A DNA stretch of 33,935 bases. It comes from Caldilineaceae bacterium. GTDB taxonomy: Bacteria > Chloroflexota > Anaerolineae > Caldilineales > Caldilineaceae. The translations under genes were made by a program, and so were the position numbers. Under the pieces are notes generated by a model. The model made no database searches, was not told where the DNA came from, and worked only from the letters and a program-made list of their open reading frames with translations. Every line of letters begins with the position of its first letter. Positions within the stretch are counted from its first letter, which is position 1. The DNA lies in the NCBI GenBank assembly GCA_023384455.1, contig JAHDWH010000049.1, forward strand, positions 1 through 33,935, in the 5' to 3' direction. Positions 1 to 33,935 of the stretch are shown here, in pieces.

Positions 1-15
1 CGCTTTGGTTTCGAT

Positions 16-307
16 ACGGCGGGAAACTGCCCCCGCCTACTCAACCGGCGCTAGTGTGTAGGTGCGGTTTCTAACCGCACGTTTCGCCGTTGGGTTTGCT
101 GTGCGGTTAGAAACCGCACCTACGAAAATTCAAATGATTGGCCTAACACCGGCACTTCCACACGACGGGAAACTGCCCCCGCCTACTCGACCGGCGCTAG
201 TGTGTAGGTGCGGTTTCTAACCGCACGTTTCGCCGTTGGGTTTGCTGTGCGGTTAGAAACCGCACCTACGAAAATTCAAATGATTGGCCTAACACCGGCA
301 CTTCCAC
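16..307. repeat. Two tandem copies of a 146-bp unit with nested palindromes
   Basis: Positions 16-161 and 162-307 are near-identical; I see mismatches only near 19/165 and 43/189. Each unit holds a 23-bp perfect inverted repeat (58-80 with 101-123 in copy 1) running from GTAGGTGCGG to CCGCACCTAC, with a 20-bp loop. Each arm is itself a small hairpin (GTGCGGTT.../...AACCGCAC). The last 13 codons and the stop of the neighbouring minus-strand nuclease lie inside copy 2 (266-307), so the duplication appears to include the gene's 3' end plus the palindrome. Related palindromes occur near 20918-20973 and 33780-33806. Confidence 0.93.
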
Positions 308-1675
308 CGACCGGTGGCCCTGCTCCTGCAACTTCCCGGACAGGGTGAATTGCGCCTCTTTTTCGCCGTGGACGAGGAATGTCTTTTGCAGGCGTGCTTT
401 GTCGAAATGGGCGGCCCATTCGAGCAGTTCGCTCTGGTCGGCGTGGGCGCTGTAGCCGTCGATGCGCTCCACCTGGGCCCGCACGGGGTACTCGTCCCCG
501 TAGATTTTCACCTCTTTTTCTTCCTCCAAAATCCGCCGCCCCAGGGTATGCTCGGCCTGAAAGCTGACAAAGAGAATCGTATTTTCTTTGTGGGTGATAT
601 TGTTTTTCAGGTGATGGAGGATGCGCCCGCTCTCGGCCATACCGCTGGCGCTGATGATAATCGCCGGGTCGGTGAGGAAGTTAAGCTGTTTGCTGCGCCG
701 CACATCCCGCACGTACTCGATGTGGGGGTAGTCGAAGGGATTGCGCCGCTTGCCTTCGGTCAAAAACTCCTGGACTTCGCTGTTCCAGGCTTCCGGGTGC
801 ATTCGGAAAACGTCCGTGGCGTTGACGGCCAGAGGGCTGTCCACAAAGACGGGCAATTCAGGAATGTCACCGGCCTCGTCCAGCACATTGAGCGAGTAGA
901 CCAATTCCTGGGTGCGCCCCACGGCAAAGGCGGGGATAATCACCTTCCCCCGCCGTTTGGCTGTGGCGCTGACCACCTCTTCCAGCCGCTTGCGGGCGTC
1001 GGCGTGGGAGCCGTGCAGCCGGTTGCCGTAGGTGCTTTCCATAATGAGAATGTCGGCGTCGGTCAGGGTATCCGGCGGGTAGAGGATCGCCAACTCCTCC
1101 CGGCCCAGATCGCCGCTGAAGACCAGCCGCCACTCTTTGCCTGTGCTGAATTCGTGGATTTCCAGCAGGACAAAGGCCGAGCCGAGGATGTGGCCGGCGT
1201 TGTAATAGGTCAGCTTCACCCCGTCGGCGATGGGCACCGGGCGCTGGACGCCCACACTGACAAAGAGGGGCAGCGCGCTGCGGGCATCTTCCTGGGTGTA
1301 GATAGGCTCGACCAGCGGCTCACCCCGCCGTTTGCGCCGTTTATTCAGGTATTGGATGTCAGTTTCCTGGATGTGGCCGCTGTCCAGGAGCATATAAGAG
1401 GAGAGGTTACGGGTGGCCGCGGTACACCAGACGTTGCCGTTGAAGCCCTGTTTGACCAGATTGGGCAGCTTGCCCGTGTGGTCGATGTGGGCGTGGCTGA
1501 GGACCACCGCGTCGATGCTTTTGGGGTCGAAGGGAAATTTTAGATTACGCGCATAGGTATCCGCCCGGCGGCCTTGAAAAAGGCCGCAATCGAGCAAAAT
1601 GCGCTGGCCGTTGACCTCCAGCAGATGCATAGAGCCGGTGACTTCCTGGGCCGCGCCGTGAAATGTAAGTTTCAT
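266..1675 (-). CDS. Beta-CASP metallo-beta-lactamase RNA exonuclease (CPSF/Ysh1-like)
   Basis: A 469-residue cytoplasmic zinc-dependent nuclease of the metallo-beta-lactamase/beta-CASP family; bacterial members process or degrade RNA. The zinc motif HAHIDH is at residues 61-66, a further ligand His at 162 (AGHILGSA), and Asp189 in FSGDLGR. Beta-CASP motifs follow: acidic residue in MESTYGNR (E213), [14 protein letters not shown] around 342-355, and the final His in YSAHAD (H411). The length is normal for the stand-alone family and there is no KH domain. The ATG at 1675 has AAAGG about 9 nt upstream. The last 13 residues are encoded inside the intergenic tandem repeat, so the extreme C-terminus is probably not conserved. 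The RNA substrate cannot be told from sequence. Confidence 0.93.
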
Positions 1676-1837
1676 AGGATGTGCCTTTGCAATGAAAGGG
1701 AAGGGCTGTTGTCCCCATTATGGCGCAGAATGTGGGGCAAGGCAAAGGGATGATGCGATAATGGGGTGGTGGCGTGTCTAATAGTGAATGGTGAATAGCG
1801 AATAGCGAATTTTTAATGGGCTGACGTCGTACCCAGT

Positions 1838-1856
1838 CCCCGATCCCCAATCCCTT
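1838..1856. repeat. C-rich repeat directly abutting the dapF-like start codon
   Basis: A CCCCAGTCCC/CCCCAATCCC-type string ends at the base before the ATG at 1857, leaving no Shine-Dalgarno sequence. The same kind of string recurs at 2698-2752 around the gene's stop codon, so the gene is bracketed by two copies. Confidence 0.7.
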
Positions 1857-2729
1857 ATGTTCCACAAATACCACGCGCTGGGCAACGATTATCTGATACT
1901 GGACCCGGCCCGACAGAGCGGGACGCTGACCCGCGGGTTAACGCCAGCCCAGGCCATCGCCCTCTGTGACCGTCAACGGGGGGTGGGCAGCGACGGGATC
2001 GTCTATGGGCCACTGCCCGCAGAAACCCGGCCCGGCCACTTTGCCTGTGAAATCTGGAACCCGGACGGCTCCCAGGCAGAGGTGAGCGGCAATGGCCTGC
2101 GTATCTTCGCCCGCTATCTGGTGGATGCCGGCTATGTCGCGCTGGAAAAGAGCGGCGCGTGCATTCTCCACAGCGGCGGACGGGAGATTGCGATTTTCTA
2201 CGGCAGCACAGACGACGCGCCAATTCGGGTCGAATTGGGCCGGGCGTTCAGCGCGCCGGACGCCGGGCGCTTGCCCCCCGAACTGCTGGCGGCCCTCGGC
2301 CCGGCTACGCTTGTGAATGTGGGCAATCCCCACTGCGTCTTTTTCCCCGCGCTGCCCATCGACGAGAGCCTGGCCCGGCGCTGGGGTTCCCTGGTGGAGA
2401 ACGCCCCCGCCTTTCCCCAGCGCACGAATGTTCAGTTTGTGCGGGTGATCGACGCCCACGCCATCGCCATCGAAATTTGGGAGAGAGGCGCGGGCTATAC
2501 CCAGGCCAGCGGCAGCAGCAGTTGCGCGGCCGCGCTGGCCGCCGTCAGCCTGGAGCGCTGCGCGTCCCCTGTGACAGTACAGATGCCGGGCGGAGAGTTG
2601 ACCGTCGATATGGAAAAGGTCAGTGAAAACGCAAGCGCTGGCTGGCGCGTCGCGCTCACCGGCCCAGTGACGCCGGTCTTTTGGGGGGAGTGGGCATCAG
2701 GTCCCCAGTCCCCTGTCCCCAGTCCCTAA
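1857..2729 (+). CDS. Diaminopimelate-epimerase-like protein with both catalytic Cys replaced by Ser
   Basis: A 290-residue protein with the DapF fold signature: N-terminal HKYHALGNDYLILD, VGSDGI (43-48), WNPDGS, NVGNPHC (154-160) and the ERGAGYT segment (209-215). DapF uses two cysteines as the acid/base pair, in the CGNG-x-R and ACGTGACA motifs. Here these read SGNGLR (S77) and ASGSSSC (S218), so both cysteines are serine (AGC codons at both). Known family relatives replace one cysteine (3-hydroxyproline dehydratases have Thr). A double Ser enzyme may be a different isomerase, a dehydratase or a binding protein; I do not assign DAP epimerase activity. The start fits the family N-terminus although no Shine-Dalgarno is visible. 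The last residues (GPQSPVPSP) are encoded by the C-rich repeat. Confidence 0.85.
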   Translation: MFHKYHALGNDYLILDPARQSGTLTRGLTPAQAIALCDRQRGVGSDGIVYGPLPAETRPGHFACEIWNPDGSQAEVSGNGLRIFARYLVDAGYVALEKSGACILHSGGREIAIFYGSTDDAPIRVELGRAFSAPDAGRLPPELLAALGPATLVNVGNPHCVFFPALPIDESLARRWGSLVENAPAFPQRTNVQFVRVIDAHAIAIEIWERGAGYTQASGSSSCAAALAAVSLERCASPVTVQMPGGELTVDMEKVSENASAGWRVALTGPVTPVFWGEWASGPQSPVPSP

Positions 2730-2752
2730 TCCCCAATTCCCAATCCCCAATC
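2698..2752. repeat. C-rich repeat (CCCCAGTCCC / CCCCAATCCC units)
   Basis: Several tandem degenerate units of about 8-10 nt span the stop of the DapF-like gene and run into the lexA regulatory region. Confidence 0.75.
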
Positions 2753-2758
2753 CTCTCA

Positions 2759-2838
2759 GAACATTCGTGCGAATTGCCTCTTGACATCGCACAGATGTTC
2801 GTGTATGATTTGGGATAGTTTGGGAAAACAAACGTTCT
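2759..2838 (+). promoter_or_regulatory. lexA promoter with autoregulatory SOS box
   Basis: TTGACA at 2781-2786 and TATGAT at 2804-2809 are separated by exactly 17 bp. The spacer contains CGCACAGATGTTCG (2788-2801), one mismatch from the Gram-positive SOS box CGAAC-RNRY-GTTCG. A second, weaker box GAAC-ATTC-GTGC lies just upstream (2759-2770) and overlaps a palindrome ATTCG-TG-CGAAT (2763-2774). A partial half-box AAACGTTC lies downstream near 2830. LexA bound between -35 and -10 would block RNA polymerase, as in classical autorepression. Confidence 0.85.
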
Positions 2839-2888
2839 ATTTGGGATAACACTTGGAAAAAGAGTCCCCGGAAAGAGGAAATGGAGCT

Positions 2889-3635
2889 ATGAATCTGAAT
2901 TTGTCCGAGCGCCAGAAGAATATCCTTCGCTATATCGCCGTCTTTGTGGCCGACCACGGCTACCCGCCCAGCATTCGGGAGATCGGCAAAGCCTGTGATA
3001 TTTCCAGCACGTCGGTTGTAAAGTATAACCTGAACAAACTGGAGAGTGATGAACTCATCCTGCGCGATGCCGAGGTGAGCCGGGGGTTAAGTCTGAACTG
3101 GGCCAAACTGATTGGGGATGGCTTGACCACAGATTTGGGCCTCTCCACGCCCCAGGCAGTCAATGGCCTATTGGGTCAGGCGGCCAACGGGCTGGCAGGG
3201 CAGGCCAACCGCATTGCCGAACGGACGGTCAATTTTTTCCCCGTTCCCGTGTTGGGGCGTATCGCCGCGGGTATGCCGATTCGGGTAGACCCCTCTGATC
3301 GCTCCAGCGCAGACGAGTGGATCGATCTCAACGAGGCGCTCTATCGGGATCGGGAGAAGCTCTACGCCTTGCGGGTGCAGGGGGATTCGATGGTGGATGC
3401 CAGCGTGCTGGATGGGGATATCGTCATCCTGCGCCATCAGGAGCGGGCCGAGAGCGGCGAGATGGTGGCCGCCTGGATCGACGGTCTGGATGAGACGACG
3501 CTCAAGCGCTTCTATCTGGAGGGTAAGAATGTGCGCTTGCGGGCGGCCAATCCCAACTATACGGATCTGATCTTCCCCGCGGCCCAGGTGAGCGTGATGG
3601 GCAAGGTGGTTTCGGTCATCCGGCAGTTGGAGTAG
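2889..3635 (+). CDS. lexA: LexA repressor
   Basis: The SOS response repressor, which cleaves itself when stimulated by RecA filaments. The N-terminal winged helix occupies about residues 1-70 (LSERQKNILRYI, YPPSIREIGKACDISSTSVVKYNLNKLE). The peptidase domain has the Ala-Gly cleavage bond at A127-G128 (GRIAAGMP), nucleophile Ser167 in QGDSMVD, and general base Lys206 in TTLKRFY. The ATG at 2889 is preferred over an in-frame TTG at 2853, because AGAGGAA (2874-2880) sits 8 nt upstream of the ATG; this gives 248 residues. That is longer than the usual 200-220, and the extra length is in the linker, where NGLLGQA/NGLAGQA is duplicated (92-106). The gene is monocistronic and its promoter carries its own operator. 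Confidence 0.96.
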   Translation: MNLNLSERQKNILRYIAVFVADHGYPPSIREIGKACDISSTSVVKYNLNKLESDELILRDAEVSRGLSLNWAKLIGDGLTTDLGLSTPQAVNGLLGQAANGLAGQANRIAERTVNFFPVPVLGRIAAGMPIRVDPSDRSSADEWIDLNEALYRDREKLYALRVQGDSMVDASVLDGDIVILRHQERAESGEMVAAWIDGLDETTLKRFYLEGKNVRLRAANPNYTDLIFPAAQVSVMGKVVSVIRQLE

Positions 3636-3646
3636 GACAACATTTG

Positions 3647-3705
3647 CGACGAAAAGCGGACGCAGATTTACACTGAAAAGAGTGATCCGCGTCCGCTTTT
3701 CGTCG
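3647..3705. repeat. 17-bp inverted repeat between convergent genes
   Basis: Arms 3647-3663 and 3689-3705 are perfectly complementary (CGACGAAAAGCGGACGC and its complement) around a 25-nt loop. The element lies between lexA and the convergent DUF429 gene and could end transcripts from both, but no clean T-tract follows. The arm phrase recurs around 24438, so this is also a dispersed repeat. Confidence 0.85.
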
Positions 3706-3718
3706 TTTATCAGCGCTA

Positions 3719-4510
3719 TCAGCCTTGCGCTGTCTCCTTCAATGCGTTGTGATTTTTTCCGGCCGGCACCAGAATAGACCCCTCGGCCAGACTTCCATAG
3801 GTCATCGCAGCCTTTGGCCCGTGCTCCCACAGATAGGACGCCACATAGGCGCAGGTCACCGCGTCCAGGGTATCCTCGTATTCCTTCAATCCCCGCCCCC
3901 GCAGTTCTGCCACATCCACGCCGGTCAGCAGCTTTTTTGTTCCCTTCAGCGGCGGGGATGCACTGCGCAGCCCGCGCAATAGCTGTTGATAGCGGGCCAT
4001 CTCTCCCCGTCGTTCAGCCACTCTGCCCCGTTTGTATTTGAGGATGCCTTCCAGCCCAAAGAGGCTGACGTGAGCCGGGTGGGGGAAGACTTCGCACACC
4101 AGCCGGGCCTGACTGCGCCGGGGGATTGTGGCGGCTTCGGCAAAGCGCAGCCGTTGCACCAGACTGGCGACCAGAGCTTCGCCCCGCACAATGCCTTCTT
4201 CGGCCAGGCGCGCCCGGTTGGCGGGCAACGCGCCGGCGTGGAAGCGTCGCCACTCGGCAGAGAGCGCGGCATCGCAGGGCCGGCTTCCCGTCTCATTGGG
4301 CACCCGCAAGGGCGCATCCACGGCCACTACAGCGCCACCCTTCTGGGAGAGATGCTCTGCGATGAAGGCCACAATCTCGCCGTTACTTCCCAGCGCGCCC
4401 GTCTGTGCGATCAGCCGCCCCTCCCGGATCACCGCGCCGCCGGAGGGATTGGATGCTTTCCAGGCCAGATCAATACCGATAAAGACGGCCACACCCTCTG
4501 TGCCTGCCAT
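3719..4510 (-). CDS. DUF429 family protein (predicted RNase H-fold nuclease-like)
   Basis: A 263-residue protein with the DUF429 pattern: N-terminal FIGIDLAWK with conserved Asp, AVDAPLRVPN near 100-109, RPCDAALS, the VCEVFPHPAH segment, LKYKRGR, and a C-terminal DTLDAVTCAYVASYL. The fold is predicted to be RNase H-like. No biochemical role is firmly established for the family and I assign none. It stands alone, convergent with lexA, and has its own strong promoter with a short leader. Confidence 0.85.
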   Translation of the reverse strand: MAGTEGVAVFIGIDLAWKASNPSGGAVIREGRLIAQTGALGSNGEIVAFIAEHLSQKGGAVVAVDAPLRVPNETGSRPCDAALSAEWRRFHAGALPANRARLAEEGIVRGEALVASLVQRLRFAEAATIPRRSQARLVCEVFPHPAHVSLFGLEGILKYKRGRVAERRGEMARYQQLLRGLRSASPPLKGTKKLLTGVDVAELRGRGLKEYEDTLDAVTCAYVASYLWEHGPKAAMTYGSLAEGSILVPAGKNHNALKETAQG

Positions 4511-4542
4511 AGCAGATTTCCTCTATTGCGCCGTCGAATGAG

Positions 4543-4571
4543 AATATAGGCGCAGACTGAAGCCCCGTCAA
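4543..4571 (-). promoter_or_regulatory. Promoter of the DUF429 gene
   Basis: On the minus strand, TTGACG (4566-4571) and TATATT (4543-4548) are spaced by 17 bp, ending about 33 nt before the ATG at 4510. Confidence 0.75.
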
Positions 4572-4664
4572 CTTTCCCGATTGTATAGGTTGTCATCCCC
4601 ATTCGCTATCGACCAGCAGGAGCGCACAACGATTGCTCCCCCGCAGCGCATTGGGATCTCCTGC

Positions 4665-5534
4665 TTATATCTGCTGTAATCGCTTGGCCGCGTCCGTCGC
4701 CGGCTCTGCTTCTGGATCAAAAATTTCGTTGTAACTGCGACAGGCCGCGATCAGATTGGCCGCCGAAAAGTGGCCCCCAGTCCAGAAGCGAAGGGACGAC
4801 TCGCCGCCACACAGACGGCGGGCGATCTCATCGGTTGGCATTCCCAGCCTGTCCAGGTGGCCCACGTCCCGGCAGAGGGCGAGAAGCTGGCCGATTTTGC
4901 CGTGGAGTTCGGGCAGGGGTGTGCGCCGCACATGGCCGCTGCCGGGGAAAAGCCGTTCCGGGTGCAAGCTGGCCAGGGCGCGCAGGCTGCTGAGCGTCCC
5001 AAACATTTCGAACTCGGCGGCCCAGGCCCGATCCCGCCCACCGATGAAGGCATCGCCGCTGAAAAGCCAGCGCTGTTTTGGCTCGAAAAAGACGATGTGA
5101 TCCCGGCTATGGCCCGGCGTTTCGATAACCCGCAGGGTGAATGGGCCAGCCCGGACCTCCAGGCCCAGCGTCTCTATGTCAGCCACAGCCTGGGGCGCGC
5201 CCCACAGCAAGCGCTGATAGAAGCGTTGGCCCCTGGGCTGGGCTTCTGTGATAAGTGGGATTGTTCCCGCGCTTGCCCGGATGGGAGCCAGGGGAAAGCG
5301 ACGGCGCAAGGCGGCCAGACCGCCCGTGTGGTCCTCGTGGCCGTGGGTGACGACGATCTGTTCCACGCCCAGGGGTTCCACTGCCTGTACCAGCGCTTCG
5401 GCCAGACAGGGCGGCCCGCTGTCGATGAGCAGCCCTTCCAGCCAATAGGCCGCGGTCCAATAGAGGGGACGGCCCAGAAAGGTGCGGGCCATACGGATGG
5501 CGATGACGGAGCCGTGGGGTTGTATTTCAATCAT
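4665..5534 (-). CDS. Metallo-beta-lactamase fold hydrolase
   Basis: A 289-residue single-domain MBL hydrolase with zinc motif THGHEDHTGG (HGHEDH at 64-69), a later ligand His in ETPGHSRDH and the metal-bridging Asp in FSGDAF. The C-terminal region (about 200-289) is an alpha-helical winged-helix-like extension as seen in LACTB2-type members, so a hydrolase acting on a thioester or on nucleic acid is possible; the substrate is unknown. The gene overlaps the 3' end of the thioesterase gene by 8 nt, so the two are probably co-translated. Confidence 0.88.
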   Translation of the reverse strand: MIEIQPHGSVIAIRMARTFLGRPLYWTAAYWLEGLLIDSGPPCLAEALVQAVEPLGVEQIVVTHGHEDHTGGLAALRRRFPLAPIRASAGTIPLITEAQPRGQRFYQRLLWGAPQAVADIETLGLEVRAGPFTLRVIETPGHSRDHIVFFEPKQRWLFSGDAFIGGRDRAWAAEFEMFGTLSSLRALASLHPERLFPGSGHVRRTPLPELHGKIGQLLALCRDVGHLDRLGMPTDEIARRLCGGESSLRFWTGGHFSAANLIAACRSYNEIFDPEAEPATDAAKRLQQI

Positions 5535-5946
5535 TGCCAGTCAGCCCTGTGACTACCCAATCGGGGATGCGGGTCATAGCCCCCACCCGGTCTACGCAGA
5601 TGTGGCGACTGCTGCCCGCGGCGCAGACCACACCCGTGGCGCTGTTCACTACTTCGTAGCCAAACTCTACCTGGCGGCTGCGCAGGCCCACCAGCCGGGT
5701 GATCACCTGCACCGGATCGCCAAAGTGGATGGCGGTACGGTAACGGCAGTGGATGTCGGTGACGGCAAAGTTGTACCCGGCGCTGAAAATTTGGACGTAA
5801 GGCAGGCCGGCCTGGCTCATCCACGCCACCCGGCCCGCCTCCAGCCAGACAATATAGCTGGCGTGATGGACTACTCCCATCAGGTCGGTTTCGGCAAAAC
5901 GAACCTCTATATCCAGCACGCACACAGAATCTTTTCCAGCGGTCAT
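5527..5946 (-). CDS. Acyl-CoA thioesterase, 4HBT/YbgC-like hotdog fold
   Basis: A 139-residue hotdog protein. The YbgC/FadM family signature RFAETDLMGVVHHASYIVWLE has the catalytic Asp at position 21, and FGDPVQVITRLVGLRSRQVEFGYEV forms the central strands. Family members hydrolyse acyl-CoA thioesters in the cytoplasm; the chain-length preference cannot be read from sequence. AGGGGA lies 9 nt before the ATG. It is the middle gene of a minus-strand cluster, 30 nt after the DUF3500 gene and overlapping the MBL hydrolase gene, which suggests linked hydrolytic steps. Confidence 0.9.
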   Translation of the reverse strand: MTAGKDSVCVLDIEVRFAETDLMGVVHHASYIVWLEAGRVAWMSQAGLPYVQIFSAGYNFAVTDIHCRYRTAIHFGDPVQVITRLVGLRSRQVEFGYEVVNSATGVVCAAGSSRHICVDRVGAMTRIPDWVVTGLTGND

Positions 5947-5976
5947 GCACTTTTCCCCTGTCTGGTTTTGCCCGGC

Positions 5977-7065
5977 TCAATGCTCGTGGGCGTAGTGGCG
6001 GGCCAGAATGTCCGCGCCAAAGTCGTTGGCCGGGTCTCGCCAGACGCTGTGAATGTGGTTGGCGTCGTTCTGGGTGTTGTCATACTCCACCAGAAAGTTG
6101 GGCGCTTGCAGCCGGTAATAGTGGCCCTGCCGTCGCTCGATCCCGCCAGCCCAGGCAAAATGGACCTGTTCGATACCGGTCTGGTGTAGCCGGGCCGCTT
6201 CGATTTCGGCCAGTTCGTCGGGCATACGGTGGATGTATTCGGCGATGAGTCTCTGCAGAATCTCCTGCTGGCCGGGGTTCATCGCCGCCGCGGCCAATCC
6301 TTTGGGGTGGCTGCTATAGCGCAGGGCGTCGATGTGCTGATGCGCCAGCCCGGCAGCCTGCCGCCAATCTTCGATGGCCGTGTCGCCCAGATGCAGTTGT
6401 CCTTCGGCCACCTGGCGGTGGTTGGAGGTGACGACATCCGCAGGCGCGGCCGGGGCCAGGATGACAGCGGCCCGCTGGCCCTCGTCCAGAGCGTGGATCA
6501 GCTGTCGGGCCAGGTCTTCCACACCGGCCAGGGGACGCAGGGAGGCCATCGCGCTCAGGGGCATCTCCGCCGGGTTGGCGCCGAAGAAGGTGGGTGTGGG
6601 CGCGACAATCTGCCCTTTGACGATTGTAAAGTTGAGAGAGATGTGATGCCCCTCGAAACGCCAACCCCAGGCCTCGCTCGCGCTGGGCGTTCCAAAGATC
6701 GAAACGTAGTAGAGTCCTCCATCCCGCCCGGTGTCGGGCCAGACCCAGCCTTCCTTAAAGTCCAGGGTCATCTCCAGCCCGACGATTGTGGATGCGGTGA
6801 CATAGCCTGTGCGGCTAAGTCCCGTGGCGATGAGCTTTTCGGCTGCCCGCCGCTGGCCACGTTCCATATTGGCAAAGGGCAGACCACCCCGGGCTACGGG
6901 GGTAAAGTGCCAGTCGGTGCGGGCTTCCTGGGCGGGGAAGGGGAACTGGGCCTGGCGGCGCTGATAAGGGGCCAGGGATGCGAGAAACCCGGCGGCGGCT
7001 TCCCCCATGCGTTGGACGAGTTGCCGGGCACCGTTTCCGGTGAGCAGATCAGTTGGTTTTGTCAT
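5977..7065 (-). CDS. DUF3500 domain protein
   Basis: A 362-residue protein spanned by a DUF3500 domain. Typical segments are GLSRTGY...IVGLEM, RDGGLYYVSIFGTP, WGWRFEGHHISLNFTI, PTPTFFGANPAEMP, and a C-terminal IHFAWAGG-like block (VHFAWAGGIERRQGHYYRLQAPNFLVEYDNTQNDANHIHSVWRD in outline) rich in His and Asp. There is no signal peptide. The function of the family is not established; the conserved His/Asp/Glu positions would suit a metal-dependent enzyme, which is inference. It is the first gene of the minus-strand cluster. Confidence 0.85.
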   Translation of the reverse strand: MTKPTDLLTGNGARQLVQRMGEAAAGFLASLAPYQRRQAQFPFPAQEARTDWHFTPVARGGLPFANMERGQRRAAEKLIATGLSRTGYVTASTIVGLEMTLDFKEGWVWPDTGRDGGLYYVSIFGTPSASEAWGWRFEGHHISLNFTIVKGQIVAPTPTFFGANPAEMPLSAMASLRPLAGVEDLARQLIHALDEGQRAAVILAPAAPADVVTSNHRQVAEGQLHLGDTAIEDWRQAAGLAHQHIDALRYSSHPKGLAAAAMNPGQQEILQRLIAEYIHRMPDELAEIEAARLHQTGIEQVHFAWAGGIERRQGHYYRLQAPNFLVEYDNTQNDANHIHSVWRDPANDFGADILARHYAHEH

Positions 7066-7097
7066 GCGTACTATCTCTCTGGTGGGCAGGGGGGATA

Positions 7098-7126
7098 AGG
7101 CTATTCCAAACTTGACAGGGTGACAA
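7098..7126 (-). promoter_or_regulatory. Possible promoter of the DUF3500 cluster
   Basis: On the minus strand, TTGTCA (7121-7126) and TAGCCT (7098-7103) are spaced by 17 bp, 33 nt before the ATG. The -35 lies in a GGTGACA-rich repeat string (7112-7150) that also occurs near 21012-21041. Confidence 0.45.
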
Positions 7127-7238
7127 AATGACCGGGTGACAAGGTGACAGAATATCAGTTTATGCCCGTGTCGAGTATATAACGAGACTTTGAAAAGTGT
7201 GTTGAATCTGGTAAGACTCCAGTAGAAAGGAGAGAGGA

Positions 7239-7301
7239 ATGTACCCGATCATCGAAGCAGCACCGAAAATGAAATTAACAGGTAAAGATCTGCGTGAGTG
7301 A
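7239..7301 (+). CDS. Possible 20-residue peptide, perhaps an antitoxin remnant
   Basis: An ATG at 7239 follows a strong Shine-Dalgarno (AAAGGAGAGAGGA, ending just before the ATG) and opens a 20-codon frame (MYPIIEAAPK..., TGKDLRE) ending in TGA. It occupies an otherwise gene-free 318-bp gap. The MKLTGKDLRE end resembles the N-terminus of some small antitoxin-like proteins, so it may be the stub of a deleted gene. A free-standing peptide is equally possible. Confidence 0.3.
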   Translation: MYPIIEAAPKMKLTGKDLRE

Positions 7302-7304
7302 ATA

Positions 7305-7332
7305 CGTAACTGTTCAGCGGTGAGCAGTTACG
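7305..7332. repeat. GTAACTG-type palindrome
   Basis: CGTAACTGTTCA (7305-7316) pairs with TGAGCAGTTACG (7321-7332) with one G-T pair and a 4-nt loop. The same boundary words occur at 11582-11592 and 11673-11683. Confidence 0.75.
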
Positions 7333-7382
7333 AAACATCCGTATTTTACCACCTACCACCTGCAACCTTCCACTTGTCACCC

Positions 7383-8384
7383 CTACTGCCGAATCGCGCC
7401 AAACGTCACCCCGCGCAGCAGATGGCGGCGCAGGACAAAAGTGACGATCACCACCGGGATCAAAAAACCCAGAGAACCGGCGGCGATGGCCGACCACTCG
7501 ATACCGCCCCGCCCCAGAATCGTCGGGATGGTCGGGGGCGCGGTGCGCGCCCGCTCGGTGGTGAGCATCAGGGCAAAGGCATATTCGTTCCAGGCGAAGA
7601 TGAGAGAGAAGACGGTCGTGGCTGCAATCCCCGTCACCGCCTGGGGCAGCACCACTTTGCGGAAAGCCTGCAAGCGGGTGTAGCCGTCCACCATTGCCGC
7701 CTCCTCGTACTCCCGGGGAATCTCGTCCAAAAAGCCTTTGAGCAGCCAGACAGTCAGGGAGAGATTAAAGACAGTGTAGAGCAGAATCAGCCCCAAATGG
7801 GTGTCGTGCAGCCCCAACTGGCGGTACATCAGAAAGATGGGAATTGTCACCACCACCGGCGGCAGCATCCGGGTGCTGAGGATGAAAAAGAGCCAGTCCG
7901 ATTCGCCGGGCACTTTGAAGCGGCTGAAGGAGTAGGCAGCCAGCAGGCCGAGGATGACGGCCAAAATCGTCGATGTGCCGGCGATGATCACCGAATTGCG
8001 CAGGCGGCCCACATATTCGCTGACACCGGTGATCTGCTGACCGTTCTTCAACGCAATCTCCTCGTACCAGGTCAGGTCTGTGCGCTCTTTCATCGACTCC
8101 AGCCGTCGCGCGTTGAGCACCGAACGATCGGTGAGCAGGTTGACAAAACCCTCCAGCGTCGGCGTGAAATTGACCACTTTGGGCGGCACGGCAATGGCAT
8201 CTGAGCGGGATTTGAAGGAGGTCAGCCCCAGCCAGAAGACGGGGATCAGCATGGCAAAGGCCAGGACAAAGGCGATGACGATGCGCACGGCCCGGGCCGC
8301 CCGTGCGCTGTCGTCCACTTTGTCCACCCGTGTAGAATAGTTGACCGGCGAACGGGGCTGCCAGCCGCTTGTCGTTTCGCTCAT
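7383..8384 (-). CDS. Carbohydrate ABC transporter permease (MalG-like)
   Basis: A 333-residue inner-membrane permease. The N-terminus is cytoplasmic (about 1-30), TM1 is IVIAFVLAFAMLIPVFWLGL, then comes an exported loop of about 75 residues, and five further TMs. The EAA loop that docks the ATPase reads YEEAAMVDGYTRLQAFRKVVLPQ. The MalG-type exported loop is longer than usual (about residues 55-130). It lies 3 nt after the MalF-like gene, so it is part of importer 1. No ATPase gene is nearby. Confidence 0.93.
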   Translation of the reverse strand: MSETTSGWQPRSPVNYSTRVDKVDDSARAARAVRIVIAFVLAFAMLIPVFWLGLTSFKSRSDAIAVPPKVVNFTPTLEGFVNLLTDRSVLNARRLESMKERTDLTWYEEIALKNGQQITGVSEYVGRLRNSVIIAGTSTILAVILGLLAAYSFSRFKVPGESDWLFFILSTRMLPPVVVTIPIFLMYRQLGLHDTHLGLILLYTVFNLSLTVWLLKGFLDEIPREYEEAAMVDGYTRLQAFRKVVLPQAVTGIAATTVFSLIFAWNEYAFALMLTTERARTAPPTIPTILGRGGIEWSAIAAGSLGFLIPVVIVTFVLRRHLLRGVTFGAIRQ

Positions 8385-8387
8385 CCC

Positions 8388-9308
8388 TTAGCCCCCGCGG
8401 ATTTTGTTCAGATTGCGGATGTAAACGTTGCTGATGGCGATAATCACAATCAGGACAATATAGGCCAGCGCGCTGGCCTGACCCGTGCGCCACTGGCCCT
8501 GGAAGGCCATCCGGTAGAGGTTGACCGCCACCAGTTCCGTGGCGTCGCCTGGCCCGCCGCCGGTCATCCCCATCACCAGATCAAAACTTTTGAAAGCCTC
8601 AATCGTGCGGAAAAGGACGGCGATCAGTAGGAGGGGCATAACCTGGGGCAGGGTGATACGCCGGAACTGGAACCAACTGCTGGCCCGGTCGATGGCTGCG
8701 GCCTCGTAGAGATAGTCGGGGATGGCGTTCAGCCCGGAGAGGCAGAGGAGCATCACAAAGGGCGACCACATCCAGACATCGGTGATGACCACCGCCCACA
8801 GGGCCAGATTGCCCGTGGCCAGCCAGTCCGGCGCGCCCACCGGGCTGGTGTAGCCCAGCAGATAGTTGAAGATGCCAAAGCTGGGATTGTAGATCAGCTT
8901 CCAAAAGAGACCGACTACCACCGGCGAAAGCATCATCGGAATCAGAATCAGCGTCGTGACGATACCGCTGCCGTTGAACTTCTCCCGCAAAATCAGCGCC
9001 ATCCCAAAGCCGATGAGCGTCTGCAAGCCCACAGAGAGGAAGGCAAAGCGTCCGGTGGTGGCAAAGTATTTCCACATCTGGGGGTCGTTGAGCAGTTTGC
9101 CAAAGTTGGCAAAGCCCACCCAGACCGGCGGCTCTTTGATGATGGCCGAAAAGTCGGTGAAGCTGAGATAGAGGCTATAAAAGAGCGGGAAAATGTTGAG
9201 CAGAATCAGCAGAACCAGCGTGGGCGTGATAAAAATCCACTTAATCGCCCGGTCGCTGATCTGGCGCTGCGCTTGTCGGCCTGTGCTGTCGGCGGGGAAT
9301 GCGGTCAT
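8388..9308 (-). CDS. Carbohydrate ABC transporter permease (MalF-like)
   Basis: A 307-residue permease with six TMs: TM1 WIFITPTLVLLILLNIFPLFY, followed by LYLSFTDF, and an EAA loop YEAAAIDRASSWFQFRRITLPQ. The start is placed at the ATG at 9308 (MTAFPADSTG); the open frame continues to 9383, but that extension is encoded by an intergenic hairpin and is unlikely to be translated. The gene forms importer 1 with the binding protein upstream and the MalG-like permease downstream. The substrate is probably a sugar or oligosaccharide by family; identity is unknown. Confidence 0.92.
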   Translation of the reverse strand: MTAFPADSTGRQAQRQISDRAIKWIFITPTLVLLILLNIFPLFYSLYLSFTDFSAIIKEPPVWVGFANFGKLLNDPQMWKYFATTGRFAFLSVGLQTLIGFGMALILREKFNGSGIVTTLILIPMMLSPVVVGLFWKLIYNPSFGIFNYLLGYTSPVGAPDWLATGNLALWAVVITDVWMWSPFVMLLCLSGLNAIPDYLYEAAAIDRASSWFQFRRITLPQVMPLLLIAVLFRTIEAFKSFDLVMGMTGGGPGDATELVAVNLYRMAFQGQWRTGQASALAYIVLIVIIAISNVYIRNLNKIRGG

Positions 9309-9335
9309 GGGAAGTCCAGTTGCGAATTGCGAATT

Positions 9336-9387
9336 GCAGGTGGCAAGTTGCGGGTGGCGCTTGTCGCGCCTGCAACTTGCCACCTGC
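9336..9387. repeat. 16-bp perfect hairpin between binding-protein and permease genes
   Basis: GCAGGTGGCAAGTTGC (9336-9351) pairs with 9372-9387. The element sits between the first and second genes of importer 1, where hairpins commonly protect the binding-protein mRNA or partly stop transcription, making the binding protein more abundant than the permeases. Confidence 0.85.
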
Positions 9388-9394
9388 CACCTGC

Positions 9395-10807
9395 CTACTT
9401 CAGATAACCCGTATCTTTGAGAATCTTCTCGTGCTCCTCGGCCATGCGGTTCATGGCGTCGGCGGCTGTGCCTTCGCCGCCCACAATAAAGCCGCTCAGC
9501 TCACGCTGGGTGATCTCCAGCAGTTGGCCGAAGACGGGGATGTTCCAGTAGTCCATCACCATTCCCATTGTCTCGGCAAAGGCTGCGTTATAGGGGGCCA
9601 CATCCAGAAATTCCTGGGAGGCCAGCACATTTTTGTTGCAGGTGTAGCCGCCAAAGAGCGCCCATTCCCGCTGGGTATCTTCCTGGGCAAACCAGCGGAT
9701 GAAGTCTTTGGCCGCCTCCTGGCGTTCGGCATCGGCGTAGGCGACAATGCTGATGCCCTGGCCGCCCAAGGCCGCCCGGCGCAGACCGCCGGGACCGGCC
9801 GGGTTGGCGAAGTAGCCAGTGCTGGCCGCGTGGGGGTTGATGGCTTCGCTGGCCAGCGCGGGGAAGAAGGCGAAGTAGTTCATAATCATCGCGGCCTGAC
9901 CGTTGATCAGAGCGTCGTTCGTCTCCTGGAAGAAGGCGTTGCCCAGACCGGGCGGGCTACAGCACTGGTAGAGTTCGGCGTAGAATTCCAGCGCGGCGAT
10001 GGACTCTTCCGAGTTGACAAAACCCTGAACCGCGTTCGTCTCCGGGTCCTGCCAGCGACCGCCGTAGCTGAAGAGGACATTCTCGAAGCCCATTGTAATG
10101 GCGTCGTAGTCTTTCTGGGTGTAGACGGCCGCGCCGTACAGCCCCTCTTCCGGGCGGGTGAAGAATTTGGCAATGTCCAGCAGTTGCGCCCAGGTTTCGG
10201 GCACGCCCAGATCATAGCCATACTCGGCTTTGAAGGCGGCCATATTGTCGGCGTCTTCAAAGAGGTCCATGCGATAGGCCCAACCGTCGGCGTCACCTTC
10301 CGTGGGGAAGGCCCAATACTTGCCGCTGCCGCTCGGATATTCGCCGTAGTAGGTCAGGGTGGATTCGGTCACAGTGTCGGCGATGCCCTCGCCCACCAGA
10401 AAGTCGGTCATCTCCACGTAGTGGCCCTGTTCCGCGCCCTGGCCCAGCCATTGGCTGTCGCCTACAATCATATCAAAGCTGTTGCCACCTGCCGCGAATT
10501 CAGCGAAGGCCCGGTCATAGAAGCTGCCCCAGGGTTCCTGCACGACGTTGACTTTGATGCCGGTGGCGGCTTCATAGAGATTGCCCACCTCTTGCAGATA
10601 GTCGGCGGGGTCCCACTGGGCCCAGAGGATCGTCAGTTCCTTGACCGACGAGGCCGGGGCTTCAGCAGGCGCTGCCGATGCTGGGGCTGCCGGTGCGGCG
10701 GCCGCGGGGGCTTCCGCGGCCGGTGCTGGGGCAGCCCCAGGTGCGCCACAGCCGGCCAGCGCCAGCGCCAGAATCAGAAAAAGAGTCCACACAATGCGTC
10801 TGTTCAT
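9395..10807 (-). CDS. Sugar ABC transporter substrate-binding lipoprotein
   Basis: A 470-residue family-1 extracellular solute-binding protein. The signal peptide MNRRIVWTLFLILALALAGC ends in a lipobox (LAGC, Cys20), followed by an Ala/Pro-rich linker (about 21-50). The mature part begins LTILWAQWDPADYLQEV and includes a FAAGGNSFDMIVGD stretch, FPTEGDADGWAYRMDLF and a C-terminal EDTQREWALFGGYT, all family-typical. The start at 10807 is chosen because AAGGAG lies 8 nt upstream; an in-frame upstream ATG would precede the signal peptide. It is the first gene of importer 1, driven by the promoter at 10960-10988. Confidence 0.94.
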   Translation of the reverse strand: MNRRIVWTLFLILALALAGCGAPGAAPAPAAEAPAAAAPAAPASAAPAEAPASSVKELTILWAQWDPADYLQEVGNLYEAATGIKVNVVQEPWGSFYDRAFAEFAAGGNSFDMIVGDSQWLGQGAEQGHYVEMTDFLVGEGIADTVTESTLTYYGEYPSGSGKYWAFPTEGDADGWAYRMDLFEDADNMAAFKAEYGYDLGVPETWAQLLDIAKFFTRPEEGLYGAAVYTQKDYDAITMGFENVLFSYGGRWQDPETNAVQGFVNSEESIAALEFYAELYQCCSPPGLGNAFFQETNDALINGQAAMIMNYFAFFPALASEAINPHAASTGYFANPAGPGGLRRAALGGQGISIVAYADAERQEAAKDFIRWFAQEDTQREWALFGGYTCNKNVLASQEFLDVAPYNAAFAETMGMVMDYWNIPVFGQLLEITQRELSGFIVGGEGTAADAMNRMAEEHEKILKDTGYLK

Positions 10808-10902
10808 TCCACTTTTCTCCTTGATGTGTTGATAGAGAAAACAGTTCATCCACCGGAAGCGATTTCCGATGGCGCAGCACGAGACAGGGGTAGCCCTATT
10901 GC

Positions 10903-10988
10903 GAATGATCGATTATTCAAAGGGGGCAAATGCTGTTCAGTATTGTGACAGGCGGAAATATCATACAGAGCAGGGCAGAGTTTGTCAA
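10903..10988 (-). promoter_or_regulatory. Promoter of ABC importer 1
   Basis: On the minus strand, TTGACA (10983-10988) and TATGAT (10960-10965) are exactly 17 bp apart. They give a leader of about 146 nt before the ATG at 10807. An imperfect palindrome GAATGATCGATTATTC (10903-10918) lies in the leader and could be an operator. Confidence 0.8.
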
Positions 10989-11061
10989 GAGGAATTGAAC
11001 AGTCTGAGCAGAAATTTAAGAAAATAGAGTAACTCAAACAGATCATTTTTCCGATGGCTTT

Positions 11062-11076
11062 TGGTATACTGTATAG
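11062..11076 (+). promoter_or_regulatory. Extended -10 promoter giving a probably leaderless kinase mRNA
   Basis: TGGTATACT (11062-11070) fits an extended -10 (TGn plus TATACT). It ends 6 nt before the ATG at 11077, so transcription would start at or next to the start codon. No Shine-Dalgarno is present. Confidence 0.6.
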
Positions 11077-11661
11077 ATGGAACTTTTCTGCGTGGCTGGG
11101 CTGCCTGGCTGTGGAAAATCTGTGGTGGCCGGCTTGCTGGCGGAACGTCTGCACGGCCTACTTTTGCGCACAGACGCCATCCGCAAGGAGCTTTTCCCCG
11201 TGCCCGATTACAGCCCGGCAGAGAGTATACACACCTACACCGAGTTTTACCGCCGGGCCAGGGAAGGGCTGGCCGGGGGGCGCGCGGTTGTGATGGACGC
11301 CACCTTCTATTCCCACGCCAGCCGGGAAGAGGCAGCCGCAGTCGCCCGCCAAGTGGGCGTTGCCTGGTGGCTGCTGCTCGTCACGGCGCCGGAGGAGATC
11401 GTTCAGGAACGGATTGCCCAGCGCACAAATGACATTTCCGACGCTGATTTTCGGGTCTATCTGGAGATGAAAGCCATTTTCGAGCCGATGACAGAAATTC
11501 ATACAGAAATCGACAACCGGGACGGGCTAGAGGAGCTGAGGGCACAGGTGGACAGATTTCTGGAGACTTTGAAGCCTGGGGGTAACTGCTCACCCCCATC
11601 CATCTCCCCCGGCGTGGGGGAGGAGTCGCTCCACTTCCCTCCCTGGAATGGGGAGGGGTAG
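11077..11661 (+). CDS. Small P-loop kinase (AAA_33 type)
   Basis: A 194-residue P-loop protein. Walker A is GLPGCGKS (8-15), the lid region has RTDAIRKELFP, then AVVMDATFYS, LLLVTAPEEIVQERIAQRTND, a layout typical of predicted kinases of the AAA_33/zeta-toxin-like class. It probably phosphorylates a small molecule; the substrate is unknown. The last ~30 residues (from about LKPGGN) are Pro/Gly-rich and encoded by the intergenic repeat at 11582-11683, so the ancestral protein likely ended near residue 165. The gene lies alone between two divergent sugar importers and may serve sugar metabolism (inference). Confidence 0.82.
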   Translation: MELFCVAGLPGCGKSVVAGLLAERLHGLLLRTDAIRKELFPVPDYSPAESIHTYTEFYRRAREGLAGGRAVVMDATFYSHASREEAAAVARQVGVAWWLLLVTAPEEIVQERIAQRTNDISDADFRVYLEMKAIFEPMTEIHTEIDNRDGLEELRAQVDRFLETLKPGGNCSPPSISPGVGEESLHFPPWNGEG

Positions 11662-11683
11662 GCTGGGGTGGCTGAACAGTTAC
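11582..11683. repeat. GC-rich inverted repeat element bounded by GTAACTGYTCA
   Basis: GTAACTGCTCA (11582-11592) and TGAACAGTTAC (11673-11683) bound an element with internal C-rich and G-rich complementary blocks. It encodes the tail and stop of the kinase gene. The same boundary words form the 28-bp palindrome at 7305-7332. Confidence 0.75.
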
Positions 11684-11755
11684 ACCCGGGGGTGAGATCG
11701 CCTCTCCCATTCCCCATTCCGTCTTCCTATTCCTTGTGTGCCCTGCCCTGACCTG

Positions 11756-11787
11756 TGGTATACTACCAAGCAGTCAGTTTCAACTGA
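11756..11787 (+). promoter_or_regulatory. Extended -10 promoter and possible operator of importer 2
   Basis: TGGTATACT (11756-11764) is identical to the nine bases before the kinase gene. About 10 nt downstream, TCAGTT-TC-AACTGA (11774-11787) is an inverted repeat placed where a repressor could block initiation. The leader to the proposed GTG is about 90 nt. Confidence 0.5.
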
Positions 11788-11860
11788 GGGCAATGCCATA
11801 CACTTCTTTTCAAGTTGCCGCCGGTATCGTACACTGAAACGAACGAGAGACAGACATCCC

Positions 11861-13579
11861 GTGGAAACTCCCCTCATCCGTCAGGAAACGATAGCTGTTG
11901 CGCCCTCTGTGCAGACGGCCTCCCGGCGCTGGCTTTCCGGTCGTCAGATCCGCCGGATGCGCGAAGCGGGGCTGGCCTACGCTTTTCTCATCCCCTCTAT
12001 TATTATTATTGGGCTTTTCGGTCTCTTTCCCCTGGCCTTTGCCGCCTACGAAAGCACACTCAAAGGGCTGAATAAAGTTGTCGGCACGTACGACGGCCTG
12101 GGCAACTACTTCAAGGCCGTGGACAATCTGGCCTATGTGGTCGGCTTTTGGATGGCCGCGACCTTTGCTATCTTTGCCGTGCGCGGTCTGTTGGGTGTGG
12201 TCAAAGAGCAGCGGGAATTTGGCGCACGCCCCTGGCCCTGGCTGCTCCCCGGCGGACTGGTGGGCATCAGTGTCGCCATCTTCACCCGCTTCGTCTTTCT
12301 GCTCCTGCCCGAACTGCTGCTTGTGCCCACCAAACTGCGGGGACAGGCCAACACCCGGGAAAACTTTATGGCCCTGGTGAAGGAAGCGTGGCTGCTGCCT
12401 TCGGTCCAGACAGCCTTTTGGGGCAGTGTTGCAGTGCTGCTGCTGGGCGTGGCCGGGGCGGTGGCTGTCAACCGGATGGCGACCCGGCGGCGCGCCTTGC
12501 CCCGCATCTATTTTGGAGAATTCTTCACCGCCACACTGCTGAGTATTAGCGCTCTCATCCTGGGCTGGTTCACTTGGGGGCAGGTCAATCTGGCCTATAT
12601 CGCCGCGCTGGAAGCGGGCGAAGGGCTGGACATCTGGTCGCAGATCGTCACAATTAGCGGCGGCTTTCTCCTCCTGCTCCTGGCCTGGTGGCTGTGGGAG
12701 AGCGCAAGCGACAAAACCTCCAATCTGGGCATGGCCTTTCGGCTGGGCGGCGCGGCGATGCTGATGGTGGGGGGATGGGTGCTCATCGGCGAGCTGCCCC
12801 GGGTGGTGGCTTCCGGCGATAAAAATTGGTGGCAGGGGTTGCAGGCCACAGTCTATTATGTGATCGGCACTGTGCCTATGCAGCTGGGCCTTTCCCTCAG
12901 CCTGGCCGTGCTTCTCTTTCAGAAGATTCGGGGGCAGACTTTCTTCCGGATGGTCTATTTTCTGCCCTACATTGCGCCCTTTGTGGGCACAGCCGCGGTC
13001 TTCCGCATTCTTTTCTCCAGTCGGCCCAATGCCCCGGTCAACAGCGCGCTCACCTGGCTGGGCTTCGATCCCCTGCTCTGGCTGAACGAACCCAACGGCA
13101 TCTTCCGCCTGATCAGCGGCGCGGACCAGGCGCTTTCCGCGGCGTTAAGTGGGCCGAGTCTGGCCCTGGTGGTGATTATGCTCTACGGCATCTGGACTTT
13201 TGTGGGCTTCGATACGGTCATCTTTCTGGCCGGGCTGGGGGCCATCCCAAAGGAGCTATACGAAGTAGCTTCCATCGACGGGGCAGGTTCCTGGGCGCAA
13301 TTCCGCCACGTAACCCTGCCTCTGCTCTCGCCCACCCTCTATTTCCTGAGCCTTTACGCGGTCATCGGCACATTCAAAGCCTTCAACCACATTTACGTAC
13401 TGCGTCAGGCCGCGGCCCTGGGCACAGCAGACACGGCCAGCATTGTCATTTTCCAGGCGTTCAAACGAGACACCCGCTATGGCTATGCCTCGGCCCTGGC
13501 GATTCTACTGCTGATTATCATTCTGGCAATTACGGCCATCAACAACCGCATCGCCAGCCGGAGGGTCTTCTATGGCTAA
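11861..13579 (+). CDS. Long MalF-like carbohydrate ABC permease with extra membrane domain
   Basis: The C-terminal about 250 residues form a standard MalF-type permease, with EAA loop [22 protein letters not shown] near residue 465-486. TM1 ([22 protein letters not shown]) is followed by ESTLKGLNK, but about 230 residues then intervene before the core. They contain several further hydrophobic stretches ([77 protein letters not shown]). The total is 572 residues against about 300 for the family. The GTG at 11861 is the best start; the open frame extends to 11738, but those codons lie in the promoter/leader. The gene overlaps the next one by 8 nt. Confidence 0.88.
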
Positions 13580-14447
13580 TGCGACCGTAAGCGCAGAGAT
13601 CCACCCGGATGCCCGGGGCTTCCAGTTTGGGCGGACTCTGATCTACGCCGTGCTGATTGTAGGCGCGGCAGTGGCAATTTTTCCCTTTCTCTACACAGTC
13701 AGCGTCTCGCTGATGAACCTGACCGAGGCCACCGGTGGCCGGATGCTGCCCAGCACGCCCCAGTGGGGCAACTATGCCCAGGCCTGGAACGACGCCCAAT
13801 TCTCCCGCTATTTTATGAACAGCGTGAAAATTACCCTCATCACCCTTTCCGGCGAGATTGTCTTCTGCTCTCTGGCCGCCTATGCCTTTGCCCAGATGGA
13901 GTTCCCAGCCAAGAATTTTCTCTTTGCCCTGCTGCTTTCCACGCTGATGCTGCCGGAAGCGATTGTCTGGGTTCCTAACTTCATTACCGTTGCCTGGATC
14001 GGGCGCATCAGCCCCATCCCGTGGATCAACAACTGGCCGGCGCTGACGATTCCTTTTATGGCCAACGCCTTTGGCATCTTTCTGTTGCGCCAATTTTTCG
14101 CTCAGATTCCCCGGGAGTTGTGGGATTCGGCCCAGATCGACGGCGCGGGCCATCTGCGCTATCTGTCAACCGTCGTCATTCCCCTTTCCAAAGCCGCGGT
14201 GATGACCCTCGTCCTCTTCGGCTTTGTGGGTTCGTGGAATTCCCTGGCCTGGCCGATTCTGGTGACAACGACGACCGACTGGCGGCCCATCTCCTATGGC
14301 CTGCTGGCATTTCTCGACGAGGCCGGTTCGTTTTTCCATTTACAGATGGCCGGCGCGATGATTACAATGTTTCCGATTATCGTTCTCTACTTCTTCACCC
14401 AGCAGCAGTTCATCGACGGCATTGCCACGACGGGGTTGAAGGGGTGA
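13572..14447 (+). CDS. Carbohydrate ABC transporter permease (MalG-like)
   Basis: A 291-residue permease with six TMs. TM1 is [21 protein letters not shown], and the EAA loop is [26 protein letters not shown]. The C-terminus ends [15 protein letters not shown], a common MalG-type ending. The ATG lies within the last codons of the long MalF-like gene (8-nt overlap), so the two permeases are co-translated and surely form one importer. The associated binding protein is about 1 kb downstream, beyond a broken toxin-antitoxin module. No ATPase gene lies in the window. Confidence 0.94.
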
Positions 14448-14454
14448 GATATTG

Positions 14455-14711
14455 CGTAATACGTATTACGTAAGGTGGCGAAGCCACGATTTGCGTGGGG
14501 AAACGTGAAGGCGTGAAACGTGAGATCAGGTGACGATACTTCACGTTTCAGATGGTTGACCGAGGAACTAACGCTTGTCCGTTAGTTCCTCGCTGGTACG
14601 GAGTAAGGTGACGGAGTCGCAGGCGTTGCGTGTCGGTCGGACCAATGAGCGTCCCAGGGCACGACCCGCAACTAACTTACGTGCATTAGATATCGAAGCG
14701 GAGGTAACAAT
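14455..14711. repeat. Gap with several palindromes, including a 13-bp hairpin
   Basis: The gap holds a GTAATACGTATTAC palindrome near 14457, GTGAAACGTGA/TCACGTTTCA inverted words near 14512-14550, and a perfect 13-bp hairpin (14561-14573 with 14580-14592, loop CTTGTC). An inverted pair GTTGCGTGTCG/CGACCCGCAAC follows near 14627-14672. No T-tract follows the 13-bp hairpin. No gene is visible until the antitoxin. Confidence 0.8.
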
Positions 14712-14954
14712 ATGGGACACGCACTATTGTTAGAGTTGCCGGAAGAAATTTACCAACCGCTCGTAAAAACGGCTCAACAGAGCGGTGACACACCTGAACA
14801 GGTCGCCACCGATTGGCTTGTGGCGATGGTTCGTCAAAGCTGGCAGGACCCCGTGGATAAATTCATCGGTATCTTTCAAAGCGATATTTCCGATTGGGCC
14901 GATCAGCACGATCTCTATTTGGGGCAGAACCTTTTACAAGAGATGCAAGAGTGA
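14712..14954 (+). CDS. Antitoxin-like protein of a VapBC-type module
   Basis: An 80-residue acidic protein, MGHALLLELPEEIYQPL..., with a ribbon-like N-terminal strand, TPEQVATDWLV helix and a C-terminal DWADQHDLYLGQNLLQEM segment typical of short antitoxins paired with PIN toxins. GGAGG (14700-14704) lies 7 nt before the ATG. Its stop overlaps the GTG start of a PIN-domain frame. The partner toxin is broken, so this antitoxin is probably an orphan remnant. Confidence 0.75.
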   Translation: MGHALLLELPEEIYQPLVKTAQQSGDTPEQVATDWLVAMVRQSWQDPVDKFIGIFQSDISDWADQHDLYLGQNLLQEMQE

Positions 14955-15279
14955 ATGATATCTTTGTTGATACGTCTGGCTGGGGATGTCTATTTGACGC
15001 ATCACAGCCATTTCACGCGGCAGCGGCTACTCACTATCGGACGGCCCGTTCACAAAACCGAAAGATGGTGACGACCAACTATGTTTTGACGGAACTCGTT
15101 GCTTTGCTCACAAGTCCCATACGGATGTCTCGATCTACTATCATTATCGCCCCGATAAACAGTGGAGTTGGGTAGATTGTGCCAGTTTTGTGATCATTAA
15201 GCGGCACGGGATTCAAGAGGCATTGACGAGCGACCATCATTTTGAGCAGGCAGGATTGATTCGATTGCTTAAAATTTAG
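14951..15279 (+). pseudogene. Broken PIN-domain toxin (vapC remnant)
   Basis: The frame opens with GTG at 14951, inside the antitoxin's stop (GTGA overlap). It reads NDIFVDTSGWGCLFD with the first PIN Asp, then TNYVLTELVALLTS with the conserved Glu, and then loses homology and stops at 15175. From about 15118 a second frame continues as TDVSIYYHYRPDKQWSWVDCASFVIIKRHGIQ (given here in outline), ALTSDHHFEQAGLIRLLKI and stops at 15279. This contains the last PIN acidic residues (VDCASF and TSDHHF). The two halves are out of frame, and about 25-30 residues expected between them are missing, so a deletion with frameshift has inactivated the toxin. Confidence 0.82.
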
Positions 15280-15354
15280 AGGGGATTCTGTATCTGCATC
15301 CTCGCAGCGAGTATGGCTGCAACAACTGATCTGCTTTATTTGTTATAGAAGTAC

Positions 15355-15415
15355 GAAACGTGAAATGTGAAACGCAATATCGTTCGAACGATCTCACGTT
15401 TCACGCTTCAGGCAG
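15355..15415. promoter_or_regulatory. Nested palindrome upstream of the second binding-protein gene
   Basis: ATCGTTCGAACGAT (15379-15392) is a perfect 14-bp palindrome. It is flanked by GAAACGTGAAATGTGAAACG on the left and TCACGTTTCACG on the right, which are complementary in large part. It lies about 98 nt before the ATG at 15490. It could be an operator for a regulator of sugar uptake or simply another intergenic palindrome. I could not place a convincing promoter. Confidence 0.5.
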
Positions 15416-15489
15416 TATTCACATTTTCGATTGTACTATCCCTGTGTTCCAGAGTTGTCTATTTACACATTTCAGAAGGAGAAACCCGT

Positions 15490-16953
15490 ATGAACCTGAA
15501 ACGTCTTTCGTTTCTTGCCGTGCTGGTGATGGCCGCGCTGGTCTTGGCCGCGTGTCCCGCCCCAGCCCCGGCAGCACCCGCCGAAGCCCCCGCCGCGGCT
15601 GAAGCGCCTGCCCCCGCGGCAGAGCCGACCAAAGCCCCCGAGGCCGAACCGACCGCAGCCCCCGCCGCGGAGCCAGAAGTCTGTGGACCCGCCGCCGATG
15701 GCCCCCTGGCCGGTGTCGATCCCCGGGGTCAGAATGTGGTTTGGGGGCACAACCACTCCGGCTCCCGGGAAGAAAAATTGTTGGTACTCCTAGAGCAATT
15801 CGCTGGTAATGAGTGTGGCATTACCATCGAAGCCCAGAACCAGGGCAGCTACAACGACATCCGCGATAAAATGAACGCCAACATTGCTTCCGGAGAGACC
15901 CCTATCGATCTGGTCGTCGGCTACCAGAACGATCAGGCAACTTACCAACTCAATGATGGTCTTGTTGACCTGAACACTTACGTGGACGATCCCACTTGGG
16001 GTTTGAGTGCTGACGAAAAAGCTGATTTCTTTTCCAGTTTCTTCGATCAGAGTGTCCATGTGATGTTCGACAACCAGCGGCTCGGCTTCCCGCCCAACCG
16101 CTCGATGGAAGTGCTCTACTACAACCAGACTTGGCTGGAAGAACTTGGCTTTACTGGCCCGCCCGTCAGCCCGGATGAATTCAAGGAAATGGCTTGCGCG
16201 GCGGCGGCCGCCAATGGCGACGGCACCGGCGGCTTCATCCTGCGCGATGACGCCTCGGCTGTGGCCTCCTGGACCTACGCCTTTGGCGGCGACGTGCTGA
16301 CCGAAGATGGCACGGCCTACAACTACAGCAGTCAAGCCACCGTCGATGCCCTCTCCTTCCTGAAGGGTATGGCTGCCGAAGGCTGCGCCTATCTCTTTAC
16401 CGAAGGCTTCCCGAATCCTGAATTTGCCGCCCGCCGGGCACTCTTTACTATGGGATCCAGCTCCGGAATCCCCTTCTATGGCAACGATGTCAATACCGTT
16501 GCCACGGAAAATAAGAAGGACGCTGATACTTGGGGTGTGACCGCTATCCCCCACACCACCGCGGACCCCGTGCAGAATGTCTACGGCGGCGATGTGATGA
16601 TCCCGGTTACCACCCCGGAAAGACAATTGGCCGCCTGGATTTTCATTAAGTGGTTTACCTCCCCCGAAATCCAAGCCGAATGGTCTCGCATCAGTGGCTA
16701 CTTCCCCACTCGGGTCAGCGCAGGTCAATTCCTGACCGATTACTACGAGGCCAATCCCCAGTGGGCACAGGCCGCCGCGTTGCTGCCCTTCAGCTACTAC
16801 GAACCCCAATTGATCTCCTACACGGCTGTGCGCGATGCAGCCGAGGAAGCCTTCAACGCGATTATGCAGGGCGCAGATGTACAGGCCACCCTGGATGGTC
16901 TGACCAAATTTGCCAACGAAGAACAGGCAGATCAAATGTCCGAGGTGCAATAA
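15490..16953 (+). CDS. Sugar ABC transporter substrate-binding lipoprotein
   Basis: A 487-residue family-1 solute-binding lipoprotein. The signal peptide [22 protein letters not shown] has a lipobox ending at Cys22, followed by an Ala/Pro/Glu-rich linker (about 23-70). The mature part starts [22 protein letters not shown] and includes [33 protein letters not shown], and a C-terminal [20 protein letters not shown], all typical. The ATG at 15490 is chosen because AAGGAG lies 8 nt upstream; the longer in-frame extension has no such signal. By position it is the binding protein of importer 2. The ligand is unknown. Confidence 0.94.
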
Positions 16954-17010
16954 AGAGTAACCGGTTATCACTACTTCGTTGAAGGCAGTTGATACCTGAA
17001 TATTCTGAGT

Positions 17011-17052
17011 AAAAAGAGAGGGGGGAGTCGAATCGACTTCCCCCTCTTTTTT
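17011..17052. terminator. Bidirectional intrinsic terminator
   Basis: A long stem centred on 17032 (GAGGGGGGAGTCGA pairing with TCGACTTCCCCCTC) has A-tract on one side and seven or more T on the other. It serves the plus-strand binding protein and the convergent minus-strand deacetylase. Confidence 0.92.
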
Positions 17053-17834
17053 TACTTTTCTTCTTCCTTCTTCTCTTCCTCTGCCGGGCGACCCCGGGGT
17101 CGGTCGAAGCGCAGCCCCCGGAAGCGCTCGAAGTGGCGCAGGCTGCCGTCCTCCTGCTTCTCGCCCCAGCGCTCCTTCAGCCATTTCTCCATCTGCCCCG
17201 GTTCAGGGAACTGGCTGGTGTGGGAAAGAATAGAGCGGATTTTCGTCTCCATATCAGCGGTCACGTCAATCTCCACATCAGCGTCGTCGTGGCCGCTGAT
17301 GTAAAGCTGGCTGATTTTGTGGGGGCGATAACCCTCGTTCGCCATATCCGGGTAGAACATCGGGTTGTCCGCGGCGGGGAAGATGGCTTCCAGCGCCACC
17401 AGACCCGCGTTGCGGTGGTCCGGGTGGTTGATGTAGCCATTGCCCGAAAAGTAGCGCTCCGGGCTGGGACAGATGATCAGTTGGGGGCGAATGCGCCGAA
17501 TCTCCCGCACCACCCGTTTGCGGATTTCCGGCGTGGGGCGCAGGAAGCCGTCTTCCTCGTCCATAAAGATCACATCCTTCACACTGGAGAGCGCGGCCGC
17601 GGCCCGCTGCTCCTCTTTGCGCATCAGAATCAACTGATTGCGGGTGATCAGCGGGTTGTGGTTGCCCTTATCCCCGTTGGTCAAAATCATATACGTAACT
17701 TCAATGCCCTGGCGTGCCATCTGCATCGCCGTGCCAGAGCAGGAAAAGTCCGGGTCGTCCGGGTGGGCCATAATCACCAGCACCCGCTCGACACCGGCCC
17801 AGTCTGGCGGCTGTATCGTTTTTTCTTCACTCAT
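17052..17834 (-). CDS. PIG-L/LmbE family deacetylase
   Basis: A 260-residue zinc-dependent N-acetylglucosaminyl-deacetylase family protein with AHPDD (23-27) and HPDH (137-140) metal and catalytic motifs. The C-terminus is unusually charged ([12 protein letters not shown]). Family members deacetylate GlcNAc conjugates such as mycothiol or bacillithiol precursors, or PI-GlcNAc; the substrate is not determinable here. The ATG at 17834 with GGAAG about 7 nt upstream is preferred to an in-frame ATG 33 nt earlier. Confidence 0.92.
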
Positions 17835-17873
17835 CCCACACTTCCTTCCATTTCTGATTGGGGTCATTACTCA

Positions 17874-17935
17874 GGTGCGACGCACTCGCCAAAAGACATC
17901 TCTCATGCAAAATTGTGTGGCGGGTGCGTCGCACC
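17874..17935. repeat. GTGCG-N-CGCAC palindrome pair
   Basis: GGTGCGACGCACTCGCC (17874-17890) and GGCGGGTGCGTCGCACC (17919-17935) are inverted copies with one mismatch. Each arm is itself a GTGCG-N-CGCAC mini-hairpin. The same unit occurs at 29534-29597. Confidence 0.88.
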
Positions 17936-18020
17936 GGTTGCCTGAGCGGCTACGCTTTGGGAAAGGCCATACAGATCGAGTTTCTTGGAAGAAACTCGGT
18001 TTGTCAAATCGTCTGGACCG

Positions 18021-18055
18021 CAGAAAAGAAAAACCCCTGCTTCGGCAGGGGTTTT
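18021..18055 (-). terminator. Intrinsic terminator of the ferredoxin gene
   Basis: An 11-bp perfect stem (18030-18040 with 18045-18055, AAAACCCCTGC) has a 4-nt loop; in the minus direction it is followed by TTCTTTTCTG. Confidence 0.92.
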
Positions 18056-18076
18056 GGCCTTCAGACGAACCGGTTC

Positions 18077-18361
18077 TCAGCCACCCATTTCCAGCGCAGC
18101 GTAGCCGGGACCAACACCTTCGGTGAAGAACATCGCGTTCAGTTCGGTGGTGTAGGCATATTCTTCCGGCAGATCTTCTTCGGGCAGAATGGCGTCCACT
18201 GGACACTCGGGCACACACGCACCACAGTCGATACAGGTGTCGGGATCGATGTAGTACCAGGGCCATTCTTCTTCGGGCTGGCCGGGGATAATGCACTCGA
18301 CGGGACAAACTTCAACACAAGCACCGTCGCGGATGCACAGGTCAAAAATAACGTGGGTCAT
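18077..18361 (-). CDS. Seven-iron-type dicluster ferredoxin
   Basis: A 94-residue cytoplasmic electron carrier. The first cluster motif is C9-x2-D12-x2-C15-x3-C19-P-x2-C23: Cys is replaced by Asp at the second position, which favours a [3Fe-4S] or Asp-ligated [4Fe-4S] cluster. The second motif is a complete C43-x2-C46-x2-C49-x3-C53-P for [4Fe-4S]. The sequence resembles Thermus-type 7Fe ferredoxins (CVEVCPVEC, CIDCGACVPECPVDAI). The C-terminal extension of about 40 residues is also family-typical. GAGGAGG lies about 10 nt before the ATG. It is monocistronic, with its own promoter and terminator. Confidence 0.95.
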   Translation of the reverse strand: MTHVIFDLCIRDGACVEVCPVECIIPGQPEEEWPWYYIDPDTCIDCGACVPECPVDAILPEEDLPEEYAYTTELNAMFFTEGVGPGYAALEMGG

Positions 18362-18404
18362 TGTTGGTAAGCCTCCTCAAAAAGAGCAGTGGTCAATTGG
18401 TTCT

Positions 18405-18437
18405 CGTAGCACCTGACCACCAGGAGGGGTCAGCTAC
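18405..18437. repeat. GTAG...CTAC palindrome in the ferredoxin leader
   Basis: CGTAGC...CTGACC and GGTCAG-CTACG form a nested hairpin in the 5' leader of the ferredoxin mRNA. It belongs to the GTAG/CTAC-bounded repeat architecture seen elsewhere. Confidence 0.7.
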
Positions 18438-18530
18438 GAACAGAGCAACGATACAACAATACAATAGGGCTTTCTCCTGCGCAAATCCGGCAATGTGCGG
18501 ATATACCAAAAAGAGCAGCGCCTCACACGC

Positions 18531-18564
18531 ATTGTACATAGCCTGGGTTGGACTGTCAACCCAG
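18531..18564 (-). promoter_or_regulatory. Ferredoxin promoter embedded in an inverted repeat
   Basis: On the minus strand, TTGACA (18554-18559) and TACAAT (18531-18536) are exactly 17 bp apart. The -35 lies inside CTGGGTTG-N6-CAACCCAG (18543-18564) and overlaps the stop codon of the upstream patatin gene. The leader is about 160 nt. Confidence 0.82.
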
Positions 18565-19398
18565 ACCTAAATCGCGCTTGATTTTCGGTACAATCAGCTC
18601 CGCTGCGTCCCGCCCGGCTTGGATCAACTCATCTTTGTGCCCCAAATCAATCAGGCTGAGATGGCCGATGGCGGGTATAATCACCCGGTCAGCCTCGGCC
18701 CCCTCGTTGTGGGTGGAGCGCATCAGCATATAGAGTGCAGTGACGGTCAATTCCATCACATTGGCCGGTTCTTTACCCCCTACCGTTCCTGGCGGCAGCA
18801 GATCCACCGCAATCACATAATCCGCGCCCAGACGCCGGGCGACCGAGACCGGCAGATTGTTCAGCGTGCCCCCATCCACCAGCATTCGGTCACCCATACG
18901 GGTGGGGGTGAAGATACCCGGCACGCTGGAACTGGCACGCAGAGCCGCCGACAGTTTGCCCGTGTTGATAGCCACCAGCTCGCCCCGCACAATATCCGCG
19001 GCTACCGCGGCAAAGGGAATGGACAGTTGCTCGAATGTGCTGGGGCGATCTACCAGCAATTCCTCGATCCATTGGGCGGCTTTGTCAAAATTGAGCAGCC
19101 CCATTTTGGGTATGCCAAAGCTGGCGATCTCCAGCCAGTTCAGCTTTTGTGCCTCCTTGCGCATCTCGGCGGTGGTGAAACCAGCCGCGTACAGCCCGCC
19201 GGCAATCGCGCCCGCGCTCGTCCCCGCGATACAATCGATGGGGATATGCGCCTCCTCCAGCACTTCCAGCACGCCGATATGGGCAAAGCCCCTGGCCGCG
19301 CCGCCGCCCAGGGCCAGCCCCACCCGCTGTCGGGGCGGCTTGCCCTCCCACACAATCGGCAACATTCGCTCGCGTTCATACTGCTCCATCAGGTCCAC
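18556..19398 (-). CDS. Patatin-like phospholipase (RssA/NTE type)
   Basis: A 280-residue lipid acyl hydrolase. The oxyanion hole is GLALGGGAARGFAHIG (27-42), the nucleophile elbow GTSAG has Ser61, and the dyad Asp is in DGGTLNNLP (D175). There is no signal peptide, so it acts in the cytoplasm or at the inner membrane face. The GTG at 19398 has AGGAGG 4 nt upstream; an ATG at 19389 is 9 nt further on and also possible. The C-terminus overlaps the ferredoxin promoter. The substrate lipid is unknown. Confidence 0.93.
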   Translation of the reverse strand: MDLMEQYERERMLPIVWEGKPPRQRVGLALGGGAARGFAHIGVLEVLEEAHIPIDCIAGTSAGAIAGGLYAAGFTTAEMRKEAQKLNWLEIASFGIPKMGLLNFDKAAQWIEELLVDRPSTFEQLSIPFAAVAADIVRGELVAINTGKLSAALRASSSVPGIFTPTRMGDRMLVDGGTLNNLPVSVARRLGADYVIAVDLLPPGTVGGKEPANVMELTVTALYMLMRSTHNEGAEADRVIIPAIGHLSLIDLGHKDELIQAGRDAAELIVPKIKRDLGLG

Positions 19399-19458
19399 GG
19401 AACCTCCTTTGATTCACAGCAGGGGCGTTGGACAGCCCGGCGAATACGACCCGCAATG

Positions 19459-19514
19459 CGTAGTGCGTGGTGCGTGAACTGATGGGGATTTTTGTAAACG
19501 CACCACGCACAACG
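19459..19514. repeat. GTGCGTGGTGCGT inverted repeat
   Basis: GTGCGTGGTGCGT and ACGCACCACGCAC form inverted arms between the MFS and patatin genes. A related form, GTAGTGTTTGGTGC, is at 27450-27491. Confidence 0.8.
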
Positions 19515-19528
19515 CTCCGCAACGTCTG

Positions 19529-20716
19529 TTAATCCCCCTGCACAGACGCAGGCGTAACCACCGTCCGGGTGACCACATCCCGCTCCAGAAAGAGGGCGGC
19601 TAGGCCCGCGCCCAGGGGCAGCAATGCCATCACCAGCAAAACCAGGGGCAGGCTGACAAAATCTGCGGCCCAGCCGCCCAGCCCGGTTCCCGCCGCGCCG
19701 GCTGCGAACATAAATCCCAGCACCGCGCCGCTGGCCAGGCCCTGGCGTTTGGGCAGCAAATTCTGGGCCATCACCACCAGAATACTGTGGGGTGCGCCGA
19801 TGAGCAGACCGCCAATCCCTGCGGCCAGGGCAAAGGCCCAGCCGCTGCTGTAGAGCATCCAAACGGTGAAGGGGGCGGCCAAGAACGAGGCCCAAATCAG
19901 CAGCGTCCGATGGGACATCCGATCCCCCAGAATGCCCCCGCCCAGTGTGCCGATGGCCAGGGTCAGGCTGAAGATGCCCACCATCAGACCGTAGGTAGAG
20001 GGCGTATAGCCCTGGTCGGCCAGGAATTTGGGCAGTAGGCCGTAGTAGCCGGATTGGACGGTGGCGCGCAGACCGACGACCAGCACAAAGGCCACAAAGA
20101 CCGAACGGCGCAGGGCGGCCCGGCTGCGCTGCTTGCCAGGGCTGGCGCTGTGGCTCTGGTGGTGGGCAAAGTCGGCGGGCTGTTGCAGCCAGAGGGCCAT
20201 CAAAAAGACCAGAGGCAGCGACGCCCCGGCCAGAATCCGCACCCCAGCCAGCCCGGAACTCTCCAACAGAAAGCCGGCCAGGACCGGGCCGAGGGCCAGA
20301 CCGGTCTGCCCCAACAGAAAGAAGATGGCCGTGGAACTGGACGCCCGCCCCCGACCCGCTTCGCTGGCATTCATTGCCCCCTGGGGGTGAAAGGCCGCGC
20401 TGCCCAGCGCGGCCAGGGACATCAGCAGCAGGAGCAGGGGATAGCTGGTGGAAAAAGTGGCTGCCCAATAGAAAGTGGCGGTCCAGGCCAGCCCGGCCGC
20501 ACCCAGCCAGCGCCCGCCAATCCGGTCTGCCAGCACACCGAAAAAGGGCTGGGTGAGAGAACCGACCAACTGGTAGATCATCACACCCACGCCGATTTGG
20601 CTGTTGCTCAGGTCAAAGGGCACGGCCAGCACAGTCAGAATCATTGCTACGGACGAACCGAGGATATCGATGGCCAGATGGCCCAGGGAAACAGATGAAA
20701 GACGGCGCAGATTCAT
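19529..20716 (-). CDS. MFS exporter, fosmidomycin-resistance (Fsr)-like
   Basis: A 395-residue 12-TM major facilitator. It has the N-terminal LGHLAIDILGSSV, loop motif GVLADRIGGRWLG, and GSAAFHPQGAMNASEAG after TM4, which is characteristic of Fsr-type exporters. Twelve hydrophobic segments alternate with short loops, and there is a longer central loop (FAHHQSHSASPGKQRSR). The likely role is drug or metabolite efflux by proton antiport; the substrate is unknown. It has its own promoter with an operator-like palindrome. Confidence 0.9.
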   Translation of the reverse strand: MNLRRLSSVSLGHLAIDILGSSVAMILTVLAVPFDLSNSQIGVGVMIYQLVGSLTQPFFGVLADRIGGRWLGAAGLAWTATFYWAATFSTSYPLLLLLMSLAALGSAAFHPQGAMNASEAGRGRASSSTAIFFLLGQTGLALGPVLAGFLLESSGLAGVRILAGASLPLVFLMALWLQQPADFAHHQSHSASPGKQRSRAALRRSVFVAFVLVVGLRATVQSGYYGLLPKFLADQGYTPSTYGLMVGIFSLTLAIGTLGGGILGDRMSHRTLLIWASFLAAPFTVWMLYSSGWAFALAAGIGGLLIGAPHSILVVMAQNLLPKRQGLASGAVLGFMFAAGAAGTGLGGWAADFVSLPLVLLVMALLPLGAGLAALFLERDVVTRTVVTPASVQGD

Positions 20717-20741
20717 AGAGACTCCAGTGGCGGGGTACGGC

Positions 20742-20800
20742 CATAAACCGGTTTATGAAACGTTCGGCTTATTGTACCAGAGAGCGCAAGCCGCCATCAA
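20742..20800 (-). promoter_or_regulatory. MFS promoter with LacI-type operator
   Basis: On the minus strand, TTGATG (20795-20800) and TACAAT (20771-20776) are spaced by 18 bp. Just downstream of the expected start point is a perfect 16-bp palindrome CATAAACCGGTTTATG (20742-20757). The AAACCGGTTT core is characteristic of LacI-family operators, and the position suits repression. Confidence 0.65.
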
Positions 20801-20807
20801 ACGAACA

Positions 20808-20838
20808 GGCCGACTATCCATTCGGATGGATAGTCGGC
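20808..20838. repeat. 14-bp perfect hairpin with TCGG loop
   Basis: GGCCGACTATCCAT (20808-20821) pairs with 20825-20838 region around a 4-nt loop. It lies just upstream of the MFS promoter, and no T-tract follows on either strand. Confidence 0.85.
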
Positions 20839-20917
20839 CCGTCGGGGGAAGAAAGGAGGAACACAGATTGCGCAGAAATCACAGATTTTCTGTATTGATC
20901 AACGAGATGATAAAACG

Positions 20918-20973
20918 TAGGTGCGATTTGCAACCGCACTTCTCCGGGTGAAAGTGCGGTTGCAAACCGCACC
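20918..20973. repeat. GTAGGTGCG...CGCACCTAC palindrome
   Basis: This has the same architecture as the 1-310 repeat: GTAGGTGCGATTTGCAACCGCAC and GTGCGGTTGCAAACCGCACCTAC-like arms (outline) around a short centre, each arm also a mini-hairpin. The rest of the 20840-21045 gap holds a GGTGACA-type repeat (21012-21041) and no gene. Confidence 0.85.
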
Positions 20974-21045
20974 TACAGATTTTTCCAAATGGAATCTGTA
21001 CGACTCGATTTGTCACCCGGTCAGCTTGTCACCTTGTCAAACAAA

Positions 21046-21480
21046 TCACCACTCCTCCGTGGACTCGTCCTGCTCGCCTACAATCGTAAAGACTCTTTCG
21101 GCGCGGGCGGGCGAGGGGAAAGCCCATTGGCTGCCCTGGGGCGGGGGCAACTGGGCGTACCCGTTGGCGGTTGGCTGGCCGTAGCCCTGCTGGCCGTAGC
21201 CCTGCTGGCCGTAGCCGGGGTAGGCGGGCGGGGCCAGTATCACAACCGGCATCTGGCCGTGACCGTTCTGGGGCTGGGCTGGAGAACGTAAGGTTGGCGG
21301 CTCGTTCTGGGCTGAGCGACGGGTGGCGGCCAGCATCAGCAGGGCCACAGGCAGACTGGCCAGCACGCCGAAGACGATACCCACCGCCATCCCCATCGCG
21401 TCTGTGCTGAGCGCGCCGCCTACACGCCACCCGGCAAAACCGACAAATATCAACAGCCCTACAATTGCCAAGCGTTTCAT
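21046..21480 (-). CDS. Two-TM protein with Pro/Gln/Gly/Tyr-rich tail, partner of the FtsK-like ATPase
   Basis: A 144-residue protein of no family I recognise. TM1 is about residues 4-24 and TM2 about 29-52, both followed by positive charge (AATRR), so the tail is cytoplasmic. The tail is rich in Pro, Gln, Gly and Tyr, with YGQQG repeats at 90-102 and PPPQG near 112-116. It ends in an acidic GEQDESTEEW. It lies 79 nt after the FtsK-like ATPase gene on the same strand. FtsK itself has TM segments, a Pro/Gln-rich linker and a motor; this protein supplies the first two, and the neighbour supplies the motor. I infer a membrane anchor for the ATPase. Confidence 0.78.
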   Translation of the reverse strand: MKRLAIVGLLIFVGFAGWRVGGALSTDAMGMAVGIVFGVLASLPVALLMLAATRRSAQNEPPTLRSPAQPQNGHGQMPVVILAPPAYPGYGQQGYGQQGYGQPTANGYAQLPPPQGSQWAFPSPARAERVFTIVGEQDESTEEW

Positions 21481-21502
21481 AGGGATACCCCATTTCGGCT
21501 AT

Positions 21503-21555
21503 CGTAGGTCGGATTGGCAATCCGACCAGGCGGACGGAATACCATTCCGCCCTAC
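21503..21555. repeat. Palindromic repeat between ATPase and membrane-protein genes
   Basis: GTAGGTCGGATTGGCAATCC (start) and a second mini-hairpin CGGAATACCATTCCG, ending CCCTAC, form an element in the 79-nt spacer. It is another GTAG/CTAC-bounded variant. Confidence 0.82.
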
Positions 21556-21559
21556 AAAT

Positions 21560-22696
21560 TTACATATTCCGCTTTAGTAGCCGGTCCAGCAGCGAACGGT
21601 GGGGCTGGGGTGGGGGGAGGGCTGGCAACTGCCTCTCCGGCAGGTCATCCGCCTCCCCTTCGTTCTGCCAGCGGCGAGAGGTGCGCCCACCGTTGCGCAG
21701 TTCGTTCGCCACCAGCGAGAGGTCCTGTGGCCCCAGCCAGGCCGCCTGGAAGCGCAGCACAGAGCCACGGGCCACCAGAATAAAATCGCCTCTGCCTTCC
21801 AGTTTGTCCGCCCCAGAATCGCTGATGCCAGAGGCGTAGCGGGCCTCGTCCGCGCCAGCCACCGCGCCCACCAGACGGACGGGAAAGTTGGCCTTCATCG
21901 CGCCGCCGATCAGCGCCGCCGTGGGCTTTTGGGTGCAGGCCACCAGATGGATACCCGCCTCCCGCCCCCGCTGGGCAATACGGGTCAGACAGGTCTCCAC
22001 CTCTTTGCTGCCGGTCTGGAGCAGATCGGCCAGCTCGTCCACGGCCACGACCAGCACCGGTGTACTGATAGCCTCGGCATCCCGTCGCTCCATCTCCCGC
22101 ACCAGCCAGGCCAGGCACGCCAGCGTGGCTTCTGGACTGTTTTGCACGCCGTTCAGCACGTGGGGCAGCCTAGCCAGAGGACCAAAGCCCCGGCCTTTGG
22201 GATCGATCAGAATCAGTTGCAGTTGGCTCTGGCGGTTGTGCATTGCCAGGGAAGTGAGAAGGGTGCGGGCCAGGGCGGTCTTGCCGCTGCCGGTGGTGCC
22301 GGCGATGAGGACGTGGGCCACATCCGGCGCGGTGAGACGCAGGAGAAGGGGAAAGCCCTGCTCGTCCATCCCCAGCACAGCCGAGGCCGGGGGCACGACG
22401 GTCAGCCGCTTGCAGAGGGGGAGCAGGCGCACAGGGCCTGGGTTGTCCCGGGGAATCTCGACGTTTATCTCGCCGCCGTCCCGGTAGATGCGGACCTCCC
22501 GGCTGCCCAGGGCCATCGCGATCTCTTCGGCCAGGGAGGAAACTTTGGAGACTTTCGTGCCCAGTTCGGTCGCCAGTTTGAACTGGACAAAGCGGGACGT
22601 GACTGTGCCGCGGTTGATCCGGCTGGGAATTCTGTGCTGGGCAAGCAATTGTTCGATCCGATCTGCCTGCATATTGAGTGTTTGATGCCGCCCCAT
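21560..22696 (-). CDS. TM-less FtsK/SpoIIIE-type DNA translocase ATPase, SOS-controlled
   Basis: A 378-residue motor. The N-terminal part (about 10-85) matches the FtsK alpha domain (VTSRFVQFKLATELGTKVSKVSSLAEEIAMAL in outline). The RecA-like beta domain has Walker A GTTGSGKT (133-140), Walker B VVAVDEL (D220, E221), LVACTQKP (252-259) and GRGDFILVARG. It lacks the membrane domain, the linker, and the winged-helix gamma domain that reads KOPS/SRS in FtsK/SpoIIIE. The ATG at 22696 has GGAGG about 6 nt upstream. The promoter carries a SOS box, so expression should rise after DNA damage. The downstream two-TM gene may encode its membrane anchor. A role in moving damaged or entrapped DNA is inference. 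Confidence 0.9.
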   Translation of the reverse strand: MGRHQTLNMQADRIEQLLAQHRIPSRINRGTVTSRFVQFKLATELGTKVSKVSSLAEEIAMALGSREVRIYRDGGEINVEIPRDNPGPVRLLPLCKRLTVVPPASAVLGMDEQGFPLLLRLTAPDVAHVLIAGTTGSGKTALARTLLTSLAMHNRQSQLQLILIDPKGRGFGPLARLPHVLNGVQNSPEATLACLAWLVREMERRDAEAISTPVLVVAVDELADLLQTGSKEVETCLTRIAQRGREAGIHLVACTQKPTAALIGGAMKANFPVRLVGAVAGADEARYASGISDSGADKLEGRGDFILVARGSVLRFQAAWLGPQDLSLVANELRNGGRTSRRWQNEGEADDLPERQLPALPPPQPHRSLLDRLLKRNM

Positions 22697-22832
22697 TTCG
22701 CCCTCCCCTTAAACAAAATATACCCGACATCCCCGACGCACCCCAGCGGGGGCGCGGCATAGACCAGGAAAGTGTAAAGGCTCGGTTTGTTCGTAAAGGC
22801 GCGTGGCGGACCTGCTCTATGGAGGTGACAAC

Positions 22833-22850
22833 ATCAGCTTTTTTGCTGAT
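22833..22850 (-). other. 5' stem-loop of the FtsK-like mRNA
   Basis: ATCAGC-N6-GCTGAT begins just downstream of the -10, so it would form the 5' end of the transcript; a 5' hairpin of this sort often protects mRNA. Confidence 0.5.
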
Positions 22851-22856
22851 AATTTT

Positions 22857-22885
22857 ACTATACAGAACATTTGTTCTAATGTCAA
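22857..22885 (-). promoter_or_regulatory. SOS-box promoter of the FtsK-like gene
   Basis: On the minus strand, TTGACA (22880-22885) and TATAGT (22857-22862) are exactly 17 bp apart. The spacer contains AGAACA-N2-TGTTCT (22864-22877), whose core GAAC-N4-GTTC matches the Bacillus-type LexA box perfectly. The placement between -35 and -10 is the same as at lexA. Confidence 0.88.
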
Positions 22886-22889
22886 GCGC

Positions 22890-22998
22890 GGATTGAGCGG
22901 ATTCTCGCGGATTTTTCTTCTTTATCCGCTTTTTTCCGCCTTTTCCGCGTCATCCGCGTTCTATATTCTGTATGTCACAGCATTCTGTATGTCACAGC
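22890..22998. repeat. CGCGGATT-type repeat and 17-bp tandem duplication
   Basis: The GCGGATT/CCGCGTT phrases (22890-22962) are of the same family as those near 24378-24450. A 17-bp unit ATTCTGTATGTCACAGC is tandemly duplicated (22965-22981, 22982-22998); the second copy contains the stop of the AIR-synthase-like gene. Confidence 0.8.
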
Positions 22999-24023
22999 CA
23001 AAGTTTGGTGATTTCGTCCACGGGGAAGGTGGGAAAGGGGACGGCTTGCCCGCCGCGGGTGGCTGTGTAGCCGTCCGCGGCCGGGGTAATCTGGCCGATG
23101 ACCCGGCCTGCCCAGCCGATCTCGGCCCAGCGTTGCAGGAGGTGGGGAACGTTGGCCGGGGTCGCGGTAGCCAGCAGCGCGCCCGAGGCGATAGTGCCCA
23201 GTGGGTCCAGCCCAAATGCCTGGCACAATCTGGCGGCCAGGGGGTTGACGGCGATGGCGTCCAGATCGACGACCACACCGACTCCCCCGGCGTGGGCCAT
23301 CTCGCCGATAGCCGTGACAACGCCGCCTTCCGTGGGGTCGTGCATAGCTGTCACCAGACCGGCCCGGGCCCCGGCCAGGGCCGGCTGGACAACGCTGATG
23401 CCCGGTCGGTAGAGGTAGTCCGCGGCCGCGTCCACTTCGGCCCCATCCCAGCCCAGGGCGAGCAGCTCGGCGCGGCGCTCTCTGGCAATGATACTGGCGC
23501 CCTCGATGGGCACTTCCCCGGCCAGGAGAAGCTGATCGCCCGGGCGACAGCCGCGGCTGGTGATGGCTGCGCTGCGGGCGACCTGCCCCAGCAATGTCCC
23601 CGCCACCACAGGCTGATTGACCGCGGCCGTAATCTCCGTGTGCCCGCCAGCCACGACGATCCCCAGCCCGTGGCAGGCCCCGGCGATCTGGGCGAAGATG
23701 GCCTGGGTTGTCGCTTCGTTGCTGGATTGGGCGGGCAGGAGGAGGGTGGGCAGATAGAATAGGGGGGTTGCGCCGGTCACGGCCAGATCGTTGGCACAGA
23801 CATTGACCGCGTAGTAGCCGATGGCGTCGGTGGCAAAGGTGATGGGATCGCTTTTGGCAACCAGCAGTTGGTCAGCCGGAAAGTCGATGACCGCAGCGTC
23901 TTCCCCCACGCCGGGGCCAAGCAGCAGCCGGGGGTGGGCGGTGGGCAATTGCCTAAGCAGCCGGGAAAGCAGGTCCGCGGGCAGCTTGCCCGCGGACAGA
24001 ATTGTCGGTGTGGGTTGTTTCAT
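22992..24023 (-). CDS. AIR-synthase-related (PurM/HypE fold) protein
   Basis: A 343-residue two-domain protein of the PurM/HypE/ThiL/SelD superfamily. The ATP-binding N-terminal half has GPGVGEDAAVID and a metal-binding Asp, then NVCANDLAVTGATP and VVAGGHTEIT. The C-terminal half has HDPTEGGVVTAIGEMA. It lacks the C-terminal Cys that HypE uses to carry the cyano ligand, so it is not a standard HypE, and no hydrogenase genes are nearby. It probably performs an ATP-dependent activation of an unknown substrate. It follows a 32-codon membrane-peptide gene with a 25-nt gap. Confidence 0.88.
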   Translation of the reverse strand: MKQPTPTILSAGKLPADLLSRLLRQLPTAHPRLLLGPGVGEDAAVIDFPADQLLVAKSDPITFATDAIGYYAVNVCANDLAVTGATPLFYLPTLLLPAQSSNEATTQAIFAQIAGACHGLGIVVAGGHTEITAAVNQPVVAGTLLGQVARSAAITSRGCRPGDQLLLAGEVPIEGASIIARERRAELLALGWDGAEVDAAADYLYRPGISVVQPALAGARAGLVTAMHDPTEGGVVTAIGEMAHAGGVGVVVDLDAIAVNPLAARLCQAFGLDPLGTIASGALLATATPANVPHLLQRWAEIGWAGRVIGQITPAADGYTATRGGQAVPFPTFPVDEITKLWL

Positions 24024-24048
24024 CGACGGTAGTGCCTGGGTGAGAGTG

Positions 24049-24147
24049 TCAGCTGCCTGGGATGCGGCCCGTGGATGTGACTAGCAAGGCGGTAAAGAGG
24101 GCCAGAGCCAGGAGCAGATCAGTCAGATGATATTCTTGTTGGCGCAT
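24049..24147 (-). CDS. Small 32-residue single-TM peptide
   Basis: An ATG at 24147 preceded by AAGGAAGG at good spacing opens a 32-codon frame: polar N-terminus MRQQEYHLTD, a hydrophobic stretch LLLALALFTALLVT, then STGRIPGS and TGA. It is 25 nt upstream of the AIR-synthase-like gene on the same strand, so it could be the first gene of a two-gene unit. The strong ribosome site and clean TM profile support it; conservation is untested. Confidence 0.55.
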   Translation of the reverse strand: MRQQEYHLTDLLLALALFTALLVTSTGRIPGS

Positions 24148-24235
24148 TGTTGGCCTTCCTTGCCTGGGGCGTACTCGTCTGTGGTGCGGTCAAAACAGTC
24201 GGGTATAAGTATCCTGCAATTCCATTCGCTGTGCT

Positions 24236-24565
24236 ATGCGGATTAACACAGAGTTCTGGATAGCAAGAATACACTACTCCGCCTCGCCTAGTCGGACTGT
24301 CCGGCAACTGCCTTTGCACTCAAGTCAGACCATTTCCATCCGTTCCCAAGCACAGGAGGTCTGTTGTGAAAATAGAACACGGATGAACACGGAAAGAACG
24401 GATTTGCACGGATTCAATCTGCGAAAATCTGCGCAATCTGCGTCCGCTTTTCATTGCTCTCCGTACGCCCAGGCATATCGGCTGCCCTGAAAATAGCCAT
24501 TCGTACGTCGGACTGTTAGTCCGACCAGCGACGTTGCCGGTCGGACTAACAGTCCGACCTACATT
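24236..24565. repeat. Gap with CACGGATGAACACGG-type repeat and GTCGGACT palindromes
   Basis: The 24150-24606 gap has no gene. It carries CACGGATGAACACGG-like phrases (24378-24450), and a palindrome of two mini-hairpins (GTCGGACTGTTAGTCCGAC near 24504-24522; GTCGGACTAACAGTCCGACC near 24541-24560) ending CCTAC. A short related GTCGGACTGACAGCCCGA occurs at 28437-28455. Confidence 0.82.
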
Positions 24566-24606
24566 TTCATCCCCTGTGGCGCAACCCGTCGCATGGAGAA
24601 CTGTTC

Positions 24607-25755
24607 TCAATCTACGATATGAACCGGCATCCCCAAAAAGGAGAGGGCGTATAAGGTTGCGGCGTCCGCGTCCAGCAGCATTGCGCAGCCAAAGGTGGCC
24701 GGTTGGCCTACCAGTGTATCCCACAGTTTTTCCCCAGTGGACCATTCCACGGGCAGGCCGTGGATGCCATTTTCAAAGCTGCCCACGTCGTACAAGCCGA
24801 GCCAGAAGGGCATATCCAGACGGTAGGCGCTGCTCTGGGCCACCTCCTGTCTGGTCTTGATGGGAAAGCTGCCCGTGCGTGTAGCCCATTGGCCTTGACC
24901 GGTGCTGCACTTCCAGTCGTAGAGCGGGACATCATTCTGCATCACCCAGCAGCGCTGGCGGGTAATGCTTACAATAAACTCTGTCCCTGTGTGGGGGGTG
25001 GGTGGCAACTCTCTGCTCAAAACCGGCGGGCCGTAGGGAATACGCACCTCCAGGCCGTAGTAGATAGTCTGGGCATCGGGCAGGCCATTGTAGCGCATAA
25101 TGGCCTGGGGTGTAGTGTCATACATCTGGGCCAATTGGGACATTGTGTCGCCAAGCTGCACCTGGTGGTAAAAGAAGCCGGAGCGGGCAGGGCCAACTGG
25201 CTGACCCTTGCCTTCTTTCACCGGGCCGGGGATGAGTAACTCTTGTCCGGGGTGGATAGTATCGGCATTTTGGATGCGGTTGACGGCCATCAGCGCAGGC
25301 AGGGAGACGGCGTGGGCCTGGGCAATTAGCCCCAGACTTTCGCCGCTCTGTACAATATAGAGCGTATCCGGTGCAGCCACCCGCAGATCATCGGCGGTGG
25401 CCGGGAGAAGCAACTCTTGCCCGGCAGCCAATTCACTGCTTTCCGGCGGCAGATTATTCAATGCCAGGAGGGCTGCCAGGTTCACCCCGTGACGCAAGGC
25501 AATACCCCCCAGCGTATCGCCGCTGCGCACCAGTACACGGCGATTGAGCGAGACGATCCGGGGCAGAGCTGCTTCCTGGGCAATGGCCTGATCAGTCGAT
25601 AGCACGAATACAACGCCAGCCAGAAAGGCCAAAAGAATCGCCCAGTGGACGCCCAATCGAATCTGGGGTAGGAAAAGCCTGGGTCCCTGCAGAGCAGGTC
25701 TATTTGCCGGCAAAGGACTCATCGAGAATGGCTCCATAAGGGGTTTTGTCGTCAT
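24607..25755 (-). CDS. LysM and L,D-transpeptidase (YkuD) domain cell-wall protein
   Basis: A 382-residue envelope protein. A cytoplasmic N-terminus is followed by a TM or uncleaved signal (about 33-54). Three LysM repeats for glycan binding follow (about 72-118, 131-176, 195-240), then a YkuD-type domain (about 257-382). The domain keeps IHGLP with His332 and Cys357, but the canonical S/T-H-G-C-x-R motif reads T-F-G-C-A-M: the motif His is Phe355 and the Arg is lost. Activity may be altered or lost. The promoter lies at 25778-25806. Confidence 0.92.
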   Translation of the reverse strand: MTTKPLMEPFSMSPLPANRPALQGPRLFLPQIRLGVHWAILLAFLAGVVFVLSTDQAIAQEAALPRIVSLNRRVLVRSGDTLGGIALRHGVNLAALLALNNLPPESSELAAGQELLLPATADDLRVAAPDTLYIVQSGESLGLIAQAHAVSLPALMAVNRIQNADTIHPGQELLIPGPVKEGKGQPVGPARSGFFYHQVQLGDTMSQLAQMYDTTPQAIMRYNGLPDAQTIYYGLEVRIPYGPPVLSRELPPTPHTGTEFIVSITRQRCWVMQNDVPLYDWKCSTGQGQWATRTGSFPIKTRQEVAQSSAYRLDMPFWLGLYDVGSFENGIHGLPVEWSTGEKLWDTLVGQPATFGCAMLLDADAATLYALSFLGMPVHIVD

Positions 25756-25777
25756 TATCGATCTTCACGACAGATAT

Positions 25778-25806
25778 AGCCTATCCTTATTCAGCGGCTC
25801 TGTCAA
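25778..25806 (-). promoter_or_regulatory. Promoter of the LysM/L,D-transpeptidase gene
   Basis: On the minus strand, TTGACA (25801-25806) and TAGGCT (25778-25783) are spaced by 17 bp, ending about 23 nt before the ATG. Confidence 0.65.
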
Positions 25807-25903
25807 GCAATTGCACTGGCAAGGTTTTCTGCTACGTTCGTCCTATGTTATCATTCACCTGAATGTGCATTGGCGGCCCTCTTTTCCCAGCCAAGAGATT
25901 TCT

Positions 25904-26611
25904 ATGCTGCAACCTGATAACTATCCTCGACTGCTTGGACAAGCGCTCACTCTGGAACCCCAGCCTTTTGTTGAACTGGTGGACGACGATAACCCGTGGA
26001 TTGAGGGTCTCTTCTTTGCGTTCCTGATGGGTCTGCTGGTCGCTGCCGCGCGGCTTTTGGGTGGCCTGTTGCTTTCGGCAACCCTTCCACCGCCCGACGC
26101 TGTATTGGAAACGATCGTTGTTACCCTTCGACAAGCATCACCGGTTTCCTCTGGACAGTTCTTTAATACAGAGCTTTTGCTGCGTCAGATTTGGCCCTGG
26201 TTTCTGGCGGGCATCAATTATGGAAATGGCTGGCAACGGCTACTGGGATTGATTTTGATCCCGCTATTGTATATTGGCCAGTGGCTGCTCTACGCCAGCA
26301 TCGCCCACTGTGTGGCGCGCACAATGGGCGGCGGTGGCAAATATAGCGAGACGCTGGGTGCTTTGGCGTTGAGTCTGTCGCCACGGATTTTGCTGGGGGC
26401 GACGCTTATTCCTTTCGTCTCGATCAGCCCGCTGCTGTTGCACGGCTGGGGTGTGTTGATCGCTTATCGCGGGCTGGAAGTCGCCCACAATCTACCGCCG
26501 GGCAAGGCTGGGGTCTCCGCCCTGGCCCCTCTGGTTTTGGGCGGGCTTCTGGTCGTACTGGGCGGGGTTGCAGGGAGTGTCTGGATGGCTCTGGGTGGAG
26601 GTGGCGTATGA
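25904..26611 (+). CDS. Yip1-like integral membrane protein
   Basis: A 235-residue protein with about five hydrophobic segments (IEGLFFAFLMGLLVAAARLLGG, LGLILIPLLYIGQWLLYASIA, a GGKYSETLGALALSLSPRILLG stretch, LIPFVSISPLLLHGWGVLIAYRG and a final hydrophobic helix). The pattern of GGxxSxxxTLxxLALS...P before the last three TMs is that of bacterial Yip1-family proteins. The function is unknown. The ATG at 25904 is preferred because the open frame upstream starts in the promoter region. Its TGA overlaps the next gene's ATG, so the pair is co-translated and may form a heteromer. Confidence 0.75.
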   Translation: MLQPDNYPRLLGQALTLEPQPFVELVDDDNPWIEGLFFAFLMGLLVAAARLLGGLLLSATLPPPDAVLETIVVTLRQASPVSSGQFFNTELLLRQIWPWFLAGINYGNGWQRLLGLILIPLLYIGQWLLYASIAHCVARTMGGGGKYSETLGALALSLSPRILLGATLIPFVSISPLLLHGWGVLIAYRGLEVAHNLPPGKAGVSALAPLVLGGLLVVLGGVAGSVWMALGGGGV

Positions 26612-27324
26612 GATGGCAGCAATGGCTTCCTTCACCCCAACAGATGAGCAATGCGGCCCAAATGCGGCCCAATGCCTATACGGGAAGTACAATGCAGCAA
26701 GCGCTGGGTATGGTCGTATTGTTGGGGCTGTTGGCCGGCGTACCGCCCTTTATCGTTAATTGGATAGGGGCCGTGGGATCCGGCGCTGTTCTGCCTGTGG
26801 CGCGTCTGGCTGGTGTAGCCGAGGGCTTGGCAGAGTGGGACGGATTGCTACGGTTTGTAGGGCCTCTTTCTCCCCAGGCGTTGGCCGAGGTCGCCCAGAC
26901 CCTGGCCGGGCTGGAACAGCCGCTCCCTTTATGGCTGGCCGCAGGCTTGAGCAGCCTGGGCAAATGGCTCAACTGGCCTCTGGGCTGGATAGCCCTTTGG
27001 ATTGTCTACGGCGCTGGTGTGATGCTCGCCAATAAGGCTCTGGGCGGTCATGTGACCCTACAGCGTTTCTATGCGGCTACGGGATTTGCGGCTGTTCCAC
27101 TGCTTTTTACTGGCCTGCTACCCATTCCGTGTCTGGGTCTATTCGCCGGTGTTGGGGCTGTTGGTTGGTCTCTGGCCGTCTATATTCGGGCGAATGCAGA
27201 AGTTACTGGATTGTCTATGCCCCGGGCCGTGGCTGCGGTTTTGTTGCCTGCACCTGTCGGCGGCCTGATCTTCCTCTTTCTGGCCGGAATTTTTACGGCT
27301 ATATTAACACCCCTTTTGTTCTAG
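26608..27324 (+). CDS. Second Yip1-like integral membrane protein
   Basis: A 238-residue protein with about five TM segments. It has LGMVVLLGLLAGVPPFIVNWIG, a soluble loop of about 75 residues, WPLGWIALWIVYGAGVMLANKALGG, FYAATGFAAVPLLFTGLLP, LFAGVGAVGWSLAVYIRA, and a C-terminal hydrophobic helix. Layout and spacing parallel the preceding gene, with which it overlaps by ATGA. It is probably a paralogue or partner. Function unknown. Confidence 0.75.
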   Translation: MRWQQWLPSPQQMSNAAQMRPNAYTGSTMQQALGMVVLLGLLAGVPPFIVNWIGAVGSGAVLPVARLAGVAEGLAEWDGLLRFVGPLSPQALAEVAQTLAGLEQPLPLWLAAGLSSLGKWLNWPLGWIALWIVYGAGVMLANKALGGHVTLQRFYAATGFAAVPLLFTGLLPIPCLGLFAGVGAVGWSLAVYIRANAEVTGLSMPRAVAAVLLPAPVGGLIFLFLAGIFTAILTPLLF

Positions 27325-27449
27325 TACAGCTGGCGGGAACAGACCCACAATACCTGCTCTGCGCCGGTCTGTGACCGGCGACGGGTACACACCAGACGCC
27401 GCCGGGGCATGGACCCAGCGAGAGCGCCTGCAAGTGTTCTAATTGACTC

Positions 27450-27491
27450 GTAGTGTTTGGTGCGTATACTGAGTGATGCACCAAACATTAC
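27450..27491. repeat. TAGTGTTTGGTGC inverted repeat
   Basis: GTAGTGTTTGGTGC (27450-27463) and GCACCAAACATTAC (27478-27491) are inverted with one mismatch. The remainder of the 27325-27530 gap holds GC-rich repeat words and no gene. Confidence 0.82.
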
Positions 27492-27530
27492 GCCTTATGC
27501 AATTCATCCATCCCAGAGGACCTGTTGCCA

Positions 27531-28436
27531 ATGTACAATCTCCCCTTTGACAAGCCGGGCCGTTTTTGGCGCGGCAACCTGCACAGCCATTCCACCCTCT
27601 CCGACGGCGTGGATACGCCCGCAGCCATCTGCGCGGCCTACCGGGAAGCGGGTTACGACTTCCTCTCCCTGACCGACCACTTTATGGAGAAGTACGCCTA
27701 TCCCATCGCGGATACGCTGGCCTATCGCACAGACAATTTCACGACGATTCTGGGCGCGGAACTCCACACCGGGCAGATCGGCAACGGCACTGTCTGGCAC
27801 ATTCTGGCTGTGGGGCTGCCCGCGGATTTTGCCATCCCCAGCGCAGGGGAAAGCGGCCCGCAGATTGCCCAGCGGGCAATGGCTGCCGGCGCATTCGTGG
27901 CCGCGGCTCACCCCAGTTGGTATGCGCTGAGCGAAGCGGATGTGCTCTCTCTGGGGCATATCCACGCGGTGGAAATTTTCAACGGTATTGCAGGCGGCGA
28001 CAATGACCGGGCCGATAGCTGGCCTCTGCTCAATGTGCTGCTGGACCGGGGCTACCGTTACTTCGCCTGCGCCGCAGACGACGCCCACCGCAAACCGGGC
28101 TACACAGATTTTTGCGAAGGCTGGGTGCAGGTGAAAGCAGAGGAAAACAGCCCGGACCCACTGTTGGCCGCGCTCAAAGCCGGCCACTTCTATTCCAGCA
28201 CCGGGCCGGAAATCCACGACGTGCAGATTGTCCCCGGCAAAAGTGTAACAGTGCGCTGTTCGCCTGCCGTGCGCCTCTTTGTGACGGGCAGCAACCGCCA
28301 GAGCCGCCACGCCTGGGGGGATGGGCTGACCGAGGCCACGTTCGACATCTCCGCCATCAACAGCCCCTATCTGCGGGTCACAGTGCGCGACGGCCAGGGC
28401 AAACGGGCCTGGACAAATCCCATCTGGTTTGCGTAA
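27531..28436 (+). CDS. PHP-domain metal-dependent phosphoesterase
   Basis: A 301-residue PHP protein. The metal motifs are GNLHSHSTLSDG (H18, H20, D25), SLTDHF, GAELHT, AAHPSW, and a late DDAH (in CAADDAHRKPGY). PHP proteins hydrolyse phosphoesters using two or three metal ions. The ATG at 27531 has AGAGGA 10 nt upstream; a TTG at 27525 is an alternative. The C-terminal beta-rich region (about 225-301) includes VRCSPAVRLFVTGSNR. It is followed 41 nt later by a PfkB kinase, so the pair may act on one phosphorylated metabolite (inference). Confidence 0.9.
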   Translation: MYNLPFDKPGRFWRGNLHSHSTLSDGVDTPAAICAAYREAGYDFLSLTDHFMEKYAYPIADTLAYRTDNFTTILGAELHTGQIGNGTVWHILAVGLPADFAIPSAGESGPQIAQRAMAAGAFVAAAHPSWYALSEADVLSLGHIHAVEIFNGIAGGDNDRADSWPLLNVLLDRGYRYFACAADDAHRKPGYTDFCEGWVQVKAEENSPDPLLAALKAGHFYSSTGPEIHDVQIVPGKSVTVRCSPAVRLFVTGSNRQSRHAWGDGLTEATFDISAINSPYLRVTVRDGQGKRAWTNPIWFA

Positions 28437-28477
28437 GTCGGACTGACAGCCCGATCTACAGTGGCAAAGGCTTCTGA

Positions 28478-29392
28478 ATGACCTCTGACTTCGACGTTCT
28501 CTGTGTCGGTTTTGCCTGTTACGATCTCACCTTTTCCATCGACCACCACCTGGGGCCGGACGAAAAGGGGCGGGCCACCGGGCTGATCGGTTGCGGGGGT
28601 GGGCTGGCCGCTAATGCCGCGGTCACCGCGGCTCGTCTCGGCTATCGCACAGCCTTTGCTGGCTATCTGGGCAACGATCTCTACGGCGACGCGCATCTGG
28701 CCGAGTTTCAAGAATCCGCCGTGGACACATCCCTCGTCCTGCGCGGCGACCCGCCCACCTCCCTCTCTGCCATCCTCGTCAAGCCGGACGGGGCGCGCAC
28801 GCTGGTCAACTACCGGGAGGAGTTGCCCCAACTGGGGGCCAGCGCCGTCGATCTGGCCGAGAGTCCGGTAGGCGCGCTGCTCTTTGACGGCCATCAACAG
28901 AAACTGGCGATTTCGCTTATCGCCCAGGCGCGGCGGATGGGCATCCCTACGGTGCTGGACGCGGATTCGGTCAACGACGGCACGACGGCGTTGATGGGGC
29001 TGGTGGAATTTCTGGTCACGTCCGAGCGCTTCGGCCAGCAGTTCACCGGTTGTGAAGATGCGCTGGACGCCGCCATCAGCCTGGACAGCTATGCGCCAAC
29101 AGTTGTCGTCACCGCGGGCGAACGGGGGTTGGCCTGGCATTCCCGCGCCGACAGCCGCTTCGGTCCAGGTCAGGGCTGGTTCCCCCCTTTTGTCGTGGAA
29201 GTCATAGATACCACCGGCGCGGGGGATGCCTTTCACGGGGCCTTTGCCGCGGGTCTCTCCGCGGGGATGGGCTGGGAAGAAGTGCTGCGCTATGCCAGTG
29301 CGGTAGGCGCGCTCTGCTGCGCAAAGAATGGGGCGCGTATCGGGATTCCCACGGGAGGGGAGGTGGCGGCGTTCTTGCGCGGGAAGATGTAG
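28478..29392 (+). CDS. PfkB-family sugar or nucleoside kinase
   Basis: A 304-residue ribokinase-fold kinase. It has the N-terminal GCGGGLAANAAVTAARLG signature and YLGNDLYG, and the C-terminal DTTGAGDAFHGAFAAGL with the catalytic base Asp250. AAAGG lies shortly before the ATG. It phosphorylates a hydroxymethyl group of a sugar or nucleoside; specificity cannot be assigned. Its position after the PHP phosphoesterase suggests a shared pathway, though a palindrome-like repeat (28437-28455) lies between them. Confidence 0.92.
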   Translation: MTSDFDVLCVGFACYDLTFSIDHHLGPDEKGRATGLIGCGGGLAANAAVTAARLGYRTAFAGYLGNDLYGDAHLAEFQESAVDTSLVLRGDPPTSLSAILVKPDGARTLVNYREELPQLGASAVDLAESPVGALLFDGHQQKLAISLIAQARRMGIPTVLDADSVNDGTTALMGLVEFLVTSERFGQQFTGCEDALDAAISLDSYAPTVVVTAGERGLAWHSRADSRFGPGQGWFPPFVVEVIDTTGAGDAFHGAFAAGLSAGMGWEEVLRYASAVGALCCAKNGARIGIPTGGEVAAFLRGKM

Positions 29393-29400
29393 TGGATCGA

Positions 29401-29726
29401 GTCAGTTTTTCAAATAGCGGTCGTAATGCTCAGGCATCCTCTGCCTATCAACCACGGAAAACACGGAACACACTGAAAAGAAACGAAGAACTTCCGCGTA
29501 TTCTGTGGACTCGTCAAGAAATAAGTTCCATCCGGTGCGTCGCACTGTCCACGAAATGACTCTAGTCCGCAACCTCATCTGGACAGTGCGACGCACCAAA
29601 ACGGGAAGTTATTCTTTGACAAGCCCTGTGTATTCAGTGGTTATTTCTGTCGTTGGCTGGGTAGTTACGGTCATTGAAAGAAGTTCGACTTTTTCTGAAA
29701 AGTCGAACTTCACAAAGCCGAACGGC
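29401..29726. repeat. Gene-free gap with three different palindrome families
   Basis: The gap has CCACGGAAAACACGGAA-type phrases (29451-29510), and an 18-bp inverted pair GGTGCGTCGCACTGTCCA (29534-29551) with 29580-29597. It also has a hairpin AAGTTCGACTTTT (29681-29693) with 29698-29710. No gene is visible. The last hairpin recurs at 30637-30670 on the other side of the NmrA-like gene. Confidence 0.9.
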
Positions 29727-30577
29727 TACCCTCCCTCCCAACTTTCCCGGTGATCGATCACAAACTGGCGCAGGGTGCCCGGCGGACGGCTTAATAGCTG
29801 GGACAGGTCCGGCGTGATGGTGGCTGCGTTGCCCCGTCCAAGCGTGTAGAGCGCGGCCATCACCAGTGTCATCCCCAGCCCCCGCCCCAGGCGCAGGGAG
29901 TGGCGGACAAAGCCCAACACCGGCGGATTGGCGTAGTCGATCCGCCGCCCCAACACTTCGGAAAAGATAGCCGCCACCTCCGCGTAGGAGAGGGCTGCCC
30001 CGCCGGTCAGAGGATAGGCCCGGTTGGCGTGGCCATCTTCGGTCAGTGCGCGCACGGCCACCGCGGCAATGTCCCGCCCGTCCAAAAATGCGGTGCGGCT
30101 CTGGCCCGCGGGGATGACAATCCGGTTTTCGTCGGCAATCTCGGCCCGGTGGGTGGTGCTGAGATTCTGCATAAAGAAGCCGGCGCGCAGAAAAGTATAG
30201 GGGAGTCCGATAGCCCGGATGTGGGCTTCGATGGCGTGATGGGGGACAAAGCGGTTGCGCTCCACGCCGATCAGAGAGAGAAAGACCACCTGCTCCACCC
30301 CCGCGGCCTGGGCTGCGGAAACAAAGGGATTGATCACCCCTTTGGCGTCACCGATGGCTGGCGGGCGCACCAGCAGCAAGCGGCCTACCCCTGCCAGAGC
30401 CGCCCCATAGGTCGCTGGATCGGCAAAGTCGAAAGGCACAAAGTCGACACTTGTCTGGCCGGATGCAGCAGGCAATCGACGCGCCGCGGCCCGCACCGGG
30501 TGTCCAGCCTGCGCCAGCAGTCGTACCACTTCGCCGCCGACAGTACCCGTGGCCCCAGTAATCAGAATGGGTTTCAC
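29726..30577 (-). CDS. NmrA-like NAD(P)-binding oxidoreductase
   Basis: A 283-residue Rossmann protein with N-terminal ILITGATGTVGGEV (GxxGxxG at 8-14) and an AAARRLP basic cofactor-binding turn after strand 2, which favours NADP. It lacks the YxxxK of classical SDRs, as expected for NmrA-type members, and has PYTFLRAGFFMQN and ALSYAEVAAIFSEVLGR. It may be a sensor or a reductase. The gene is flanked on both sides by the same TTCGACTTTT hairpin (29681-29710, 30637-30670), which is unusual. Confidence 0.9.
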   Translation of the reverse strand: MKPILITGATGTVGGEVVRLLAQAGHPVRAAARRLPAASGQTSVDFVPFDFADPATYGAALAGVGRLLLVRPPAIGDAKGVINPFVSAAQAAGVEQVVFLSLIGVERNRFVPHHAIEAHIRAIGLPYTFLRAGFFMQNLSTTHRAEIADENRIVIPAGQSRTAFLDGRDIAAVAVRALTEDGHANRAYPLTGGAALSYAEVAAIFSEVLGRRIDYANPPVLGFVRHSLRLGRGLGMTLVMAALYTLGRGNAATITPDLSQLLSRPPGTLRQFVIDHRESWEGG

Positions 30578-30622
30578 AAAATCTCCTTTTAGATTGGGAA
30601 ATAGCCACGGATGAACAGATTG

Positions 30623-30670
30623 GAAGTTCGACTTTCAGAAGTTCGACTTTTCGGAAAAAGTCGAACTTCT
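30623..30670. repeat. TTCGACTTTT hairpin with partial extra copy
   Basis: AGAAGTTCGACTTTT (30637-30651) pairs with 30656-30670 around loop CGGA; a partial copy GAAGTTCGACTTTC lies at 30623-30636. It matches the hairpin at 29681-29710. Confidence 0.9.
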
Positions 30671-30678
30671 AAAAGGTG

Positions 30679-31752
30679 TTAGGACGGCTCGACCACAAGA
30701 ACGTTGGATCCAAGCGCCTCCGACACCTGCTGCTCCAGCCCATCCGCCTCGTAGCGCAAACGGCGCAGGGCCGCAGGCTTGGCCCCTTTGGGCAGCTTGC
30801 CCAGATTACAGACCGGTTCGCCGGGGCTGATGGCGGGCAGGGTGGTCATCCCGATTACCACCGCGTCGAAGGGCGCGGTGAGGACGCTGCGTTCCTGGCC
30901 CAGGAGAGTTGTGTTGGTGGCCAGGGGGTGGCCTTTTTCAATCAGATCGCCGGGTTTGATGTGGAACTGCAAAAAGCCACCCAATTCGGCCCGCACCCAT
31001 TGGGACTTTTCGATCACCACCTGATAGCCAGGACTGGACGGGGGTGTGTCCAGCATTTCCAGGCCGCGCAACACATTCTTCACCCCGCGGGTGGCCGAGG
31101 CCACAATCCCCGGCTCCACCTTCCAGACCTCCCCCCCCTCCATCAGTATCGTCGGGCAGCCAGCCAGACAGGCTTCCCGGCGGAACGCGCCGGACGGTCC
31201 CTTTTTGTTGATAATAATCTCGCAGCCAAAGGCTTCGGCCAGCCAGCGCACGTTCGGATTGGTCAGATCGCCCCGCACATTCGGGTAGTTTGTGCGGCGC
31301 ACCGCGGCTGTGTGCAGGTCGATGCCGTAGTCGGCCCGACAGACAATTTCGTCGAAAATATGGTGGGCCAGACGACCGGCCTGACTGCCGCTGGCCGAGC
31401 CGGGGAAGGAGCGGTTCAGGTCCCGGCGGTCGGGCAGATAGCGGGAGTGGCGCTCGAAGGCGAGCAGATTGAGGACGGGGATGAGAATGAGCGCGCCCCG
31501 GGACAGGCGCAGTTCCGTGTCCTGAATTAACTGGCGGATGGCCCCGGTGCCGTTGATCTCGTCGCCGTGGATGGCTGCGCTGACGAAGACAACGGGGCCA
31601 TCCTCCTCGGCCCGGCGGATGTGGATGGGAATCTGCACGTTCATTCCGCTGTAGCTCTCGCCCACAACCAGCATCACATCCCGGAATTCCCCCGGAGCAA
31701 TCTTCTCGCCAAACCAGTCATCAATCGGCTTACGTGTGTGGGCTTCAGGCAT
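30679..31752 (-). CDS. AspA/AstE-type zinc deacylase (succinylglutamate desuccinylase family)
   Basis: A 357-residue M14-like deacylase. The zinc motif is AAIHGDEINGTGA (H62, E65) with third ligand H147 in GIDLHTAAV. The substrate-binding RDLNRSFPG is at 110-118. A C-terminal beta domain (about 265-345) ends the protein. Family members cut acyl or aminoacyl amide bonds. The ATG at 31752 overlaps the end of the RimK-like gene by 8 nt, so it is co-translated with the ligase and probably removes what the ligase adds (inference from context; this grouping with RimK and RimB is known in other bacteria). Confidence 0.9.
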   Translation of the reverse strand: MPEAHTRKPIDDWFGEKIAPGEFRDVMLVVGESYSGMNVQIPIHIRRAEEDGPVVFVSAAIHGDEINGTGAIRQLIQDTELRLSRGALILIPVLNLLAFERHSRYLPDRRDLNRSFPGSASGSQAGRLAHHIFDEIVCRADYGIDLHTAAVRRTNYPNVRGDLTNPNVRWLAEAFGCEIIINKKGPSGAFRREACLAGCPTILMEGGEVWKVEPGIVASATRGVKNVLRGLEMLDTPPSSPGYQVVIEKSQWVRAELGGFLQFHIKPGDLIEKGHPLATNTTLLGQERSVLTAPFDAVVIGMTTLPAISPGEPVCNLGKLPKGAKPAALRRLRYEADGLEQQVSEALGSNVLVVEPS

Positions 31753-33022
31753 AGCGCAGATTGTCTTCTTCCTGGGAAATTTGCAGGGAAAGCGAATCGG
31801 AGCCGGCATTGCCTGCCTCGCGCAGGGCCTCTTCGGCCACGGGCAGATCGGGCAACTCCCGGACGGCCAGCCGTCGGTCCCGACGGACTTTGGCCGGGAT
31901 CAGGTCGCGCATCAGCTCCAGCTTGCCAAAGCAGAGCAGCCGATCCCCGGCTTCCAACTGGCGCTGGGGGCGGGGGTTGGGAATCACAATTGTGCCCCGA
32001 TAGAGGGTCAGGGCGATAATATCCTTCTCGCGCAGCCCCGATTCCGCAATCGATTTGCCCACATACTGGGAGCCTTCGGGGATGGAAAGCTCGGCCACGC
32101 CGTAGCCCCGGCTCACAGTCAGCCGCTGGCGCAGATCGATCTCCGGGAAATCGACCTGGGCGGCCATATAGTCGATAATCGATCCGGCGATGTCCAGTTG
32201 GGTGCAGCCTTCGATCCCCTCCAGGCCGGGGGACGAATTGACTTCCATAATTTGTGGCCCGTCTCGCCCTTCCAGCAGATCCACCCCAGCCACCCGCAGC
32301 CCCATAATCTGGGCCGCCCGCACAGCCGTCTCCCGGTAAACTTCGTCCAGTTCCACCCGCTCGGTGACACCGCCCCGGTGGACATTGCTGCGGAATTCCT
32401 GCCCCTGAGCCACCCGGCGCATAGCCCCCACCACCTGATCCCCCACCACAAAGGCCCGAATGTCCCGGCCTTTGCTCTCGGAGACAAATTTCTGGATCAG
32501 AATGTTCTGCTTCTGGCTTTGCAGCAGTTCGATGATGGCCTCGGCGGATTTGACCGTCTCGGCCAGGAGGACGCCGATGCCCTGGGTGCCTTCCAGCAGT
32601 TTGATGATGACCGGCGCGCCGCCCACCCGCTCGATGGCGGGCAGCACATCCTTTTTGTCCCGCACAAAAGTCGTCTGGGGGATGCCGATGCGGTGGCGGC
32701 TGAGAATTTGCAGGCTGCGCAGTTTGTCCCGGGAGTTGGTGATGCCCGCCGAGGAGTTGGCGCAGAAGACGTCCATCTGCTCGAACTGGCGCACGACAGC
32801 CGTGCCGTAATAGGTGATGGACGCGCCGATGCGGGGCAGCACCGCGTCGTAATGGGAGAGCGGTTTCTGATTGTAAAAGAGGTCGGGCGCGCCTTCCTTC
32901 AGGTCGATGGCAAATTTGAGGGTATTGAGCACTTTGACTTCGTGCCCCCGCTGCACCGCGGCTTCGCGCAGGCGTCGGGTGCTGTAACACTTCGGGCTGC
33001 ACGAGAGAATTCCCAATTTCAT
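31745..33022 (-). CDS. RimK-like ATP-grasp ligase with C-terminal TrkA-C domain
   Basis: A 425-residue protein. Residues 1-95 form the RimK N-terminal domain (MKLGILSCSP...), and about 95-290 are ATP-grasp: KLLEGTQGIGVLL, the IQKFVSESKGRDIRAFVVG stretch, and metal site QIMEVNSSPGLEGIE. RimK-type enzymes ligate glutamate or similar amino acids. Residues about 303-378 (VSRGYGVAELSIPEGSQYVG start, LEAGDRLLCFG near 356-366) match a TrkA-C (RCK_C) ligand-binding domain, which ordinary RimK lacks. An acidic tail follows. The ATG at 33022 has AAAGGGA about 5 nt upstream. The TrkA-C domain may sense a ligand and control activity (inference). Confidence 0.9.
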   Translation of the reverse strand: MKLGILSCSPKCYSTRRLREAAVQRGHEVKVLNTLKFAIDLKEGAPDLFYNQKPLSHYDAVLPRIGASITYYGTAVVRQFEQMDVFCANSSAGITNSRDKLRSLQILSRHRIGIPQTTFVRDKKDVLPAIERVGGAPVIIKLLEGTQGIGVLLAETVKSAEAIIELLQSQKQNILIQKFVSESKGRDIRAFVVGDQVVGAMRRVAQGQEFRSNVHRGGVTERVELDEVYRETAVRAAQIMGLRVAGVDLLEGRDGPQIMEVNSSPGLEGIEGCTQLDIAGSIIDYMAAQVDFPEIDLRQRLTVSRGYGVAELSIPEGSQYVGKSIAESGLREKDIIALTLYRGTIVIPNPRPQRQLEAGDRLLCFGKLELMRDLIPAKVRRDRRLAVRELPDLPVAEEALREAGNAGSDSLSLQISQEEDNLRYA

Positions 33023-33167
33023 ACGAATCCCTTTCGTCTGACAAGAGTGCGATGCGGACAAACAACCACAGAATAGACAGACCACACGGAAAATTTCTCT
33101 TTGACTTTCTTTCCGTCTGTTTCGTATTTTCTGTGGTTGGCCCGCAGATGTTGTAGTGCGATAGTCT
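33023..33167. repeat. CCACAGAA-type repeat between RimB and RimK genes
   Basis: ACCACAGAATA near 33066 and TATTTTCTGTGGT near 33126 form an imperfect inverted pair. No gene is present. Confidence 0.65.
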
Positions 33168-33686
33168 CTACTTCTGTTTTGGTGGTTTGTCCCGCTTGGG
33201 TCTGCCGCCGGTATAGGATTTCCCCGCGTCCACCAGAAAGCGCCGCCGGAAGGCCTCCCGGCCCAGGAGCATCCGAAAGCCCATTTTGTCCCGGCTGGCC
33301 AGGGTCAGCTCCACCGGCCAGGTGACGCCCAGGAGTGTGATGTTCGTGACAACAACCGGGCGCCGGGCGGCCCGTCCGCTGGAGCTGCGCACGGAGCGGT
33401 ATTCGAGAATCGGCGCTTCGATCTGGATTGTCGTCGTGTTTTTGCGCTGGACAGGGTGGACGCTGAAGCGCACCCACTTCGCCCCCTCCCGCTCAAACTC
33501 TTGCAGGTCAAAGGCGTGCAGGGATGAGGAGCGCGCCCCCGTATCCACTTTGGCTTTGATCGTCTCGATTCCGAAATCGGGCAGCCCCACCCATTCGCGC
33601 CAGCCGATGACGGGCAGGCTGGGTTTGCTCGCCAAGCCGGGTTTGCCCAGCAAACCCGGCTTGGCGGTCTTCTTTTGTTTCACCAT
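33168..33686 (-). CDS. Retropepsin-like RimB-type protein (ATP-dependent zinc protease family)
   Basis: A 172-residue protein. The N-terminal basic region (MVKQKKTAKP) has KPGL repeats, and residues about 26-150 match the RimB/COG4067 family: VIGWREWVGLPDFGI, AKVDTGARSSSLHA with aspartic-protease-like DTGA (48-51), and MGFRMLLGREAFRRRFLVD. The family is often named ATP-dependent zinc protease, but its fold is retropepsin-like. It is the first gene of the minus-strand triad. The ATG at 33686 is chosen because the upstream frame runs into repeat DNA; no strong ribosome site is seen. Codons 8-19 are encoded by a 16-bp perfect palindrome. Confidence 0.85.
   Translation of the reverse strand: MVKQKKTAKPGLLGKPGLASKPSLPVIGWREWVGLPDFGIETIKAKVDTGARSSSLHAFDLQEFEREGAKWVRFSVHPVQRKNTTTIQIEAPILEYRSVRSSSGRAARRPVVVTNITLLGVTWPVELTLASRDKMGFRMLLGREAFRRRFLVDAGKSYTGGRPKRDKPPKQK
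33631..33665. repeat. 16-bp perfect palindrome inside the RimB coding sequence
   Basis: GCCAAGCCGGGTTTGC (33631-33646) pairs with 33650-33665 around a 3-nt loop. It encodes the KPGLLGKPGL segment in frame, close to the start codon. Confidence 0.92.
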
Positions 33687-33699
33687 TTCACGTTTCGTC

Positions 33700-33935
33700 T
33701 TTACTACATTGTCAACAAAATTTATGCCGTATCGTAGGCGCTGCTTGTAGCTGCGCAAGAGACGAGTGCCCCTGCGGCTGGCTGTGCGGTTCAAAACCGC
33801 ACCTACAGAAATCCCACATTACTTCGTTTACAAAGCATCTACTACACTCTCAACAAAGTTTTTTGCGCTACCGTAGGCGCTGCTTGTAGCTGCGCAAGAG
33901 ACGAGTACCCCTGCGGCTGGCTGTGCGGTTCAAAA
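33700..33935. repeat. 139-bp tandem repeat running off the window
   Basis: 33733-33796 and 33872-33935 match almost completely (GTAGGCGCTGCTTGTAGCTG... to ...GTGCGGTTCAAAA), with a period of 139 bp. The similarity extends upstream (TCAACAAA words near 33712 and 33850). The GTGCGGTT...AACCGCACCTAC palindrome seen at the window's left end recurs here. Confidence 0.9.

Follow-up and report, generated by a model that had tools for sequence, protein, structure and literature searches.

A DapF homologue with serine at both catalytic cysteine positions belongs to a distinct and probably functional Ser/Ser branch

In the textbook view, cofactor-independent amino-acid epimerases need two cysteines, and covalent inhibitors of diaminopimelate (DAP) epimerase, DapF, target the catalytic thiols. 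DAP itself serves the synthesis of lysine and of cell walls. DapF (TIGR00652, PF01678) has been solved from Anabaena (9MRO), Arabidopsis (3EJX) and H. influenzae (1BWZ). The contacts to both ends of DAP in the Anabaena enzyme are Asn13, Asn66, Asn164, Asn197, Glu215, Arg216, Gly76-Asn77 and Gly225-Thr226 (PMC12039745), and a redox switch was described for DapF of C. glutamicum (PMC5296763). HisR, CntK, PddB and O-ureidoserine racemase have a DapF-like fold, and similarity to DapF can therefore hide another substrate; HisR and PddB were shown to use two cysteines. An engineered single Cys-to-Ser exchange left PddB with less than 0.1% activity, in line with reports on Mt-DapF and others (PMC8225329), and the corresponding change greatly reduced the activity of HisR (PMC11602996). 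Serine does substitute a catalytic cysteine in working enzymes of the proline racemase superfamily, which belong to the same overall fold class. The Ser/Cys enzyme B9JQV3 truly epimerizes 4-hydroxyproline, and B9K4G4, with a Ser/Thr pair, is a trans-3-hydroxyproline dehydratase; an Asn at +3 after the first serine positions that residue (PMC4113996). Their substrates are proline derivatives, and we found no Ser/Ser pair described among them. We found no report of a Ser/Ser DapF among open-licence papers.

The window analyzed here is a stretch of 33,935 nucleotides from a Caldilineaceae bacterium (GCA_023384455.1, contig JAHDWH010000049.1). It encodes a protein of 290 amino acids at positions 1857 to 2729 of the plus strand, starting with ATG. 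The protein passed the curated cut-off of the DapF equivalog model TIGR00652 over residues 2-278 (175.4 bits, cut-off 114.65) as well as that of the Pfam DAP_epimerase family (136.8 bits, cut-off 34.7). PF01678 was its exclusive Pfam match; neither the proline racemase family nor the PhzF family was matched, and the likeness to PhzF is one of fold only. The AlphaFold2 model showed a confident DapF fold (mean pLDDT 93.9), and its top 26 PDB matches were DapF or O-ureidoserine racemase structures. Identity to proline racemase superfamily structures, which represent another sequence family, amounted to 12-17%. In the genome of the window (G000), the two PF01678 matches listed correspond to the two half-domains of this gene. 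Thus, the second, Cys-containing dapF that we had looked for was absent among the matches listed.

In alignments to solved DapFs (e.g., 9mro and 3ejx), both catalytic cysteines were matched by serines, Ser77 and Ser218, confirming together with the reading frame what a preliminary description of the gene had claimed. The first site reads AEVSGNG in the window protein vs. PEMCGNG in the solved enzymes, the second TQASGSSSC vs. TLACGTGAC. DapF is characterized by two catalytic cysteines at helix N termini; here, Ser77 (codon AGC, 2085-2087, plus strand) is located at the N terminus of helix 78-90, and Ser218 (codon AGC, 2508-2510, plus strand) at that of helix 219-231. With no thiols at the active positions, a redox switch of the C. 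glutamicum type is impossible in this protein. The substrate-binding motifs were retained, as also claimed previously, with ALGND, NPDGS, GNPH and ERGAG all present. By alignment to Anabaena DapF (contacts from PMC12039745), the proximal contact to the alpha-amine corresponds to Asn10 (Anabaena Asn13; 1884-1886), which was invariant across Ser/Ser and Cys/Cys sequences. The distal contacts correspond to Asn68 (Asn66; 2058-2060), Asn157 (Asn164; 2325-2327), Asn191 (Asn197; first codon of 2427-2435, followed by Val192 and Gln193) and Glu209-Arg210 (Glu215-Arg216, contacting the distal amino and carboxylate groups; 2481-2486), all on the plus strand. Including G78-N79 and G219-S220, every equivalent of the Anabaena contacts is present. 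The window protein therefore shares its fold, full length and proximal and distal contacts with DapF, and the retained distal contacts set it apart from HisR, CntK, PddB and O-ureidoserine racemase. It differs from DapF by serine at both catalytic positions and by Phe12 to Tyr, Cys83 to Ile, Glu193 to Gln and Gly221 to Ser.

To place these exchanges, DapF sequences were sampled from 400 genomes across the phylum, 46 genomes belonging to the order, and named genomes. Among 141 distinct sequences, 83 were Cys/Cys, 47 Ser/Ser, nine Cys/Ser and two Ser/Cys. All 47 Ser/Ser sequences formed a single clade (SH-aLRT 98) in a tree computed with both catalytic columns masked, and the earlier suggestion that the pair could be a clade signature thus held. 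The clade contains the genus of the window, its sister genus, the Chloroflexota families f17, f32, f40, f44, f49, f63, f69 and f73 (our designations), one metagenome-assembled genome (MAG) labeled Dadabacteria and two Dictyoglomota sequences. The lone Dadabacteria case could be a binning error. A search of Dictyoglomota detected DapF in six of seven genomes, and all six were Ser/Ser. The named records closest to the window DapF are MAGs labeled Anaerolineae, Caldilineaceae and Litorilinea; we accordingly refer to the order of the window as Caldilineales. On sequence grounds, we conclude that the window gene is a member of a distinct, old and conserved Ser/Ser DapF branch of single origin.

Serines at these positions could also stem from an error in sequencing or assembly, or from decay of recent date, and cysteines at both sites in the closest relatives had been named as the observation pointing that way. 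The relatives found, six other genomes of the genus and both genomes of the sister genus, were all Ser/Ser at 58-79% identity, and the pair recurs in dozens of independent genomes assigned nominally to three phyla. Among the window gene and its relatives in the genus and sister genus, dN/dS was 0.10-0.27; the gene is under purifying selection. The Ser77 codon was AGY in 47 of 47 Ser/Ser sequences, and position 218 was encoded mostly by TCN (38 of 38 sequences outside Caldilineales), with AGY in nine of nine Caldilineales sequences. To get from TCN to AGY, a codon has to pass through Cys or Thr or undergo a double change; serine was nevertheless kept. Based on the relatives, the codon pattern and dN/dS, we rejected error or decay, whose probability we consider negligible.

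Ser/Ser and Cys/Cys sequences were split nearly perfectly at seven positions: Tyr12 (Phe in Cys/Cys), Ser77 (Cys), Ile83 (Cys), Gln193 (Glu), Ile207 (Val), Ser218 (Cys) and Ser221 (Gly). In the window, the signature codons are located on the plus strand at 1890-1892 (Tyr12; Phe in 42 of 43 Cys/Cys rows), 2103-2105 (Ile83; Cys in 43 of 43) and 2517-2519 (Ser221; Gly in 43 of 43), with Gln193 being the last codon of the stretch given above (Glu in 41 of 43). Every member of the clade has serine, replacing Gly, three residues after Ser218 (+3). In addition, we identified DapFs with a single serine. Cys77/Ser218 proteins occur in Alphaproteobacteria (L050, L082, L101, L089 and L098), Candidatus Fermentithermobacillaceae (L083, L106 and L110) and one Chloroflexota genome (G226; L178), and masking of the signature columns gave a tree that needs six changes from Cys218 to Ser. 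Every lineage with this change holds at least one of Tyr12, Gln193, Ile207 and Ser221: Tyr12 occurs in two independent Cys77/Ser218 lineages, Gln193 in two further Ser218 lineages, and G226 combines Tyr12, Gln193 and Ser221. Across 85 Cys218 rows, Tyr12 was found twice, Ile207 once, and Gln193 and Ser221 never; the two Ser77/Cys218 proteins (L142 of G194 and L156 of G391) carry none of the signature residues. The sequence pattern suggests that the co-changes retune the surroundings of a serine at position 218. A sign test for coevolution counted four independent pairs on well-supported branches, a pattern that is too small for significance, and within the Ser/Ser clade all signature residues trace to one branch, which makes their linkage in the clade a single event.

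Three candidates for a substitute catalytic group were rejected. Most of family f32 lacks Cys223 (+5 of Ser218), a potential shifted thiol; Cys160 is absent from three Ser/Ser rows and widespread among Cys/Cys enzymes. A general Ser-Lys pair of Lys/Arg76 with Ser77 was discarded since position 76 is Val in all Caldilineales rows.

We consider it slightly better than an even chance that the Ser/Ser branch is catalytically active on DAP or a nearly identical amino acid with two amino-acid ends. The full proposal, to which we give somewhat less than an even chance, is that of a thiol-free epimerase family with two serines. It would perform the two-base alpha-proton exchange of DapF, would provide Dictyoglomota and several Chloroflexota families with their sole DAP epimerase, and would have undergone a partly convergent retuning (Tyr12, Gln193, Ile207 and Ser221) whenever the second cysteine became serine. 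The alpha-proton of DAP would be transferred by two bases, both of them serines; Ser221 at +3 would hold Ser218, and we conjecture that Tyr12, Gln193 and Ile207 retune the pocket. What the data show directly are the sequence, the clade, the single copy, pathway gene content, gene neighborhoods, conserved contacts and selection; any activity, the substrate and the role of the serines as bases are inferred. The pKa of serine argues against it as a base. We prefer two-base proton transfer by serine because of the invariant serine at +3 and the precedent of the proline racemase superfamily, which includes a Ser/Cys epimerase with a serine positioned from +3 (PMC4113996). The engineered Cys-to-Ser mutants count against catalysis by serine, but they lack the co-changes of the clade.

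The near-abolished activity of such mutants could also mean that the Ser/Ser proteins have lost catalysis and persist in a binding or regulatory function, and a second role, an interaction with RppH, is described for E. coli DapF (PMC4227774). We regard loss of catalysis as improbable, since the Ser/Ser proteins are not spare copies, no other DapF having been found even in genomes with a DAP pathway, serine was preserved through the codon switch, and the active-site contacts and the serine at +3 are invariant. The Ser/Ser protein is thus probably not a broken enzyme but a functioning one whose chemistry is unusual.

Gene neighborhoods and gene content bear on the substrate. In family f63, dapF, dapC and dapD follow each other on the same strand at three loci (L125, L126 and L132), with dapC at a fourth (L134); dapL adjoins the Ser/Ser gene in f40 and f73, and lysA is located about 0.04-1.2 kb from it in f44. 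The DapC and DapD examples were above the curated cut-offs, while DapL passed PRK09276 and was slightly below TIGR03540. The Ser/Ser DAP-pathway relatives thereby resemble DapF also in their dap neighborhood. No dap or lysA neighbors were seen beside the Ser/Ser gene in f32, f49, f69 or the genus of the window. The PF01678 matches listed for 35 genomes (32 Ser/Ser and three with one serine) fit one DapF gene each, with an additional DapF fragment at a contig end in G188. A bypass via meso-DAP dehydrogenase was rejected, as this enzyme never exceeded the cut-off in the 26 genomes searched. LysA without LysX was found in f63, f73, f40, f49 and f32, along with DapB in most of these genomes (missing in G225, G169, G307 and G331, all of which are incomplete). 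DapB was detected in G188 and in G445-G447. The DapB search was positive for the Dadabacteria-labeled genome and two Dictyoglomota genomes.

In relatives with DapB and LysA that lack a LysX-type route, the Ser/Ser gene is the sole candidate epimerase by gene content, which makes Ser-based epimerization of DAP the best reading there; the protein would act as the LL/meso-DAP epimerase of lysine synthesis. The preliminary description had left a choice between a different reaction and a loss of catalysis. That choice is supported only in part. Loss is disfavored by the invariant signature, purifying selection and the retained contacts. A different reaction is not shown either: in the DAP-pathway relatives, the sole DapF and, in several families, the dap clusters point to the ordinary DAP role carried out by unusual chemistry.

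DNPR is the motif of MurE enzymes that add meso-DAP. In the genomes examined (MurE loci L181-L210), DNPR was replaced, in most of them by EDPR; the Ser/Ser families f63, f73, f40, f69 and f32 carry DDPL, DDPG, DDPV or DDPY, and two Cys/Cys genomes carry ENPR and DDPR. Judged by this motif, many Ser/Ser genomes probably use a wall diamine other than meso-DAP, which would leave lysine as the main use of DapF. A wall that may not need meso-DAP would also suit a scenario in which LysA takes LL-DAP, an epimerase is unnecessary for lysine, and DapF has drifted or been repurposed. This seems very unlikely to us, because LysA passed its equivalog cut-off in nearly all Ser/Ser families, the invariant signature is unlike drift, and the gene remains in dap clusters in several families.

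The organism of the window requires separate consideration. Homocitrate synthase and LysX, indicative of the alpha-aminoadipate route, were found in its order (with or without the Ser/Ser gene), f44 and f17, and two models did not detect DapB in G000, the searched members of the order, f44 or f17. G000 itself has homocitrate synthase, and LysX gave no match above the cut-off; since LysX is present in genus mates, the G000 copy may lie in an assembly gap. Without dapB, no DAP is made by the known route in this genome and order. Most Caldilineales tested have a LysA homologue, although G000 yielded only a contig-end fragment and a weak paralogue; in most members of the order (e.g., G417, G427 and G436), LysA above the curated cut-off occurs together with alpha-aminoadipate lysine genes and no DapB.

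The neighbors in the window gave no functional clue. Downstream is a LexA-like repressor (2853-3635, plus strand), which stays adjacent to the DapF gene across the genus and sister genus and lies outside the system, and upstream a metallo-beta-lactamase-fold protein (266-1675, minus strand) with no link to DAP, both named from sequence. C-rich low-complexity spacers (CCCCAATCCC-like) at 1833-1860 and 2699-2755 abut the start codon and enter the final codons of the reading frame; the C-terminal tail GPQSPVPSP derives from this repeat and is modeled with low confidence.

The absence of dapB and the lexA rather than dap neighborhood count against a DAP role in this genome. The lineage of the window, and also f44 and f17, could have been recruited to another substrate or reaction, such as racemization or elimination of a diamino acid, with the DAP-pathway relatives keeping DAP epimerization. 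The missing DapB and the alpha-aminoadipate genes fit such a recruitment. At 0.87 changes per column, the branch leading to Caldilineales is long, which together with Val76 could leave room for a new function; HisR and PddB exemplify DapF-like proteins with other substrates, and the Ser/Thr enzyme of the proline racemase family is a dehydratase (PMC4113996). On the other hand, Caldilineales retain the residues that bind the two ends of DAP, the f44 gene is near lysA, which encodes the next enzyme of the DAP route, and LysA homologues are found in most Caldilineales tested. We therefore consider recruitment unlikely, albeit with a considerable residual probability, and the preliminary idea of another amino acid survives as a possibility for the organism of the window. 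Under our preferred proposal of a Ser-based epimerase, the enzyme would act here on a different diamino acid or, given that the order has LysA homologues, on salvaged DAP.

If the Ser/Ser branch is the sole DapF of bacteria with a DAP pathway, hydroxyl bases would abstract the alpha-proton of an amino acid fast enough for lysine synthesis; alternatively, those bacteria would make lysine without the known epimerase. Automatic DapF annotation masks the difference, as the window protein passes the curated cut-off.

Additional features were observed elsewhere in the window. Repeats with a TGCGGTTTCTAACCGCA-like palindrome are located at 10-301, 20942-20979 and 33721-33935 and include a near-perfect tandem of 146 bases. 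Another palindrome, GAAGTTCGACTTTT...AAAAGTCGAACTTC, occurs in two copies (29679-29717 and 30637-30675) on either side of the gene at 29726-30577. The stretch 30679-33085 encodes, on the minus strand, a RimK-like ATP-grasp ligase with a weak LysX match (138 bits) and, following it, an aspartoacylase/desuccinylase-like protein named from sequence.
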